A DNA stretch of 64,000 nucleotides from Acinetobacter sp. (lineage in GTDB: Bacteria > Pseudomonadota > Gammaproteobacteria > Pseudomonadales > Moraxellaceae): contig JAITLL010000047.1 of the NCBI GenBank assembly GCA_031277915.1, positions 62,001 through 126,000 on the forward strand, read 5' to 3'. Shown here one piece after another: positions 1 through 64,000 of the stretch. The first letter of the stretch is position 1, and every line of letters begins with the position of its first letter. Made by a program: the position numbers and the translations under genes. The notes below the pieces were generated by a model. The model worked only from the letters and a program-made list of their open reading frames with translations, was not told where the DNA came from and made no database searches.

Positions 1-226
1 TAAAAAATTAAGTAGTGCCGAGAAATTTATAAACTGGTCTGTCAGTAAAGCGGCCAACGAAGCTTATGCACATAACTTTTCAATGGTCGCGTATAAGGGC
101 ATTGAAAATACAACCATGGATTTCCCGAAAAACCTTCCTCAAATGCTGGTAAAAAATGATTTTTATTGGGCGGCTGAACAGCGTGAACGTATTTTGGCTG
201 AATGGTCAAAGCGTTTTGAAAAGTGA
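1..226 (+). CDS. AEP ABC transporter substrate-binding protein, C-terminal fragment
   Basis: This is the last 74 codons of a gene that starts before the window, read from base 2 to the TGA at 224-226. The visible tail (for example SKAANEAYAHNFS and WAAEQRERILAEWSKRFEK) looks like the C-terminus of a periplasmic solute-binding protein of the iron/AEP type. It ends 22 bases before the ATPase gene in the same direction, so it is inferred to be the binding protein of the same 2-aminoethylphosphonate importer (PhnS-like). The identification rests mainly on the neighbours because the diagnostic N-terminal part is missing. Confidence 0.75.
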   Translation, partial: KKLSSAEKFINWSVSKAANEAYAHNFSMVAYKGIENTTMDFPKNLPQMLVKNDFYWAAEQRERILAEWSKRFEK

Positions 227-248
227 TCTTTTGGATAAAGGCCTCATT

Positions 249-1451
249 ATGCAAATTCCTTCGTCATTGCAATCATCGCTACTTGGCCAAAACCAAAAGG
301 CAGATTCGGCAGGGTATTTATTGTCGACATTAACGACCTATAAATACCCTGAACATGATTCATCGGTTTTGGAAGTGGTGGATATTCAAAAAAAATTCCA
401 ACATTTTCAGGCCCTAAGTCATATTAACTTAGATCTTAAAGCTGGCGAGTTCGTTAGTTTTTTGGGGCCTTCTGGATGTGGTAAAACTACATTGCTACGC
501 ATTATTGCGGGTCTGGAAAAACCTGATTATGGAAAAGTCATTAAAAAGGGAACAGATATTACTTTGCTGAGTGCTGAAAAGCGTCACTGCGGCATTGTGT
601 TCCAGAACTATGCGTTATTTCCAAACTTAAATGTCGAAGAGAATATTGCTTTTGGATTAGACAAAAGAAAATGGGATAAAGCACAACGTAGTCAACGGGT
701 TCAGCAGTTATTAGAACTGATTGAGTTGCCTAATATTGCAAAAAAATATCCAAACCAATTGTCGGGCGGGCAGCAACAACGTGTTGCGCTTGCTCGGGCA
801 ATTGCGCCGAATCCGGATATTCTACTGTTGGATGAACCATTGTCTGCACTTGATGCTCAGGTACGTTTGAACTTAAGACAAAAGATTCGCTCAATTCAAT
901 CACAACTTAATTTGCCAACTATTATGGTGACACACGACCAAGAGGAAGCATTAAGTATTTCTGACCGTGTGGTAGTTATGAATCATGGCGTCATTGAGCA
1001 AATTGATACGCCGCATAATATTTATTACAAGCCACAAACGTGTTTCGTTGCCAAATTCATCGGCACAATGAACTTTATGGCAGCTAAGTGTTCGCAACAT
1101 GACCAGCTTGATGTTTTAGGCTTTATCCATCTAAATTTGGAGCAGCAAAAGCTAAAAACTGGACAAAATTACACTATTGGTTTTAGACCTGAAGCTGTCG
1201 AGTTGGTAGATGATTTAGGCAGTGATAAAGAGTCGTTGTATTTACCCATCAAAGTCTTAAGTACCGAATTCTTGGGTGCGAAGCGCCGTTTATTTTGCAC
1301 GATTAATATTGATGGAGTGGAGCAGGCAGAACATGTATTGCAAATTGAAATTGAAAATATAAAGTTCAAATCTCTACAAGAATTCATGTTTATTAAAGTG
1401 CCTAATCAGCTCATTCATGTTTTTGATGAACAAGGGTATGCACTATGTTAA
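249..1451 (+). CDS. phnT: AEP ABC transporter ATP-binding protein
   Basis: ATPase of an importer for 2-aminoethylphosphonate, 400 residues from the chosen start. It shows a Walker A motif GPSGCGKTT, an ABC signature LSGGQQQR, Walker B ILLLDEP and a switch His in VTHDQEE, followed by a C-terminal TOBE-like region with GFRPEAVEL. The ATG at 249 is preferred over one at 156 because AAAGG lies 7-8 bases upstream and the earlier start would overlap the preceding gene. The stop overlaps the permease start by 7 bases, which suggests translational coupling. The gene order binding protein, ATPase, fused permease, oxidoreductase, PhnW, PhnX supports the phosphonate role; the ATPase alone could not be told from ferric or polyamine transporters. 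Confidence 0.88.
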   Translation: MQIPSSLQSSLLGQNQKADSAGYLLSTLTTYKYPEHDSSVLEVVDIQKKFQHFQALSHINLDLKAGEFVSFLGPSGCGKTTLLRIIAGLEKPDYGKVIKKGTDITLLSAEKRHCGIVFQNYALFPNLNVEENIAFGLDKRKWDKAQRSQRVQQLLELIELPNIAKKYPNQLSGGQQQRVALARAIAPNPDILLLDEPLSALDAQVRLNLRQKIRSIQSQLNLPTIMVTHDQEEALSISDRVVVMNHGVIEQIDTPHNIYYKPQTCFVAKFIGTMNFMAAKCSQHDQLDVLGFIHLNLEQQKLKTGQNYTIGFRPEAVELVDDLGSDKESLYLPIKVLSTEFLGAKRRLFCTINIDGVEQAEHVLQIEIENIKFKSLQEFMFIKVPNQLIHVFDEQGYALC

Positions 1452-3154
1452 ATGAAACTGCTTCAGCGGTTTTAAAAACACAGCCGCGTCAAAAAACTGA
1501 ATATTCATTAAGATCGAACATTGCCTTGTTTATTGTGGCGATTGCTTTGACCTTAGCCATTATCGCACCATTAATTATGCTGTTTCAAAGTGCTTTTTTT
1601 GATGAAAATCAAAATTTTGTCGGCCTTGAAAACTTCTATAATTATTTTGGAAGTCCAGCTTTACTGAGTTCTGTATTTAACTCTGTATGGATAGCGTGTG
1701 CTGCCACTGTCATTACAGTATTTCTTGCCAGTATTTATGCTTTTGCTCTGACCAATGTCAATATGAAAGGAAAAGGCTTCTTTAAAGTGGTGGCTTTTTT
1801 ACCGATCTTAGCGCCGTCACTTTTGCCTTCTTTGGCACTGGTTTATTTATTTGGCAAGCAAGGGGTGTTCAAGCCTTTATTGGGCGATGTGCAGATTTAT
1901 GGCCCACTCGGTATTTTAATCAGTTATTGCTTTTGGTTGTTTCCTGCCATTTTGATGTTAATGATTGTCTCTTTTCGCAGTGTCGATCAGCGTTTAATTG
2001 AAGCGTCTTTGTCACTGGGTAAAAATATCTGGAAGACGCATTATCATGTGACTTTACCTGCAGTTCGTTATGGGCTCATCAGTGCAAGTCTAGTGGCTTT
2101 CATTTATGTACTGACCGATTTTGGTATTCCAAAAGTGATCGGCGGTTCATTTAACATGATGGCACTTGATGTCTATAAACAAATTATTGGTCAGCAAAAT
2201 ATGAGCATGGGTGCGGTAATTTCCATCTTGTTATTGCTACCAGCAGTTTTTGTCTTCGTTTTTGATCGTATACAAAGCAAACGTCATGCACGCTTTCAAG
2301 CCTTTCAAATTAAGCCATATGTATCTGAGCGTAATAAAAAGCTTGAAACGGTTTTGACTTTATTTTGTGGCTTTGTTTCGGGGTCGATTTTACTCATTAT
2401 CTTAACGGCAGTGCTGGCTTCATTTATCCAGTCTTGGCCTTATGATTTGTCTTTGACCTTAGCACATTACAGTTTTGAATATGTCGATGGTGGTGGTTGG
2501 GCAGCGTACTTTAACTCTATTCGTATGGCCTTTTTTAGTACGATTGTTGGCACAGCAGTTATTTTTATGGTGGCGTTATTAACTGAACGTTTTAAGACAC
2601 ACCCACTCATTAAAAATTATGTGCAAGCTTTGGTTTTATTACCACTTGCGGTGCCAGGTTTAGTTTTGGGTATTGCATATATTCTGTTTTTTAACCAGCA
2701 AAGTAATCCCTTAAATATTTTGTACGGCACCATGACCATTTTGGTAATTTCAACCATTATGCATTATTACACTGTGCCACATCTGACTTTAACCAATGCC
2801 ATTAAACAGATTCCGATACAGCTCGATCAAGCAGCAGAAACTTTGGGAACATCGAAGTGGAAAACCTTTTGGAAAGTATATTTACCAATGTGTTTCCCAG
2901 CGCTATGCGATGTATCAGTCTATGTTTTTGTAAATGCCATGACGACCGTGTCGGCTGCAATTTTCCTCTATTCACCAGATACCAGTTTAGCTGCGGTCGC
3001 TGTTTTAAATATGGATGATGCAGGCGATACCGTTGCTGCTGTTGCGATGAGTATTTTGATTTTAATGACCTCATGTGTTGTAAAACTCATTCATTGGTTA
3101 TTTACCCGAAAAATCATGGCAAGAAGCCAACAATGGCGCGAAAGCTCCCATTAA
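1445..3154 (+). CDS. AEP ABC transporter permease, two permease domains fused
   Basis: Integral membrane protein of 569 residues with about twelve hydrophobic segments. It contains two copies of the binding-protein-dependent permease domain, each with an EAA-type loop facing the ATPase: EASLSLGKNIWKTHYHVTLPA in the first half and AAETLGTSKWKTFWKVYLP in the second. The classical Salmonella AEP transporter has two separate permeases (PhnU and PhnV); here one polypeptide supplies both halves, as in Fbp-type iron permeases. It overlaps phnT by 7 bases and precedes the catabolic genes, so AEP or a related aminophosphonate is the likely substrate. The assignment depends on context. Confidence 0.85.
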   Translation: MLNETASAVLKTQPRQKTEYSLRSNIALFIVAIALTLAIIAPLIMLFQSAFFDENQNFVGLENFYNYFGSPALLSSVFNSVWIACAATVITVFLASIYAFALTNVNMKGKGFFKVVAFLPILAPSLLPSLALVYLFGKQGVFKPLLGDVQIYGPLGILISYCFWLFPAILMLMIVSFRSVDQRLIEASLSLGKNIWKTHYHVTLPAVRYGLISASLVAFIYVLTDFGIPKVIGGSFNMMALDVYKQIIGQQNMSMGAVISILLLLPAVFVFVFDRIQSKRHARFQAFQIKPYVSERNKKLETVLTLFCGFVSGSILLIILTAVLASFIQSWPYDLSLTLAHYSFEYVDGGGWAAYFNSIRMAFFSTIVGTAVIFMVALLTERFKTHPLIKNYVQALVLLPLAVPGLVLGIAYILFFNQQSNPLNILYGTMTILVISTIMHYYTVPHLTLTNAIKQIPIQLDQAAETLGTSKWKTFWKVYLPMCFPALCDVSVYVFVNAMTTVSAAIFLYSPDTSLAAVAVLNMDDAGDTVAAVAMSILILMTSCVVKLIHWLFTRKIMARSQQWRESSH

Positions 3155-3158
3155 GTGA

Positions 3159-3172
3159 TGTTTAGCTAAACA
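3159..3172. promoter_or_regulatory. 14-bp palindrome after the permease gene
   Basis: A perfect palindrome, TGTTTAGCTAAACA, sits five bases after the permease stop codon and is followed by a T-rich stretch. It could be a weak transcription attenuator or a protein-binding site in the 105-base gap before the FAD oxidoreductase gene. Its function is inferred only from position and symmetry. Confidence 0.35.
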
Positions 3173-3259
3173 CAATTTTTATTTAACCGACTGAAACGAA
3201 ATGCTTTGTTCAACAAGGCAAGGGTTTGTTCATCCTAAATTTCGAAAATTGGAAGTCTT

Positions 3260-4414
3260 ATGAATAACGCACAGTTTGATTTGATTGTTGTCGGCGCTGG
3301 TATTTTAGGTTTGTCCGCTGCCATACAGGCACAAGAGCAAGGCTTAAAAGTGTGTGTGTTTGAAAAAAATGCCAAGCCTGTGGGTGCAACTCGCCGTAAT
3401 TTTGGCATGGTTGGAACATCAACTTTAACTCACCCTGAACAGCAGTGGCGAAATTATGCACTTGAAACGCGTTCTTTTTACCAGCGTATTCAAGCTGAAA
3501 CCGATATTTCATTTGAGCAAAGACAAGGTGTCTATCTGGCAAACACTGCACTTGAATGGCAGGTTTTAAATGAGTTTGCCGAGCGTGCAGGTCAGTACCA
3601 GATTCCAGTCCATTTACTAAACTCTGGCCAACTGACCACACAATTTTCGTATTTGAATCCTCAGCAGCAGTTCCAAGGCGGCTTGGTTTTTCAGGAAGAT
3701 TATTCGGTTGAACCGCATGTGATTGGGCAACGGCTATTAGCTTATGCACAAAGAAAAGGTGTGGTGATTTATACCAATGCTTGTGTAGTACAGACTGAAT
3801 ATCAACATGGAAGTTGTCAGGTTCGTTTGGCAAGCGGTGAGACATATCGAGCGAATAAAGTTTTGATCTGTCACGGTGAAGTCATTGATGTCTTATATCC
3901 AGAGCTGTTGCAAAGTTTGAACCTGAAACGTTGTGGCTTACAAATGGCACTGACTCAACCATTTCAGCAAAAATTAAATGCTTCTCTTTATTCGGGTTTG
4001 TCGATTTCGCGCTATCCAGCCTTTGAAATTTGCCCGAGTCATCATGAGCTGGTCAAAGCATCACAGCAGGGACTGATCAAAGAATTTGGTATTCATATCC
4101 TAATTAAACAAAACAAATTTGGTGAACTCATCGTGGGTGATAGTCACGAATACCATCCGCTTAATGAAGCCCCCCAGTTTGAGCAACGCGAAGATATCTA
4201 TCAATTTATTCAAGCGTATTGCCATGAAAAATTAGGACTGGCTCTACCTCCCATTCAAAAACGCTGGAATGGTTATTACCTGACCCATGAACATGAGTTG
4301 GCCTGCGTCACTGAAGCTGAAAAAAATATCTTTTTGGTGAGTGCGATTGCTGGCAAAGGCATGACCACAGGCGCGGGTTTTATCAAAGAAGTGCTAGAAC
4401 AAAATATTTATTAG
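3260..4414 (+). CDS. FAD-dependent oxidoreductase of the phosphonate cluster
   Basis: 384-residue flavoprotein of the DAO/glycine oxidase fold. The N-terminus carries the dinucleotide-binding motif VVGAGILGLSAA followed by an acidic residue after the second strand (VFEKNAKPVGATRRNFGM). The C-terminus has a second nucleotide contact, SAIAGKGMTTGAGF. Enzymes of this type recur beside phnW and phnX; members are thought to oxidise the amine of AEP or N-methyl-AEP to phosphonoacetaldehyde, offering an alternative to the transaminase. GGAAG precedes the ATG at 3260. The exact substrate of this copy cannot be read from sequence. Confidence 0.8.
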   Translation: MNNAQFDLIVVGAGILGLSAAIQAQEQGLKVCVFEKNAKPVGATRRNFGMVGTSTLTHPEQQWRNYALETRSFYQRIQAETDISFEQRQGVYLANTALEWQVLNEFAERAGQYQIPVHLLNSGQLTTQFSYLNPQQQFQGGLVFQEDYSVEPHVIGQRLLAYAQRKGVVIYTNACVVQTEYQHGSCQVRLASGETYRANKVLICHGEVIDVLYPELLQSLNLKRCGLQMALTQPFQQKLNASLYSGLSISRYPAFEICPSHHELVKASQQGLIKEFGIHILIKQNKFGELIVGDSHEYHPLNEAPQFEQREDIYQFIQAYCHEKLGLALPPIQKRWNGYYLTHEHELACVTEAEKNIFLVSAIAGKGMTTGAGFIKEVLEQNIY

Positions 4415-4420
4415 TTTGTC

Positions 4421-4438
4421 ATCTGGTTTAAACCAGAT
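4421..4438. promoter_or_regulatory. 18-bp perfect palindrome upstream of phnW
   Basis: ATCTGGTTTAAACCAGAT lies seven bases after the FAD oxidoreductase stop and about 40 bases before the phnW start. It has no T-run on the plus strand, so it reads more like an operator or an mRNA processing/stability hairpin than a terminator. No regulator gene for the phn cluster is inside the window. Confidence 0.4.
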
Positions 4439-4479
4439 TGATGTATATTGAAATTAACGTGAACGAAACGAGCAACATT

Positions 4480-5628
4480 ATGAACATGCAACCACAACTC
4501 GATATGGATTTAGAAAACAAATATCTGCTTCTTACTCCAGGCCCATTATCAACTTCTGCAACGGTCCGCCGTGCGATGCAAAAAGACTGGTGTACTTGGG
4601 ATCAAGAATATAATTCGCTTGTACAAGATATCCGCTCTCGATTGGTCAATTTGGCAACCAGTCAATCTGAAAAATATACGGCTGTGTTAATGCAAGGCAG
4701 TGGTAGTTTTGCGGTGGAGTCTGTGCTTGGTTCAGCTATTCCGCGTGATGGCAAAATCTTGATTATCAATAATGGCGCTTATGGTGCGCGTATGGTGCAA
4801 ATGGCGCGTTGCTTAAATATTGAAGTGATAGAGCTGAACTATCTAGAAACTCAAACACCAGATTTACAAGAGATTGAGCGCGTTTTAGAAGATAAAACCA
4901 TTAGCCATGTTGCTTGTGTGCACTGTGAAACTACCACGGGAATTTTAAACCCGATTCAAGATATTGGCCGTTTAGTTAAATCGGCAGGGAAAATCTGGAT
5001 TGTAGATGCGATGAGTTCATTTGGTGGTGTGCCAATGGATATGGCTGAGCTTGAAATTGATTTTCTGATTTCAAGTGCGAATAAATGTATTCAAGGTGTT
5101 CCAGGCTTTGGCTTCATTTTGGCGAAACGTGATTGCCTAGAAGCGTGTAAAGGTTTGGCACGTTCAGTCAGCCTCGATTTGTATGACCAGTGGAATACGA
5201 TGGAGCAGCATAACGGTAAATGGCGTTTTACTTCGCCAACCCATGTAGTGCGTGCTTTTTATCAAGCATTACTTGAGCTCGAAGTTGAAGGTGGTGTTGC
5301 TGCACGTTATCAACGCTATTTACAAAACCAGCAAACCTTATCTGAAGGTATGCAACAGCTTGGTTTTGAATTGGTATTAGGTAATCAAGCACCCCAATCA
5401 CCAATTATCACCACATTCCTTTACCCGACAGTTGAAACATTTAGCTTTCAGTCATTTTACGAAACGCTGAAAAAATCAGGCTATGTCATCTATCCGGGTA
5501 AAGTCACTGACCTTAATTGTTTCCGTATTGGCAATATTGGTGAAGTTTATGTTCATGATATTGACGGACTCCTTGCTGCGATTGCCAACTACTGCGAAAG
5601 CCATCTAAATCAAGCTGTAACAGCATAA
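4480..5628 (+). CDS. phnW: 2-aminoethylphosphonate-pyruvate transaminase
   Basis: PLP enzyme (382 residues from this start) that transfers the amino group of AEP to pyruvate, giving phosphonoacetaldehyde and alanine. The family hallmark [10 protein letters not shown] lies near the N-terminus, and the PLP lysine is in [15 protein letters not shown] (codon 5083-5085, Lys202). VDAMSSFGG holds the aspartate that contacts the pyridine nitrogen. An upstream in-frame TTG (4438) and ATG (4441) give a longer N-terminus not usual for the family, and neither has a better ribosome site, so the start is the least certain part. PhnX, the next enzyme of the pathway, follows 33 bases later. Confidence 0.93.
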
Positions 5629-5661
5629 TTTTTAAATCATTTGAATTAAAGGGAATACACC

Positions 5662-6477
5662 ATGACAACCAACAATACACAAATTCAGGCAGTTGTTTTT
5701 GACTGGGCAGGTACAACGGTAGATTTTGGCTCACGTGCACCAATTTTGGCTTTCATGGCTTTATTTAAAGACAACAAAGTTGAAATTACGGTTGAAGAAG
5801 CTCGTGCTCCAATGGGTTTGGAAAAACGTGATCATATTGCTGCTGTTTTAAAAATGCCACGTGTGGCGGCTGCATGGCAGGAAGTTTATGGTCAGGCTGC
5901 GACAGAGGCAGATATTGATCGTTTATATAAAGATTTTATTCCTTATCAGTTAAATTCGATTCCGAAATGTTCTGCTTTAATTCCGGGTGCGCTTGCGACT
6001 TTTGAAAATATTAAAGGCCGTGGTGCAAAGATTGGTAGTAACACAGGTTATGCATCAATGATGATTGGTCAATTGGTGAAAGAAGCTGCCGATCAGGGTT
6101 ATCAACCTGACTGTATCGTTACGGCGAGTGACGTGAAATTTGGTCGTCCATATCCTGAAATGCTATGGAAGAACTTAATTCAACTCGATGTCTCTGACAT
6201 CAAAACTGTTGTAAAAGTGGATGACACCGTAGTGGGTATTGATGAGGGTTTAAATGCGGGATGCTGGACAGTGGGCCTTGCGATTAGTGGAAATGAAGTC
6301 GGTTTAAGCTATGAAGAGTGGAGTACATTATCGGCTGATGAACAGATCGTATTGAAAAATAAGGCATACCAAAAAATGAATGCATCTGGTGCTCACTACG
6401 TGATTGATAGTGTCGCTGATTTGCCAAATGTTTTAGATGATATTGAACGTCGTTTAGGACAAGGTGAACGACCTTAA
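5662..6477 (+). CDS. phnX: Phosphonoacetaldehyde hydrolase (phosphonatase)
   Basis: HAD-superfamily enzyme of 271 residues that splits the C-P bond of phosphonoacetaldehyde to acetaldehyde and phosphate. The nucleophile Asp14 sits in FDWAGT, and the Schiff-base lysine of this family is matched by Lys55 in APMGLEKRDH, which separates phosphonatases from other HAD enzymes. KVDDTVVGIDEG supplies the acidic motif near the C-terminus. An AAGGG ribosome site precedes the ATG. It is the last gene of the AEP operon and is followed by a strong terminator. Confidence 0.95.
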   Translation: MTTNNTQIQAVVFDWAGTTVDFGSRAPILAFMALFKDNKVEITVEEARAPMGLEKRDHIAAVLKMPRVAAAWQEVYGQAATEADIDRLYKDFIPYQLNSIPKCSALIPGALATFENIKGRGAKIGSNTGYASMMIGQLVKEAADQGYQPDCIVTASDVKFGRPYPEMLWKNLIQLDVSDIKTVVKVDDTVVGIDEGLNAGCWTVGLAISGNEVGLSYEEWSTLSADEQIVLKNKAYQKMNASGAHYVIDSVADLPNVLDDIERRLGQGERP

Positions 6478-6493
6478 ACAAATGCATGTATAA

Positions 6494-6523
6494 AAAGAAC
6501 CTGCTATTAAGCAGGTTTTTTAT
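6494..6523 (+). terminator. Rho-independent terminator of the phn operon
   Basis: A 7-bp stem AACCTGC / GCAGGTT with a 6-base loop (6498-6517) is followed by a T-run. It lies 17 bases after the phnX stop and closes the AEP operon. Confidence 0.85.
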
Positions 6524-6667
6524 TAGCTAAAAATCACTGTTAGTTTCAATGTTTTATTTGTATTTAACAATGAACCATTTTTTGTTCGGTAAATCTGTAA
6601 TTTTAGACTCATGAGTTTTTGGTAGGAAAAATCAGTTCAGCCAAAGAAATAGATCGTTAACATAATC

Positions 6668-6699
6668 ATGAAAACATGAATTTTCATCAAATATTGATG
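6668..6699. promoter_or_regulatory. Two overlapping inverted repeats upstream of the thioesterase-like gene
   Basis: ATGAAAA...TTTTCAT (6668-6687) and CATCAA-ATA-TTGATG (6685-6699) overlap by three bases and end 27 bases before the start codon at 6727. They could form an operator or mRNA hairpins. No dedicated regulator gene is adjacent. Confidence 0.3.
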
Positions 6700-6726
6700 T
6701 TGGATAAGGACTAAGGAAAGAAAATC

Positions 6727-7530
6727 ATGAATGCTTATTATCAATTACTGAATAGAACGATTGGTCCTCAAGGTGAAGTCATTGCTCATTATTGCTCAAC
6801 TGTTCATGCACAAGGAGCTTGGAACCCTCATGAACAACACATGGCGCCTGCAAGTGGTGTAATTGCAGCAGAGTTAGAGCAATTTTCGCCACGACAAGAT
6901 ATGCGAATTGGTCGAATTAGTTTTGATATTTTTGGACTAATTGCATTTGGTGAGTTTACGATTAAGACACATGTGATTCGTGCGGGTAAAACCATTGAAC
7001 TGATTGAAGCCGAAATGCAAGCACAGGGTAAAACTTGCATTGTGGCTAGAGCGTGGCGCATGTGCACTCAAGACAGTTCCGATATTGCTGGGCTTGAGGA
7101 TCAGCCAGTTCATCATCCTGATACCTTTACAGAGTGGACAGGCATGAAAAGATGGCCGGGTGGTTTTATCCAGACACTAGTCACTAAAACTGATGATCAA
7201 CACCGCGCAGGTAAAGGTATTGTTTGGCTCAATAACGATAACGAAATGGTTGAAGGACAGCCGACAACAGATTTTTCACATTTGATTGGTATGGTAGATA
7301 CCGCAAACGGGATTGTACCAAGACAAGAAGGTGAGTTTACGTGGGGCTTTCCAAATCTTGATTTGCAAATCCACATGCACCGCTATCCGCAAGGTAAATG
7401 GTTAGGTCTGGAAACCGTTCAGCAATATGGTTCGGATGGCATTGGTTTAACAAGTACAGTTTTACATGATGTGTATGGCCCATTTGGACGAAGCGAGCAG
7501 ATTTTGACTTTACGTAAAATGGCTAAATAA
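6727..7530 (+). CDS. Thioesterase-like (double hotdog) protein
   Basis: 267-residue cytosolic protein. The pattern of an N-terminal half with PHEQHMAPASGVIAAELEQF and RISFDIFGLIAFGEFTIKTHVIRAGKTIELIEAEM, and a C-terminal half with LDLQIHMHRYPQGKWLGLETVQQYGSDGIGL, resembles the thioesterase-like superfamily related to TesB, with two hotdog domains in one chain. A role in acyl-CoA hydrolysis is therefore likely but the substrate is unknown. The gene stands alone between two terminators, with AAGGAAAG before the ATG. It does not share a promoter with the phn genes. Confidence 0.65.
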   Translation: MNAYYQLLNRTIGPQGEVIAHYCSTVHAQGAWNPHEQHMAPASGVIAAELEQFSPRQDMRIGRISFDIFGLIAFGEFTIKTHVIRAGKTIELIEAEMQAQGKTCIVARAWRMCTQDSSDIAGLEDQPVHHPDTFTEWTGMKRWPGGFIQTLVTKTDDQHRAGKGIVWLNNDNEMVEGQPTTDFSHLIGMVDTANGIVPRQEGEFTWGFPNLDLQIHMHRYPQGKWLGLETVQQYGSDGIGLTSTVLHDVYGPFGRSEQILTLRKMAK

Positions 7531-7544
7531 AGATTTCAGCCAAT

Positions 7545-7572
7545 AAAAAGTCATCCCTAAGGATGACTTTTT
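7545..7572. terminator. Bidirectional terminator between convergent genes
   Basis: A 12-bp stem AAAAAGTCATCC / GGATGACTTTTT with a CTAA loop separates the thioesterase-like gene (plus) from the convergent oxidoreductase gene (minus). A/T flanks on both sides give a T-run in either direction. Confidence 0.88.
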
Positions 7573-7602
7573 TATTTTCAGATTTTAATTTTAAGCAATT
7601 TC

Positions 7603-10600
7603 TTAGCTACGCACTTTAATGAGTGTTGGGGTAAGTTCATCCCAACGCTGTTTTGCAGCGTCCATTGCTTTCATTTTAATATGGCCATAACCACGAACTT
7701 CTGCTGGTAATTTTGCAATTTGTTCAGCAACAGCCAAATTGTGATTGTCTGGTGCTTCAACAAGTGCTTCAACAAATGCGATGTAACGGTCACGCCATGC
7801 TTGTTCGTGTTGACGCTCTTCTTGACGTGCAAATGGGTCAAGGAAAGTTTCACGAAGCCATTGTAAGCGTGCAAGCATCATCATTGGGAAGCGCATCCAG
7901 TAACCGAATGCACGTTTACGAACATTTTTCAGACCACCAAGTAACGCTGGTGGAGCAAGATGATACGTTAAACGTAGGCCTTTACCGAACTGTGTCTCAA
8001 TCGATTCTTTGAAGTTTTTGCCTGTTAAAAGACGTGCAACTTCATATTCATCTTTGTATGCCATAACTCTGTATAGCTGAGTGGCAATCGTACCTGTTAA
8101 CTCTTCTGGTAATTTTTTAGCAGCCAGTTCTACAAGGGTACGATATTTAGCTGCATAAGCTTCATTCCAATAGTCTGTTAGACGAGTAGAACGGTCTTCA
8201 ACAAGTTCAGCCAAAGTTTGTGGAGTTTTGGCTTTTGGCATTGCTGCAAGTAAACGTGCAGCTAAAGTTGGATCACTTGCAAGATGACAACCTACACGGA
8301 AAGCTTCGAGGTTTTTTTCAACAGCAGTACCATTTAAGCGAATTGCTTTTTCAATGCTTTCACGTAATAGCGGAATGCGGCCAGATTGCCAAGCCATACC
8401 GAGTAACAACTGGTTGGTATAAATTGCATCACCCAATAGTAGTGTTGCAATACGAGCGGCTGGCAGAGAAACCAGTTGGCCTTGACGGACACGACCACGG
8501 AGACGATCAATTAAATCGCTAATAGGTGCATACCAGTCACGAGATTTAATAAACTCAGAAGTCGGGGTACTGTCTTCATTCACAATAACCAACGCATCAT
8601 CTTTTAAACGAGATAGAGCAGCGCTACCACCAGCGACTACGGCATCTGCACCAATGAGTAATTCACATTGACCTGCTGGAATTTTGGTAGAAGAAATTTG
8701 CTCATCACTTGCTGCAAGTTGGACGTATGAATAAACCGTACCACCTTTTTGAGCAAGTCCAGCCATGTCCATAACACGTGTTGCTTTACCTTCTAGGTGA
8801 GCCGCCATACCAAGGAGCGCACCAATAGTCACCACACCTGTACCGCCAATACCACCGACCATAATACGACTTGGAATGTCATATAACTGAGGAATAATTG
8901 GTGATGTTGGCCAGCCTGCACCAATGCCTTCAAATTTAGCAGGGCGTTTCATATCACGTGTATGAACAGTCACAAAACTTGGGCAGAATCCTTCGGCACA
9001 AGTAAAGTCTTTATTACAGCTACTTTGGTTAATTTGACGTTTAGTCCCTAAAGCTGTTTCTACAGGTTCAATAGATAAGCAGTTTGATTTTTTCGAACAG
9101 TCGCCACAGCCTTCGCAAATATCACTGTTAATGTATAAACGTTCAGCTGGGTCAGGATAGGCATCACGTTTACGACGACGGCGTTTTTCACTGGCACAGG
9201 TTTGTACATAAATTAAAGCAGTTACACCTGAAACTTCACGTAGCTCACGTTGAACTGCGTCAAGCTCATTACGGTGGCGAATTTCGACACCCGCTGCAAT
9301 GCCATCTTCTTCATTTAATAGTTTAACTTCATCAGTCACGATGACTTGTTTTTTAATACCTTCGGCAGCAAGCTGACGAGTTAACTGTGCAACGCTCAAA
9401 TGTCCATCTACATGCTGACCACCTGTCATAGCGACCGCATCGTTATAGAGAATTTTGTAGGTAATATTAATTTTTGCAGCGATAGACTGACGAATTGCTA
9501 AGTAACCTGAGTGGAAATACGTTCCATCGCCAAGGTTGGCAAAAATATGTTTTTCATTGGTAAAGTGTGATGCACCGACCCAACTTACACCTTCACCACC
9601 CATTTGAGAGAATGTTTCGGTACCACGGTCTAGCGAAACGGCAATATAGTGACAACCAATACCACCTAGAGCACGGCTACCTTCAGGAACTACGGTTGAA
9701 GAGTTATGTGGACAACCACTACAGAAATACGGTTTACGTTCAGCAAGATCAATGACACGTTTTGCTTCTTGTTCTGCTTTTAGTAGTAAGTCGATTCTGC
9801 TTTGGATTTGTACTTTTAAGCTTTCCGGAATATCTAGTTTTAAGAAGCGAGCAGCCAGCATTTTTGCAATAGGTTCAGGCTGATACTCATAGTGACCAAT
9901 GAGCGGTGCTTCTTCAATAGAGGTACTCCATTCACCTTTACCATCGGTTGCTTTACCAATCACATGTGGGCGTTTGTCATCAGGAAGTGAGTACAACTCA
10001 TCTTTAATTTGCGCTTCAATAATTGGACGTTTTTCTTCAATAACGATCAGTTCTTGCAAGCCTTCGGCAAATTCACGAATACCTTGTGGTTCTAAAGGCC
10101 AAATCAGTCCAACCTGATAAACACGTAACCCAAGCTGTTGGGCAGTTTCATCTTCAATACCTAAAATACGTAAGGCTTCAATGGTATCTAAATAACCTTT
10201 ACCGCTTGCAGCAATACCAATACGCGCATTTTCACAAGGCCATGTTACGGTGTTGATTTTATTCGCGCGGGCATAAGCCAAAACAGCAGGTAAGCGATAT
10301 TTATAAAGACGTTCTTCTTGCTGAATGCCATGATCTGGCCAACGAATATTAACGCCGTCAGCAGGGAAATTGACATCCTCTGGTATAACCGGAGTCACTC
10401 GGTTTAGGTCAACATGAACTGAAGCAGAGGTTTCCACAATTTCACTGACTAGCTTCATTGAAGACCAAAGGCCAGAAAAACGTGAAACAGCAATGGCGTG
10501 AACACCAAAGTCTAAAATTTGTTGAACGGATGTTGGGTAGAAAATTGGAATACCACAACCAATCATGACATGCTCAGACTGGTGAGGGATGGTAGAAGAT

Positions 10601-11085
10601 TTACATGAGTGGTCATCACCAAATAAAGCAACGACACCACCACGTTCAGATGTACCAGCTAAGTTAGCATGGCGGAGTACATCGCCTGAACGGTCAACAC
10701 CCGGGCCTTTACCATACCACCATGAAGACACTCCATCATATTTGCCTTGGCCTGAAAGGTTAACTTGTTGCGTACCCCAAATTGCGGTAGCAGCTAAGTC
10801 TTCGTTTACACCAGGTTGAAATACAACATTATGGGATTTAAGCAATGCTTGAACTTGCCAAAGGAAACTATCATAGTTACCAACAGGAGAACCGCGATAA
10901 CCAGAAATAAAACCAGCAGTTTGATAACCATTCATCGCGTCACGGCGAGTTTGGGCAAGAGGCAACCGAACAAGTGCCTGAATGCCAGTCATATATGCTG
11001 TACCGTTATCACTTACATATTTATCTTCAAGTGACACATCCTTTGTTGCAATAATATTTGGAGTGACTTTTGTAGCTATATTCAT
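7603..11085 (-). CDS. Indolepyruvate ferredoxin oxidoreductase, alpha and beta parts fused
   Basis: 1160-residue thiamine-diphosphate enzyme that oxidatively decarboxylates aryl-pyruvates (indolepyruvate, phenylpyruvate) to aryl-acetyl-CoA. The N-terminal region carries GFISGYRGSPVG of the IorA type. The TPP-binding FANLGDGTYFHSG is near residue 523. Cysteine motifs CSGCPHNSS, CEGCGDCSKKSNC and CNKDFTCAEGFC suggest iron-sulfur clusters, and the C-terminal part starts with GGIGGTGVVTIGALLG near residue 741, corresponding to the gamma/beta subunit. Fusion of IorA and IorB in one chain is common in proteobacteria. A strong AAGGAGA site precedes the ATG. A LysR gene is divergent, and probably controls it. 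Confidence 0.9.
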   Translation of the reverse strand: MNIATKVTPNIIATKDVSLEDKYVSDNGTAYMTGIQALVRLPLAQTRRDAMNGYQTAGFISGYRGSPVGNYDSFLWQVQALLKSHNVVFQPGVNEDLAATAIWGTQQVNLSGQGKYDGVSSWWYGKGPGVDRSGDVLRHANLAGTSERGGVVALFGDDHSCKSSTIPHQSEHVMIGCGIPIFYPTSVQQILDFGVHAIAVSRFSGLWSSMKLVSEIVETSASVHVDLNRVTPVIPEDVNFPADGVNIRWPDHGIQQEERLYKYRLPAVLAYARANKINTVTWPCENARIGIAASGKGYLDTIEALRILGIEDETAQQLGLRVYQVGLIWPLEPQGIREFAEGLQELIVIEEKRPIIEAQIKDELYSLPDDKRPHVIGKATDGKGEWSTSIEEAPLIGHYEYQPEPIAKMLAARFLKLDIPESLKVQIQSRIDLLLKAEQEAKRVIDLAERKPYFCSGCPHNSSTVVPEGSRALGGIGCHYIAVSLDRGTETFSQMGGEGVSWVGASHFTNEKHIFANLGDGTYFHSGYLAIRQSIAAKINITYKILYNDAVAMTGGQHVDGHLSVAQLTRQLAAEGIKKQVIVTDEVKLLNEEDGIAAGVEIRHRNELDAVQRELREVSGVTALIYVQTCASEKRRRRKRDAYPDPAERLYINSDICEGCGDCSKKSNCLSIEPVETALGTKRQINQSSCNKDFTCAEGFCPSFVTVHTRDMKRPAKFEGIGAGWPTSPIIPQLYDIPSRIMVGGIGGTGVVTIGALLGMAAHLEGKATRVMDMAGLAQKGGTVYSYVQLAASDEQISSTKIPAGQCELLIGADAVVAGGSAALSRLKDDALVIVNEDSTPTSEFIKSRDWYAPISDLIDRLRGRVRQGQLVSLPAARIATLLLGDAIYTNQLLLGMAWQSGRIPLLRESIEKAIRLNGTAVEKNLEAFRVGCHLASDPTLAARLLAAMPKAKTPQTLAELVEDRSTRLTDYWNEAYAAKYRTLVELAAKKLPEELTGTIATQLYRVMAYKDEYEVARLLTGKNFKESIETQFGKGLRLTYHLAPPALLGGLKNVRKRAFGYWMRFPMMMLARLQWLRETFLDPFARQEERQHEQAWRDRYIAFVEALVEAPDNHNLAVAEQIAKLPAEVRGYGHIKMKAMDAAKQRWDELTPTLIKVRS

Positions 11086-11213
11086 TTATATCTCCTTAGA
11101 ATTTTTAGTAGCTCGGACTACTTTCTTTTTTCAACATCCAGTTGAATATTTGGAGCAAGTGACATACGAAATAAAAAAAGATCGGTTCCTCTTCTTAAAA
11201 AAGAATTAGTGCC

Positions 11214-11227
11214 AATGTATGTACATT
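11214..11227. promoter_or_regulatory. Candidate LysR site between iorAB and its divergent regulator
   Basis: AATGTA-TG-TACATT is a 14-base interrupted palindrome in the 205-base divergent intergenic region, 64 bases before the LysR start. LysR proteins often bind short interrupted palindromes of this kind. The call is from symmetry and place only. Confidence 0.3.
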
Positions 11228-11290
11228 TAGTCATTGTGGTTGAACTAAACTGGTGCAACAATCCGTAATTTAGGAAAACATATTTACGTT

Positions 11291-12232
11291 ATGCGCAAAA
11301 ATCTCGATGGTGGACTATTGCATGCAATGCATGCATTCCTGAAAGTGATTGATAGCGGGAGTTTCACAGCAGCAGCTGAGCAGATGGATCTGACCACAGC
11401 ACAGGTTTCACGTCTTATCAGCGAGCTAGAAACACGCTTAGGTACAAAACTCATACAACGCTCGACGCGCCAGCAGGCACTGACTGATATTGGGGCGAGC
11501 TATGCAGAGCGTTGTCGACAAGTCATTTCAATGGTGGATGAAGCTGAATCAGAAGTCGCTGGAACAGCCTCAAAACCGAAAGGACGTTTACGTGTATTAA
11601 GTATGGGAAGCTTTGGGCATCACTACGTCTTTCCAGTGATGGCCGAGTTTTGCAAACATTACCCCGAACTAACCGTGGAATATACGACCTCACAGTATGT
11701 TCCAGACCTGTTGGCAAAAGGGGTGGATGTCAGTCTGTATCTGACTGAATCATTAACAGATTCTCGTTTTGTTGCACGCAGAATTGGCACTATCTTTTCT
11801 GTTTTATGTGCTTCACCTGCTTATTTAGAAAAGCATGGAGTACCAAAGTCCCCAGAAGAATTAAAAGATCATGCTTGTTTACGCTTGGTAAACCCGTCGA
11901 TTACGCCAGATTGGCATTTGTTAAATACAAGTGGTGAGTCTTATCAAGTCGACATTGGCGGGCAACTCATTGCAGATAACCCAGAGTTATTGTTAGATGT
12001 TGTGCAACAGGATATGGGAATCGCATTATTGCCGATGTTTTCGGCTTTAGATGCAGTTCAGAATGGAAGATTATGCCATATCTTGCCAGAGTGGCGTTCG
12101 CCCGATATAGGGGTTTATACGCTATTGCCTTCACGCCATTTCATTGATGCTAAAACGCGTGCATGGTTAGATTGGGTGGAAGAATATATTTCGCCAAGAA
12201 TTGAAATGGATGCTTCTTATTTTTATAAATAA
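11291..12232 (+). CDS. LysR-family transcriptional regulator
   Basis: 313-residue regulator. The N-terminal winged helix-turn-helix reads HAFLKVIDSGSFTAAAEQMDLTTAQVSRLISELETRLGTKLIQRSTR, and the rest is a two-lobed periplasmic-binding-like effector domain. It is transcribed away from the indolepyruvate oxidoreductase gene with a shared 205-base promoter region, the usual arrangement for a LysR regulator and its target. The effector is probably an aromatic pyruvate or related amino acid catabolite, by inference from the neighbour only. Confidence 0.88.
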   Translation: MRKNLDGGLLHAMHAFLKVIDSGSFTAAAEQMDLTTAQVSRLISELETRLGTKLIQRSTRQQALTDIGASYAERCRQVISMVDEAESEVAGTASKPKGRLRVLSMGSFGHHYVFPVMAEFCKHYPELTVEYTTSQYVPDLLAKGVDVSLYLTESLTDSRFVARRIGTIFSVLCASPAYLEKHGVPKSPEELKDHACLRLVNPSITPDWHLLNTSGESYQVDIGGQLIADNPELLLDVVQQDMGIALLPMFSALDAVQNGRLCHILPEWRSPDIGVYTLLPSRHFIDAKTRAWLDWVEEYISPRIEMDASYFYK

Positions 12233-12423
12233 TCAGATAAATTTTTTAAGGACTACAATTGAAAAAGGATGAAGAATAATACGGATTTAGAACAAAAATA
12301 GGGTAGAGAATGCTTCTGTTGAGAGAGGCATTTAATACAGAGATAAATGATAAATTTTAAAAAAATTGCATGAGAGATTAGTCCCAATTCCTGAATGAAA
12401 TGAGATAAAGATTAGAGGGGATG

Positions 12424-12461
12424 ATCTGGTACTTCGCCTAATAGTAAGCCTTATACCAGAT
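12424..12461. terminator. Inverted repeat downstream of the liu operon, possible weak terminator
   Basis: Arms ATCTGGTA and TACCAGAT are 22 bases apart, in the 251-base gap between the LysR gene and the 3' end of the liu operon. There is no clear T-run, so it may be a hairpin that protects the operon mRNA rather than a terminator. Nothing else stands out in the gap. Confidence 0.3.
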
Positions 12462-12483
12462 GCTGAGCTATTTTAATTTATGA

Positions 12484-13386
12484 CTAGGCACACTTGGTTT
12501 GCCAATAAGCATTTGCATAATTGGACAAGCTTTTTCGGTTTAATACATTGCTAATATTTTGGCTGGCTTGCATCAATTTTTCTAGGTCAATGCCAGTTTC
12601 AAATCCCATGTGTGAAAGCAAATAAAACAGATCTTCGGTCGATACATTGCCAGAGGCACCTTTGGCATAAGGGCAACCACCGAGTCCTGCAAGAGACGAA
12701 TCAAAAACACGAATGCCTTGCTGTAAAGACTGATAAATATTGGCAATCGCCATGCCATAGGTGTTGTGGAAATGTCCTGCTAACACTGAGCTATCTAGCT
12801 CAGCCAGACAGGCTTGCCAAACCTTTTGAACTCGATCTGGTGTAGCCGTGCCAATGGTTTCACCTAAAGACACTTCATAGCAGCCCATGTCATAGAGCCG
12901 TTTAACAACTTTTACGACTTGTTCAGGTGCAATTGCACCTTCATAAGGACAATCGACAATACAAGAGACATAACCTCGTACACGTATGTTATGTGCTTTT
13001 GCCGCGCTCATGACATCGCTAAATTTCTCAAAGCTCTCGTCGATTGAGCAGTTGATATTTTTACGGGTAAAGCTTTCAGAAGCTGCGGTAAACACCGCAA
13101 CCTCTTTGCATCCTACCGCTTGAGCTGTTTCAAAACCTTTGATATTGGGGGTGAGCAGACTAAATTGCACATCGGCTGTTTGGGGTAATTGCTTAAATAG
13201 CTCGTCACTTTGAGCCATTTGCGGTACCCATTTTGCCGAAACGCATGAACCGACTTCAATCGATTTCAGACCTGCATCAATCAGGTCGTTAATAAAGTTT
13301 AAGCGTTGTTCGACGGTTAAAGCCTGCTTTTCATTTTGGAGGCCATCTCTGGGACCGACCTCCACGATTTTGACAAACTCACTCAT
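12484..13386 (-). CDS. Hydroxymethylglutaryl-CoA lyase
   Basis: 300-residue enzyme that cleaves 3-hydroxy-3-methylglutaryl-CoA to acetyl-CoA and acetoacetate, the last step of leucine breakdown. The N-terminal EVGPRDGLQNE and the C-terminal signature GLGGCPYAKGASGNVSTED, with the catalytic Cys, are both intact; HFHNTYG supplies metal-binding histidines. Length matches the family. Its start overlaps the end of the carboxylase alpha subunit by 4 bases (ATGA type), so it is the last gene of the liu operon (liuE position). Confidence 0.95.
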   Translation of the reverse strand: MSEFVKIVEVGPRDGLQNEKQALTVEQRLNFINDLIDAGLKSIEVGSCVSAKWVPQMAQSDELFKQLPQTADVQFSLLTPNIKGFETAQAVGCKEVAVFTAASESFTRKNINCSIDESFEKFSDVMSAAKAHNIRVRGYVSCIVDCPYEGAIAPEQVVKVVKRLYDMGCYEVSLGETIGTATPDRVQKVWQACLAELDSSVLAGHFHNTYGMAIANIYQSLQQGIRVFDSSLAGLGGCPYAKGASGNVSTEDLFYLLSHMGFETGIDLEKLMQASQNISNVLNRKSLSNYANAYWQTKCA

Positions 13387-15374
13387 GCAACTTCCTCCTG
13401 AGCAGGCTGAAATTCCACAAGCTCATCGCCAGCTTTGACCTGATCACCAACTTGGAAATAGGAATCTACAATCAAGCCGTCTTTAGGCGCACGAATGGTA
13501 TATTCCATTTTCATGGCTTCAAGCGTCATTAAAATATCGTCTTTTTTCACGCTATGATTTGCGCTCACCAGTACTTGTGTGACCACACCCGGCATTGGGG
13601 CTTTTAAGTGACCTTCGTTAGCTTGGCTATCTGCTTGATTAAAGTCTTGGCGAATATAAGCAAACTTATAACTTTGTCCATTTTGGAACAAGGTAATGCC
13701 TTGCTGACTTTGGTTAAAAGATAGCTTTTGCTGAGTCTCATCAATTTGAACAGAGGCAGTATGTGCATCAATCAATTGACCTGAAATTGGGTAGCTTTGT
13801 CCGTTATATTCTGCGGTGAAGCCATCTTCATTTGAGGCAAACTTGATTTGGATATTTTGGTTTAAATAATTCAGTTTAATGCTGTGCTGATAGGCAATAT
13901 TTAAACGCCAAAGTGGTTGAGCTTGCCAAAGCTGTTTTTGGCTTGAGCTGTTGTTATTAAGTTTGCTTAGAAACTCAATAAATGCCGCTGCCACCACAAG
14001 TTCTGGTTTGATCTCTTCAGGGCTAAACAAGAAGTTTTGTTCACGTTGAATCAGGTTAGTATCAAGCTTGGCTTGTTTAAAAGATTCGCTACGAACAATT
14101 TTTTCAAGAAAAGCGATATTGTTGCCTAAGCCATCGACATGGAATTGGCTTAAAGCGTGTTGCATTTGAATGAGCGCAGCTTCACGGTTTTTACCCCATA
14201 CGATCAGTTTGGCAATCATTGGGTCGTAATACGTCGTGATTTCATCACCTTCAACAATACCGCTGTCTACACGCACATATTGGTTTTGAGTTGGGTAGTG
14301 TAGATAGTCAATTTTACCGATTGCAGGTAAAAAGCCTTTTTCAGGTTCTTCGGCGTAAATACGTGCTTCGAGCGCATGTCCGTGAATTTGCAATTCGTTT
14401 TGTAGTTTAGGCAAAGGTTCGCCATAAGCGACACGAAGTTGCCATTCAACCAAGTCTTCACCTGTAATCATTTCAGTGACAGGGTGTTCGACTTGTAAGC
14501 GTGTATTCATTTCCATGAAATACGCTGTACCGTCTTGTTCTACAATAAACTCAACCGTACCGGCACCAACATAATCTACGGCACGTGCAGCATCAATTGC
14601 AGCTTGGCGCATTGCATTGAGCTTTTCGCTTGGCATTTGTGGAGCAGGGGCTTCTTCTAGCACTTTTTGGTGACGGCGTTGTACTGAACAGTCGCGTTCA
14701 AACAAATGTACGTAGTTGCCATGTGTATCACCAAACACTTGTACTTCAATATGGCGAGGCTGAATCACATAACGCTCAATCAAGACATCATCATTACCAA
14801 AGCTCGATTTGGCTTCACGTTTACAAGAGGCTAAGGCATGCAGAAAATCTTCACTGCGTTCAACCAGACTCATGCCTTTACCACCACCACCGGCACTGGC
14901 TTTAATTAAAACAGGATAGCCAATTTGATCTGCCTGTTGCTTTAAAAAGTCAGCGTCTTGGTTGGTTCCGTGATAACCCGGTGTTAAAGGAACGCCTGCT
15001 TTTTCCATTAAAGCTTTAGAGGTCGCTTTTAAGCCCATCGCTAAAATGGCATCTACTGGTGGGCCGATAAAGCAAATGTTGTGTTGTTGGCAAGCGAGTG
15101 CAAACTGATCATTTTCAGAAAGGAAACCGTAGCCCGGATGAACCGCTTGGCTGCCCGTATCAATTGCTGCTTGAATAATGCGGTCGGCTTGTAAATAACT
15201 TTGTGTTGCAGGGGACTGACCAATATAAACTGCTTCATCGGCAAGTTTGACATGTTGTGCATTTGCATCTGCATCGGAGTAAACAGCAACTGTTGCAATA
15301 CCTAATTTTTTAGCTGTGCGAATCACACGGCAAGCAATTTCGCCACGGTTCGCAATTAAAATCTTTTCAAACAT
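13383..15374 (-). CDS. Methylcrotonoyl-CoA carboxylase, alpha (biotin) subunit
   Basis: 663 residues: biotin carboxylase followed by a biotin carrier domain. It starts FEKILIANRGEIACRVIRTAKKLG. The ATP-grasp loop is KASAGGGGKGM, and the biotinylated lysine is Lys622 in LEAMKMEY. The enzyme carboxylates 3-methylcrotonyl-CoA together with the beta subunit encoded two genes upstream (liuB); the gene order fits liuD. AAGGA precedes the ATG. Propionyl-CoA and acetyl-CoA carboxylase subunits are similar, but the surrounding leucine pathway genes make the MCC assignment firm. Confidence 0.93.
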   Translation of the reverse strand: MFEKILIANRGEIACRVIRTAKKLGIATVAVYSDADANAQHVKLADEAVYIGQSPATQSYLQADRIIQAAIDTGSQAVHPGYGFLSENDQFALACQQHNICFIGPPVDAILAMGLKATSKALMEKAGVPLTPGYHGTNQDADFLKQQADQIGYPVLIKASAGGGGKGMSLVERSEDFLHALASCKREAKSSFGNDDVLIERYVIQPRHIEVQVFGDTHGNYVHLFERDCSVQRRHQKVLEEAPAPQMPSEKLNAMRQAAIDAARAVDYVGAGTVEFIVEQDGTAYFMEMNTRLQVEHPVTEMITGEDLVEWQLRVAYGEPLPKLQNELQIHGHALEARIYAEEPEKGFLPAIGKIDYLHYPTQNQYVRVDSGIVEGDEITTYYDPMIAKLIVWGKNREAALIQMQHALSQFHVDGLGNNIAFLEKIVRSESFKQAKLDTNLIQREQNFLFSPEEIKPELVVAAAFIEFLSKLNNNSSSQKQLWQAQPLWRLNIAYQHSIKLNYLNQNIQIKFASNEDGFTAEYNGQSYPISGQLIDAHTASVQIDETQQKLSFNQSQQGITLFQNGQSYKFAYIRQDFNQADSQANEGHLKAPMPGVVTQVLVSANHSVKKDDILMTLEAMKMEYTIRAPKDGLIVDSYFQVGDQVKAGDELVEFQPAQEEVA

Positions 15375-15385
15375 GATGATCGTCC

Positions 15386-16189
15386 TTAATTGTTGTTATT
15401 CGAGTTAGAAACCCAAGCAGGCTGCTGCTTATTTAAAAAGGCACTTAGACCTTCTTTTGCCTCGCTGCCTTGACGAACTTGAGCAATATGATGTGCTGTC
15501 TGTTGCAGCAAGTCATTACTCATGGTCTGGTTGCTCACCATTTGAATGAGTTGTTTTGATGCCGCTTGAGCATGCGGGCCACCGAGTAATAGAGCATCAA
15601 TAATTTCTTGAACTTTTTTATCTAAGTCTTCGGCATCTGCAACTTCGTGGGCCAAGCCAATTTGTTTGGCATCACGTGCTGAAATTCGCTCGGCAGTTAA
15701 GAAGTAACGAGAGGCTTGTCTTGCACCAATCGCACGAATCACATAGGGACTAATGGTAGAAGGAGCAAGCCCTAAACGAACCTCAGAAGTTGCAAACTTA
15801 GCATCAGTACTGGCAATGCAAATATCACATGCCGATGCCAAACCCATGCCACCACCAAAAGCAATGCCATGCACACGAGCAATCGTCGGTTGTTTAAGTG
15901 TTGCAAGTGCATCAAGCATTTGTGCAAGTTTTAATGCATCTGCTTCATTTTCTGCTGAAGATGCCTGACCTGCCTGTTTCATCCAGTTGAGGTCGGCACC
16001 TGCCGAAAAGCTTTTACCGCGACCCGCTAAAACAACAACACGAATATCATCACGTGTATTGATTTGCTTAAAGCAAGCTTGTAGCTCTTCAATGACTGTA
16101 GTATTAAAAGCATTGTGTAGTTCAGGACGGTTCAGCCAAACATAGGCAACCTGACCTTGTTGTTCGAGTTGTAAAAATTGATAGCTCAT
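15386..16189 (-). CDS. Methylglutaconyl-CoA hydratase (enoyl-CoA hydratase family)
   Basis: Crotonase-fold enzyme, 267 residues. The oxyanion-hole segments are AGRGKSFSAGADLNWM and RVHGIAFGGGMGLASACDI; the segment ATSEVRLGLAPSTISPYV holds the usual catalytic acidic region. In the liu pathway it hydrates 3-methylglutaconyl-CoA to HMG-CoA (liuC position). The ATG at 16189 is preferred over a GTG two codons earlier because AGAGG ends five bases before it. It lies between the two carboxylase subunit genes, 11 bases from one and 9 from the other. Confidence 0.9.
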   Translation of the reverse strand: MSYQFLQLEQQGQVAYVWLNRPELHNAFNTTVIEELQACFKQINTRDDIRVVVLAGRGKSFSAGADLNWMKQAGQASSAENEADALKLAQMLDALATLKQPTIARVHGIAFGGGMGLASACDICIASTDAKFATSEVRLGLAPSTISPYVIRAIGARQASRYFLTAERISARDAKQIGLAHEVADAEDLDKKVQEIIDALLLGGPHAQAASKQLIQMVSNQTMSNDLLQQTAHHIAQVRQGSEAKEGLSAFLNKQQPAWVSNSNNNN

Positions 16190-16198
16190 ATACACCTC

Positions 16199-17800
16199 TT
16201 ACATGCGGAACACGCCAAATTTGGTTGGCTGGATTGGAGCATTCATAGCAGCAGCAAGGCTTAAACCAAGTACCTGACGAGTTTGAGCTGGATCAATTAC
16301 ACCGTCATCCCAAAGGCGGGCAGAAGCATAGTATGGATGGCCTTGGCGCTCGTACTGTTCACGAATTGGTTGTTTAAACTCGTCTTCTTGTTGAGCTGAC
16401 CACTCAGCACCTTTTTGCTCAATCTGATCACGTTTTAAGGTAGAGAGTACGCTTGCTGCTTGCTCGCCACCCATTACTGAAATACGAGAGTTTGGCCAAG
16501 TCCATAAAAAGCGTGGTGAATAAGCACGTCCGCACATACCGTAGTTACCTGCACCAAACGAACCACCAATAATTAAGGTGAGTTTTGGTACATTTGCGGT
16601 TGCAACTGCCATAACCAATTTGGCACCGTTTTTTGCAATTCCTTCATTTTCATACTGGCGACCAACCATGAAGCCCGTAATGTTTTGTAGGAATAACAAT
16701 GGAATATTGCGCTGTGTGCATAGCTCAATAAAGTGCGCACCTTTTTGTGCAGACTCGGAAAATAAAATCCCGTTATTGGCAATAATGCCGACTGGCATGC
16801 CATAGAGCGAAGCGAAGCCAGTAATCAGTGTTGAACCAAAACGTGCTTTAAACTCATCAAAACGAGAGCCGTCTACAATACGCGCAATCACTTCGCGAAT
16901 GTCAAAAGGCTTACGTGCATCACTTGGGACTACGCCGTAGAGTTCAGATGCATCAAATAGTGGCTCATCAACTTGTTTATTTAATTCATTTGGCTTCTTG
17001 TTTAGGTTAGCAACAATGTTTCGTGCAATCGCAATTGCATGTTCATCATTTTCGGCTAAATGGTCAGCTACACCCGAAAGACGTGTGTGGACATCACCAC
17101 CGCCTAAGTCTTCACTGCTCACCACTTCGCCAGTTGCAGCTTTTACCAGAGGAGGGCCGCCTAGGAAAATCGTACCTTGATTACGAACAATAATGGTCTC
17201 ATCAGACATGGCAGGTACATAAGCACCACCTGCGGTACAGCTACCCATCACTACGGCAATTTGGGCAATACCTAGGCTCGACATACGTGCTTGATTGTAG
17301 AAAATACGTCCGAAGTGATCACGGTCTGGGAAAACCTCGTCTTGCATTGGTAAATAGGCACCGCCTGAGTCGACCAAATAAATACAAGGCAAGTGATTTT
17401 GTTCAGCAATTTCCTGGGCACGTAAATGCTTTTTAACAGTAAGTGGGTAATACGTTCCGCCTTTAACCGTTGCATCGTTGGCAACGATCATGCAAGTTAC
17501 GCCGTTGACTTGACCAATACCCGCAATCACACCCGCGGCAGGAACATCATCTTCATAAACGTTGTACGCTGCCAATTGACCAATTTCTAAAAATGCCGTA
17601 CCGACATCAACCAGTTGATCAATACGTTCACGGGGTAAAAGTTTACCTCGAGCCAAGTGTTTTTGACGGGCATTTTCACCACCGCCTAAAGCAATACGCT
17701 GGGCAACTTGTTTGAGATCTGTGACCAATGTTTGCATGGCTTGCTGGTTTGTTTTGAAGTCTTCACTTCGAACATTAATCTTGCTTTGTAATTGGTTCAT
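16199..17800 (-). CDS. Methylcrotonoyl-CoA carboxylase, beta (carboxyltransferase) subunit
   Basis: 533-residue carboxyltransferase. Diagnostic stretches include [53 protein letters not shown] and [26 protein letters not shown], the last typical of MCC beta rather than propionyl-CoA carboxylase. The start chosen (17800) has AGGA eight bases upstream; another in-frame ATG at 17809 would sit directly on that site. Together with the biotin subunit it forms the large MCC complex in the cytosol (liuB position). Confidence 0.94.
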
Positions 17801-17824
17801 AAGATGCATCCTTATTTATAATTA

Positions 17825-18997
17825 TTATTTGGTTTCATTGAAGAGTTCGCGGCCGATCAGCATGCGGCGAATTTCAGAAGTTCCGGCACCAATTTCATAA
17901 AGTTTTGCATCGCGCCATAAGCGGCCAGCAGGGAATTCATTGATATAACCGTTGCCGCCTAGGCTCTGAATTGCTTCACCCGCCATCCATGTGGCTTTTT
18001 CGGCAGCATATAAAATGGCACTTGCAGCATCTTTACGCAAACTGCGGTCATGATCAGCTTTGTCACAGGCAGCACCAACAGCATAGACGAGGGCTTTACA
18101 TGCCAACCAAGTTGAATACATATCGGCAAGTTTGCCTTGCATAAGCTGGAATTCACCTAAAGCCTGACCAAACTGTTCACGTTGGTGTAAATATGGAATG
18201 ACCACATCTAGACAGGCATCCATAATCCCTAAAGGCCCCGCACTTAAAACAGCACGTTCATAATCTAGGCCGCTCATCAGTACTTTTGTACCGTTACCAA
18301 CACCACCGAGTACGTTTTCAGCAGGTACTTCCACATTGTCAAAAAACAGTGGGTAAGTGTTAGAGCCACGCATACCGAGTTTGTCTAAATGGTTGCCGTG
18401 ACTAAAGCCTTTCATACCTTTTTCAACTAGAAAAGCAGTCATGCCTTTCGCACCAGCTTTTGGGTCAGTTTTAGCGTAAACCACCAGTACATCTGCATCA
18501 CCGCCGTTGGTGATCCACATTTTTGAACCATTTAAAACGAAGTGATCACCTTTTTGCTCAGCGCGTAATTTCATACTGACGACATCAGAACCAGCATTCG
18601 GTTCAGACATTGCAAGGGCACCTACATATTCACCGGAAATCAGTTTTGGTAAATATTTCTGCTTTTGCTGTTCGTTACCGTTACGGTTAATTTGGTTTAC
18701 ACATAAATTAGAATGAGCACCGTAAGACAAACCAATGGCTGCCGAAGCACGAGAAATTTCTTGCATGGCAATAATATGAGCCAGATAACCCATATTGGCA
18801 CCGCCATATTCTTCAGAAACCGTCATACCTAAAAGGCCCATATCTCCGAATTTTTTCCAGAGATGTGCAGGGAATTTGTTGTCTTGATCAACTTGTTGGG
18901 CAATCGGTGCAATTTCCTTTGCACAAAATGCAGCCACTGAATCTTGAAGCGCAATTAAAGTTTCATCTAGACCGAAATTTAAGCTACGTAGGTTCAT
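17825..18997 (-). CDS. Isovaleryl-CoA dehydrogenase
   Basis: 390-residue acyl-CoA dehydrogenase, first gene of the liu operon. It oxidises isovaleryl-CoA to 3-methylcrotonyl-CoA with FAD. Two features point to isovaleryl rather than straight-chain substrates: the catalytic glutamate is in the helix [15 protein letters not shown], and the site that holds the base in medium-chain enzymes reads [12 protein letters not shown], with no Glu at that place. [18 protein letters not shown] is the family signature. A divergent TetR gene begins 144 bases away and probably controls the operon (liuA position). Confidence 0.94.
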
Positions 18998-19098
18998 GAT
19001 ATTTTCATCCTATTGGTTATATTTGTTGTCCATAAAATATTTTGTGGGTATTTGATAAGTAACATACAATGATTTTTTAAAAAAGTGAATACAGATTC

Positions 19099-19124
19099 AT
19101 AAAATGATTTACAATTCATTTTAT
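19099..19124. promoter_or_regulatory. Candidate TetR operator between the liu operon and its regulator
   Basis: A perfect 9-bp inverted repeat, ATAAAATGA and TCATTTTAT with an 8-base spacer, ends 17 bases before the TetR start. Size and symmetry suit a TetR dimer site and it lies in the shared divergent promoter region. No experimental site is known to me for this locus. Confidence 0.5.
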
Positions 19125-19141
19125 TTGTTAGAGAATAAATT

Positions 19142-19759
19142 ATGAGCTATAAACGATCATCTTTAATGCAAGAGCGGATGGAGCAAAATCGTAAGTCGAT
19201 TTTGAATTCAGCCAGAAAAATAATTTCAGAAGGAGGATTTAAAGACGCGCAAATACAAACCATTGCAGAGCAAGCGGGTGTATCGAGTGGACTGGTTTAT
19301 CGTTACTTCGATAATAAAAGCCAAGTGCTGATAGAAGTTTTGTCTGATGCCATTAATACAGAATTATTGGTCATTGATTCGATTACCGAAAGTAATTTAT
19401 CGGCAAAACAAAAATTACATAAGGCAGTGGCAACCTTTGTAAAACGGGCACTCAATAGTCCTCAGCTTGCATATTCACTTATGTTTGAACCAGTCGATTC
19501 AACGGTTGAACATGAGCGTTTTCGTGTGAAGCAATTGATTAAACAAAGTATTAAAAAAATACTGGCAGATGGAAATACAAGTGGTGAGTTTGTCTTAGAT
19601 GATTTAAACACAGCAGCACTTTGTGTTGTAGGCGCCATGACCTATGTGGTGGTTGAACCTCTAGATCCAGCTCAAAATACAAAGTTTGATCATGCGCACA
19701 AAGACTATTTTTCAAAACAGATTGCTGACTTTTGTGTAGATGCTGTACAGAAAAAATAG
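19142..19759 (+). CDS. TetR-family transcriptional regulator of the liu region
   Basis: 205-residue regulator with an N-terminal TetR helix-turn-helix: ILNSARKIISEGGFKDAQIQTIAEQAGVSSGLVYRYFDNKSQVLIEVL. The remaining helices form a variable ligand-binding domain. It is divergent from the isovaleryl-CoA dehydrogenase gene and 109 bases upstream of an acyl-CoA ligase gene in its own direction. In Pseudomonas the liu genes are controlled by a MerR-type protein, so a TetR regulator here points to a different control circuit, probably sensing an acyl-CoA. That role is inferred from position. Confidence 0.85.
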   Translation: MSYKRSSLMQERMEQNRKSILNSARKIISEGGFKDAQIQTIAEQAGVSSGLVYRYFDNKSQVLIEVLSDAINTELLVIDSITESNLSAKQKLHKAVATFVKRALNSPQLAYSLMFEPVDSTVEHERFRVKQLIKQSIKKILADGNTSGEFVLDDLNTAALCVVGAMTYVVVEPLDPAQNTKFDHAHKDYFSKQIADFCVDAVQKK

Positions 19760-19868
19760 GGCATATAAAGGGTAAACATTACAAAGTAGGCGGTTTGGAA
19801 AAGTAGTTGCAGTAACAACAATTAGATCAGGTAAGAAGAGAATTAAAAGAATCAAGGAGAATGATTCA

Positions 19869-21563
19869 ATGCAACAAGAACGGTTAAGCTACGCCTCGGG
19901 ACCAAGCACACAGCCCTTATTGGGTATGACTATTGGTGAACAATTTGATCAGGCCTGTCGGCAATATGCAGAAAAGGAAGCAATCGTTAGTTTCCACCAA
20001 AACAGACGATTAACCTATAAAGCTTTACAAGATGAAGTAAATGCTTTTGCTTGTAGCCTTTTAAAATTGGGATTAAAAAAAGGAGATCGGTTAGCCATCT
20101 GGTCGCCTAACTGTGTGGAATGGACGGTAACTCAATTTGCAGCTTTTAAAGCAGGGATTATTTTAGTCAATCTAAATACAGCTTATAAAAGCCATGAACT
20201 TGAATATGTGTTGAATAAGGTCTCATGCAAAGGATTGATTATTGCTTCTCAATTCAAAACCACCGATTACCAAGAATTACTGACAAAAATTGCCCCTGAG
20301 TTAACCAACAGTCCAGATAAAGTGCTCAGTTCAGTGCGACTGCCACATTTAAAATTTGTCATTAAAATTGATGACCAACCACATACGGGCATTCATCGTT
20401 TTAGTGATTTAGTTACTACGCCAACATCAGAACAGCTAGAACAATTAAAACAGTTGACGAAGCAACACCAATTTGATGAAACCATTAATATTCAATTTAC
20501 CTCAGGTACAACAGGGAACCCAAAAGGGACCATGTTGACCCACCATAATATTTTAAATAATGGTTATTTTGTAGGTGAAGGGATTCGCTTAACCCCTCAA
20601 GATAAAGTTTGTATTTCTGTGCCGCTGTTTCATTGCTTTGGCATGGTGATGGGGAATTTAGCGTGTGTAACGCATGGGGCAACCATGGTCTATCCATCGG
20701 CTGTATTTAACCCTTTAGAAACTTTAAAAACGATTCATCAAGAACGTTGCACAGCAGCTTATGGTGTGCCAACCATGTTTATTGCCATTTTAGAACATGA
20801 ACAATTTAATGAGTTTGATTTGTCGAGCTTAAGAACAGGTATTATGGCGGGTAGTCCTTGCCCACGTGAAATTATGCAACGGGTCATAGACCGAATGCAT
20901 ATGTCGGAAATCACGATTTGTTATGGCATGACTGAAACCTCACCAGTCAGTGTACAAAGTTCGGTAAATGACTCGATTGATAAACGCGTGAGTACGGTTG
21001 GACATGTTCATCCGCATATTGAAATTAAAATTGTCGATTTAGAAGGGCAAATTGTTCCGCAAAGAACTTTAGGTGAGCTGTGCGTTCGTGGCTATTCAGT
21101 CATGGCGGGTTACTGGGGTGAAGAAGAAAAGACCAAAGAGGTCATTGATGCAGCTGGTTGGATGCACACGGGTGATATTGCAGAAATGGATCAAGACGGT
21201 TTTATTAAAATTAAAGGCCGTATTAAAGATGTTGTAATTCGTGGTGGGGAAAATCTCTTTCCTAAAGAAATTGAAGACTTTTTATACACTCATCCAGATG
21301 TAAGCGATGTACAGGTGATTGGCTTGCCAGATGCGAGATATGGTGAGGAACTTTGTGCTTGTATTATTTTGCATGAACATCATCAAATTGATGAAAATAG
21401 TATTCGCCAATTCTGCAAAGAGCATATTTCTCATAATAAAGTGCCGCGCTATGTTCGATTCTTTAATGAGTTTCCAATGACTGCTTCAGGCAAAGCGCAA
21501 AAATTTAAGTTACAAGAAATTATGCGAGCTGAACTTAACCTAACTGGAAATGTCTTTGATTAA
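19869..21563 (+). CDS. AMP-forming acyl-CoA ligase
   Basis: 564-residue adenylate-forming enzyme that activates a carboxylic acid to its CoA thioester with ATP. Motifs: P-loop FTSGTTGNPKGTMLTH, YGMTETSPVS, hinge GRIKDVVIRGGENLFPKEIE and the C-terminal lysine motif TASGKAQKFKL. A ligase of similar type accompanies the leucine-degradation genes in other bacteria (the yng cluster of Bacillus), so isovalerate or another short branched acid is a plausible substrate, but this cannot be fixed from sequence. AAGGAG precedes the ATG. Likely co-transcribed with the TetR gene. Confidence 0.85.
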   Translation: MQQERLSYASGPSTQPLLGMTIGEQFDQACRQYAEKEAIVSFHQNRRLTYKALQDEVNAFACSLLKLGLKKGDRLAIWSPNCVEWTVTQFAAFKAGIILVNLNTAYKSHELEYVLNKVSCKGLIIASQFKTTDYQELLTKIAPELTNSPDKVLSSVRLPHLKFVIKIDDQPHTGIHRFSDLVTTPTSEQLEQLKQLTKQHQFDETINIQFTSGTTGNPKGTMLTHHNILNNGYFVGEGIRLTPQDKVCISVPLFHCFGMVMGNLACVTHGATMVYPSAVFNPLETLKTIHQERCTAAYGVPTMFIAILEHEQFNEFDLSSLRTGIMAGSPCPREIMQRVIDRMHMSEITICYGMTETSPVSVQSSVNDSIDKRVSTVGHVHPHIEIKIVDLEGQIVPQRTLGELCVRGYSVMAGYWGEEEKTKEVIDAAGWMHTGDIAEMDQDGFIKIKGRIKDVVIRGGENLFPKEIEDFLYTHPDVSDVQVIGLPDARYGEELCACIILHEHHQIDENSIRQFCKEHISHNKVPRYVRFFNEFPMTASGKAQKFKLQEIMRAELNLTGNVFD

Positions 21564-21636
21564 ATAAGTTTAAAATCCGATCAAAGTGCAGCACAGTAGA
21601 ACTTCAAAATAAGTTTAAAAAAAGAGATAAAACAAA

Positions 21637-22308
21637 ATGGCAAAAGACTTTAATAGCCCAAAAGTAGTCGAAGGATATGATGAACATATACGTAAGTTAA
21701 TTCCGGGTTATGAAGTGATCCATTTACAGGTGGATGCCATTTTGCAATCGGTATTGAAACCTAATGCTCATATCTTAATTGTAGGCTGTGGTACGGGTTA
21801 TGAACTCGAATATTTACTTAAAAGACATCCTGACTGGAAATTTACAGCAGTTGATCCATCTTTGACCATGCTGCAAAAAGCCCAAGAACAGGTTGAACTT
21901 TTAGATAAATCTTCACAAGTCACCTTTATACATGGTGATACTTCAGCAGTGCCAGTTGAATCTTTTTTCGATGCTGCACTGTCTATTCTTGTGGCGCATT
22001 TCGTGGCTGATGATGTAAAACCTGTTTTTTTTAAGGATATTTATGAGCGCTTAAAAGAAAAGGCGGTTTTGCTTACTTATGATTTAATGACTTGTGTAAA
22101 CCCACAGCACCTCCACGCTTTACGTTATTTATGCTTGGCACAAGGTTTAACCGAAGAACAATGTCAAAAAATGTTAGAGCGTATGGCACAAGACTTTTTT
22201 AGCCTGACATCTGAAGGATATATAAAACTTTTGGAAAAAACTGGCTTTGAAAGCGTACAACCCTATACACAAATTTTGACTTATCATGGGTTTATTGCAA
22301 AAAAATAA
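21637..22308 (+). CDS. Class I SAM-dependent methyltransferase
   Basis: 223-residue Rossmann-type methyltransferase. Motif I is ILIVGCGTGYELEYLL, followed by an acidic residue after the second strand (FTAVDPSLTML) and a DAALSILVAHF segment in the motif IV position. It follows the acyl-CoA ligase by 73 bases in the same direction. There is no sign of the substrate; the pairing with a ligase could mean a small-acid or lipid target, but that is speculation. Confidence 0.75.
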   Translation: MAKDFNSPKVVEGYDEHIRKLIPGYEVIHLQVDAILQSVLKPNAHILIVGCGTGYELEYLLKRHPDWKFTAVDPSLTMLQKAQEQVELLDKSSQVTFIHGDTSAVPVESFFDAALSILVAHFVADDVKPVFFKDIYERLKEKAVLLTYDLMTCVNPQHLHALRYLCLAQGLTEEQCQKMLERMAQDFFSLTSEGYIKLLEKTGFESVQPYTQILTYHGFIAKK

Positions 22309-22344
22309 TACTATTGGGGGACATAAATGGAGACTTAAAATCTA

Positions 22345-22518
22345 ATATTCTCAATGAGAAAGAGAATATGAAAACTGAAATAATTAAAAGATTTAGCTTT
22401 ACTTAAAACAAATTAAAAAGTGGCTTTCAGGTTGCTTTAGGGGGGGCGGCTAAAAAATATGATGGAAAGTCTTTCTTGTGAAAGAAAGGCAAATTTTAAA
22501 GGGCCTATTTCAGATAGG
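22345..22518 (+). other. Hairpin-rich leader region before the porin gene
   Basis: The 271-base gap before the porin start contains three small perfect hairpins: ATATTCTC/GAGAATAT (22345-22369), CTTTCTT/AAGAAAG (22471-22488) and CCTAT/ATAGG (22504-22518). It also has a run of seven G at 22440-22446. No ORF with a ribosome site was seen. It may be a structured 5' untranslated region of the porin mRNA. Confidence 0.3.
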
Positions 22519-22579
22519 TGCATAACAAAAAAGGATGTCGGGATCTTTAAGTCTAATTAAAGGTCTAAAGGAATATTTC

Positions 22580-23866
22580 ATGATGAAAGCTTTAAATACA
22601 ACGATTTACAAAAGTACTTTGGCGGTTTTAGTGTCTTTGCTTATGTCTTCTGCCTTTGCAGAACCAATAAACCCTGAGTTAGAACAACTTCGCCAAGAAG
22701 TAAACGAACTGCGGGCAATGCTACAAACCAATATACAAGCTCAAAAATCTTTAACACAGGCAACAGTAGAGCAAACAACACCTGTAGTCAGCCAAGCACC
22801 ACAACCTATACAACAAGTATTAACTAAATCTGGTACAGAATTTAACTTATATGGATATATACGGGCAGATGCTTCTTATCAAATTAAGGGTGCATCTACC
22901 ATGTATAACAATATTAGTGGGGTTCCACTTGAACATACGCCAGAAGAATCTGCACAGAAAAACCAATTGCATAGTACTGTCTATGTCACGCGTTTTGGTT
23001 TAAATTTTAAAACACCTACAACTACTGGCGATGTGGGCGGAAAATTGGAAATGGACTTCTTTGGGGCAGCCACTCGTGATCAGTTTCGTATACGCCATGC
23101 TTATTTAACTTTTGATAAATGGCTGATTGGACAAACATGGTCGACATTTATTGCACCTGAATATTACCCAGAAACGATTGATGCAGGTACATTTGTAGGT
23201 AGCGCCTTACTTAGATCACCAATGGTTCGCTATAGCGATAACTTAACTGCGAATACAAGTTTTGCAATATCAGTTGAAGACCCTAAATATACAGCGGCAA
23301 CAGACCCAGATAACAAAATGCGCTTGCCTGCTTTAGTGGGACGCTTAAATCATAAATTTGCGAATGGTTCGATGCTTTCAGGTCGTAGCTTTGTCGCAGA
23401 AAAAAGAACCAATAATGACAGTGAGTGGGCATGGGGTGTAGGTCTAGGGGGAAAATATCAAATCACGGCTGATACTTTACTTAAAACCGATTATTATCAT
23501 GTCAAGGGTGATGGCCGTTTCTTGCTATGGAGCAACAGTGGCTATGCAATAGATGATCAAAACAACATGCATAGCAATGAATTTGATACGGTGTCTTTGG
23601 GTATAACTCATCAATTTACACCGAAAATTCGTTCGACTTTAGGTTATGGCTATATGAAAGCCAAAGATGATAACCGTTTTGCCGAATTACAGCGCAATAG
23701 TACCACTCAAAATAAAGAGCTTTGGCAGGGCTGGGTAAATACCATGTATAACCCATACAAACCCATTACCTTGGGTGTTGAATATGTATATGGTGAACGA
23801 GAAACTTTCGATGGTCGAAACGGCATTGATAACCGTTTTAACATGATAGCGAGTTATGATTTCTAA
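22580..23866 (+). CDS. DcaP-like outer-membrane porin
   Basis: Outer-membrane channel, 428 residues with signal peptide. The start at 22580 has AAGGA eight bases upstream. A signal sequence ends at SSAFAEP, then a predicted coiled-coil segment (NPELEQLRQEVNELRAMLQTNIQAQ) precedes a beta-barrel opening with GTEFNLYGYIRADASYQ and closing with the terminal aromatic FNMIASYDF. This architecture matches the trimeric DcaP family of Acinetobacter, which takes up small anionic compounds such as dicarboxylates. It may admit acids for the neighbouring acyl-CoA ligase, an inference from context. Confidence 0.87.
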   Translation: MMKALNTTIYKSTLAVLVSLLMSSAFAEPINPELEQLRQEVNELRAMLQTNIQAQKSLTQATVEQTTPVVSQAPQPIQQVLTKSGTEFNLYGYIRADASYQIKGASTMYNNISGVPLEHTPEESAQKNQLHSTVYVTRFGLNFKTPTTTGDVGGKLEMDFFGAATRDQFRIRHAYLTFDKWLIGQTWSTFIAPEYYPETIDAGTFVGSALLRSPMVRYSDNLTANTSFAISVEDPKYTAATDPDNKMRLPALVGRLNHKFANGSMLSGRSFVAEKRTNNDSEWAWGVGLGGKYQITADTLLKTDYYHVKGDGRFLLWSNSGYAIDDQNNMHSNEFDTVSLGITHQFTPKIRSTLGYGYMKAKDDNRFAELQRNSTTQNKELWQGWVNTMYNPYKPITLGVEYVYGERETFDGRNGIDNRFNMIASYDF

Positions 23867-23878
23867 ATAATAGATGTT

Positions 23879-23907
23879 CCCATCAGATGAAATGCTCACC
23901 TGATGGG
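23879..23907 (+). terminator. Stem-loop after the porin gene
   Basis: CCCATCAG and CTGATGGG form an 8-bp stem 13 bases after the porin stop, in the 48-base gap before the convergent hydrolase gene. The T-run is weak, so termination is likely but not certain. Confidence 0.5.
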
Positions 23908-23914
23908 GTAATCA

Positions 23915-25153
23915 TTAATTGTTAATCATTTGATTTAAATCTACCAATTCTGCCATGTGTTGATTTCCACGATCATTAGGATGTAAATGATCTCCAGAAT
24001 CATAAATTGGGTTTAATCGCTCAGAATGCTTAGGATCTTTTAGGCCTTGATCAAGGTCAAGTACACCATCAAACGTATGACTGGTTCTCATCCATTGGTT
24101 GATGCGCTGACGTAGTTGATCTTTATTTGGTTGATAATAATTATCTAAAGGAGTGTTGGGTAAAGCGCCTGCAAATGGAAGTAAGGTCGCTCCAACGACC
24201 TGAATACCTTGTTTGTGAGCTTCATTCACAATACGTTGATAACCTTGAGTTAAGGCTTCAAAAGAAGGTATTTGTTGTTTAGAAGCAAAAGCCGTTCCGG
24301 GCCATGAAATATCATTGATACCCACCAGCACAATTAAAGTTTTAACACCTGAATATTGAAACACTTCACTGTTTAAACGTTTTATAACACTATCGCCCAT
24401 ACCGTCGGTAAGTAGGCGATTTCCTGAAATTCCACTATTAATGACAGCCACGTGATGGGGCGATAAGCGCTTAGCTAGAAAATCAGTCCATCGAGCATTT
24501 GCATCTAGAGTTGCAGTTGCTCCATCGGTAATTGAGTCTCCAATAACTGCAACGACACGAGCTTCCTGTTTTGGCTTTATCTCTATTGCTGACAGTAATA
24601 ATCGTGCTGTCGTTGTTTTGGCATCGGTTGGTATAGTTAAATTTGTTGTCTGGTTGCCAGTAATCAGCCAACTGGTTTGTTTAGCATCCCAATGAAAAGT
24701 TTTAAAGGTTGTTGGTTTTTGGATAAAACTATTTACCATCAATTGGCTATGATCTGGCACTGAAAGATGAATTGGATCACTCACCAGTTGTTTGCCTGGT
24801 AAAATTTTGGCTTTGAGCTTTCCTGAAAAATAAATAGGATAGGCGCTCTTAGATTTTAGACTTGGTGCGTTCGCTAAACCAATCGTTGTTTTATCAATAT
24901 AAAGCGGCTGTTCGCCATATTGATTGGTAAAAACGAGTCTAATTGCTTCACCACCTAAGCTAATTTGGCTCACCTGTCTAATTGTCTGATTAGATATTTG
25001 CCCTGGAATAAGTGTTGGAAAAATGAAGTCTTTATTCCAGACTTTTTGAGGGCTAGCAGACCAAGTTGTAATCCATTGGTTATTTGGTGCTTCTGCTTGT
25101 GCAAAACTCGTAAATAAAACCAAAGAAAATAGGGTGGCTTGATAAAGTTTCAT
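23915..25153 (-). CDS. Secreted SGNH/GDSL-family hydrolase
   Basis: 412 residues with a signal peptide (MKLYQATLFSLVLFTSFAQA). The C-terminal half is an SGNH esterase: block I VVAVIGDSITDG near residue 205 with the nucleophile Ser, block II with NSGISGNRLL, block III with LVGINDISW, and block V DHLHPND with the catalytic His. The N-terminal ~190 residues form a beta-rich domain often found before GDSL hydrolases of this type. It probably acts in the periplasm or outside the cell on an acylated sugar or ester. The divergent LysR gene is its likely regulator. Confidence 0.85.
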   Translation of the reverse strand: MKLYQATLFSLVLFTSFAQAEAPNNQWITTWSASPQKVWNKDFIFPTLIPGQISNQTIRQVSQISLGGEAIRLVFTNQYGEQPLYIDKTTIGLANAPSLKSKSAYPIYFSGKLKAKILPGKQLVSDPIHLSVPDHSQLMVNSFIQKPTTFKTFHWDAKQTSWLITGNQTTNLTIPTDAKTTTARLLLSAIEIKPKQEARVVAVIGDSITDGATATLDANARWTDFLAKRLSPHHVAVINSGISGNRLLTDGMGDSVIKRLNSEVFQYSGVKTLIVLVGINDISWPGTAFASKQQIPSFEALTQGYQRIVNEAHKQGIQVVGATLLPFAGALPNTPLDNYYQPNKDQLRQRINQWMRTSHTFDGVLDLDQGLKDPKHSERLNPIYDSGDHLHPNDRGNQHMAELVDLNQMINN

Positions 25154-25264
25154 CTCATGGACTCTTTAAAATAAATTAAAGTTATCTTGAAATAAATTGA
25201 TGGCTTGTTATAGCGGTCGAAGCGGAATAAGATTTATGAAATAGATTCATAAATAGATTTTGTT

Positions 25265-26188
25265 ATGGCTTATTTTGATATAAATCGATCGGGTGAGTTG
25301 GCAATTTTTATTCGGGTGGTTGAGCTTGGGAGCTTCTCGGCAGTAGCACGAGCGTGTGACATGACGCCGTCTGCGGTAAGTAAGTTAATTTCCCGCTTAG
25401 AAAAAAGACTTGGCGTAAGGTTACTTAACCGCTCAACACGTCAGTTTCAGCTCACTAGTGAAGGATGTCAGTTTTATGAGCAAGGTCTTCAAATATTGAA
25501 TGACCTAGATGAGCTTGAGCAATCAGTTACCGTAAATCACATGCCTCAAGGGCGGATTAGAATACATACTAGCTTTTCCTATTGGACTCACTTTTTATTA
25601 CCGTGCATTTCTTTATTTAATCAGCGCTACCCACAAATTGAGTTAGAGGCTCACTTAAGTGATGAAGTCATTAATTTGGTTGAGCAAAGAATTGATGTCG
25701 CCATTCGAACAGGCCCTTTAAAAAGTTCAAATTTGGTGGCTCGCTCCTTGGGCAGTACAACAAAGTACTATGTGTGTTCATCTGAATATATTGCTCGATA
25801 TGGCTGCCCACAACATCCGCATGAACTACAGCAGCATCAGGTTTTAGATGTAAGTTATCAGCGTCAGAATAAAACTTGGCTATTTAAAAAAGCAGATCAG
25901 GAAATTAACCTAACACCATCTAAAGTTTTAAAAGTAAATCATGGTGAAGCAATCTTACAGTTAGCATTGACAGGGGCAGGAATTGCACAGCTCAATGAAT
26001 TCCAAATTCAAAAAGCAATCGAACAAAAACAGTTAGTTAAAATTCTTGAAGACTGGAATATCACTGCTTCTGAAGAATTTCATGCAGTCTGGATTGGCCA
26101 TGATAAATATGTCCCTCGTCGTGTACGGGTATTTTTAGACTTTTTGGTGGAACATGCCACCATAAACTCATTATTGTCTGGCGCTTAA
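25265..26188 (+). CDS. LysR-family transcriptional regulator
   Basis: 307 residues. The winged helix-turn-helix is FIRVVELGSFSAVARACDMTPSAVSKLISRLEKRLGVRLLNRSTRQF, followed by an effector domain beginning PQGRIRIHTS. It is divergent from the SGNH hydrolase gene with a 111-base intergenic region, which suggests control of that gene. Its 3' end overlaps the small lipoprotein gene on the other strand by 18 bases. Confidence 0.88.
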   Translation: MAYFDINRSGELAIFIRVVELGSFSAVARACDMTPSAVSKLISRLEKRLGVRLLNRSTRQFQLTSEGCQFYEQGLQILNDLDELEQSVTVNHMPQGRIRIHTSFSYWTHFLLPCISLFNQRYPQIELEAHLSDEVINLVEQRIDVAIRTGPLKSSNLVARSLGSTTKYYVCSSEYIARYGCPQHPHELQQHQVLDVSYQRQNKTWLFKKADQEINLTPSKVLKVNHGEAILQLALTGAGIAQLNEFQIQKAIEQKQLVKILEDWNITASEEFHAVWIGHDKYVPRRVRVFLDFLVEHATINSLLSGA

Positions 26189-26458
26189 TTGGCACTGTTG
26201 AATTGTTGTATTCATAATTTCTACAAAATTCATATTCGCATCTATGTTTTGTAAGCTTACTTTCGGCAAGCTTTCTACAAACTGCGGAGAATAGTGCTGT
26301 TCTAAAGCGTTATAAATACAATTACATTCTGGCAGGTCATGTCCTGACCGAATGCATCGTGTATTAAATTCATTTTTACTCATTGGTCGACACCCCATTA
26401 AATTTAAAAAAATTATTGTAAGAATGCTCACCAAAACAAAACGATAGAGATAAAACAT
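26171..26458 (-). CDS. Small lipoprotein of unknown function
   Basis: 95 residues. A hydrophobic N-terminus ends in the lipobox LNLMGC, so the mature protein would be lipid-anchored at Cys23. Beyond it are four more cysteines (RCIRSGHDLPECNCIYNALEQ and a late QQC), which could form disulfides in the periplasm. AAGAG lies eight bases before the ATG. I do not recognise the family. On the same strand upstream lies the C4-like RNA with its 43-codon ORF, ending 146 bases before this start, so read-through control is possible. Confidence 0.65.
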   Translation of the reverse strand: MFYLYRFVLVSILTIIFLNLMGCRPMSKNEFNTRCIRSGHDLPECNCIYNALEQHYSPQFVESLPKVSLQNIDANMNFVEIMNTTIQQCQLSARQ

Positions 26459-26604
26459 TATTGTTACTCTTCAAAAGTTGTTGTTATCGTTCAGTGATAT
26501 TGATAGTAGTACTCTCATCTTCATGCGCTTTTCGAATAGATAAAACGTCTGCCTCCAATTTGTCTATGTGGGCAGATACGCAAACGGATTAAATGGATAA
26601 GCAA

Positions 26605-26736
26605 TTAAGTACTATAGACGCTATTTCTTTTTAAAAGATGATCTGGCAGATCTCTTAAAAAAGATGGAATGAATAAAAGATGTTGAATAGAGATTGAATC
26701 AGTAAAAGAGCATAAAAAATATAAAGTAATCGTCAT
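26605..26736 (-). CDS. 43-codon ORF with a strong ribosome site, target of the C4-like RNA
   Basis: A 43-residue ORF (MTITLYFLCSFTDSISIQHL...) preceded by a near-ideal AAGGAG (26743-26748) six bases before the ATG. It resembles no family I know. The site overlaps ATCAAGG (complement of 26745-26751), which can pair perfectly with CCTTGAT in the large loop of the structured RNA just upstream on the same transcript. In phages P1 and P7 the C4 RNA blocks translation of a small ORF (icd) in this arrangement. The ORF may therefore be a leader whose translation matters more than its product. Confidence 0.5.
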   Translation of the reverse strand: MTITLYFLCSFTDSISIQHLLFIPSFLRDLPDHLLKRNSVYST

Positions 26737-26799
26737 GAGTGACTCCTTGATTAAAAGAAGTTATGCCCACTCATTGCTAATCATTATGGTGGTGAAACG

Positions 26800-26957
26800 A
26801 AAGAGGGTTAGCAGACTGATACCTAAGAAACCAGCACACCCGTAGGTGTCCCACTCTCGTTCCTCCATCAAGGCACGAGGGGCTACACACCAAAAAACTT
26901 GTTTTTAGTGCTCTTAGGTAGACGGTCTGCTAAAACCGACTGACAAAATTTGTCAGC
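26800..26957 (-). ncRNA. C4-like antisense regulatory RNA
   Basis: On the minus strand this segment can fold into a multi-branch structure. A closing stem is formed by 26810-26816 with 26925-26931 (AGCAGAC/GTCTGCT) and 26820-26828 with 26912-26920 (TACCTAAGA/TCTTAGGTA). It encloses three hairpins: 26836-26849, 26856-26879 and 26893-26906. The middle hairpin has a 14-base loop holding 26867-26873, complementary to the ribosome site of the ORF 50-60 bases downstream. A consensus-like promoter lies immediately upstream. Long closing stem, exposed antisense loop and downstream target match the logic of phage C4 RNA; family membership itself was not tested by a covariance model. Confidence 0.6.
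26940..26956. promoter_or_regulatory. 17-bp inverted repeat at the presumed transcription start
   Basis: CTGACAAA and TTTGTCAG are perfect arms around one base. The repeat begins about seven bases after the -10 box of the minus-strand promoter, so it would lie at +1 to +17. It may be a repressor operator or a 5' hairpin of the C4-like transcript. Confidence 0.5.
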
Positions 26958-26963
26958 GCGAGC

Positions 26964-26992
26964 ATCATAAGCTGAGCATTAGGGTGGGTCAA
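26964..26992 (-). promoter_or_regulatory. Sigma-70 type promoter of the C4-like RNA
   Basis: Read on the minus strand, TTGACC (26987-26992) and TATGAT (26964-26969) are separated by exactly 17 bases. Each differs from consensus at one position. It points into the structured RNA and fixes the likely strand of transcription. Confidence 0.65.
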
Positions 26993-27429
26993 TTGCAAAA
27001 ATAAAAGATTGGTTTATATAACTTGTTATAAATATTTCACTGTTTTTATTTAGAAAATAGAAAAATTAAAAAATATTATATCAATATAATTAATTTTTAT
27101 TTCATTGATATTTTTGTTTTTTAATCTTATATATCAAATATTTATTAATTGTTTGTTTGTATAGTATTTAAATATTACTAATTAGGTATGTTGAATGATT
27201 AAACTTTTTAGTAATTTTATTTTTAAATAATCAATCTGTTCATTTAAAAATCACATGCCAAAAAATAACCAAAATATCAATTGCAAGAAATATAATTTTA
27301 TTAATCATATTCTTTGGTTTTTATAAAAGCTTGCACAATCTACAAAAGTTAAGCGAACCACTGTGGTAGGCCAACATAAGATAATGTTATTCATAAACCT
27401 ACATTTTAATATTTATAAAGGTAATTTTA
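26993..27429. other. AT-rich intergenic stretch without a visible gene
   Basis: About 440 bases, very rich in A and T, with no ORF supported by a ribosome site and no strong inverted repeat on either strand. It separates the C4-like promoter from a disrupted mini-lipoprotein gene. Low base complexity like this is common in horizontally acquired or decayed sequence. Confidence 0.5.
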
Positions 27430-27563
27430 ATGCTAAGAATCTTTTGTGCAGTGAGTATGGTAGCTGTATCGCTATGGGTATGAACGCTTGCCAAGACTGC
27501 AATTCAAAACATAATGGAATACACGAAGTAAGTGATCCTAATAGCGCCCCATGCTATGAATAG
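27430..27563 (+). pseudogene. Small lipoprotein gene disrupted by a frameshift
   Basis: A well-placed AAAGGT lies seven bases before the ATG at 27430. The first frame reads MLRIFCAVSMVAVSLWV and stops at 27481-27483. The next frame, entered at 27477 in a GGG run, continues MNACQDCNSKHNGIHEVSDPNSAPCYE to a TAG at 27561-27563. Adding one G at 27476-27478 would give a 44-residue protein with a signal peptide and lipobox-like MNAC. So this looks like a tiny lipoprotein broken by a one-base deletion, or a sequencing error at a G-run. The family is not recognised. Confidence 0.45.
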
Positions 27564-27840
27564 AAACTCGCAATAAATTAGGTTTTATTAAAAAGCCTAC
27601 TTGTTAAGTGGACCTTTTAATCGTTACTTTATCTAAAAAATATAATTAATAAACAATGTGATATTTAAAAATTTAATATTAATCAATGTATTATTTTGTT
27701 TCTTGATTTGGAGATTTTGGTGTTACTGAGTTGTTGTAAAATGAATATATCTTTTCAAAACTTTAATAAAAAAACACAATAGCTTACTTATATTCATCCA
27801 AAATTCATTTTAGGAATAACGAAATATAAAAGGTAAGGAT

Positions 27841-28269
27841 ATGCCCCAATATTTAAAAATAGCTGAGGAAATATATCAAAATGTTAAAGAAAAAAAAGGG
27901 TTTACGGATGAACCTGTAGAAGATCTTAATAATTTGATGATCGAACTCAGACGTGAGATAAAGGGGACAAAGCTAAAGCTTTTATATAATTATATTGATT
28001 TCGCTGAGCTGCTCATTAAACCCTTACAAGAGTCTAAAATTAAATTGGATTTAAGCCTTATTCCTAAAAGTAAGAATTCTCAGGAGTTTGTACTTTGGCT
28101 TGCTGGTTTTATTGAGCAAATTACGACAGGTGGGCAAGAGGAGTTATCTCCTATTAGAGCTAAAACTACTTTACCCGCTTATGCCTATGAGAAAACTTAC
28201 CCTTCGCCGAAGAAATCTGTGAATAATGGTGAAGAAATAATTGAATATTTTAAGAAAAAAGAAAGTTAA
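27841..28269 (+). CDS. Hypothetical protein
   Basis: 142 residues, soluble, charged (KEKKGFTDEPVEDLNNLMIELRREIKGTKLKLL). There are no signal peptide, transmembrane segment or catalytic motif I can name. The middle part is predicted helical and the last 30 residues are likely disordered (PSPKKSVNNGEEIIEYFKKKES). AAAGG seven bases before the ATG supports translation. It stands alone in the gene-poor stretch between the C4-like RNA and the DNA-damage regulator pair, so it may belong to a decayed mobile segment. Confidence 0.55.
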   Translation: MPQYLKIAEEIYQNVKEKKGFTDEPVEDLNNLMIELRREIKGTKLKLLYNYIDFAELLIKPLQESKIKLDLSLIPKSKNSQEFVLWLAGFIEQITTGGQEELSPIRAKTTLPAYAYEKTYPSPKKSVNNGEEIIEYFKKKES

Positions 28270-28281
28270 ATAGGGAAGTGT

Positions 28282-28320
28282 AAAAAAGCCTATTTCCCAG
28301 GGCCAATAGGAAATAAGCTT
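28282..28320 (-). terminator. Terminator of the stop-interrupted minus-strand gene
   Basis: On the minus strand AAGCTTATTTCC pairs with GGAAATAGGCTT with one mismatch, followed by a run of T (28282-28287 complement). It lies 24 bases after the stop codon of the minus-strand gene at 28344 and also between convergent genes. Confidence 0.7.
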
Positions 28321-28343
28321 ATAGCTTTTAGGTGTTTGAACTT

Positions 28344-28577
28344 TTACTGCAAGCTATCTTCCATAGCTTCAAACTGAGTTTCTTCTTTAGATTCAGAACG
28401 AGCTTGATGACCAAGTTCATAAGCTGTAGAAAAATCATGATCATCATCTAGATCTGAGGTGGTTAATTGTGTTTCTTGATAATAAGGTCGAGTCAGATGG
28501 CTTTCCCGTCAGTGAGAAGCAGAATTGTTATGATCGCTGGCTACGAGTTGAATATGATCTGCATTTTGTTCTGTCAT
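28344..28577 (-). pseudogene. Small acidic hydrophilic protein gene with an internal TGA
   Basis: A 78-codon frame starts at an ATG with GAGGA seven bases upstream: MTEQNADHIQLVASDHNNSASH, then TGA at codon 23 (28509-28511), then RESHLTRPYYQETQLTTSDLDDDHDFST...EAMEDSLQ and TAA. There is no frameshift; the frame is open apart from the one stop, and a terminator follows. A single base change (for example CGA or TGG to TGA) explains it. The product would be acidic and disordered, like stress-linked hydrophilic proteins. The polyglutamine gene upstream on the same strand shares the ATATGAGG ribosome-site context. Confidence 0.6.
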
Positions 28578-28619
28578 CAGAATTTCCTCATATTTTATTG
28601 AGTTTTATGCTTATATTAG

Positions 28620-28649
28620 ATTTAGGAAGGTGAGTTCACCTTCCTAAAT
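28620..28649. repeat. 30-bp perfect stem-loop between two small minus-strand genes
   Basis: ATTTAGGAAGGTGA and TCACCTTCCTAAAT are perfect 14-bp arms with a 2-base centre. It lies 33 bases downstream of the polyglutamine gene and 43 bases upstream of the stop-interrupted gene. It may act as a terminator for the former even though the T-run is weak, or as an operator for the latter. Confidence 0.6.
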
Positions 28650-28681
28650 AAGTGACCGTATCAAAGAACAACTAAAAAAGA

Positions 28682-28858
<177 letters not shown>

Positions 28859-29371
28859 TTTAATTGCCTCATATCAATTATGATGATGCGTTTTATCTGA
28901 GAGCTTCAGATAGGGTTATTAAAACATGTTGCTTTTAAATGTGTAGCGTAGGGGTGTTACCCTATATTTAAATGTAAATCTAAAAACTATTACTCTTAAA
29001 TAACTTGCTGATTTCTAATATGTACGATTTTGAGTCATAAACATTATTAATATGAATGTTTAAAAAATTACATTTGAGTACAAAGATGATTAGTCTTATT
29101 ACAAGACAATCAACAAAATTATTATGAATTATTTTTTTCTTGATCCTGATACTTTGAGTTTTGAGAAAGAGAAAAGGCAAGAGATTTTCTGATGAAAGAG
29201 ATTGAACAAAATAGAGATGAAGGAAGTCGATTTTCCTTCAGATATCAGTTCGATTAAAGCATAGTGTGAGAGCGATAATAAAAAAATGTCAGGAATTTTA
29301 GGTATATTCAAACCATAGATAAGCTGGTCAGGATGGAGAGTATTTTTCAGATTAAACAATCAGCTTTTGAG
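28859..29371. other. Intergenic stretch without a supported gene
   Basis: About 510 bases between the polyglutamine gene and the ddrR terminator. Short ORFs exist on both strands, including a 22-codon plus-strand frame at 29124 and a following 19-codon one, but none has a convincing ribosome site and recognisable sequence. No strong repeat was seen. Confidence 0.5.
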
Positions 29372-29405
29372 AATAAAGGAGACCTTATGCCTCCTTTATT
29401 TTTAT
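29372..29405. terminator. Terminator downstream of ddrR
   Basis: Perfect 10-bp arms AATAAAGGAG (29372-29381) and CTCCTTTATT (29391-29400) enclose a 9-base loop. The T-rich side is best on the plus strand, but the hairpin lies 19 bases after the ddrR stop and can serve the minus strand. Confidence 0.6.
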
Positions 29406-29418
29406 AATTTTTATAAAA

Positions 29419-29655
29419 TTAAGAATGGGTAAGAGGATGTAGCCCTTTCACGATGTCTATAAACTCTGAACCATTTATCCAAAAAGATTTCTTTAAAAAT
29501 AGCGTCGTCATAATACTTTCGGCTGCTTCACTTTCTGGGTTTTCACAGAAAATTCCATAGCTTTCGCCTAATACCGCATCATTTTCAATAAGACGAATAT
29601 AGTAAGCATGTTGCTCATTTGCATAACCTAAAACTGCATCACGTTGATTTTTCAT
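29419..29655 (-). CDS. ddrR: DNA-damage response co-regulator DdrR
   Basis: 78-residue small protein (MKNQRDAVLGYANEQHAYYIRLIENDAVLGESYGIF...). I recognise it as DdrR, an Acinetobacter-specific protein encoded divergently from umuDAb and reported to act with UmuDAb in repressing error-prone polymerase genes until DNA damage occurs. GGAGA eight bases upstream supports the start at 29655 over an in-frame ATG five codons earlier, which overlaps that site. The shared intergenic region carries a palindromic operator. It has no recognised enzymatic motif. Confidence 0.8.
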   Translation of the reverse strand: MKNQRDAVLGYANEQHAYYIRLIENDAVLGESYGIFCENPESEAAESIMTTLFLKKSFWINGSEFIDIVKGLHPLTHS

Positions 29656-29870
29656 TTCGCATGTCTCCATACCAAAAACTGAATCTAACTCATATTTAAG
29701 TGTTCAGAATTTCATTTGATAAAAATCAAAACAGCCAGTAATAAGGACTATTTCACAATAGGTTTTGATTCTCTTCAAATTGCCATTCTCGTTTTAGCAT
29801 CCCTGTTAAAAGCAAAATGGATTAAAATCTGATCATGAGATTTATTGTTATGCAAAAAAAATATTTCGTC

Positions 29871-29897
29871 AACTTGAAAATGTAACTTTTTCAAGTT
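29871..29897. promoter_or_regulatory. UmuDAb/DdrR operator (SOS-like box)
   Basis: AACTTGAAAA and TTTTCAAGTT are perfect 10-base arms around a 7-base spacer, 42 bases before the umuDAb start. The core TTGAAAA-N7-TTTTCAA agrees with the palindrome reported for UmuDAb in Acinetobacter, which lacks a LexA. Confidence 0.85.
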
Positions 29898-29938
29898 ACA
29901 TTGTTTGTGTAGGATTTGAACAGTGAGATGGAGGCGGT

Positions 29939-30550
29939 ATGCCAAAGAAAAAAGAATTCGAACATGGCGGTGCACGGGAAAATGCTGGTCGTAAAGCACA
30001 GTTCAATGAACCCACCAAAGTGATTCGTGTTCCCGAGTCTCAAGTTAACTTTATTAAAAATTGGTTACTGAATAATGTCAAAACCGATAACCAGACAGAT
30101 TTTAGCTCAAAACTAAAAATACAACAGGTTCATCCAAACAACGATAAAATTTATCAGATTCCTTTAGCGACAGAGCGTGTGGCTGCAGGTTTTCCTTCAC
30201 CTGCGCAAGATGATATTGAGCAAGCACTCGATTTAAATGAATATTTAATTAGAAATGAAAATGCTACTTTCATTGTCAAAGCCAATTCTTTGTCTATGTT
30301 AGATGCTGGAATTGATATTAATGATCCACTTATTGTGGACCGTAGTATTCCCGCTAAATCGGGGGATATTGTAATCGCACTCATCGATAATGATTTCACT
30401 GTTAAGCGCTTAATGATTGATACTCAATTTCAGCCACCTAAAGTTTGGCTAAAAGCCGAAAACCCTGATTATCAAAATATTTATATTGAAGAGGGGCAAG
30501 AACTGGTGATTTGGGGAGTGGTGACTTATAACCTCAAACGAATGAGATAA
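29939..30550 (+). CDS. umuDAb: UmuDAb, LexA-like self-cleaving repressor
   Basis: 203 residues. It is an S24 peptidase-type regulator that represses DNA-damage genes in Acinetobacter and cleaves itself when RecA is activated. The cleavage bond is Ala83-Gly84 (RVAAGFPSP), the nucleophile Ser119 (KANSLSML) and the general base Lys156 (DFTVKRL), all at the positions known for this protein. The N-terminus (MPKKKEFEHGGARENAGRKAQF...VIRVPESQV) provides the DNA-binding part absent from true UmuD. A strong hairpin terminator follows. Confidence 0.93.
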   Translation: MPKKKEFEHGGARENAGRKAQFNEPTKVIRVPESQVNFIKNWLLNNVKTDNQTDFSSKLKIQQVHPNNDKIYQIPLATERVAAGFPSPAQDDIEQALDLNEYLIRNENATFIVKANSLSMLDAGIDINDPLIVDRSIPAKSGDIVIALIDNDFTVKRLMIDTQFQPPKVWLKAENPDYQNIYIEEGQELVIWGVVTYNLKRMR

Positions 30551-30574
30551 ATTTTTTCTTGCATTTTTTATATG

Positions 30575-30609
30575 AGTTACTGACCTGAAATGGTGGTCAG
30601 TAACTTTTT
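30575..30609 (+). terminator. Terminator of umuDAb
   Basis: Perfect 11-bp arms AGTTACTGACC and GGTCAGTAACT with a 9-base loop, followed by five T. It lies 24 bases after the umuDAb stop and 13 before the end of the convergent LysE-type gene. Confidence 0.88.
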
Positions 30610-30621
30610 GCTAAATGATTT

Positions 30622-31233
30622 TTAAATTTGCCCAATCAATAAACACGTTGCGATAACAACCATTAAACCACCTGAAAAACGACCGACTAACTGTGCTGCT
30701 TGTGGTCTGGTTTTTAAAATAGCCTCTGAACCATAACCTACCATTAAGTAAATAATCGCGCAGCTAATCATGTGTACAACACCAAAGGCAAGAATTTGTG
30801 TTGTCACAGACCATGAAGCAGTGGTATCAATGAATTGAGGAAGCAGCGCTAAAAAGAGCAAAAAGACTTTTGGGTTTAAGCCACTTACATACACACCTTT
30901 AGTTGCCCATCTTAACCGTGATTGTGCTTTTTCAGAACCAGACTGATTCGGAGTAGGTGGGGTAATGAGTAAATTTATTCCCATCCATAACAAATAAGCA
31001 GAACCTGCAATGGTTAGGATCATGAGTGCAGTTGGATGATTTGCTACAAGTAAACCGACACCAGCCGCTACCAATAAAATCGTAATAAAGTGCCCAAATA
31101 GCATACCTGCAACAGCGGGTATGACGACTTTACCTTTAATGCCTGCCGAAATGGCATAGGCCCAGTCTGCCCCTGGCGTAATAATAAAAAGAATGGAGAC
31201 ACTCCAAAATGCAATAAAAATGTTAAAAGCCAT
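30622..31233 (-). CDS. LysE-family amino acid exporter
   Basis: 203-residue membrane protein with about six hydrophobic segments and the family signature ITPGADWAYAISAGIKG near the N-terminus. The ATG at 31233 starts directly at the first membrane segment (MAFNIFIAFWSVSILFIITPG); a longer frame to 31284 adds a polar stretch not seen in the family. The divergent Lrp/AsnC gene is the usual regulator of such exporters, so an amino acid, perhaps branched or small, is the likely substrate. Confidence 0.85.
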   Translation of the reverse strand: MAFNIFIAFWSVSILFIITPGADWAYAISAGIKGKVVIPAVAGMLFGHFITILLVAAGVGLLVANHPTALMILTIAGSAYLLWMGINLLITPPTPNQSGSEKAQSRLRWATKGVYVSGLNPKVFLLFLALLPQFIDTTASWSVTTQILAFGVVHMISCAIIYLMVGYGSEAILKTRPQAAQLVGRFSGGLMVVIATCLLIGQI

Positions 31234-31389
31234 ATGCTTATCTCGGCAAACTATTTTCCAAAGGTTTCGCTCGGGGTTTAGCAAAAAAAACTATTAATTC
31301 GAGCTTGTTGAAAATAATATGCTCATGTATTTAGAATGTGCTTTTAAATATTTGCTCATATCACACTCATTTGGGGTAAATTTTTCTAA

Positions 31390-31845
31390 ATGGATCGCAC
31401 AGATAAAAAGATTCTTGCTGAATTGCAATTAAATGGCCGATTATCTATTACTGAATTGGCTGAAAAAGTAGGTTTGAGCATTTCACCTTGTCATAGACGA
31501 GTGAAGGCTTTAGAAGAGTCGGGAGCCATCAAAGGTTATCGGGCAGAACTCGACCCCAATTTAGTCGGATTTGAATTTTCAGCGATTGTTTTTATTACGC
31601 TTAAAGAAGGTGATAAACAGGCAGTCGAGAAGTTTGAAAATGCCGTAATTGATATTCCACAAATTATTCAGGCCCAGCGCTTGTTTGGTGAGCCAGATTA
31701 TTTGCTGCATGTGGTGGCTAAAGATTTGCCGGCTTTTCAGCGTTTGTATGATGAAAAATTATCTGCGATACCAAGTGTGCAACGACTCATCTCCACCATT
31801 GTGATGAAAGATGTAGTGCCTGAACGTTTATTTCCGATTGGCTAA
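31390..31845 (+). CDS. Lrp/AsnC-family transcriptional regulator
   Basis: 151 residues: N-terminal helix-turn-helix (DRTDKKILAELQLNGRLSITELAEKVGLSISPCHRRVKALEESGAIKGYRAELDP) and a C-terminal RAM domain with the GEPDYLLHVVAKD ligand loop. It is divergent from the LysE-type exporter gene across 156 bases, so it probably activates export when its amino acid accumulates. Confidence 0.9.
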   Translation: MDRTDKKILAELQLNGRLSITELAEKVGLSISPCHRRVKALEESGAIKGYRAELDPNLVGFEFSAIVFITLKEGDKQAVEKFENAVIDIPQIIQAQRLFGEPDYLLHVVAKDLPAFQRLYDEKLSAIPSVQRLISTIVMKDVVPERLFPIG

Positions 31846-31860
31846 GAATCATCAGATATA

Positions 31861-31888
31861 AAAAAAGAAGCCTTAGAGCTTCTTTTTT
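31861..31888. terminator. Bidirectional terminator between lrp-type gene and NCS1 permease
   Basis: An 11-bp stem AAAAAAGAAGC / GCTTCTTTTTT with a 6-base loop lies between the two convergent genes and ends in T-runs in both directions. Confidence 0.88.
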
Positions 31889-31902
31889 AGTTGCTAATGG
31901 AG

Positions 31903-33519
31903 TTAAGCATCGAGTGTTTTACACAAAGAACAGATTGTACCGTTATGTTTGTGAGAATACATAATATCTGGACGCTCATAGCCTTGTTCACATACGCGGC
32001 AGTGGTAAACCGTTGCAACTGGTGTACCTTCAGCATCGTAACGTGGTTCTTTAATGCCATCATCGTGTGACTTGATGTAGTATTTTCCTTTGGTTAATAA
32101 ACCCATGATTGGTGTTAATACAAAGGCAAGTATAAGCGCGATGAGTGGTGAGTAAGGCGCCAAGAAACTACCAAATAATCCAAAGAATGCTGCAATCGAT
32201 AAGCCTGCTGATACAAGGAAGGCAACCATGCCGACAGGGTTCATGTTGTAGAGCATGTCACGGCGATATTCAGGCTCTTTCGGTGAAAGTTTTAAAACAT
32301 ATTTGTTGATTGAAATGTCTGTTGCAACAACCACAACCCATGCAATCGCGAAGTTTGAATAAAACCCTAAGATTTTACCCAATACCGCAAACATGTTGCT
32401 TTCCATTAAAGCAAGTGCAATTGCCAAGTTCACCATCACAAAGACAATACGACCCGGATAATGTTTACTCATACGAGTGTAGGCACTTGTCCATGCAAGG
32501 GAACCAGAGTAAGCATTGGTCACATTAATTTTAATTTGAGAAATAACCACCAAAATAACCGCAAGTGTTAAAGCAGCCCAGCCCGGAAGCATGTCATGAA
32601 ACGCTGCATTAAACTGTTGAACAGGTTCAGTACTGTTTACGCCCGGTATTTTAGTGAGTAAATAGAAACCTAAAAATGCCCCAATAATTTGTTTGATCGC
32701 TCCTAAAATTACCCAACCTGGACCTGCGGAAATTACGGCAGCCCACCATGCTTTGCTATTTTCTTTTGTTTTAGCAGGCATGAAGCGTAAATAGTCAATT
32801 TGCTCACCAATTTGCATGATTAGCGATAAACAAATACCAGCACCTAACATGATTGCTGCCATGTCTACGGTGGCAAAACCTTCTTTACCTGTAAAAGTAG
32901 CAAATTGGCTGACTAAAGTTGGTTCTTGGTAAATCAGGTAGGCCACAGGGCCAATCATCAGAATTAACCAAAGTGGAGTGGTCCAAACTTGTAATTTACT
33001 TAAGGCTTTCATGCCATAAATCACCAGCGGTATGACCATAACGGTTGAGATGAGATAGCCGGCCCAAAGCGGAATGCCTAAACCGAGCAATAACCCTTGC
33101 GCCATGATTGAACCTTCAAGGGCAAAGAAAATAAATGTGAAACTGGCGAAAATGATACTAGTAAGAACTGATCCGATATAACCGAAACCTGCACCGCGGG
33201 TAATCAAGTCGAGGTCGATGTTATAGCGCGCTGCGTAGTAGGCTAAAGGAATGCCGGTTAAGAAGATAATAATCGCTGCAAATAAAATGGAGAAAACAGC
33301 ATTGGTTGTTCCGTAAGACATACCAATACTGGCACCAATAGAAAAGTCAGCAAGATAGGCAATACCACCAAGTGCAGTAATAGCGACAACTTTGGGACTC
33401 CAGCGCCGAAAGCTGTGTGGAGCATAACGTAAAGTATAATCTTCTAAGGTTTCATTCACTGCTTTTTGTGAATCTGTACCTTGCACAGTGTCCAGATTTG
33501 GATGTTCAGATACACTCAT
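31903..33519 (-). CDS. NCS1-family purine/cytosine permease with C-terminal Cys-rich tail
   Basis: 538-residue transporter with about twelve membrane segments. The region RGAGFGYIGSVLTSIIFASFTFIFFALEGSIMAQGL is typical of nucleobase:cation symporter-1 proteins, and ITNAYSGSLAWTSAYTRM-like sequence follows in the eighth or ninth helix. After the last helix there is a cytosolic tail with CRVCEQGYERPDIMYSHKHNGTICSLC, two CxxC pairs that probably bind zinc or iron. GGGAG nine bases before the ATG at 33519 supports this start; the upstream TTG frame lacks a site. The substrate is not fixed; the gene is divergent from a kinase fused to a paralogous permease. Confidence 0.87.
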   Translation of the reverse strand: MSVSEHPNLDTVQGTDSQKAVNETLEDYTLRYAPHSFRRWSPKVVAITALGGIAYLADFSIGASIGMSYGTTNAVFSILFAAIIIFLTGIPLAYYAARYNIDLDLITRGAGFGYIGSVLTSIIFASFTFIFFALEGSIMAQGLLLGLGIPLWAGYLISTVMVIPLVIYGMKALSKLQVWTTPLWLILMIGPVAYLIYQEPTLVSQFATFTGKEGFATVDMAAIMLGAGICLSLIMQIGEQIDYLRFMPAKTKENSKAWWAAVISAGPGWVILGAIKQIIGAFLGFYLLTKIPGVNSTEPVQQFNAAFHDMLPGWAALTLAVILVVISQIKINVTNAYSGSLAWTSAYTRMSKHYPGRIVFVMVNLAIALALMESNMFAVLGKILGFYSNFAIAWVVVVATDISINKYVLKLSPKEPEYRRDMLYNMNPVGMVAFLVSAGLSIAAFFGLFGSFLAPYSPLIALILAFVLTPIMGLLTKGKYYIKSHDDGIKEPRYDAEGTPVATVYHCRVCEQGYERPDIMYSHKHNGTICSLCKTLDA

Positions 33520-33713
33520 AACATCAATCTCCCAATCATTTTCGGTCAATCAACACAAATATTGATCATTGTTTTTGATGGATTTGAGTGTGTGATTTTT
33601 GGGAAAAATTGGAAATACGTTATTTTGCGTATATGTGCGTATTAGAAAAAATCGCCATGATAAATGACTTTTGGCATAAGGATTGCTGGGTTTAATGCAG
33701 CCCCATCCAAAAC

Positions 33714-36700
33714 ATGAGTGTTATGCCAGATTCTTCACACCCCCAACAAGCACCACAACGCGTGATCAAAACACGCCGTGAATATAATATTTGGGTGGCA
33801 GATGAAAGTATCGAAGATTATGCGCTCCGCTATGCACCTACCTCAGTAAGAAAATGGTCACCTTGGACTGTGACCAACACCGCAATTTCGACCGTTAGCT
33901 TTCTGGCGATGGAAGCCATTGGGGCGACCATGCTTTGGCAGTATGGCTTTAGCAATGCAGTATGGGCAGCCATTGTCGTATGTACCATCATATTCTTAAC
34001 CAGTTGGCCGATTAGTTACTATGCTGCAAAATATAATGTAGACGTCGATTTGCTTACTCGTGGTGCAGGTTTTGGCTACATTGGCTCGACCATTACATCT
34101 CTAATTTATGCCAGCTTTACCTTTATTTTGCTTGCGTTTGAAGCCGCAATTATGGCGATGGCACTTGAACTGGCTTTAGGTATTCCGCAAGTTATTGGTT
34201 ACTTAATTTCTGCCTTAGTAATTTTGCCTTTAGTGGTCAAAGGTATTGGTTTTATTAACAAAGTTCAGGCAATCACGCAGCCAATCTGGCTCTTATTGCT
34301 GTTATTACCATGGTTTTTTGTACTTTGGAAACAGCCACAAATTTTAAGTAGTAGCCTGCATTTTGTTGGTGCGGTTTCAAACTCAACCGATTTCAACCTG
34401 TATTACTTTGGTGCGGCGTGCACTCTTATTTTTTCATTTGTGATCCAAATTGGTGAGCAGGCCGACTATTTACGCTTTTTGCCGCAACAAGAAAAAAATA
34501 GAACTGCGTGGCGTTTTGCTGTTTTCTTAGGTGGGCCATCTTGGATTATTTTTGGTTTTCTAAAAGTTTTGATGGGCATGCTGCTGATGGTTTTGGCTTT
34601 TCAGTTGTTTATTCCTGTCTCTGAACTAGACAATCCAACTTATCTGTATTGGGTTGCCTATCAACAATTTATTCCAAATCCTCAGCTTGCTTTAATATTG
34701 ACTCTAGCACTGGTTTGCTTGGCACAAATTAAAATTAATATGACCAATGCTTACGCTGGCTCATTGGCATGGTCAAACTTTTTTGCTCGCTTGACTCATA
34801 GCCATCCGGGGCGAATTGTCTGGCTTTTTTTTAATGTTTTTATTGCTATTGTTTTGATGGAAATGGGGATCAGCCATGCAGTTGAGCGCATTTTAGGTCT
34901 ATATAGCAATATCGCTTTGGCATGGATTGGCGCCGTTGTTGCCGATTTAATTATCTGTAAGCCTTTAGGTTTAAGCCCCAAGGGAATTGAATTTCGCCGT
35001 GCTTATTTATACGACATTAACCCCGTAGGTGTAGGGGCTTTACTGATTGCTTCAGTGTTATCGATGCTCAGTTATTTGGGTTTTTTCGGATTGATGGCGA
35101 AAGGTTTAGCAAGTTTTATTGCTTTGGGGAGTGCGGTGTTATGTGTTCCTGTGATTGCTTACTTAACCAAAGGCAAATATTACATTGCGCGCCAGCCTGA
35201 AAAAATTCAGGCAACTTCAATTGCAAACTGTGTCGTGTGTGAAAGGGATTATGAACTCGCTGATATGGCAGGCTGCCCAGCCTATAACGGTACGATATGT
35301 TCTCTATGCTGTTCACTTGAAGCACGCTGCCATGATTTATGTAAACCCGATGCGCGTTGGTCAGTACAACTTAAGAAAGCCATCTGGCACTATTTACCAG
35401 AACGCTGGGCCAGCCGTTTAAATAGCAGGGTCAGTTTATATTTATTACTGACTCTAGGGCTGTCTATTGTTTTGGCAGTGAGCTTGAGTCTGGTTTATAT
35501 CCAAGAAAAAACCTATTTAGAAACGGTGAATGCGGCAGCCGTTCCTCAACTATTTACACTGTTTGTCAAAATTTACACTATTTTATTTTTATTGATGAGC
35601 GTTGCTGCATGGTGGCTCGTCTTAAATGATGAAAGCCGTCGTAATGCTGAAATTGAAACACACCAGCAAACAGCATTATTGATTGATGAAATTGCTGCCC
35701 ATGAAGTCACTTCAAAACACCTGCAAGATGCCAGAATTTCGGCAGAGCGAGCAAATGATGCAAAAAGCCGTTATGTCATTGGCATTAGCCACGAATTACG
35801 AACACCTCTAAATAGTATTTTGGGCTATAGCCAATTGCTTCAAAAACAAGAGCAGCTTTCAGAACAAGGCAAAATGGCGCTCGGAGTGATTAGCCGTAGT
35901 GGGCAGCATCTGACTTCACTCATTGACGGTTTACTAGATTTAGCACGAATTGAAACAGGCAAAATTTCTTTAAATGTAGTAGACGTTCATTTCCCCAATT
36001 TTATTGAACAAATTATTCAAATGTTTCAGCCACAGTTTGAACAGAAGAATTTACAGTTTGTTTATGAAATTGGAGAGAACCTACCGCACTATGTTCGTAC
36101 CGACAAAAAACGCTTAGAGCAAGTGCTCATCAATTTACTGGGTAATGCTTTAAAATTTACGACGAGCGGCACAATTACTTTGAAAGTCGAGTACCGTTTC
36201 CAAACAGCTTATTTTGAAATTAGAGATACAGGCTGTGGTATTGCAGAAGCAGATTTAGAGCGAATATTTAACCCGTTTGAACGGGGCAGCAATGTAGTTC
36301 AAGGCGGATTTACTGGAACAGGACTTGGACTACCCATTGTCAAATTATTGGTCGATTTACTCGGTGGGCAGTTATCTGTGACTAGTCAGCTCAATCAGGG
36401 TTCACAATTTAAGATTAAGTTTTATTTACCTTCAAAAGAAGTGGTTCATCCAATTTCTAATGTTTATTCCAACCAAATTACAGGCTATCAAGGCGAGCGA
36501 AAACGAATTTTGGTTGTCGATAATGAAGCGGTGGACCGAGGTTTAGTTGCTAATTTTCTCAAACCGTTAGGGTTTATGATTGAAGAAGCCGAGTCGGGCA
36601 TTGATTGTTTAAGACGTGTACCTATTTTTCAACCTAATCTGATTTTGATGGATTTAAATATGCCTTTGATGGGCGGGTGGGAAACAGCGCGATTATTGCG

Positions 36701-37178
36701 TCAGAATAATATTACCAATGTGCCGATCTTAATTATTTCAGCGAATGCAGGCGAGCGCGAAGTCAATCCACAAGATGCCGTCTTAAGTGAAGACTTTATG
36801 CTAAAACCAATCGACCTCAATTTGTTGCTGAGTAAAATTGGAGACAAGTTAGGTTTGGTATGGATTGATTCCAAATCCGAGACATCCCTTGAAAATAATG
36901 GAGTTCAAACACTGGATGTAAAGGTGTTTAGACAAGAGCAACCCACTGTTCATACACTAATCCAACAACCCGAAAATAATGATCTGCTCGATTTACCGCA
37001 AAGCTTGCAACAGTTAAATGATTTAATTGGGCAGGGGTACATTCGTGGAATTCAACAGACTTTAACGCAATGTCGTCAAAATTTTCCGGAGCATAGCGAG
37101 TTATGGGAACAGCTTGAGCATGCTATTCAAAAGTTTGATTTAAAACACGCGCAACGATTAATTCAGGATAAGCAATGA
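33714..37178 (+). CDS. NCS1 permease fused to hybrid sensor histidine kinase
   Basis: 1154 residues. Residues 1 to about 495 are a full NCS1-type permease (RGAGFGYIGSTITSLIYASFTFILLAFEAAIMAMAL), close to the protein encoded divergently. A Cys-rich motif CVVCERDYELADMAGCPAYNGTICSLC follows around 505-545. After two further membrane segments (about 575-650) comes a kinase core with His693 in SHELRTPLNSILGYSQLL, an ATPase domain (NLLGNALKF, DTGCGIAEADLERIFNPFERG, GTGLGLPIVKLL) and a receiver domain with Asp980 (LILMDLNMPLMGG). It probably senses the transported nucleobase-like compound. The ~110-residue C-terminal region is helical without an evident phosphotransfer His. The stop overlaps the response regulator gene. 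Confidence 0.9.
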   Translation: MSVMPDSSHPQQAPQRVIKTRREYNIWVADESIEDYALRYAPTSVRKWSPWTVTNTAISTVSFLAMEAIGATMLWQYGFSNAVWAAIVVCTIIFLTSWPISYYAAKYNVDVDLLTRGAGFGYIGSTITSLIYASFTFILLAFEAAIMAMALELALGIPQVIGYLISALVILPLVVKGIGFINKVQAITQPIWLLLLLLPWFFVLWKQPQILSSSLHFVGAVSNSTDFNLYYFGAACTLIFSFVIQIGEQADYLRFLPQQEKNRTAWRFAVFLGGPSWIIFGFLKVLMGMLLMVLAFQLFIPVSELDNPTYLYWVAYQQFIPNPQLALILTLALVCLAQIKINMTNAYAGSLAWSNFFARLTHSHPGRIVWLFFNVFIAIVLMEMGISHAVERILGLYSNIALAWIGAVVADLIICKPLGLSPKGIEFRRAYLYDINPVGVGALLIASVLSMLSYLGFFGLMAKGLASFIALGSAVLCVPVIAYLTKGKYYIARQPEKIQATSIANCVVCERDYELADMAGCPAYNGTICSLCCSLEARCHDLCKPDARWSVQLKKAIWHYLPERWASRLNSRVSLYLLLTLGLSIVLAVSLSLVYIQEKTYLETVNAAAVPQLFTLFVKIYTILFLLMSVAAWWLVLNDESRRNAEIETHQQTALLIDEIAAHEVTSKHLQDARISAERANDAKSRYVIGISHELRTPLNSILGYSQLLQKQEQLSEQGKMALGVISRSGQHLTSLIDGLLDLARIETGKISLNVVDVHFPNFIEQIIQMFQPQFEQKNLQFVYEIGENLPHYVRTDKKRLEQVLINLLGNALKFTTSGTITLKVEYRFQTAYFEIRDTGCGIAEADLERIFNPFERGSNVVQGGFTGTGLGLPIVKLLVDLLGGQLSVTSQLNQGSQFKIKFYLPSKEVVHPISNVYSNQITGYQGERKRILVVDNEAVDRGLVANFLKPLGFMIEEAESGIDCLRRVPIFQPNLILMDLNMPLMGGWETARLLRQNNITNVPILIISANAGEREVNPQDAVLSEDFMLKPIDLNLLLSKIGDKLGLVWIDSKSETSLENNGVQTLDVKVFRQEQPTVHTLIQQPENNDLLDLPQSLQQLNDLIGQGYIRGIQQTLTQCRQNFPEHSELWEQLEHAIQKFDLKHAQRLIQDKQ

Positions 37179-38134
37179 GTACGCAACATGTTTCTTTTCA
37201 GCAAGCTTCGCCAAACGAGCAGGCTGTTATTCTGATTGTGGATGATGTACCTGAAAATTTAGGCTTGCTACATGAAAGTCTAGATCTGGCTGGTTATCGC
37301 GTGCTTGTCACAACCGATGGGTTAAGTGCCATTGAAATTGCACACAGATGCTTACCAGATATGATTTTGCTTGATGGCAATATGCCACATATGGACGGTT
37401 TTGAAAGTTGTATACAGCTTAAAGCGAGCCCAATTACGCAGTTTATTCCTGTCATTTTTATGACAGGCTTGTCTGAGACAGAGCATATTGTGCGTGGTTT
37501 TCAGGTCGGTGGGGTGGACTATGTAACCAAGCCTCTGAATATTGAAGAAGTATTAGCAAGGGTAAAAACACATTTGGCACATGCAAAACTATTGCAACAA
37601 CAAAAACAGGTGATTGATGCAACGGAAACAGCAATTCTCGCACTAGATGTTCACGGTAAAATTGTTTGGAAAACTCAAAAAGCCAGTGATTTACTAAATC
37701 AATATTTACCCGAATTAGACGGTTTTGAGGCAGGTTTAAAAGCTTGGTTTTCAGATTTGGAACATGAAAAAGACTCCAAAAAATTAACCAGCTGTTCTTA
37801 TTCAACGCCATCTCAGCAATTACAGCTTTTATTGCTTACGCCGTGGCAATCTGAAACGAGCGTAGCAAAAAATTATCTGATACAGATTAAGACTTCTACG
37901 CCGGCTTTGGAAATGAATGATATTTTGAAATATTGCCCACAGTTGACTCAACGTGAGGCCGAAGTCATGCACTGGTTATTGTTAGGGAAAACCAATAAAG
38001 ATATTGCAGAAATATTAGAGCTTAGCCCACGGACGGTGAACAAGCATTTAGAGCATGTTTTTGAAAAACTTTGTGTTGAAAACCGAACTGCTGCGGTGGC
38101 GCATATTAATAGTCTGGTACAAGAATTGCACTAA
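37175..38134 (+). CDS. LuxR-type response regulator
   Basis: 319 residues. Receiver domain at the N-terminus with the phosphoacceptor Asp67 (DMILLDGNMPHMDG) and Lys in DYVTKPLN; a middle segment of about 110 residues (after VIDATETAILALDVHGKIVWKTQ, PAS-like); and a C-terminal LuxR helix-turn-helix (LTQREAEVMHWLLLGKTNKDIAEILELSPRTVNKHLEHVFEKL). It overlaps the kinase gene by 4 bases, so the two form a two-component pair. The probable target is the divergent NCS1 permease or a distant catabolic operon. Confidence 0.92.
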   Translation: MSTQHVSFQQASPNEQAVILIVDDVPENLGLLHESLDLAGYRVLVTTDGLSAIEIAHRCLPDMILLDGNMPHMDGFESCIQLKASPITQFIPVIFMTGLSETEHIVRGFQVGGVDYVTKPLNIEEVLARVKTHLAHAKLLQQQKQVIDATETAILALDVHGKIVWKTQKASDLLNQYLPELDGFEAGLKAWFSDLEHEKDSKKLTSCSYSTPSQQLQLLLLTPWQSETSVAKNYLIQIKTSTPALEMNDILKYCPQLTQREAEVMHWLLLGKTNKDIAEILELSPRTVNKHLEHVFEKLCVENRTAAVAHINSLVQELH

Positions 38135-38276
38135 TTTAATTGACGATTGTATTTAAAAAGCATACAGACTCGCTGCTAAAAACAGGCTATTTTTTTACAC
38201 TTAGATTTGTTCTTATAGATAAAGATAGACAAAGTCATTTCTAAATAAATATGAGTTATAATACGAGGAATTCATT

Positions 38277-38561
38277 GTGAATATTCAACAAAAAGATGAT
38301 ACAAAACACGGCAGCTTTAGCTTACTTGATGGTGAAACCGTTGCAGGCGAAATGACTTATACATGGGCAGGCGAAAGCATGCTAATTATTGATGCCACAG
38401 ATGTGAATGAAAATTATCGCGGACAAGGTGTAGGTCGCCAATTACTTGATGCCTTGGTGGCTTTTGTCCGTGAAAAAGAGGTGAAGGTGATTCCACTTTG
38501 CCCATATGCAAAATCAGTTTTTGATAAAGACCCAAGCATTGGCGATGTACTTAGAAAATAA
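38277..38561 (+). CDS. Small GNAT-type N-acetyltransferase
   Basis: 94 residues from a GTG start with GAGGA seven bases upstream. The CoA-binding loop DVNENYRGQGVGRQLLDALVAFVREKEVKVIPLCPYAKSVFDK matches the short single-domain acetyltransferases related to YidJ/Gtn-type proteins. The substrate is unknown. The gene stands alone and is followed by a good terminator. Confidence 0.82.
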   Translation: MNIQQKDDTKHGSFSLLDGETVAGEMTYTWAGESMLIIDATDVNENYRGQGVGRQLLDALVAFVREKEVKVIPLCPYAKSVFDKDPSIGDVLRK

Positions 38562-38585
38562 GTACTAGATTAAAAATTATTAAAT

Positions 38586-38615
38586 AAAAAATCGGGCCTT
38601 GGTGTCCGATTTTTT
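38586..38615 (+). terminator. Terminator after the small acetyltransferase
   Basis: 10-bp arms AAAAAATCGG and CCGATTTTTT with a 10-base loop, 24 bases after the stop codon. The remaining gap to 38834 shows no further gene. Confidence 0.85.
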
Positions 38616-38834
38616 ATTGGTTTTAATATTCATATTTATTTGAGTGAATATGTTTTGAGCGCTTGTATTCAACTGATTCGAAGTTTTCCGATTGCTAAAT
38701 CGAATTTATCAAACTTATAGAAAAGCTTATCTAATAAAAATAGTTTTAGACCAATTGGGAAAAAAATAAACTCGTTACACAAATATTTAATGGCTGACGA
38801 TAGCTAAATATTTATAACGTTTTAATATTATTTT

Positions 38835-39506
38835 TTGGAATTTTCCTTGAACTGGCAGTATATCCATAGTGTGTTGCCGCAATTTTTCTCTGCAACTTTG
38901 ACCACGCTGAAAATTTCAATTATCAGCATTATTTTGGCGATTATTGTAGGGCTAATTTGCAGCATTTTAATCACATATCGCGTGCGGGTGCTAAATAGAA
39001 TTGCCCAGTTCTATATTGAGTTATCTCGAAATACCCCTTTATTAATTCAACTGTTCTTTTTGTATTACGGTTTGCCAAAACTCGGTATCAAAATTGATGG
39101 TTTTGCTTGTGGTGTGATCGGACTGACCTTTTTAGGCGGAAGCTATATGGCTGAAGCTTTCCGAGCAGGTTTGCAGTCTGTTGCAAACGGGCAGATTGAC
39201 TCAGCAAAAAGTATTGGTCTGCAACCGACTCAAATTTTTAGATATGTCATTTTTCCTCAAGCACTGGCTATTTCAATTCCAGCAATTGGGGCAAATTGTC
39301 TATTTTTGATTAAAGAAAGTTCTGTGGTCAGTGCCATAGCTGTCGTTGAACTGCTTTTTGTCACCAAAGACTTAATTGGCATGGACTATAAAACCACGGA
39401 AGCTTTGTTTTTACTCATCATGGCCTATCTGATTATTTTATTGCCTGTATCTATTTTAACCAGTTATCTGGAGCACAGAAGTCGGAAGGTGAGCCATGGA
39501 ACTTGA
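38835..39506 (+). CDS. Polar amino acid ABC transporter permease 1
   Basis: 223-residue membrane protein of the HisM/GlnP type: TLTTLKISIISIILAIIVGL at the first helix, ELSRNTPLLIQLFFLYYGLP, and the EAA loop GLQSVANGQIDSAKSIGLQPTQIFRYVIFPQAL. The frame opens only after a stop at 38823, so the TTG at 38835 is the likely start even though no ribosome site is clear. It overlaps the next permease gene by 11 bases. The operon continues with a second permease, an ATPase and two binding proteins, the layout of glutamate/aspartate-type importers. Confidence 0.85.
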   Translation: MEFSLNWQYIHSVLPQFFSATLTTLKISIISIILAIIVGLICSILITYRVRVLNRIAQFYIELSRNTPLLIQLFFLYYGLPKLGIKIDGFACGVIGLTFLGGSYMAEAFRAGLQSVANGQIDSAKSIGLQPTQIFRYVIFPQALAISIPAIGANCLFLIKESSVVSAIAVVELLFVTKDLIGMDYKTTEALFLLIMAYLIILLPVSILTSYLEHRSRKVSHGT

Positions 39507-40161
39507 TTATTTATTTCAAGCGAGTCACCTCGAGCGCTTAATGTGGGGACTTTGGGCAACTGCAAAAATTGCTTTTATTTCGGTATTTTTCTCTGCGATT
39601 TTAGGCACGGTTTTAGGTGTCATTATGACTTCTAAAAACATAGTCGTTAAAGCGCTGTGTCGCCTGTATTTAGAAGCGATTCGAATCATTCCAATTTTAG
39701 TTTTACTGTTTGTGTTTTATTTCGGCTTTGCAACATGGTTTAACTGGCAGTTTTCCGCAATGTGGGTGTGCGTTGTTGTATTTGTTTTATGGGGTACGGC
39801 TGAAATGGGAGATTTGGTTCGTGCAGCCATTACTTCAATTGATCAGCATCAACGTGATTCGGCTTATGCGCTCGGACTTAACCATGTTCAAGCTTTAATC
39901 TATGTCATTTTTCCGCAAAGTCTAAAACGAGTAACACCAGGCGCGATTAATTTATTTACCCGAATGGTGAAAACCAGCTCTTTGGCAGTGCTGATAGGTG
40001 TCGTTGAGGTCATTAAAGTTGGTCAGCAAATTATTGAAAATTCGCTGTTGACCGTGCCGAGTGCTTCTCTTTGGATTTATGGCTTTATTTTTATTTTGTA
40101 TTTTCTGATTTGCTATCCCTTATCTCGTTTGGCTGCACATTTGGAAAAGGTCTGGGAGTAA
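39496..40161 (+). CDS. Polar amino acid ABC transporter permease 2
   Basis: 221 residues, the second membrane subunit of the importer. It has the family's [21 protein letters not shown] start, [20 protein letters not shown] and the EAA loop [35 protein letters not shown] for contact with the ATPase. It overlaps the first permease gene and ends two bases before the ATPase ATG, so translation is probably coupled. Confidence 0.87.
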
Positions 40162-40163
40162 TT

Positions 40164-40895
40164 ATGCCTTTGTTATCGATACAACAATTACAGAAATCAT
40201 TTGCACAAAGTCATATTTTACAGGGCATTGATCTGGATGTAGAACAAGGAGAGGTGGTTGTTATTTTAGGCCCATCGGGCTGTGGTAAAAGTACCTTACT
40301 GCGCTGTATTAATGGGTTAGAACCAATTCAGGGTGGTGAGATTCGTTTAACTGGCTCAGGTGTGCTCGGTAAAGATGTGGACTGGACTAATGCTCGTCAA
40401 AAAATTGGCATGGTTTTTCAGAACTATGAGCTATTTGGGCATATGAACGTCATTGACAACATTTTGCTTGGACCACTCAAAGTACAAAAACGTCACCGTG
40501 ATGAAGCTGAACAAATAGCTGATGAGTTGTTAAAGCGAGTGGGGTTGTTTGAGCGAAAACTTGATTATCCACGACAACTTTCTGGTGGACAAAAACAGCG
40601 TATCGCTATTGTGCGTTCATTAGTTATGCAACCTAAAGTCATTTTGCTTGATGAAATTACCGCTGCACTTGACCCAGAAATGGTCAGGGAAGTGCTTGAT
40701 GTAGTACTCAAGTTAGCGAATGAAGGAATGACCATGTTGATTGTGACACATGAGATGTCCTTTGCCCGTAAGGTTGCCGACCGCATTATTTTTATGGATA
40801 AGGGCAAGATTATTGAACAGGCTTCACCAGAAGAATTTTTTGAACAGCCAAAAACAGAACGAGCGAAAGCCTTTCTAAATATTTTGTCGTACTAA
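40164..40895 (+). CDS. Polar amino acid ABC transporter ATP-binding protein
   Basis: 243 residues from the ATG at 40164, which has GGGAG seven bases upstream; a longer frame to 40071 would run deep into the permease gene. Walker [10 protein letters not shown], signature LSGGQKQR, Walker B VILLDEI (with Ile instead of the more common Pro or Thr after the catalytic Glu) and switch [10 protein letters not shown]. The length fits the GlnQ/HisP class. It powers the importer built from the two permeases upstream. Confidence 0.92.
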
Positions 40896-40925
40896 ATTTT
40901 TATTATTTGAATCATGAGGAAGTGA

Positions 40926-41786
40926 ATGTTTAAACGTAATTCAATAAAAATATTAAGCAGTCTTGCCGTTGCTGGGGTGTTGTTAACAGCATGTAGTAAA
41001 ACGCCATCCACTGAACAGGCAAGTAATACTCAAGTGGATGAATCTTTAGAACAAATCAAAAAAAATGGAGTTCTAAAAGTGGCCGTTTTTGCTGATGATC
41101 CGCCATTTGGTTATGTAGACAGTGCGGGGAATAATCAGGGCTTTGATGTGGCTTTAGCAAAACGGGTGACCAAAGATTTGCTTGGTGATGAAAAGAAAGT
41201 TGAGTTTATTGTGACTGAAGCTTCAAATCGGGTGGAGTTCTTAAAATCAAACCGTGCCGATGTGGTATTCGCAACATTTACAGTAACGCCTGAACGTAAA
41301 GAGGTTGTCGATTTTGCTGAGCCTTATTTAAAAGGTGCTTTTGGGATAGTCTCACCTAAAGCCAAGCCGATTACAGATATTGCCCAATTAGAAGGTAAGA
41401 CATTAATTGTCAATAAAGGCACAAGTTCAGATACCTACTTTACCAAGCATTATCCGAAAGTAAATTTACTGAAGTTTGAACGAAATTCGGATGCCTTCAA
41501 AGCATTAACTGATGGTCGTGGTGACGCAATTTCACAAGATAGTACTTATGCTTTGGCGTGGGCCGCGAAGAACCCAAGTTATGTAGCAGGCATTCAGTCT
41601 ATTGGTGATCAAGAGTTTATTGCACCAGCAGTTAAAAAGGGTAATACGCAATTATTGAACTGGCTTAATACTGAAATTAAGCAGCTCAGAACAAGTGGTG
41701 AAATTAATAAAATTTATGATGAAACCTTGAAACCAATTTACGGTGACTCGGTTAATCCGAATGTGTTTTTAGATGTAGGCCAATAA
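40926..41786 (+). CDS. Amino acid ABC transporter substrate-binding lipoprotein 1
   Basis: 286 residues. The signal peptide ends in the lipobox LLTAC, so the protein is membrane-anchored. The binding domain reads IKKNGVLKVAVFADDPPFGYVDSAGNNQGFDVALAKRV and later FTVTPERKEVVDFAEPYLKGAFGIV, the family 3 solute-binding pattern for glutamate, aspartate or cysteine-like substrates. It lies 30 bases after the ATPase gene, with GAGGAAG before the ATG. A close paralog follows. Confidence 0.9.
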   Translation: MFKRNSIKILSSLAVAGVLLTACSKTPSTEQASNTQVDESLEQIKKNGVLKVAVFADDPPFGYVDSAGNNQGFDVALAKRVTKDLLGDEKKVEFIVTEASNRVEFLKSNRADVVFATFTVTPERKEVVDFAEPYLKGAFGIVSPKAKPITDIAQLEGKTLIVNKGTSSDTYFTKHYPKVNLLKFERNSDAFKALTDGRGDAISQDSTYALAWAAKNPSYVAGIQSIGDQEFIAPAVKKGNTQLLNWLNTEIKQLRTSGEINKIYDETLKPIYGDSVNPNVFLDVGQ

Positions 41787-41868
41787 TTTTCGATATCGCT
41801 AGAGCAGTGTTTAAAAGTAGGCGCTGCGATTTTAAATAAGACTTTTACAAGAACGATAGGGTGAAATA

Positions 41869-42735
41869 ATGACAACATTAACATTTCAAAACGTGAAGCA
41901 TATTTTGGCTGCATCTTTACTGAGTTTAGGTTTAGTTGCATGTAACAAAGGAACTCAGTCTACTGAAAAAACGGCTGATACCACACAAACTACGTCAAGT
42001 ATTGAGCAGATCAAAAAGAATGGCGTGGTACGAATTGGCGTATTTAGTGATAAACCGCCGTTTGGATATTTAGATGCTCAAGGTAAAAATCAGGGCTTTG
42101 ATGTAGAAATTGCCAAGCATGTCGCTAAAGATTTGCTGGGTGATGAAAACAAAGTTGAATTTGTTTTAACTGAAGCGGCTAATCGTGTCGAATATTTAAA
42201 AGCCAATAAAGTGGATATTATTTTTGCAAACTTTACAGTTACGCCAGAACGTAAAGAAGTAGTCGATTTTGCTAAGCCTTACTTAAAAGTGGCGCTAGGC
42301 GTGGTTTCTCCTAAAAGTCATCCGATTACCGATGTTGCTCAACTTAAAGATAAAACTTTATTGGTAAACAAAGGTACAACGGCTGATTCATTCTTCACTA
42401 AGACTCATCCTGAAATTAAACTACAAAAATATGAGCAAAACACTGAAACTTTTGATGCTTTAAAAGATGGCCGTGGTGCTGCACTTGCACATGATAACTT
42501 GCTGGTTTTAGCTTGGGCTAAAGAAAATCCAAATTACACCGTTGGCATTACTAATTTAGGTGAGCAGGACTTAATTGCACCCGCAGTGAAAAAGGGTGAT
42601 AAAGAGTTGCTTGACTGGTTGAACCAAGATTTAGAGAAACTGGCGAAAGAAGGCGTGATTCATCAGGCTTATGAAAAGACGTTAAAACCAGTGTATGGTG
42701 ATACGATTAATCCAAAAGATCTATTGGTTGAGTAA
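41869..42735 (+). CDS. Amino acid ABC transporter substrate-binding lipoprotein 2
   Basis: 288 residues, clearly a duplicate of the preceding binding protein: IKKNGVVRIGVFSDKPPFGYLDAQGKNQGFDVEIAKHVAKDLLGDENKVEFVLTEAANRVEYLKANK aligns residue for residue. Lipobox LGLVAC. Differences concentrate in the ligand cleft region (for example AEPYLKGAFGI versus AKPYLKVALGV), so the two may deliver different amino acids to the same permease. It lies 82 bases after the first copy and ends the operon. Confidence 0.9.
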   Translation: MTTLTFQNVKHILAASLLSLGLVACNKGTQSTEKTADTTQTTSSIEQIKKNGVVRIGVFSDKPPFGYLDAQGKNQGFDVEIAKHVAKDLLGDENKVEFVLTEAANRVEYLKANKVDIIFANFTVTPERKEVVDFAKPYLKVALGVVSPKSHPITDVAQLKDKTLLVNKGTTADSFFTKTHPEIKLQKYEQNTETFDALKDGRGAALAHDNLLVLAWAKENPNYTVGITNLGEQDLIAPAVKKGDKELLDWLNQDLEKLAKEGVIHQAYEKTLKPVYGDTINPKDLLVE

Positions 42736-42780
42736 TTCTAATAAAGAGGATTCTAGATAGGATTTGCTTGAGCTAATGTT

Positions 42781-42912
42781 CATCTACAGCCTGCCCATAA
42801 TTTATAAAGATAATGTTTTTGCAATATTTTTTTATAGATGTAAACAGTGGTCAGGTTCTGTAGATGAGAAAGTTTTTTGGTTACTTTTCCAAAAAAAGTA
42901 ACAGAATTAGCT
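42781..42912. repeat. Dispersed repeat copy 1 (terminal inverted repeat core plus hairpin)
   Basis: An 86-base core (42781-42866) starts CATCTACAGCCTG and ends CAGGTTCTGTAGATG, so its ends are inverted repeats. It is followed by a short hairpin with arms GTTAC and GTAAC around CCAAAAA (42879-42902). A second copy lies in opposite orientation at 45366-45498. By eye the two cores differ at about 12 of 86 bases. It fits a small non-coding mobile or REP-like element. Confidence 0.75.
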
Positions 42913-42969
42913 GTTTGCTTTAGAGGTTAAAAGGGTAGGATTCCATCGTGCTAATCCATTGAATTTATA

Positions 42970-43905
42970 TTACTTTAACTTAAATAAAGTCGGCTCTGCT
43001 GCTAATTTATCTGCCAAATATTGAATCAACACACTCAATTTAGGCGGGACATGCCTTGTCGGTGGGTAAAGTAACCACAGCCCACCACTATAATAGGTTT
43101 TAAAATACCAATCTGGTAAAACCTGAACTAAAGTACCTTGTTGTAGACCATGGCGTGCAACAAAGTAAGGCAAGCTCGCAATACCTAAATGCTGTAATGC
43201 GGCACTCAAACGCACACCCGTATGATTTGCAGCATAACGCCCACGCACAGCCACACTGATCGATTTATTTCCTTGTTGAAATTTCCATTTTGAGTCACTG
43301 GCTTGTTCGCCCAAGTAAATACATTCATGCTGCTTTAAATCATGAGGATGGTTCGGTGTGCCATGCTTGGCCAAATACTCAGGTGTGGCACAAATCAAAT
43401 GGTCAATATCAATGAGCTTTCGACCCATCAACCCACCCGGTGGTTGCTCTGTAATCCGAAGCGCTAGGTCAACTCCATCATCAATGAGGTCTATATAGCG
43501 ATCTTCTAGAAGCATTTGAATATCAATTTTTGGGTAGCGTTCTAAAAATTCAGGTAAATGCGGATGAATCATAAAATGCCCCACAGCTTTGGGAACACTC
43601 ATGCGAATAATACCTTCAGGTTCGATATGAAATTGCCCTGAACTTTCCATAACTGCTTGTGCAGCATTCACCATATCTAAACAGCGTTGATAGACCTGTT
43701 GCCCACTTTCACTTAAACGAAGTTTCCGTGTAGTCCGATAGAGTAAGCGGGTGCCTAAAGCACGTTCTAAACGGGCAATCGCACGACTAACAGCAGAAGG
43801 TGTGGTACCAAGCTGCCTTGCAGTTTCAGAAAAACTTTCTGACTCGACTACCTTAACGAAGGTCGCCATTTCATTTAATAGACCCAGATTTTGATTTGTG
43901 CTCAT
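42970..43905 (-). CDS. LysR-family transcriptional regulator
   Basis: 311 residues. Helix-turn-helix MATFVKVVESESFSETARQLGTTPSAVSRAIARLERALGTRLLYRTTRKLRLSESG and an effector domain with PEGIIRMSVPKAVGHFMIHPHLPEFLERYPKIDIQM. It is divergent from the alanyl-tRNA editing gene, 89 bases apart, which suggests it controls the alaX-lysE pair downstream. Confidence 0.88.
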   Translation of the reverse strand: MSTNQNLGLLNEMATFVKVVESESFSETARQLGTTPSAVSRAIARLERALGTRLLYRTTRKLRLSESGQQVYQRCLDMVNAAQAVMESSGQFHIEPEGIIRMSVPKAVGHFMIHPHLPEFLERYPKIDIQMLLEDRYIDLIDDGVDLALRITEQPPGGLMGRKLIDIDHLICATPEYLAKHGTPNHPHDLKQHECIYLGEQASDSKWKFQQGNKSISVAVRGRYAANHTGVRLSAALQHLGIASLPYFVARHGLQQGTLVQVLPDWYFKTYYSGGLWLLYPPTRHVPPKLSVLIQYLADKLAAEPTLFKLK

Positions 43906-43994
43906 GAGGCAAAAGTTATTTGGATTTTGATTGGATTATCGCGCTTAAGAAATCGCAATACAATCTTTTCATCGTAAGGTATGTATGAAAGAGT

Positions 43995-44636
43995 ATGACA
44001 CAAGCATTGTATTTATTAGGCACATTGAGTGCTGAGGTAGAGGTCTTAGCGTGTATTCCATCTGAAGATGGACGTTTTGCTGTGCGTTTATCAGTAACAC
44101 CGTTTCACCCGCAAGGTGGTGGTCAACCTAGTGACACTGGAAAAATTGCAGAGGTAGATGTAGTTCACGTTGCAATTGAACAAGGTGAAATAATTCATTA
44201 TTGCTCACACCCCGTTGATTTGGGAAAGACATTAGCTCAAGTTGATGAAAAGAAACGTCATTATCATAGCCGATTACATTCGGCTGGACATCTCATTGCA
44301 CATGTAATGCATTTATTTGGCTGGCAAGCTATAAAAGCTCAGCACTGGCCCAACGACGCTCGTGTTCAGTTTATTCCTTTAGATACGGCCCAGCAGTTAG
44401 ATGGTGAAACTCTTCAGCAGCAATGTTCTCACTATATTCAAGATGGTTTGCCAACCCATTTTCATCAACATGCTGATGGCTTTCGTGAAATCAGTTTTGG
44501 TGAGTTTCCTGCATTTCCTTGTGGCGGAACTCATGTCACGTCATTAGCAGATATTGGTTCTATAGAAATTCAGTCTTATCAGTTTAAAAAAGGGAAGCTC
44601 AGTGTCAACTATAGCGTTGCCGAGGGGGTTGCATAA
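43995..44636 (+). CDS. Alanyl-tRNA editing protein (AlaX type)
   Basis: 213 residues, a free-standing editing domain like that of alanyl-tRNA synthetase, which removes wrongly attached serine or glycine from tRNA-Ala. The zinc-binding residues are seen in RLHSAGHLIAHV and CGGTHVTSLADIG. The protein starts directly with a short beta domain (PFHPQGGGQPSDTG), as in the mid-length AlaX class. Its TAA is directly followed by the ATG of the LysE-type exporter, so the two are made together. Confidence 0.9.
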   Translation: MTQALYLLGTLSAEVEVLACIPSEDGRFAVRLSVTPFHPQGGGQPSDTGKIAEVDVVHVAIEQGEIIHYCSHPVDLGKTLAQVDEKKRHYHSRLHSAGHLIAHVMHLFGWQAIKAQHWPNDARVQFIPLDTAQQLDGETLQQQCSHYIQDGLPTHFHQHADGFREISFGEFPAFPCGGTHVTSLADIGSIEIQSYQFKKGKLSVNYSVAEGVA

Positions 44637-45275
44637 ATGTGGCAGTTGTATGGACATGAGTTTTTAACGCTAGCACTCATTCACTTTATGGCGGTGATTT
44701 TACCGGGTCCAGATTTTGTGATTACGGTCAGACAAAGTGTGCGTTATGGTTACCTAATTGGATGTCTGACCGCGATTGGTATTGGTGTTGGGATTTCGGT
44801 TCATGTCTTTTATACCTTGGTTGGGATTGGTTTTTTGATTCAGCAAAGTGAATGGCTCATGTCGCTTATTAGAGCAGCAGGAGCAGTGTATTTAATTTAT
44901 TTGGGGTGGCAATGTTTACGTAGTCAGCCAAATACCAATATTGAAATTAATGGTCAAACAGACAGTGATACTCCAAGTTTATTTAAATCTTTTACGATGG
45001 GTTTTCTCACCAATGCGTTAAACCCCAAAGCCACTATCTTTTTTCTGGCAATTTTTACGACGATTGTAAGTACGACCACACCGATGAAAGTTCAGGTCTT
45101 TTATGGGGTATGGATGTGTATGGTCAATGCCATCTGGTTTATGGTGGTGAGTGTACTGTTTGCACAGCCTATTGTACGTAAACGATTTTTGGAGTTTGGA
45201 GTTTACTTTGAGCGGGTAATGGGGGTGTTGTTAATTGGGATTGCATTGAGATTGATTTGGGGATTGTTTGTTTAA
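44637..45275 (+). CDS. LysE-family amino acid exporter
   Basis: 212-residue membrane protein with the LysE/RhtB signature MAVILPGPDFVITVRQSVRYGYLIGCLTAIGIGVGISVH and about six hydrophobic segments. No gap separates it from alaX; a GAGGGGG site lies in the end of that gene. The pairing of an exporter with a tRNA-Ala proofreading enzyme points to protection from an amino acid that is mis-charged, such as serine or glycine, but this is inference. Confidence 0.87.
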   Translation: MWQLYGHEFLTLALIHFMAVILPGPDFVITVRQSVRYGYLIGCLTAIGIGVGISVHVFYTLVGIGFLIQQSEWLMSLIRAAGAVYLIYLGWQCLRSQPNTNIEINGQTDSDTPSLFKSFTMGFLTNALNPKATIFFLAIFTTIVSTTTPMKVQVFYGVWMCMVNAIWFMVVSVLFAQPIVRKRFLEFGVYFERVMGVLLIGIALRLIWGLFV

Positions 45276-45365
45276 TTGCTGTGAGTATTTAAGGATATTA
45301 CAGAAGTACGATTGTAGATATAGTTTTCACGACGGAGTCTTACCGTTTATACATCAGAATAACGT

Positions 45366-45498
45366 AGCTAATTCTGTTACTTTTTTTGGAAAATGTAACC
45401 AAATAACTTTCTCATCTACAGAACCTGTTAACTGTTTTCACTTATCGGGAAATGTTGCAAAAACATTATTTTTATAAATTATGGGCAGGCTGTAGATG
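45366..45498. repeat. Dispersed repeat copy 2, inverted relative to copy 1
   Basis: Reads as the reverse complement of 42781-42912. The core runs from CATCTACAG (45413-45421) to CTGTAGATG (45490-45498), again 86 bases, preceded by the hairpin GTTAC...GTAAC. Copies 1 and 2 bracket the LysR, alaX and lysE genes. Confidence 0.75.
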
Positions 45499-45671
45499 AC
45501 TCTTAGCTCGAGCCGAAGGCTAACCTAGAAATCGAATTTTAAATAATAAGACTCCGCCGTGATAACCGCTAATGACTTTTAGTTCAGCCCAAAGCTATTC
45601 ACAAGCTCTTAGATAGCACGACAGAGTATTATCGCTTAAAGTTTTAATTTCTTCAGTCGCCTTCGGCTGGA

Positions 45672-45795
45672 CTTACTTTGGTTTCGCTCAAAGTAAGCAA
45701 AAGCATTGTCATCTGCAAAACCTGTCGACTTATTTCATTTAACTAGTATTTCACAGAAACAGAATCTTTTTGATGCTACGCAGGTTGCAGACGAC
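45672..45795. repeat. Dispersed repeat copy 3, diverged
   Basis: A hairpin with CTTACTTT and AAAGTAAG is followed by a core from GTCATCTGCAAAACCTG (45708-45724) to CAGGTTGCAGACGAC (45781-45795). The inverted ends, the core length of about 86 bases and the adjoining hairpin match copies 1 and 2, but the interior has diverged. Confidence 0.6.
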
Positions 45796-45886
45796 TTTTG
45801 CGCGAGTAAATGTAGTGCTAGGACTATTTGAGTTTTAATAGTTTCCTCATTGAAAAATTGAATTTTAATGATGGCAAATTAATTAT

Positions 45887-45916
45887 AAAAAAAGACCGCT
45901 CAAAAGCAGTCTTTTC
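45887..45916 (-). terminator. Terminator of the encapsulin-desulfurase operon
   Basis: On the minus strand AAAAGACTGCT pairs with AGCGGTCTTTT (one mismatch) around a short loop and is followed by a run of T, 17 bases after the desulfurase stop. Confidence 0.8.
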
Positions 45917-45932
45917 TAGTCTAGAAATAGAT

Positions 45933-47894
45933 TTAATTGCTACGCCTATTACGCGTCAGTTGATGTAAAACCGATACCAATAAATCAATTTCTTCAGTTG
46001 TATTATAAAAAGCCAAAGACGGACGCACGGTCTGTTCCACACCAAAACGACGTAAAATTGGTTGTGCACAGTGGTGGCCAGAACGTACCGCAATACCATG
46101 TTGATTTAAAGCTTTGCCCACTTGTTCAGTTGAATAGCCTTGTAAGGTAAAGGACATGACACTGGCTTTGTGATGTGCGGTTCCGATCAAGCGTAAACCA
46201 GACACACTGCTCAGTGCATTTTGACCATATTCGAGTAGATCATGTTCATAGCGAGCAATGTTATGAATACCTAGACTTTCGACATATTCAAGTGCAGCGC
46301 CTAAGCCGACAGCATCGGCAATGTTTCCAGTTCCAGCTTCAAACTTGTTTGGTGCAGGTTGGTAAACCACCTGTTCGAAGGTAACATCTTGAATCATGTT
46401 ACCTCCACCTTCCCAAACAGGCATGCTTTCTAGCAACTCTGGTTTTGCATAGACCGCGCCAATACCCGTCGGCCCAAACACTTTATGTCCAGAGAACACA
46501 AAAAAGTCTGTATCAAGGGCCTGAATATCGGTAGGGATGTGCGAAACAGATTGAGCACCATCAACTAAAACACGTACACCTTTGGCATGAGCAATTTTAA
46601 TGACTTCAGCAACAGGTGTGACTGTACCTAAAGCATTCGAAACTTGAGTAATCGAAAGTAGTTTAGTGCGCTCATTAATCAGTCTTGGCAACTCTTCTAA
46701 AATAATCTGACCTGTGTCATCGACAGGAATGACCCTTAATTTTGCTCCAGTTTTTTTAGTGAGTTGATACCAAGGCACAATATTGGCATGGTGCTCCAAG
46801 TGAGAAACAATGATTTCATCACCTTCACCAATATTTTGTTCGCCCCATGTTTTTGCAATCAGGTTAATGCCTTCGGTTGTTCCCCGAACAAAGATAATTT
46901 CTTTGGAAGAGGGCGCACCAATGAATCGGGCAACTACATTTCTTGCATATTCATAAGCATCGGTGGCACGAGCCGCTAATTCATGTGCAGCACGGTGAAT
47001 ATTCGAGTTTTCATGCTGATAAAAATAAGCAATCCGATCAATCACGCGTTGCGGTTTTTGTGTGGTCGCAGCATTATCCAACCAGACTAGAGGGCGGCCA
47101 TTGACGCGTTCTTGTAAAATTGGGAAATCGCGGCGAATGGCGTGTATATCTAGCGGTTGCGCACTGCTTGCTACAAAGGTGGGTTGTGATGGTTGATAAT
47201 GACTATAACTTTGTCCACTTTGAGGCAAGTCTAAAAAATAAAATGCAGAGCTTGCCGAACTTTGGGTAGGCGTGTTCGTTGCAAAACGATCTTCAGCCAG
47301 CAATGATTTCAGCTGGTCACCATGGGGCAACTGAAAAGACTGCGCAACTGAGTAATTATCCTCAACACCTTTAACTGAAGGTTCTGCTGTACTTGGAGCA
47401 GAAAAATCATTTAAAAAATAATACGGTGATTCACCTGCACCAGTAGGTACGCTTGGTTCAATGCGTGGCACATTGGGTTCACTATGAGCAGCTTGTGGCA
47501 AATGTGGTTCAAATGGTGGGCGCGGTAAATTCGCACCACCAACCACAGGTGCAGACGCTACAATTCGGCGTTCAGGGTAATCTGGCAAATTTGGAATATG
47601 CTCAGGATATTCCGGATTGAGACTTTTCTGAAAGGCGATATTAGGCGCACGACCACTGAGTGCAGAAAATGGTTCACCTGGTTGTGGTGGGTGCGGTGGT
47701 GCTCCGACAGGTAAGTCCAAGTTAAGGCCCGATGGAGAAGCTGAACTGCTTGAGCTTGGTAATGCTGAAAAAAACTCATTGGCAAGACAGGCAATCGTGG
47801 ATTCATCGGGGAAGTTGGCTGGTGGGTTAACACCAGTCACTTCAGGCCCCGTTGGACTACCTTGCAGATTACTTGTAGTTAACTGGGTAGTCAT
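45933..47894 (-). CDS. Encapsulin cargo cysteine desulfurase (SufS-like) with long disordered N-terminus
   Basis: 653 residues. The C-terminal ~405 residues, from LDIHAIRRDFPILQERVNGRPLVWLDNAATTQKP, form a type II cysteine desulfurase: PLP lysine in FVFSGHKVFGPTGIGAVY and catalytic Cys in AVRSGHHCAQPILRRFG. It frees sulfur from cysteine. The first ~245 residues are Pro/Ser-rich and repeat short motifs (FFSALP and PFSALS; YYFLNDF and FYFLDLP), the type of extension that directs cargo into family 2A encapsulins. The ATG at 47894 has GGAGG nine to ten bases upstream and overlaps the end of the shell gene by 26 bases. Confidence 0.93.
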   Translation of the reverse strand: MTTQLTTSNLQGSPTGPEVTGVNPPANFPDESTIACLANEFFSALPSSSSSASPSGLNLDLPVGAPPHPPQPGEPFSALSGRAPNIAFQKSLNPEYPEHIPNLPDYPERRIVASAPVVGGANLPRPPFEPHLPQAAHSEPNVPRIEPSVPTGAGESPYYFLNDFSAPSTAEPSVKGVEDNYSVAQSFQLPHGDQLKSLLAEDRFATNTPTQSSASSAFYFLDLPQSGQSYSHYQPSQPTFVASSAQPLDIHAIRRDFPILQERVNGRPLVWLDNAATTQKPQRVIDRIAYFYQHENSNIHRAAHELAARATDAYEYARNVVARFIGAPSSKEIIFVRGTTEGINLIAKTWGEQNIGEGDEIIVSHLEHHANIVPWYQLTKKTGAKLRVIPVDDTGQIILEELPRLINERTKLLSITQVSNALGTVTPVAEVIKIAHAKGVRVLVDGAQSVSHIPTDIQALDTDFFVFSGHKVFGPTGIGAVYAKPELLESMPVWEGGGNMIQDVTFEQVVYQPAPNKFEAGTGNIADAVGLGAALEYVESLGIHNIARYEHDLLEYGQNALSSVSGLRLIGTAHHKASVMSFTLQGYSTEQVGKALNQHGIAVRSGHHCAQPILRRFGVEQTVRPSLAFYNTTEEIDLLVSVLHQLTRNRRSN

Positions 47895-48801
47895 GATATT
47901 TGTCCACCTCCACATCATCTAATACTGCCAGCGCATCATCAGTGAGTACTGCAAGTGAGCAATATAATGAGATTAGATACGACGCAATCGCGTTACGGTT
48001 GATTCCCATAAAGCGTACCGAAAGCCCTGGTGACTGTTCTCCAGCAAGGCCTGGTTGGAACAACCCAACAATGCCTTGACGCTTTTCACCAACACGAAGC
48101 AGCAAGATTTTAGTTTTGCCATCTTCAACCGGAATTTTATTGGATGGAATAAGTGGAATACCGCGCCATGTAATGAACTGAGAACCAAATAAGCTAACCG
48201 TTGGAGGTGGTACGCCACGACGTGTACATTCACGGCCAAATGCTGCAATCGCATCAGGATGTGCTAGGAAAAAACCTGGTTCTTTCCAGACTTTACGCAG
48301 CAAATCATCGAAATCATCTGGAGTCGGTGGGCCATTTAAAGTTGAAATACGTTGGTCATCTGTCACACTCGCCAATAAACCATATTCAGGGTTATTGATA
48401 AGCTCACTTTCTTGACGTTCTTTAATGGTTTCAATGGTTAAACGAAGTTGTTCTTTAATCTGGTCATGTGGGCTGCTGTAAAGGTCAGCAACACGTGTAT
48501 GTACATCTAAAACAGTTGATACACCATTTAAAAAGTATTCGCGTGGCTCAGGGTCATAATCAACAAAAGTCTGAGGTAATGTTGCTTCATCACGCTGAGT
48601 GCAAGCCACCTGAATGTCATCGGTATTATTTACACGGTTTAGGCGATAAATACCTGCTTCAACAGGAAGCCATTGAAGTAAGTGAGTCAGCCATCTGGGA
48701 GTAATTGTAGAAAGTTGGGGAGCAGTTTTGGTTGCATTGGCCAGTTGACGGGCCGCATGGTCCCCAAGAGCAAGTTGGGCTTTGTCTGTATTTTTCGCCA
48801 T
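47869..48801 (-). CDS. Family 2A encapsulin shell protein
   Basis: 310 residues (MAKNTDKAQLALGDHAARQLANATKTAPQLSTITPRWLTHLLQWLPVEAGIYRLNRVN). This is the SrpI-like shell protein with a phage HK97 fold that assembles into a protein nanocompartment. The desulfurase next to it is the standard cargo of this family, and such compartments in Acinetobacter have been described as storing elemental sulfur. AAGGA is nine bases before the ATG. A 248-base gap separates it from the serine acetyltransferase gene, so it may have its own promoter. Confidence 0.93.
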   Translation of the reverse strand: MAKNTDKAQLALGDHAARQLANATKTAPQLSTITPRWLTHLLQWLPVEAGIYRLNRVNNTDDIQVACTQRDEATLPQTFVDYDPEPREYFLNGVSTVLDVHTRVADLYSSPHDQIKEQLRLTIETIKERQESELINNPEYGLLASVTDDQRISTLNGPPTPDDFDDLLRKVWKEPGFFLAHPDAIAAFGRECTRRGVPPPTVSLFGSQFITWRGIPLIPSNKIPVEDGKTKILLLRVGEKRQGIVGLFQPGLAGEQSPGLSVRFMGINRNAIASYLISLYCSLAVLTDDALAVLDDVEVDKYHDYPVNYK

Positions 48802-49049
48802 GAATCTTTTTCCTTATTACAGTGGCTTGGTAAATCAAAAATTAAAAATTCTAGGATGGATATAAACTAGAATTAGTTCTGGTTTTAAAATAAAAGAGCG
48901 TTATAAATTTTTAAAATAAGAAGTTTATTTATTAAAAAATCTATTTTTAAAATAAAAATATATTTAAATTAGAAATAAGAATTTAATTAATTTGCTAAGT
49001 TTTTAGTATTTATTTGTCTCCTTATCTATTTATTTAATATCTATAGTTT

Positions 49050-49991
49050 TTAACTGGGAATATGATTTTTTTGATAAGACTCATTTGGTGACTGTAAAAT
49101 CTGGCTACCCGCAGCAATACTATGTGTAAGCCAGACATTACCCCCAATAATAGAACCTCGGCCAATCGTAATACGACCTAAAATCGTGGCACCTGCATAG
49201 ATCACAACGTCATCTTCAACAATTGGATGGCGTGTATAGTCTTTTTTCAAAGCACCATCATCATTCGTTTCAAAACGTTTAGCTCCAAGTGTTACGGCCT
49301 GATAAATACGAACACGTTCCCCAATGACACTGGTTTCACCAATCACCACACCTGTACCATGATCAATGAAAAATCCTTTACCAATTTTTGCACCGGGATG
49401 AATATCAATGCCCGTTGCAGAATGTGCCAACTCAGAAATAATGCGAGACAATAGAGGCACTTGAGCATAGAGCTGATGTGCAATACGGTGGTAAATAATC
49501 GCAAAGATGCCTGGATAGCAGAGTAATACTTCATCTACACTATGTGCTGCCGGATCACCTTCATAAGCCGCTCGCACATCGCCATCTAAAAGACGACGTA
49601 TAGAAGGTAGTGTGTTGGCAAAATCCTGCACAATATTTTGAGCAAGTTCCTGTGGTTGTTGGGCTGTGCTCAAATGACCCAAATGTCGTTTTGCCTCATA
49701 ATTTAAAGCCAGTTGTACCTGAGCATGTAAAGCTGTCAGCACTCGATTTAAAGTGTAGGCAATATAGGAATCTTCAGTTTCTTGGCGTAAGTCAGCAGGG
49801 CCTAAACGCATTGGAAATAAAATGCCGCAAAGGTCATCTAAAATAGCTTTTAAAGCTTCTTTAGACGGAAGTTCACGGCCCCCAAATTCTTTGGTTCTGT
49901 GCTGTTGCTGACGCCAGTCATGCCTTGCTTGTTGTAAGCCCTGTACAACAGCATTAATGTTCCATTGAGTCACAAGCTTTCCTTGATTCAC
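49050..49991 (-). CDS. Serine O-acetyltransferase (EpsC/CysE type)
   Basis: 313 residues. After an N-terminal helical domain, the C-terminal part is a left-handed beta helix with hexapeptide repeats: GIDIHPGAKIGKGFFIDHGTGVVIGETSVIGERVRIYQAVTLGAK, with the catalytic His-containing DHGTG. It makes O-acetylserine from serine and acetyl-CoA, the acceptor for sulfide in cysteine synthesis. Encoded between the rhodanese and encapsulin genes, it belongs to the sulfur storage cluster, where it would help refill cysteine. Confidence 0.92.
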   Translation of the reverse strand: MNQGKLVTQWNINAVVQGLQQARHDWRQQQHRTKEFGGRELPSKEALKAILDDLCGILFPMRLGPADLRQETEDSYIAYTLNRVLTALHAQVQLALNYEAKRHLGHLSTAQQPQELAQNIVQDFANTLPSIRRLLDGDVRAAYEGDPAAHSVDEVLLCYPGIFAIIYHRIAHQLYAQVPLLSRIISELAHSATGIDIHPGAKIGKGFFIDHGTGVVIGETSVIGERVRIYQAVTLGAKRFETNDDGALKKDYTRHPIVEDDVVIYAGATILGRITIGRGSIIGGNVWLTHSIAAGSQILQSPNESYQKNHIPS

Positions 49992-50009
49992 TGAAAATTT
50001 ATTGAAGTT

Positions 50010-50519
50010 TTAGTCTTGTTGCCAAGGGAGTTGATGAATACGCCAGCCGTTTTTCTGATTACGTTGTTGGTTATCATCTAAGTCACCTTCAAAGCCTTCA
50101 AGAACGTTATAAATGTGCTCAAAACCTGCATTAAATGCGGCTTCGGCTGCTTGTGCTGAACGGTTGCCACTACGACATAGCAAAAGAATGGTTTTATCTT
50201 TGCCAACTTTTGATTCAAGCTCTTTTAAAAAACGTGGATTGCGGTTAAACGATGTGCCTGTTGCCCAAGCGACATGAACACTTTTAGGGACATAACCTAC
50301 AAATTTACGTTCTTCATTGGTGCGCACATCAACTAAAACAGCTTCTTCTTGTTGTATGAGTTGCCATGCATCAGTAGGTGATAAACTGCCACTAAAATTC
50401 AATTTATGGTCTTGTGCGTATTGCTGTGCTTTAGAAAGAATTTCTTGGGCTGAAAAGGATGGATTTGAATCATTTGAGATAAAGCTTTGCGGAGCTTCTG
50501 TATTTAATTTAGCGTTCAT
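50010..50519 (-). CDS. Rhodanese-domain sulfurtransferase
   Basis: 169 residues with one rhodanese domain: VDVRTNEERKFVGYVPKSVHVAWATG and the active-site loop LLLCRSGNRSAQAA with the catalytic Cys. It passes sulfane sulfur between thiol carriers. It is the first gene of the cluster (AAGGA before the ATG), 18 bases upstream of the serine acetyltransferase, which suggests a role in moving sulfur into or out of the encapsulin system. Confidence 0.9.
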   Translation of the reverse strand: MNAKLNTEAPQSFISNDSNPSFSAQEILSKAQQYAQDHKLNFSGSLSPTDAWQLIQQEEAVLVDVRTNEERKFVGYVPKSVHVAWATGTSFNRNPRFLKELESKVGKDKTILLLCRSGNRSAQAAEAAFNAGFEHIYNVLEGFEGDLDDNQQRNQKNGWRIHQLPWQQD

Positions 50520-50716
50520 TGAATATATCCTTATCTTCGATTCAGATTGTTATTGTTCAATTTACGCGTTTTTAAATATAAGCAAAAATAAGGAATATCT
50601 ATTTATATATATTATTTTTATAAATAAGAATGGGGCATATTTTTATAAAAAAGTATTAATTAAGCTTATATAGTTCTTTAATTAAAATTGATGGAATAGT
50701 AATTTTAATAGTTAGT

Positions 50717-50754
50717 AAAAAACCGTGTGAATTAAAATAATCCACACGATTTTA
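50717..50754 (-). terminator. Terminator of the SDR gene
   Basis: CGTGTG and CACACG with A/T-rich extensions form a stem, with a run of T on the minus strand, four bases after the SDR stop codon. The 239-base gap to the rhodanese gene otherwise shows only AT-rich sequence. Confidence 0.65.
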
Positions 50755-50758
50755 AAAA

Positions 50759-51496
50759 TTAAGCAAATCCACCATTTACCCGAATGACTTGTGAATTTAC
50801 CCAGCGTCCATCTGGGCCAGCTAACATAGCAATTACACTGGCAATTTCTTCAGGTGTTCCGATTCGTTCTAATGGAGCGAGTTTTGCAATAGCTGCCACT
50901 TGCTCATCAGTTTTTCCATTATAAAAAAGGTCAGTTCCTATCGGGCCGGGTGCAACTGCATTTACAGTAATATTTCGGCCGCGTAACTCATTTGCTAACA
51001 CATGTACTAAGCCTTCTACACCTGCTTTTGAAGCAATATAGGGGCCATATGCCGGAAAAGATTTAGCAATTACGCTGGTCGAAAGGGCAATGATTCGGCC
51101 ACCATCTGGAACTGTTTCAGCTGCATGAGCCAATATTAAAAACGCACCACGTAAATTGGTATGAATTACTTTATCGAAATCTGGCAGACTTTCAGGGGTA
51201 ATTTTTGCCATAGGCATAATACCGGCACTATGAACTACTACATCTAATTGACCATTTACGGCTTTTGCTTCTTGAAATAAACGACCCACCTCATATTCAT
51301 TTGCTACGTCGGCTTGAATAGCAGAAGCTTGACCACCTTGTTCCACAATATGATCTACAGTTGCTTGGGCATGCACCTTATTGCCAGCATAGTTAACAAT
51401 GACATAAAAGCCATCTTGGGCTAAGCGTTCAGCAATTGCACGACCAATACCGCGTGATGCACCTGTAACAAGAGCTGTCTTTTTTGAAATATTCAT
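50759..51496 (-). CDS. Short-chain dehydrogenase/reductase
   Basis: 245 residues, classical SDR: nucleotide-binding TGASRGIGRAIAERL, structural NxAG replaced by HSAG (VVHSAGIMPM), and catalytic Tyr-Lys in YGPYIASKAGVEGL. ALSTSVIA carries the serine. The Asn-Tyr after the second strand (VIVNYAGNK) suggests NADP(H). It reduces an unknown carbonyl compound. A LysR gene is divergent across 125 bases and is the likely regulator. Confidence 0.88.
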   Translation of the reverse strand: MNISKKTALVTGASRGIGRAIAERLAQDGFYVIVNYAGNKVHAQATVDHIVEQGGQASAIQADVANEYEVGRLFQEAKAVNGQLDVVVHSAGIMPMAKITPESLPDFDKVIHTNLRGAFLILAHAAETVPDGGRIIALSTSVIAKSFPAYGPYIASKAGVEGLVHVLANELRGRNITVNAVAPGPIGTDLFYNGKTDEQVAAIAKLAPLERIGTPEEIASVIAMLAGPDGRWVNSQVIRVNGGFA

Positions 51497-51621
51497 TTTT
51501 AGATTGCCTGTTTGTGTAAGTATGGCTTATTTTAATAGTATAGAAATATGGGATAAATCTTTATAATTGGATAAGATAATTCCATATTCATTAATAATAG
51601 ATGGAGTTAAAAACGAGCACC

Positions 51622-52557
51622 ATGGATAAATTTGATACCTTGCAACTTTTTACCCGCATTGTGGAGCTGGGTAGCTTTAGTCAGGCAGCCGATCAACTGA
51701 ATATCCCACGTGCTACAGCAAGTAACGCCATTAAAGATTTAGAGAACAACTTGCAATGCCGTTTATTAGAGCGGACTACACGGCATGTAAGAGCCTCGTT
51801 AGATGGACAGGCATTTTATGAGCGTTGTACACAAATATTGTCGGAACTCGATGATGCAGAATCATCATTACGGAATGTAATTGCTCAGCCCCGAGGTTTA
51901 TTGCGTGTCGATTTATCAGGCGCACATGCGACCAAAATTGTTTTACCTAATATCGACCAATTTCACGAGTTGTACCCCGACATTGAACTGGTAATTAGTA
52001 CAGGAGATCGCTTAGTTGATCTTATTAGAGAAGGGATAGACTGTGTGGTGAGGGCCGGGCGTTTGGAGGACTCCACTTTAATTGCTAGACATTTGGTCGA
52101 TATGCCTCAAGTGATTTGTGCAAGTGCTGACTATTTAAATAGACATGGAACACCACAGCAACCAGAAGATTTGTTATCACATTATTGTGTTAATTTCTTT
52201 TCGACATCAGGTGGACGAAATTATCCATTTGAATTGATGGTGAATGGCAAAAAACAAGATTATTTTTTGAAAAGCTGGATCGCGGTAAATGATGCTGAAA
52301 ACTATGTATTATCTGCTTTACGTGGGGCAGGTTTAATTCAGGTACCGCGTTATCATGTGGCAAATGAATTAAAAGACGGGCGACTGGTTGAGGTTTTATC
52401 TGAATGGGAAATCCCAAAGATGTCAGTTTCTGCTTTATATCCGCAGCATCGGCAACTCTCACCACGCGTACGAGTTTTTGTCGCTTGGCTGAGTGAGTTA
52501 TATACGGGGTATTTTGCAAACTCTGACTACCCGCAATTGGGTAGCCAAGTAGAGTAA
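51622..52557 (+). CDS. LysR-family transcriptional regulator
   Basis: 311 residues from the ATG at 51622 (MDKFDTLQLFTRIVELGSFSQAADQLNIPRATASNAIKDLENNLQCRLLERTTRHV), the usual start for this LysR subgroup; an in-frame ATG at 51601 would add seven polar residues, and neither has a strong ribosome site. It is divergent from the SDR gene and probably controls it, a common pairing in Acinetobacter and pseudomonads. Confidence 0.87.
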   Translation: MDKFDTLQLFTRIVELGSFSQAADQLNIPRATASNAIKDLENNLQCRLLERTTRHVRASLDGQAFYERCTQILSELDDAESSLRNVIAQPRGLLRVDLSGAHATKIVLPNIDQFHELYPDIELVISTGDRLVDLIREGIDCVVRAGRLEDSTLIARHLVDMPQVICASADYLNRHGTPQQPEDLLSHYCVNFFSTSGGRNYPFELMVNGKKQDYFLKSWIAVNDAENYVLSALRGAGLIQVPRYHVANELKDGRLVEVLSEWEIPKMSVSALYPQHRQLSPRVRVFVAWLSELYTGYFANSDYPQLGSQVE

Positions 52558-52575
52558 ATATTACTTTATAGTTGA

Positions 52576-53424
52576 TTAAACTTTATCTTGAGTCTTGGTC
52601 TCAAAGTCGTTGGCATCATGGCGTTCATGTAACTGTGTTTCTAAATCGCCAAAGGTACGATTGACCATACGACCACGTTGTACCGCAGGACGCGCTAAAA
52701 TTGCATCTGCCCAACGCTGAACATTATTATATTGATCGACACCTAAAAACTCTGCGCCGTTATATACCCAGTTTTTAACAAGACCACCATACCAAGGGAA
52801 TGCAGCAATATCAGCAATGCTATATTCAGAACCTGCTAAATATTCATGCTTTGCTAAATGCTGATCTAACACATCAAGTAAACGTTTAGTTTCCATAGCA
52901 AAGCGGTTAATTGCATATTCAACTTTAACGGGTGCATAAGCATAAAAATGTCCAAAACCGCCACCTAAGTAAGGCGCGCTGCCCATTTGCCAGAATAACC
53001 AATTAAGACATTCAGTACGTGCAGCAATATCAGTTGGAATGAATGCCTTAAACTTTTCAGCCAAGTAAAGCAAAATTGAGCCAGATTCAAATACTCTTAA
53101 TGGCGGGTTTTGGCTATGGTCAACCAATGCTGGAATTTTAGAGTTTGGATTAACTTCTACAAAGCCACTACCAAATTGCTGTCCTTCACCAATTTTAATC
53201 AGCCAAGCATCATATTCAGCATCTTGATGACCTAATGCTAAAAGCTCTTCTAGCAAAATAGTGACTTTTTGTCCATTAGGTGTGGCTAAAGAGTAGAGCT
53301 GAAGCGGATGTTTCCCGACAGGAAGTGTATGCTCGTAACGAGCACCTGAAGTAGGTTGGTTTAAATCGGTTTTTTCTCCAGTCCATTGCCAAACTTGTGG
53401 AGGAGTATAGTTTGAATCACTCAT
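52576..53424 (-). CDS. yghU: Glutathione-dependent disulfide-bond oxidoreductase (YghU type)
   Basis: 282 residues. The stretch LPVGKHPLQLYSLATPNGQKVTILLEELLALGHQDAEYDAWLIKIGEGQQFGSGFVEVNPNSKIPALVDH is nearly that of E. coli YghU, a glutathione transferase homolog that reduces disulfides using two glutathione molecules. The C-terminal helical domain (NWLFWQMGSAPYLGGGFGHFYAYAP) also fits. It follows a second glutathione transferase gene in the same direction with a 32-base gap. Confidence 0.9.
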   Translation of the reverse strand: MSDSNYTPPQVWQWTGEKTDLNQPTSGARYEHTLPVGKHPLQLYSLATPNGQKVTILLEELLALGHQDAEYDAWLIKIGEGQQFGSGFVEVNPNSKIPALVDHSQNPPLRVFESGSILLYLAEKFKAFIPTDIAARTECLNWLFWQMGSAPYLGGGFGHFYAYAPVKVEYAINRFAMETKRLLDVLDQHLAKHEYLAGSEYSIADIAAFPWYGGLVKNWVYNGAEFLGVDQYNNVQRWADAILARPAVQRGRMVNRTFGDLETQLHERHDANDFETKTQDKV

Positions 53425-53456
53425 TTTTTATCTCGTGTCTGGTGTACATAAAGGGT

Positions 53457-54083
53457 TTAGTTATGTCGCAAGGCAAGCCATTTTTGTACGGTTGGACGTT
53501 GCCATTGTTGTAATGCATAGTTTTTTAAACGCTCTGGAACAGCATCGCCATTTTGAATGAGGCGTTGCAACATTAGGGCAAGTTCAGCATCCACAATACT
53601 CCATGAACCAAAAAGAAATTCTGCATGAGGAGCGAGAAGTTTTTCTGCAACAAAGAACAGTTTCTCTGCTGATTTTTGGCCTTCTTCTGAAAGTGGAGTG
53701 GGCTTGGGCTGAATGAAAATAACATCGGTTGGACGCTCAGTTCTTAGTGCCACTAAGTCGGATCTGAGCCATGCCTGAACTTGTCTTGCTCTTGCACGTG
53801 CTTGTATATCTTTTGGATAAATAGATGTATCTGGATAAAGCTCTTCAATATATTCCAAAATGGCAGAAGATTCTGATAAAGCAAAATCATGATGTTCAAG
53901 TACAGGCACTTTGGCTGTTAATGACTTTTCTACGTAAGACTTTTCAAACTGGCTTTGCTGGCCTAAGTTGATGGTTGCTATTTCAAATGGAATTTGTTTT
54001 TCATGTAGCCCTACAAAAACTGTAAACGCATAGGGACTTAGAAATTGTGAATCTGTGTACAGCTTAAAATTTTCATTATTCAT
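53457..54083 (-). CDS. yfcF: Glutathione transferase (YfcF type)
   Basis: 208 residues from the ATG at 54083, which has AGGA eight bases upstream; the longer frame uses a TTG with no site. FKLYTDSQFLSPYAFTVFVGLHEKQIPFE starts the thioredoxin-like domain, and the segment DIQARARARQVQAWLRSDLVALRTERPTDVIF is typical of YfcF, linked to oxidative stress defence. It probably forms an operon with the YghU-type gene. Confidence 0.87.
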   Translation of the reverse strand: MNNENFKLYTDSQFLSPYAFTVFVGLHEKQIPFEIATINLGQQSQFEKSYVEKSLTAKVPVLEHHDFALSESSAILEYIEELYPDTSIYPKDIQARARARQVQAWLRSDLVALRTERPTDVIFIQPKPTPLSEEGQKSAEKLFFVAEKLLAPHAEFLFGSWSIVDAELALMLQRLIQNGDAVPERLKNYALQQWQRPTVQKWLALRHN

Positions 54084-54249
54084 AACATTATCCTTACGAT
54101 CGGGCAAGTTTTTAGTTTATGGAGGTTCTTATGATTTGGAGGTGCTTTTAAAAATCAAACTTCAAAAAATTGGCATATCCTTTCTATAAAATGCCATTTT
54201 TTAGTAGAGCATAACAATCAAAATAATTTCTATAAAATTCACATATTTT

Positions 54250-54708
54250 TTATAAAGGTACTTCTGTAGTGAGTTTGATGTTCTGCATTGGAATTTCAGT
54301 TTTAATACTTTGTACTCCATTTATTCGAGTCAAATGTTCAATCTGAAATTTACGGTATTCATCTAAATCAGCTGACATAACGCGTAGCAGAAAGTCGCAG
54401 TCACCAGCCATAAGATGACACTCTACCACTTGAGGCAGATCTTTAATCACATCAATAAATTTATCCACTGTTTCAGCATCTTGAGCAACTAACCAGATGC
54501 GGGTAAAAAGTGTTAAGCCTTTTCCGACTTTTTCTGCATCTAAAAGCGCTACATATTTTTGAATGATACCTGCTTCTTCTAAAAGCTTGACTCGACGTAG
54601 GCATGGAGAGGGAGATAAACCCACTATTTGTGCTAGTTCATTATTCTGTAGTCGCCCATTCTTTTGTAAAACAGATAAAATCTGTCGATCTATTCGATCA
54701 AGTTGCAT
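54250..54708 (-). CDS. Lrp/AsnC-family transcriptional regulator
   Basis: 152 residues: helix-turn-helix (DRIDRQILSVLQKNGRLQNNELAQIVGLSPSPCLRRVKLLEEAGIIQKYVALLDAEKVG) and a RAM domain (GDCDFLLRVMSADLDEYRKF). It is divergent from azlCD across 137 bases and is the probable regulator of this branched-chain amino acid exporter. Confidence 0.9.
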   Translation of the reverse strand: MQLDRIDRQILSVLQKNGRLQNNELAQIVGLSPSPCLRRVKLLEEAGIIQKYVALLDAEKVGKGLTLFTRIWLVAQDAETVDKFIDVIKDLPQVVECHLMAGDCDFLLRVMSADLDEYRKFQIEHLTRINGVQSIKTEIPMQNIKLTTEVPL

Positions 54709-54845
54709 TGGTTTTAAATTCCATAGATTTTTATATTATTAATATTTTATATCAAAATTATAATCTCAAGTGATTTATTAAAAATTTAATACCAAGAGGT
54801 TTAGCATAAAATTGTACATGATGAATTTGATGCTGGATAACCACC

Positions 54846-55571
54846 ATGAATGGCTATTTACGAACCTTAAAATTTCCAGAACACTTAGAGGTGGATCAAG
54901 AGCTTTTACGCGGTATGAAAGCTTCATTACCTGTGGTGTTAGGATTTATTCCAATTGCTTTGGTGTTTGGAGCCCAAGCAACAGGCAAAGGGCTGGCAGT
55001 CGCAGCAATTCCGTTAATGACTGGATTGAATTTTGCTGGAGGTTCTGAATTTACTGCAGTGAATTTATGGACGACACCGCCTCATATCGCATTAATCGTG
55101 CTTATGTCTATTTTGGTCAATTCTCGTCATGTGTTGATGGGAGCTGCTTTAGCAAGCTATACCACTCATTTGTCGCGACGGAAAATGTTACCTGCATTAT
55201 TTTTTATGTGTGATGAAAGTTGGGCAATGTCTTTGGCTGATGCTCGAAAAAATCAAGGTTTTAGTCTGACTTATTATCTCGGGGTATCTGCATTTCCATA
55301 TTTAACATGGGTGAGTTTTTCAACAGTTGGAGCAGTTCTTGGCCCGAAAATTGGCAATCTGGAACAGTTTGGTTTCGATATGGCATTTACTGCAATTTTT
55401 TTGGTATTGCTCAGAGGCATGTGGAAAAATTTCAATGCAAGTAAACCTTGGTTGGTCAGTTTGGTTGTGGCATGCATAACTTATTTGTGGATACCGGGTG
55501 CTTGGTATGTACTTGCTGGGGCACTTTCAGGTTTGGCATCTGCATGGCTTTGGGGAGAAAAACATGCTTGA
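54846..55571 (+). CDS. azlC: Branched-chain amino acid exporter, large subunit
   Basis: 241-residue membrane protein: MKASLPVVLGFIPIALVFGAQATGKGL and FAGGSEFTAVNL are typical of AzlC/YgaZ. It works with the small AzlD subunit to export branched-chain amino acids or analogs. The gene overlaps azlD by 8 bases. Lrp-type control is suggested by the divergent regulator. Confidence 0.9.
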   Translation: MNGYLRTLKFPEHLEVDQELLRGMKASLPVVLGFIPIALVFGAQATGKGLAVAAIPLMTGLNFAGGSEFTAVNLWTTPPHIALIVLMSILVNSRHVLMGAALASYTTHLSRRKMLPALFFMCDESWAMSLADARKNQGFSLTYYLGVSAFPYLTWVSFSTVGAVLGPKIGNLEQFGFDMAFTAIFLVLLRGMWKNFNASKPWLVSLVVACITYLWIPGAWYVLAGALSGLASAWLWGEKHA

Positions 55572-55863
55572 TTCAATGAGTTTTATGACAATTGTATTGA
55601 TGGCAATCACGACTTATCTCACTAGAATTTCAGGTTTTCTTCTGTTGAGAAATAAGACACTTTCTCCAAGAATGCAGTATGTGATGGAAAGTATGCCAGG
55701 CTGTGTCCTAATTTCAGTGATTGCACCTGTATTTGTGTCTAAAGACCCTGCAACATTGGTTGCATTGGCTATAACGACTATTGCCGCGACGCGATTGGGT
55801 TTATTGTCCACCGTTTGTATTGGTGTTGCGAGTGCGGGATTATTACGACATTTATTTTCCTAG
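55564..55863 (+). CDS. azlD: Branched-chain amino acid exporter, small subunit
   Basis: 99 residues with about three to four membrane segments (MLDSMSFMTIVLMAITTYLTRISGFLLL, a typical AzlD start with the TYLTR motif). The ATG at 55564 lies inside the end of azlC, so translation is likely coupled; a longer frame to 55498 would only overlap azlC further. Confidence 0.9.
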   Translation: MLDSMSFMTIVLMAITTYLTRISGFLLLRNKTLSPRMQYVMESMPGCVLISVIAPVFVSKDPATLVALAITTIAATRLGLLSTVCIGVASAGLLRHLFS

Positions 55864-55894
55864 CATTTTCACGGTTTAATGTGCTGAAAATGCT
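55862..55894. terminator. Stem-loop between azlD and the convergent LysR gene
   Basis: Perfect 10-bp arms AGCATTTTCA and TGAAAATGCT with a 13-base loop cover the azlD stop and the end of the LysR gene. Flanks are not T-rich, so the terminator role is moderate. Confidence 0.45.
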
Positions 55895-56774
55895 GACGGA
55901 TAATACTAAGCCAAGCTTGTACTGCTGGTGAGACAGGAAGATTCTTTTTCCAAGCCATCACTAAGTGCCATTGAATATTTGGTTTTTCGAGTGGCACTGC
56001 TGCAAATAAAGTCGGGTCAAGCATGTCTGTATAATATTGTGGCAAGAGAGCGATTCCCATACGTTGTAGCACCATATCTGCCAAGAGGTGCCATTGGCTG
56101 GTGCGACAAGCAATGGTTGGGTAGAAACCATGCTGCTTACATGCATCAAGAATAATACTATTTAAAGAGAAATTTTCAGGAAACATTAAAAACGATTGGT
56201 GTTGTAGTTCTTCTAGATTTATTTTTTTACGAGTTGCCCAAGTTGCATCCCGACGTAAAAGGACCATTAAAGGATAGTTACATAATTCAATGCTATTAAA
56301 GATTTGTTCATCAAAGGGCTGCAATAAAACACCGACGTCTAACTCATTATTAAGTAAGGCCTGTTCAATACCACGCGAACCTACTTCCATAAAAGCCAAT
56401 TCAATCTCTGACCATTGCTGGTGATAATCAAACAGAGCAGTCGTTAAGAGCTGTGAACCTAAAGGCGGAACGCCAAGTTTTAAAGTCCCTGTTTTTAATT
56501 GTTGATAGTTTTCTATCTCAAGAAAGATGTTTTGTTCTGCCTGAAGAAGCTCGATGGCATGTTGATAAATGCGCTCTCCAATTTCAGTTAACTTGATTTG
56601 CCTTTTCCGTCCGTGATCTGGCTTAACCAAAAGCTGTACCTGAAGCTGTTCTTCAAGCTGCTGTAATATTTTACTAATGGTAGGTTGAGTCAGATACAAC
56701 TCTTCAGCGGTACGGGTAAAACTTTTAGTTTTTACCAGTGTAACGAAGCACTGTAATGATTTTAGAGAAAGCAT
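55869..56774 (-). CDS. LysR-family regulator next to the cid/lrg genes
   Basis: 301 residues: SLKSLQCFVTLVKTKSFTRTAEELYLTQPTISKILQQLEEQLQVQLLVKPDHGRKRQIKLTEIG at the N-terminus, then the effector domain. LysR proteins of this type (CidR-like) sit divergent to cidAB/lrgAB operons and control them; here the start lies 110 bases from the disrupted cidA. Confidence 0.88.
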   Translation of the reverse strand: MLSLKSLQCFVTLVKTKSFTRTAEELYLTQPTISKILQQLEEQLQVQLLVKPDHGRKRQIKLTEIGERIYQHAIELLQAEQNIFLEIENYQQLKTGTLKLGVPPLGSQLLTTALFDYHQQWSEIELAFMEVGSRGIEQALLNNELDVGVLLQPFDEQIFNSIELCNYPLMVLLRRDATWATRKKINLEELQHQSFLMFPENFSLNSIILDACKQHGFYPTIACRTSQWHLLADMVLQRMGIALLPQYYTDMLDPTLFAAVPLEKPNIQWHLVMAWKKNLPVSPAVQAWLSIIRQHFQHIKP

Positions 56775-56884
56775 AATAAAGAATAGATTATTCCATTTTA
56801 GAATAATATTAACATGAATAATTCATATTTAGCAGATTTCATCGAGGTAGCATAATAGTGTAGTTAACCATCTAATTTCGTAAA

Positions 56885-57305
56885 ATGAGTACTGAATCAG
56901 CTTCTGGAACACCCACACAACCTTCATTTTTAGTTTTAGTTAAACAAATTTTGATTTTGGTGGGTCGGATATCTCTTACATCAAAAACTCGGTGTACCTG
57001 TCTCGGCAGGCATTTTAGGTATGTTTTTATTGCTTCTATGCCTGTTCTTTAAAATTATCAAAATGGATCAGGTAGCAATGGGAGCAACTGTTGTTTTAGG
57101 AGAGTTGTTGCTGTTTTTTGTGCCCGTTGTGGTCGCCGTAGTGCAGTATAAAACCTTGTTTATGACCGAAGGGTGGCAAATTGTCTTGAGTATTGCAGTT
57201 GGGACCATTTCGGTCATGCTCAGTACATGTCTGACTATTCACTATTACAATCGTTTGAAAGCTTATTTACAGGCTCGCAAACGTCTTCAACATAAGCATA
57301 TCTAA
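56885..57305 (+). pseudogene. CidA/LrgA holin-like protein, frameshifted
   Basis: From the ATG at 56885 the frame reads MSTESASGTPTQPSFLVLVKQILILV; then, after a GGG run at 56962-56964, the homologous sequence continues one frame over as VGYLLHQKLGVPVSAGILGMFLLLLCLFFKIIKMDQVAMGATVVLGELLLFFVP...KHI. Removing one G restores about 139 residues with the CidA/LrgA pattern. So cidA is broken, or expressed by frameshifting, or the extra G is a sequencing error. An internal ATG at 57021 could give the last 94 residues only. Confidence 0.75.
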
Positions 57306-57316
57306 GAGAAAATGAC

Positions 57317-58006
57317 ATGAATATTTGGTCAATTCTTTGCCTGATCTGGACTTTGATAGCCTATGTTGTGGCAAAGCGAATCTATCAGAAAAATCCAAAA
57401 CTTTGGTTGTCACCCGCGATTAGCGTGCCTGTACTTACCATCATTTTGATGACAATTTTTGGAATTTCATATCAAACTTATGCAGAAGATACGCAGTGGA
57501 TTGTTAATTTATTAGGGCCTGCAACGGTTGCGTTTGCTGTACCGATTTATCGCTATCGGGAGACGATTCGTAAAAACCTTGGGGTTCTTTCGATTGCGAT
57601 TATTGTGGGGATGAGTGTAGGCGTGATGTCTGCCTATGAAATGGCGCAGTGGTTCCACTTTAGCCCTGAAGTGACCAACAGTTTGATGGCACGTTCTATT
57701 TCAACACCATTTGCCATGATTTTAGCGGAAGATATTCACGGTTCGGCAGCGTTGGTTTCACTATTTACCGTTATTACTGGTTTGGTAGGTATGATTTGCG
57801 GCGATGCGATTTTAGCGATTACTAAAATCCGTTCTAATGTGGCAAATGGGGCAGCCTTCGGAAATGCAGCCCATGGTTTTGGTACAGTTAGAGCGCAACA
57901 GCGCAATAGTGAAGAAGGTGTAATTGCCAGTTTGACCATGGTTATTGCTGGTATTTTAATGGTACTGATTGGGCCATTTGCCATTCATCTATGGTTGCTG
58001 TTGTAG
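57317..58006 (+). CDS. CidB/LrgB-family membrane protein
   Basis: 229 residues with several membrane helices. The conserved stretch RSISTPFAMILAEDIHGSAALVSLFTVITGLVGMICGDAILAITKIRSNVANGAAFGNAAHGFGTVRAQQ is diagnostic for LrgB/CidB. It works with the holin-like CidA in murein hydrolase control or export of small organic acids. It follows the disrupted cidA by 11 bases and so is probably translated from the same mRNA. Confidence 0.92.
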   Translation: MNIWSILCLIWTLIAYVVAKRIYQKNPKLWLSPAISVPVLTIILMTIFGISYQTYAEDTQWIVNLLGPATVAFAVPIYRYRETIRKNLGVLSIAIIVGMSVGVMSAYEMAQWFHFSPEVTNSLMARSISTPFAMILAEDIHGSAALVSLFTVITGLVGMICGDAILAITKIRSNVANGAAFGNAAHGFGTVRAQQRNSEEGVIASLTMVIAGILMVLIGPFAIHLWLLL

Positions 58007-58013
58007 GTTTTAT

Positions 58014-59504
58014 CTAACTTGATTTGTCATGTTGTTGAATAATTCTTGATAGTTTTTTGATGGCTTGTCTCATCAGTTCGGGTTCAAAATCGCCTAAGCC
58101 AACAATTAAGCCCGGACGTTGTTGCTCTTTTGAAAATGTCGGTGAAATTGCTTTAATGGCAATGCCTGCATCGACTGCCGAGTTTGCAACTTCAATGTCA
58201 TTAATATGATGAGCGAGCCATAACACCATATGCATGCCTTGATCGCCCGGTTGTAACCAAGCCAGCTCTTGAGGTATGTATTTTTCAATCAAACCAATAA
58301 TGTATTCTCGGACTTCTGCATAGACATTTCGAGTGCGTCGAATATGCCGCTCTAAATAACCTTCTTGAATAAAAGCAGCCAAAACGTGTTGATCAGCAGC
58401 AGGCGGGTGCCGATCAATTAATACTCTGAGTCCACAAAAAGGAGCTATCAGTTCTTTGGGCAACACGGCATAGCCAAGTCTAAGAGACGGAAATAGGACT
58501 TTACTGAAAGTCCCAAGATAAATTACTTGGTCGGGCGCCATACCTTGTAAAGATGGAAAGGGTTGACCGTTATAACGGAGTTCACTGTCATAGTCATCTT
58601 CAATGATCCATGCATTTTGCTGTTTTGCCCAAGCCAATAAAGCAGTACGTCTTGCTAGGCTCATCGGCATGCCAAGTGGGTATTGATGAGATGGTGTCAC
58701 AAAAGCAGCACGCGCATGTTTAGAAAGCTTTATTCCAGTTTCAACCTGAATTCCTTCTTCATCGACAGGAACACGCACCATCCGAATGTTTTGTACAGCA
58801 TGCTCAAAAATGGCTGTGGTACCCCGATAAGCCGGATCTTCAATCCACACCTCATCTTTTGCTTCAAATAAAATCTGGCTGCAAATATAAAGTGATTGCT
58901 GGATGCCGGGAGTAATCACAATTTGGTCAGGTTCGCAGTGGACAGAACGAGATCGACGTACATAGTCTGCGATAGCAATTCTTAGTGACAGCACGCCTTG
59001 AGGTTCACCATAACCCGAAGGAACTCCGGCTCCTCGCGATCTAAATTTATTACCGAATTTACGCCAGATATCACTTGGTTGAGTGCGACCAATCGGAACA
59101 GATACCGCAAAAGGAGTGTGGGGAAGCGGTTTAAACTCTTTAAGCACTTGAGCATAAGAAAGTGCTGACTTAGTCAAAGGGATTGCGCTAGGTGTGGTTT
59201 CTTTTTGAGAGTGTTGCGGCGTAGTTTTTTTAGCTAAAGCATGAGATACATAGGTGCCAGTTCGTGCTTGGGAGTCAAAAACACCTTCAGCTAAAAGCTG
59301 ATCGTAAGCTTCAATAATCGTTCCGCGAGCGACCCCAAGTGTCTGAGCCAATTCACGAGAAGAAGGCAACGGATCGCCGGGCTGTAAATCACCACTTTGT
59401 ACGGCTTCGCGTAAAGCTTGAGTGAGTTGAGCACTAATCTTGCCTTGGCTTTTATCAATTTTTGCAATAGACGGAAGTTCAACAACTTTTGCTATTCTTG
59501 CCAT
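58014..59504 (-). CDS. MocR-type regulator (GntR helix-turn-helix with aminotransferase domain)
   Basis: 496 residues. The N-terminal GntR winged helix (QLTQALREAVQSGDLQPGDPLPSSRELAQTLGVARGTIIEAYDQLLAEGVF) is joined to a fold-type I PLP domain with the lysine in YLGTFSKVLFPSLRLGYAVLP and IIEDDYDSELRYNG. Such MocR proteins, like PdxR, regulate genes in response to PLP or amines. It is divergent from paiB, with a 115-base gap to that start, and may control the paiB-GNAT genes. Confidence 0.92.
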   Translation of the reverse strand: MARIAKVVELPSIAKIDKSQGKISAQLTQALREAVQSGDLQPGDPLPSSRELAQTLGVARGTIIEAYDQLLAEGVFDSQARTGTYVSHALAKKTTPQHSQKETTPSAIPLTKSALSYAQVLKEFKPLPHTPFAVSVPIGRTQPSDIWRKFGNKFRSRGAGVPSGYGEPQGVLSLRIAIADYVRRSRSVHCEPDQIVITPGIQQSLYICSQILFEAKDEVWIEDPAYRGTTAIFEHAVQNIRMVRVPVDEEGIQVETGIKLSKHARAAFVTPSHQYPLGMPMSLARRTALLAWAKQQNAWIIEDDYDSELRYNGQPFPSLQGMAPDQVIYLGTFSKVLFPSLRLGYAVLPKELIAPFCGLRVLIDRHPPAADQHVLAAFIQEGYLERHIRRTRNVYAEVREYIIGLIEKYIPQELAWLQPGDQGMHMVLWLAHHINDIEVANSAVDAGIAIKAISPTFSKEQQRPGLIVGLGDFEPELMRQAIKKLSRIIQQHDKSS

Positions 59505-59619
59505 AATTCTGGTCTACTTAAAAAAATACAAAGTGGTTCTTTTTAATAAACCACATAAGCCAGAAAATTTACAACACAAAATATAAATAACCCTGATATT
59601 TACAGTGAGGTTTTTAGCT

Positions 59620-60255
59620 ATGTATATCCCCGATGATTTTGCAGAAAACCGTTTGGATGTATTGCATTCTCTTATTATAGAACATCCATTTGGGGTACTT
59701 TTTACTCATGGAAATAATGGCTTAGATGCAAACCATCTTCCATTCGAGTTGCAGGAAAATGAAGGGGAATTGGGTGTACTCCATGCCCATGTGTCTCGCA
59801 TTAATTCTGTTTGGCAGGACATTAAAGATGGAGATGAGGTCTTGGTCGTATTTCAAGCTGGTGATGCTTATATTTCACCAAATTGGTATCCATCCAAACA
59901 TGAACAGCACAGACAAGTGCCTACTTGGAACTATAGGGTTGTGCATGCATATGGCAAAGTGACGATTCGAGATGATGAACGTTATGTTCGTGGTGTAGTG
60001 GCTCGTTTAACTCGTACCCATGAAGCATCTCAACCGGAACCATGGAAAATGTCAGATGCACCGAAAGACTATCTTGAACCCATGTTAAAAGCCATTGTAG
60101 GTATCGAAATTGAAATTACCAAGCTTCAAGGAAAATCAAAACTTGGACAAAACAAAGAACGCCGAGACATTCTAGGGGCGGCAGATGGCCTATCCAAATC
60201 TGGTCATCAAACTATAGCCGATGCCATGTACAGTGTCGCTGAGTTAAATAAATAA
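59620..60255 (+). CDS. PaiB-type FMN-binding protein
   Basis: 211 residues from the ATG with GAGG nine bases upstream (a GTG five codons earlier lacks a site). MYIPDDFAENRLDVLHSLIIEHPFGVLFTH and YISPNWYPSKHEQHRQVPTWNYRVVHAYGKV are the PaiB signature of the split-barrel flavin-binding fold. PaiB was named as a negative regulator in Bacillus. The GNAT gene follows 42 bases later, so the pair recalls the paiA-paiB combination. Confidence 0.88.
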   Translation: MYIPDDFAENRLDVLHSLIIEHPFGVLFTHGNNGLDANHLPFELQENEGELGVLHAHVSRINSVWQDIKDGDEVLVVFQAGDAYISPNWYPSKHEQHRQVPTWNYRVVHAYGKVTIRDDERYVRGVVARLTRTHEASQPEPWKMSDAPKDYLEPMLKAIVGIEIEITKLQGKSKLGQNKERRDILGAADGLSKSGHQTIADAMYSVAELNK

Positions 60256-60297
60256 TTTTGAAAATATAGAAATTTAGTATTGATTGAGGAGACAAAG

Positions 60298-60891
60298 ATG
60301 TCTTGGACTACGTCTGTTGAGCTAGTTGGCGAATACGTTATTTTAAAGCCGCTAGATGTAACACATGCTGAATCGCTCGCAGAAGCAGTTTGCGATGGAG
60401 AACTCTATAATCTTTGGTACACGCGTGTTCCAAGACCTGAGCAGATGACCGCTGAAATTGAAAGACGTCTTGGTTTGCAACATTCAGGTTCTATGTTGCC
60501 ATTTTATATTGAAGACCGAAAAACAGGGAAGGCTTTAGGAATGACGACTCTAATGCATATTGAAGCAGCTCATCGCCGTGTAGAAATTGGTTCGACGTGG
60601 TACCGAAAGTCTGCACAGCGTTCGCCAGTCAATACTGAGTGTAAAAAGCTATTGTTGGCTCATGCATTTGAGTCTTTAGACTGTATTGCGGTTGAGTTAC
60701 GCACATCTTCTTTAAACGTTCAAAGCCAAGCCGCAATTGTCCGTTTAGGTGCAAAGCTCGATGGGGTACTCAGAAGCCATCAAATTGTGAAAGATGATAT
60801 TTTACGCGACACACACGTTTACAGCATTTTAAAACATGAGTGGCCTGCAGTTCGCCAAAACTTGGAGTGGATGTTGAGTAAGCCACGTTAG
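60298..60891 (+). CDS. GNAT-family N-acetyltransferase
   Basis: 197 residues, with the RimJ/RimL-type pattern: VILKPLDVTHAESLAEAV at the start, and RRVEIGSTWYRKSAQRSPVNTECKKLLLAHAFESLDCIAVELRTSSLNVQSQAAIVRLGAKLDGVLRSH holding the acetyl-CoA site. The ATG at 60298 has GAGGAG eight bases upstream. It probably acetylates an amine or protein N-terminus. It may share the paiB transcript and MocR control. Confidence 0.88.
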   Translation: MSWTTSVELVGEYVILKPLDVTHAESLAEAVCDGELYNLWYTRVPRPEQMTAEIERRLGLQHSGSMLPFYIEDRKTGKALGMTTLMHIEAAHRRVEIGSTWYRKSAQRSPVNTECKKLLLAHAFESLDCIAVELRTSSLNVQSQAAIVRLGAKLDGVLRSHQIVKDDILRDTHVYSILKHEWPAVRQNLEWMLSKPR

Positions 60892-60937
60892 AAAGAAGCT
60901 GAAAATCTTTAAGGTATCTTCTCTTTAAGACGATACC

Positions 60938-62155
60938 TTAATCTGTATAAGTAGAAACATAGCGTTGTTGGCCGGCTTTAAAACCAAAATAAAGCAGCAA
61001 AATAGCGATACAAACTAGAAAGATTTCGACCTGTATAAAATGATTGGGAGATCGGTATATTAAGCCGATAAATAAAGACCCAAATGCACCTATTCCAAAA
61101 CCAATACTCTGAACCATACTTGATAGCTTCGCCGCGACAAAGGTGCTTTCCGAACGTAAAACGATCATTGTCATCGCAATAGAAGTTAAAGCACCTTGAC
61201 CTAAACCAAGAATGACTGCCCAAATGATGATAGAGCTGATTGGTGCAGCTAAACATCCTAAAAAACCGACTAAAGTGAGTAAAACAACGACTATATTGAA
61301 CCATGATTGATGTGGTAAGCGGGTTGCAATCATAGGTGCAAGAAAGCATGCAATCGTCTGTAAAAAAATAGAAATTGAAACAATAAGGCTGGCATCAATG
61401 GCTGCAATTCCTCGATCTCTTAAGAAGGGAGCTAACCATCCAAAAACACTAAAAGAATACATGGATTGTAGTACCATAAAAATAGTGACTTGCCACGCTA
61501 ACTTACAATGTAAAAGGCCTCGAATTTTAGGCGTGAGAATTTTACTACGTACTGTATTTTTGGGAAATTGCTTATACCAAATAATGCAAGTCAAAATTGC
61601 AGGAATAGACCAGCAGGATAATGCTTTACTCCAGCTTCCTTGAAAGAAGTGTTGTAATGGGATGGTCATTCCGGCAGAAACAGCAGTTCCCCCTAATAAT
61701 GCCATGGCATACAAACCCGACATTAGCCCTGTAAATTTGGAAAAATCGCGTTTGATCAAACTGGGCAGTAACACATTAATGATTGCTATTGATGCTCCAG
61801 CAATGATCGTTCCAATCACTAAACCAGTTAAACCGTTTAACCCTCGGATATAAATTCCACTTGCCAGTAAAAGCAACGCAATGTAGATCGTACGTTCAAT
61901 GGTTAAGTCTTGAGCAAGCTTTGGTGCAAAAGGTGCAAACAGGCCAAGACAGAGCACAGGTAGCGTGGTGATTATGCTCACGAGAGTTGATGATAGATGG
62001 AGTGCTTCACGAATCTCTGGCATTAAAGCACCAAAACTTGGAAAAATTGTACGCAAATTAAAAGAGACCAGAATGAGGCTGATTGCCCAAAAAATTAACC
62101 TTTTTGAGTCATGCGGTTTAGTGCCGTCATGCATTTGGATATTCTCGGCATTCAC
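60938..62155 (-). CDS. MFS transporter (CynX/NimT type)
   Basis: 405 residues from a GTG at 62155 with AGGA eight bases upstream; an ATG seven codons later (62134) is an alternative, and the longer frame to 62224 is unlikely. About twelve membrane segments; the stretch NLRTIFPSFGALMPEIREALHLSSTLVSIITTLPVLCLGLFAPFAPKLA is typical of the cyanate/nitroimidazole (CynX/YycB) branch. The exported or imported compound is unknown. It is divergent from a methyltransferase gene. Confidence 0.87.
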   Translation of the reverse strand: MNAENIQMHDGTKPHDSKRLIFWAISLILVSFNLRTIFPSFGALMPEIREALHLSSTLVSIITTLPVLCLGLFAPFAPKLAQDLTIERTIYIALLLLASGIYIRGLNGLTGLVIGTIIAGASIAIINVLLPSLIKRDFSKFTGLMSGLYAMALLGGTAVSAGMTIPLQHFFQGSWSKALSCWSIPAILTCIIWYKQFPKNTVRSKILTPKIRGLLHCKLAWQVTIFMVLQSMYSFSVFGWLAPFLRDRGIAAIDASLIVSISIFLQTIACFLAPMIATRLPHQSWFNIVVVLLTLVGFLGCLAAPISSIIIWAVILGLGQGALTSIAMTMIVLRSESTFVAAKLSSMVQSIGFGIGAFGSLFIGLIYRSPNHFIQVEIFLVCIAILLLYFGFKAGQQRYVSTYTD

Positions 62156-62268
62156 GTAAGAGATCCTGATGAAGTGAAGTTTGGATGAGTAAAAAGATTT
62201 AATGTATATAAAAATTATATACATTATTTGTTTGTTATTAGATTATCATATGGATAAAAGGTTTTACA

Positions 62269-63051
62269 ATGGATGAAAAAATGGATGTTCTAAACTTTAA
62301 AGATCATTTTTCTAACAACTCTGATCGTTATGCTGCATATCGCCCGTCATATCCTATTGATCTGGTCGATGAGTTAGCGCATTTCTGTCCTGCTCAGCAA
62401 CGAGTTTTGGATTGCGGATGTGGTACAGGGCAACTTTCCGTTTTATTGGCAGAGAGATTTGATGAAGTCATTGCAACGGATGCAAGTGCAACACAAATAG
62501 AAAAAGCAAAAATGCGTGAAGGGGTTATTTACCGAACGGCTTTGGCTGAAGAGAGTGGATTGGCGGATGGAACGGTAGACTTAATCACCGTTGCTCAAGC
62601 AGCGCATTGGTTAGATTTGGACAAGTTCTATCAAGAAGTCAATCGAGTTGCTCGGCCTAATGCCATTATTGCTTTAATTACTTATGGTGTTTTACATGTA
62701 GAAGGGGCTGTAGATACCCTTATTCAGCAATTTTATTATAAGACAATTGGACAGTACTGGCCCGAAGAGCGAAAGCATGTTGAAGATGGTTATCGTAATT
62801 TACCGTTTCCATTTCTTGCGGTAAAAATTCCATCTGTAAATATGGAAGCATTTTGGAGTCTGGATGAGCTTATGGGTTATTTTAATACTTGGTCAGCAGT
62901 CAAAGAAGCACAGAAAATTTTAGGTCATAACCCCGTAGAACAATTTCGGGAAGAATTATTACCTGAATGGGGAAATCCGGAAACAAAGAAAAAAATTACA
63001 TGGCCTTTATCTATTCGAGCAGGAAGAGTTCACCCAAAGGAACAATCTTAA
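62269..63051 (+). CDS. Class I SAM-dependent methyltransferase
   Basis: 260 residues with motif I VLDCGCGTGQLSVLL, an acidic residue after strand two (EVIATDASATQI), and the DLITVAQAAHWLDLDKFYQEVNRVARPNAIIALITYG region seen in trans-aconitate/ubiquinone-like methyltransferases. AAAGG seven bases before the ATG fixes the start. The stop overlaps the stop of the convergent LysR gene by 4 bases. The substrate is not evident. Confidence 0.85.
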   Translation: MDEKMDVLNFKDHFSNNSDRYAAYRPSYPIDLVDELAHFCPAQQRVLDCGCGTGQLSVLLAERFDEVIATDASATQIEKAKMREGVIYRTALAEESGLADGTVDLITVAQAAHWLDLDKFYQEVNRVARPNAIIALITYGVLHVEGAVDTLIQQFYYKTIGQYWPEERKHVEDGYRNLPFPFLAVKIPSVNMEAFWSLDELMGYFNTWSAVKEAQKILGHNPVEQFREELLPEWGNPETKKKITWPLSIRAGRVHPKEQS

Positions 63052-63944
63052 TTGGATGATGAATAGGATTTTAAGAACTTTAATAAGGTTACCGCTGCAC
63101 TACTGAGAGGTCGGTCTGATGACCAACATGCACCAACCTTTAAAGAGTCTCCTTCTTTATTGGGTAGTTTTAATGCAATAATATCTGGTTCATTTTCAAT
63201 TGCAGCTATAGGAAGTGTTGTAATTGCTAAGCCAGAACGAACAGCCGATAAAATAAGTGCCGGATTTTCTGATTCTAAAATGATATTTAGAGGAACACCC
63301 AAGGCTGCTGCATAGCGTTCGACTAGATCTCTTTGATGATAACTAGTAGGGTAAATTGCTAAGGGGCTTGATAATAATTTATCCCATGAAATGCTTTCAG
63401 GCCGGCCTAATTGCTCATGAAATGCTGAGGAAACACAGGCAACATTTTCCAAATTCCATAGGTATTCTGTTTCTAGTTTAGGTTGCATACCTTTGTAGAC
63501 CGTTAAACCTAAATCTAAAACCTCTTTTTTAACCAGATCTTCAATTTCTAAAGCACCAGCTTGATATACTTTTACATGAATTTTGGGATATAACGCCATA
63601 AACTGAGGAAGCACTTGCGATAATGCAAATTGTGTGACCATGGCAGGAGCCGCAATACGTAATTGACCAATAGATAAGTTTTCTAATTCTCTAATTTCAG
63701 TCTTAACATTCATTAATAAATTCATGACAGGCGTTGCACGTTCTTTGAGTAAACGTCCACTTTCTGTGAGTTCAACCTTACGACCTGAACGAATAAATAA
63801 GTTTGTTCCTAATTCTTTTTCTAAATCTCTAATTGTAATGCTCACGGCAGATTGAGCTACATCCAAAGCATTGGCCGCAGCAGAGAAACTACCATTTTGT
63901 ATTACAGCCATAAAGACTTCGATACGACGGAGTTTGATCTTCAT
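63048..63944 (-). CDS. LysR-family transcriptional regulator
   Basis: 298 residues: MKIKLRRIEVFMAVIQNGSFSAAANALDVAQSAVSITIRDLEKELGTNLFIRSGRKVELTESGR followed by a CysB-like effector domain (LSIGQLRIAAPAMVTQFALSQVLPQFMALYPKIHVKVYQAG). Its promoter side faces the end of the window, so the target gene probably lies outside. The terminal 56 bases hold only this upstream region. Confidence 0.88.
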   Translation of the reverse strand: MKIKLRRIEVFMAVIQNGSFSAAANALDVAQSAVSITIRDLEKELGTNLFIRSGRKVELTESGRLLKERATPVMNLLMNVKTEIRELENLSIGQLRIAAPAMVTQFALSQVLPQFMALYPKIHVKVYQAGALEIEDLVKKEVLDLGLTVYKGMQPKLETEYLWNLENVACVSSAFHEQLGRPESISWDKLLSSPLAIYPTSYHQRDLVERYAAALGVPLNIILESENPALILSAVRSGLAITTLPIAAIENEPDIIALKLPNKEGDSLKVGACWSSDRPLSSAAVTLLKFLKSYSSSN

Positions 63945-64000
63945 TTTATGCTAAAAGGTGATGCGATAAGGCTTGCTATCATACAAGTCTTATATCGTTT

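What the first reader, a model, noticed from the sequence alone, without database searches (positions are those of the whole stretch)
26605..26992. C4-like antisense RNA in front of a 43-codon ORF, without an obvious phage around it
On the minus strand four independent signals line up: a promoter (TTGACC, 17 bases, TATGAT), a long closing stem around three hairpins, a 14-base loop carrying CCTTGAT, and a downstream ATCAAGG that overlaps the AAGGAG of a 43-codon ORF. The loop is perfectly complementary to that site over seven bases. This is the logic of the phage P1/P7 C4 RNA, which prevents translation of icd. Here the usual downstream antirepressor is missing; the next gene on the strand is a small lipoprotein. 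It may be a phage relic or a domesticated switch.
Basis: partly seen in the sequence, partly recalled or inferred. Interest (0 to 1): 0.78.

Follow-up and report, generated by a model that had tools for sequence, protein, structure and literature searches.

The report
C4 RNA switch before chromosomal lipoprotein
A phage-type antisense RNA has become the built-in leader of a small lipoprotein gene on an Acinetobacter chromosome, one of about 25 such leaders in this genome, most of which sit in front of a family of TetR regulators that probably includes the one known to flip on and off at random in A. baumannii.

Summary
The RNA is real: Rfam C4 (RF01695) matches 26872-26785(-) at 64.7 bits against a cut-off of 45. 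It is not an isolated phage relic. The genome has 25 C4 copies over the cut-off. 22 of 25 lie 274-327 nt upstream of one of two gene families, a TetR regulator (17) or a small lipoprotein (5, window included). The other three are two at contig ends and one tandem copy. In the 30 genomes examined (of 45 with a lipoprotein relative), 30 of 30 lipoprotein loci carry a C4. The window locus is syntenic in related species, and the lipoprotein is under purifying selection (median dN/dS 0.13).

It lies 5' of the predicted mature C4 end and is exact in 1 of 15 orthologs. The conserved contact is between C4's a'/b' and leader sites a1/b1, and it covaries copy by copy.

C4-like sRNAs in A. baumannii are known (PMC5320573), with targets unknown. 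New here: each is the leader of a specific gene, with matched specificity. The TetR family is probably the stochastically switching TTTR family (PMC9802203; inferred).

The parts
26987..26992 (-). -35 element TTGACC
   Evidence: read; TTGAC in 24 of 25 own-genome copies (by eye)
26964..26969 (-). -10 element TATGAT, 17-base spacer
   Evidence: read
26940..26956 (-). short leader hairpin CTGACA..TGTCAG; corresponds to CTGGCCTACATTGCCAG of other copies
26927..26933 (-). site a1 (TTAGCAG), complementary to C4 a'
   Evidence: with b1 it is the only perfect a..b target found in the own genome besides the C4's own reverse complement
26912..26920 (-). site b1 (TACCTAAGA), complementary to C4 b' loop
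26785..26872 (-). C4 antisense RNA (RF01695 match); predicted processed 5' end at GGA 26866
   Evidence: processing motif GGW from PMC5320573
26820..26828 (-). C4 b' loop TCTTAGGTA
26808..26814 (-). C4 a' CTGCTAA
26775..26780 (-). partial downstream site a2 (TTAGCA); the matching b2 is absent in this locus and its 14 orthologs
26742..26761 (-). hairpin ACTTCTT/AAGGAGT that sequesters the Shine-Dalgarno of the short ORF
26605..26736 (-). 43-codon leader ORF; start and openness kept in 15 of 15 orthologs (43-51 codons), peptide only weakly constrained
26171..26458 (-). 95-aa lipoprotein-like gene, conserved partner of C4; no Pfam or NCBIfam family over cut-off

Best explanation
This is a chromosomal, vertically inherited control module of the C4 type. 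One promoter makes a leader RNA that holds, in order, sites a1b1, the C4 RNA, a short leader ORF with a sequestered Shine-Dalgarno, and a lipoprotein gene. Shown by sequence: the order, the conservation, and the copy-specific matching of C4 (a', b') to its own leader (a1, b1). Inferred: processed C4, cut at the GGA by RNase P, accumulates and binds a1b1 of newly made leaders from its own locus. The bound leader lets the next C4 fold and be cut out, so the leader ORF is little translated and the downstream gene stays off. A leader that escapes capture pairs a1b1 with its own a'b', does not form C4, and gives an uncut mRNA, the ON state. The ~25 modules have different loop sequences (two copies share one), so most should switch independently. 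In the lipoprotein modules of Acinetobacter outside the window's clade, C4 also matches a2b2 at the Shine-Dalgarno, as in phage P1. In the window's clade that contact has been lost (b2) or weakened (a2), and a1b1 is the only strong target left.
For: C4 match 64.7 bits. Variable loop vs own upstream site in 25 own-genome copies: Watson-Crick run 7.48 vs 3.91 (sd 0.21) when permuted, 0 of 20000. Reverse complement of a' found exactly upstream in 20 of 25 copies, with six different a' types in the genome. Over 83 loci: b':b1 7.59 vs 4.35, b':b2 6.34 vs 4.57, a':a1 5.84 vs 4.62, a':a2 4.60 vs 3.93, each 0 of 5000 (labels swapped there). In the own-genome subset b':b2 is only 4.24 vs 3.80 (14 of 5000) and a':a2 3.80 vs 3.79 (2510 of 5000), so the downstream sites are largely lost there. 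Predicted folds: in the window copy a1b1:a'b' has probability 0.61 and the C4 stem 0.00; with a1b1 masked the C4 stem reaches 0.71. 15 of 15 lipoprotein loci outside the clade keep b2 with runs of 7-11. Only the own leader carries a perfect a..b target in the genome. C4 is 93-95% identical in three orthologs (L083, L085, L090) where the adjacent ORF is 47-65%. Published RNA-seq shows such C4 transcripts expressed and apparently processed at GGW in A. baumannii (PMC5320573, section 16 read).
Against: No transcript or regulation was measured for this locus here. Masking a1b1 lowers predicted SD exposure only modestly (own set 0.288 to 0.189, control masks 0.272; 23 loci). In the window copy it does not separate from the control: 0.06 free, 0.04 masked, 0.03 control mask; its SD hairpin is always closed. 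In 6 of 23 own copies (L001, L006, L010, L012, L019, L023) the C4 stem stays at 0.03 or less even with a1b1 masked, in L001 and L003 SD exposure rises slightly, and L074 and L107 show almost no a1b1 pairing. The downstream element complementary to the C4 3' arm, which would complete a two-state switch in other copies, is degenerate in the window clade (pairing 0.00). The permutation tests treat related loci as independent; the own-genome paralogs are the cleanest set. Some loops were parsed with 3-4 stem bases included.
Confidence: 0.6

Rival explanations
1. Classical P1 logic: C4 binds a2b2 at the ribosome-binding site of the short ORF and blocks its translation, with polarity on the lipoprotein gene; a1b1 is only a decoy.
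For: P1 a1, b1, a2, b2 are annotated in AF234172. 15 of 15 lipoprotein loci outside the window's clade keep b2 with 7-11 matching bases. 14 of 15 window-clade loci keep the core TAGCA of a2 (L083 reads GAGCA).
Against: In the window and its 14 orthologs the b':b2 run is at most 4. The window C4's a'b' arm pairs with its own downstream region less well than with that of any of the 24 other copies (rank 25 of 25).
Confidence: 0.2
2. One reading: the unprocessed leader exposes CCTTGAT, which covers ATCAAGG at the Shine-Dalgarno.
For: Seven perfect pairs in this genome; a version with one G-U pair remains in L081, L082 and L084.
Against: Exact in 1 of 15 orthologs, with no compensatory changes (CTTTGAC vs ATCAAGG in 10, CTTTGAT vs ACCAAGG in 1). 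Lies 5' of the predicted mature C4 end. The pairing targets a generic AAGG.
Confidence: 0.05
3. Phage relic or decaying prophage immunity region without function.
For: The C4 family was first described in phages P1 and P7. Some C4 copies in other Acinetobacter genomes sit by genes that look replication-like by eye (L069, L074, L075, L079).
Against: Synteny kept with the same neighbours in related species; lipoprotein median dN/dS 0.13 over 104 pairs; 22 of 25 copies before just two gene families at 274-327 nt.
Confidence: 0.05
4. Trans-acting defence: each C4 silences incoming phages or plasmids that carry a matching a2b2 site (superinfection-type immunity); the downstream genes are passengers.
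For: This is what C4 does in P1 lysogens, and PMC5320573 proposes it as one option.
Against: Loops match their own leaders, and in this genome the downstream genes are of two families. My viral scan for matching sites was too loose to count for or against. The 8 phage records with the lipoprotein are all 'Acinetobacter phage MD-2021a' contigs that look bacterial.
Confidence: 0.1

Closest known systems
C4 antisense RNA of phages P1 and P7 (RF01695) with c4-a1b1 (RF03163)
   Same: Fold, a'/b' and a1b1 layout, a short ORF next downstream, GG processing motif. P1's a site TTGACAG is identical to that of several Acinetobacter copies.
   Different: Chromosomal, 25 copies with different loops in one genome; downstream gene is a lipoprotein or TetR regulator instead of ant1; b2 lost and a2 weakened in the window clade; many copies have a downstream element complementary to the C4 3' arm, not found in P1.
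Group 1 C4-like sRNAs of A. baumannii AB5075 (Weiss et al. 2016, PMC5320573)
   Same: Same RNA family in the same genus: 21 members, apparently processed at GGW, variable loop.
   Different: The parts I read (abstract passages, sections 11 and 16, other passages) give no cis gene partner or matched leader site; they propose trans host or phage targets.
TetR-type regulators (TTTRs) that switch stochastically in A. baumannii (Perez-Varela et al. 2022, PMC9802203)
   Same: A family of related TetR genes (three of them stated to be unlinked); their gene numbers fall near Group 1 C4 positions, and ABUW_0220, possibly a misannotated Group 1 sRNA (PMC5320573), is two numbers from TTTR ABUW_0222.
   Different: The main text has no 'antisense' or 'c4 antisense'; identity with the family seen here is inferred, not shown by sequence.
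IsrK RNA of Salmonella Gifsy-1 (recalled, as is its place in the C4 clan)
   Same: C4-related RNA near a downstream prophage gene (recalled).
   Different: Prophage-borne (recalled); not compared here.

Membership tests
C4 antisense RNA (RF01695) | Covariance model match over the curated cut-off | tested here: met
   64.7 bits vs 45
C4 antisense RNA (RF01695) | RNase P processing of the 5' end | not testable with these tools
   GGA motif present at 26866; processing pattern reported for A. baumannii relatives (PMC5320573)
c4-a1b1 (RF03163) | Match over curated cut-off | tested here: not met
   21.5 bits vs 46.7, E 0.0039; the pairing sites themselves are present
P1/P7-type c4-icd-ant immunity operon | a' and b' of C4 complementary to upstream a1b1 | tested here: met
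   a1 TTAGCAG, b1 TACCTAAGA
P1/P7-type c4-icd-ant immunity operon | a' and b' complementary to a2b2 next to the RBS of the downstream short ORF | tested here: not met
   a2 partial (TTAGCA), b2 absent in the window and 14 orthologs; b2 kept in 15 of 15 lipoprotein loci outside this clade
P1/P7-type c4-icd-ant immunity operon | ant1-like antirepressor or phage genes downstream | tested here: not met
   Downstream are a 95-aa lipoprotein, then LysR and GDSL genes (LysR and GDSL named by eye)
Stochastically switching TTTR regulators (for the TetR modules) | Sequence identity with the ABUW_1645 family | not tested
   No AB5075 protein sequence was at hand; only map position and the ABUW_0220/0222 adjacency

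The most novel reading that the evidence does not exclude
The ~25 C4 leaders in A. calcoaceticus-baumannii complex genomes form an array of largely orthogonal, self-recognising RNA switches. They make each downstream TetR regulator or lipoprotein independently bistable, and they are the missing device behind the random, combinatorial activation of the TTTR family and its phenotypic heterogeneity.
Probability: 0.4. Interest if true: 0.88.

Novelty: new variant of a known kind. Interest (0 to 1): 0.72.

Why it matters
Two open questions become one testable proposal: what the abundant C4-like sRNAs of A. baumannii act on, and what makes a family of TetR genes switch on at random in single cells. 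The covariation says that each sRNA acts first on its own leader, and gene order says which gene it controls. It also shows how a phage immunity device can be multiplied and diversified into host gene switches.

Tried and rejected
Mapping the window copy to a named AB5075 sRNA by order and spacing: one search gave no convincing placement; one search suggests ABUWs042 (five consecutive members fit), but other placements also reach five, so I do not claim it.

First duplex-energy matrix: loops of L020, L022 and L023 were clipped by my pattern; replaced, where the naming of a' and b' is swapped relative to P1 (corrected). It is still cited once, for L004, which was not clipped.

Search for a hidden C4 before the two full-length family members that lack one: none found (for the lipoprotein at C29:29370, for the TetR at C40:4289).

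Plasmid carriage of C4-TetR: L131-L133 have C4, but the surroundings look like chromosome pieces (L131: chorismate mutase and a TonB receptor), so no claim of mobility is made. The listed 'Acinetobacter phage MD-2021a' records (10 of 30 records were not listed) look like bacterial contigs, judged from size and gene names.

Full report
What is there. The minus strand at 26992-26171 carries a promoter, leader sites a1 and b1, a C4 antisense RNA (RF01695, 64.7 bits, cut-off 45), a short ORF of 43 codons and a 95-aa lipoprotein-like gene. The leader also matches the c4-a1b1 family weakly (21.5 bits, cut-off 46.7, E 0.0039). I use the naming of the P1 record AF234172: a' is the unpaired seven bases of C4, b' its hairpin loop; a1, b1 lie before C4 and a2, b2 after it. 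In the scripts the two letters were swapped.

How many. The genome that holds the window has 26 C4 matches, 25 over the cut-off. Of a sample of 150 Acinetobacter genomes, own included, 128 have at least one (at most 27 candidates were scored per genome). Counted from that list, 110 of the 128 have 1-8 copies and 18 have 9 or more. The 14 genomes other than the window's own that carry a close homolog of the window lipoprotein (E 3e-40 or better) each have 19-26.

What follows each copy. Of 25 own-genome copies, 22 lie 274-327 nt upstream, same strand, of a member of one of two families: 17 before a TetR-family regulator, 5 before a small lipoprotein. Of the other three, two are at contig ends and one is a tandem copy upstream of another C4. 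Seen from the genes: 17 of 25 TetR hits at E 1e-20 or better have a C4. Of the 18 hits with 230 bits or more, 17 do; the exception, C40:4289, has no C4 even at a permissive threshold. Of the remaining seven, two are cut by contig ends and five are distant (113 bits or less). Of six lipoprotein genes five have a C4; the sixth (C29:29370) has none. In a chromosome of A. baumannii X4-300 (filed as a plasmid) 19 C4 copies precede 14 TetR, 3 lipoprotein and 2 other genes. Of the best C4 of 29 other genomes (L051-L079), 14 precede a TetR or lipoprotein relative and 15 something else. The split follows the clade: 12 of 12 in genomes with the close lipoprotein homolog (all TetR), 2 of 17 elsewhere (both lipoprotein). 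So the restriction to two families is a feature of the window's clade, not of the genus.

The lipoprotein partnership. 45 of 150 genomes, own included, have a relative of the window lipoprotein. I examined the best locus in the 30 best-scoring of these genomes (L080-L109); 30 of 30 have a C4 over the cut-off upstream on the same strand. The 15 weaker genomes were not examined. In one search, 9 of 10 further loci had a C4, among them two from another genus (L117, L118); the miss is L120, also from another genus. The protein has no Pfam or NCBIfam family over a cut-off; invariant residues include C35, C45, C47 and C89 (five sequences).

Not a relic. The window locus is flanked by the same LysR, GDSL and 142-aa genes in its relatives: LysR is found in all 15 loci L080-L094 (only a 39-residue piece in L084), the GDSL gene in 14 (not L084), the 142-aa gene in 14 (not the contig-end locus L086). 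Lipoprotein dN/dS has a median of 0.13 over 104 usable of 105 pairs. The leader ORF has 0.59 (103 of 105), so its peptide is weakly constrained, though it stays open in 15 of 15. C4 is 93-97% identical between the window and L081, L083, L085, L090, while the ORF falls to 47-65% in the last three. Named species with the lipoprotein include A. nosocomialis, A. calcoaceticus, A. lactucae and A. pittii and A. baumannii; the C4 was checked in A. nosocomialis, A. calcoaceticus and A. pittii and A. baumannii.

What C4 recognises. In the 25 own-genome copies the b' loop matches its own leader (mean Watson-Crick run 7.48) far better than other copies' leaders (3.91, sd 0.21; 0 of 20000 permutations). 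The reverse complement of a' is found exactly in the own leader in 20 of 25, and there are six a' types. Over 83 loci all four contacts b':b1, b':b2, a':a1, a':a2 exceed 5000 permutations. Inside the own genome the two downstream contacts are weak (b':b2, 14 of 5000) or absent (a':a2, 2510 of 5000). The 58 loci of the other two sets contain close relatives, so their significance is overstated; the own-genome paralogs are the cleanest test. For the window, b1 matches over nine bases and b2 over three. In its 14 orthologs b2 is at most four. In the 15 lipoprotein loci outside the clade b2 is 7-11 and sits at the Shine-Dalgarno. The only perfect a..b target of the window C4 in its genome is its own leader; the other match is the C4's own complement.

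CCTTGAT:ATCAAGG is perfect here. The 14 orthologs have CTTTGAT (4) or CTTTGAC (10), and one of the former has ACCAAGG: no compensation. CCTTGAT also ends just before GGA at 26866, the motif at which these RNAs are reported to be processed (PMC5320573, section 16), so mature C4 would lack it.

Two folds. The leader's minimum-energy fold pairs a1b1 with a'b'. With a1b1 masked, the C4 stem forms: 0 to 0.71 in the window copy. Mean SD exposure falls on masking in all three sets (own 0.288 to 0.189, control mask 0.272; other-genome C4 set 0.133 to 0.067, control 0.141; lipoprotein set 0.112 to 0.051, control 0.108; 81 loci). Against this: in the window copy alone, 0.06 free, 0.04 masked and 0.03 with the control mask, so no effect; in 6 of 23 own copies the C4 stem does not form even with the mask; L074 and L107 show almost no a1b1 pairing. 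In many copies the C4 3' arm is also complementary to an element just before the Shine-Dalgarno, covarying across 83 loci (8.28 vs 6.66 with G-U allowed, 0 of 5000; with Watson-Crick pairs alone the lipoprotein subset reaches only 84 of 5000). I did not find it in P1, and the window clade has only a degenerate form. Thus the two-state reading is better for the family than for the window copy, whose SD is always in a seven-pair hairpin.

Link to the literature. Weiss et al. 2016 (PMC5320573; abstract passages, sections 11 and 16 and other passages read) describe 21 C4-like 'Group 1' sRNAs in AB5075, apparently processed at GGW, and suggest trans targets. Perez-Varela et al. 2022 (PMC9802203; abstract, sections 6, 8, 16, 18 and passages read) show that 11 related TetR genes can drive a colony switch and that four of them switch on stochastically; the main text holds no 'antisense' and no 'c4 antisense'. 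The gene numbers of these 11 and a pseudogene, fitted by one line to map positions, fall nearest to 12 different entries of my 18 Group 1 positions (066-069 taken as one), with a median distance of 6.6 kb, against about 40 kb for random positions (0 of 400 as close) or circular shifts (3 of 200). ABUW_3194 and ABUW_3353 are 42 and 30 kb off and add nothing. Weiss et al. say that ABUW_0220 may be a misannotated Group 1 sRNA; ABUW_0222 is one of the TetR genes. Identity of the two families is therefore likely but inferred. The published sRNA SrvS raises TTTR expression; its authors name reduced Rho termination as one option. Azithromycin is reported to raise the activity of the ABUW_1645 gene set (PMC10878099, passage), which would suit control by a translated leader but does not test it. 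In the listings of my searches of the held library I saw no paper that joins C4 RNA with these TetR genes; most listed papers were not opened, subscription papers are largely absent, and Kroger et al. 2018, cited by others, was not opened.

Verdict. A true C4 RNA, member of a known RNA family, in a new setting: a multiplied, diversified and vertically inherited set of host gene leaders. The mechanism through a1b1 is the best reading, not proven.

Noticed in passing
window 29419-30550: A 203-aa S24/UmuD-like gene (+; Pfam Peptidase_S24, NCBIfam PRK10276) lies beside an 83-aa ORF (-) with no family; it looks like the umuDAb-ddrR DNA-damage locus of Acinetobacter (names recalled).
   Followed up: no
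window 28682-28858 (-): 58-codon ORF with a long glutamine run, overlapping a leucine-rich frame on the other strand (28709-28900 +); a low-complexity repeat.
   Followed up: no
L028 (own genome C77:12377 and 12765): Two C4 copies in tandem 388 bases apart; the outer one (L018) keeps a' and b' but lacks the promoter block and the start region of other copies.
   Followed up: partly
own genome C29:29370-29630 (in L035): A second lipoprotein paralog close to a C4-led one but without a C4 of its own.
   Followed up: partly
L079 and L257; also L069, L074, L075: C4 copies before other, partly replication-like genes (judged by eye); L079 and L257 have another a' type (TCGACC) with matching a1 and a2. 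They may be the mobile-element form from which the chromosomal modules came.
   Followed up: no
many copies, e.g. L001, L013, L074: An element just after C4 complementary to the C4 3' arm and next to the strand that pairs with the Shine-Dalgarno covaries with it; not found in P1.
   Followed up: partly
CAKLQH02/CAKLQF02 records; NZ_CP064203, NZ_CP077849, NZ_CP104448: Records filed as 'Acinetobacter phage MD-2021a' or as plasmids appear to be bacterial chromosome sequence (size, gene names).
   Followed up: no
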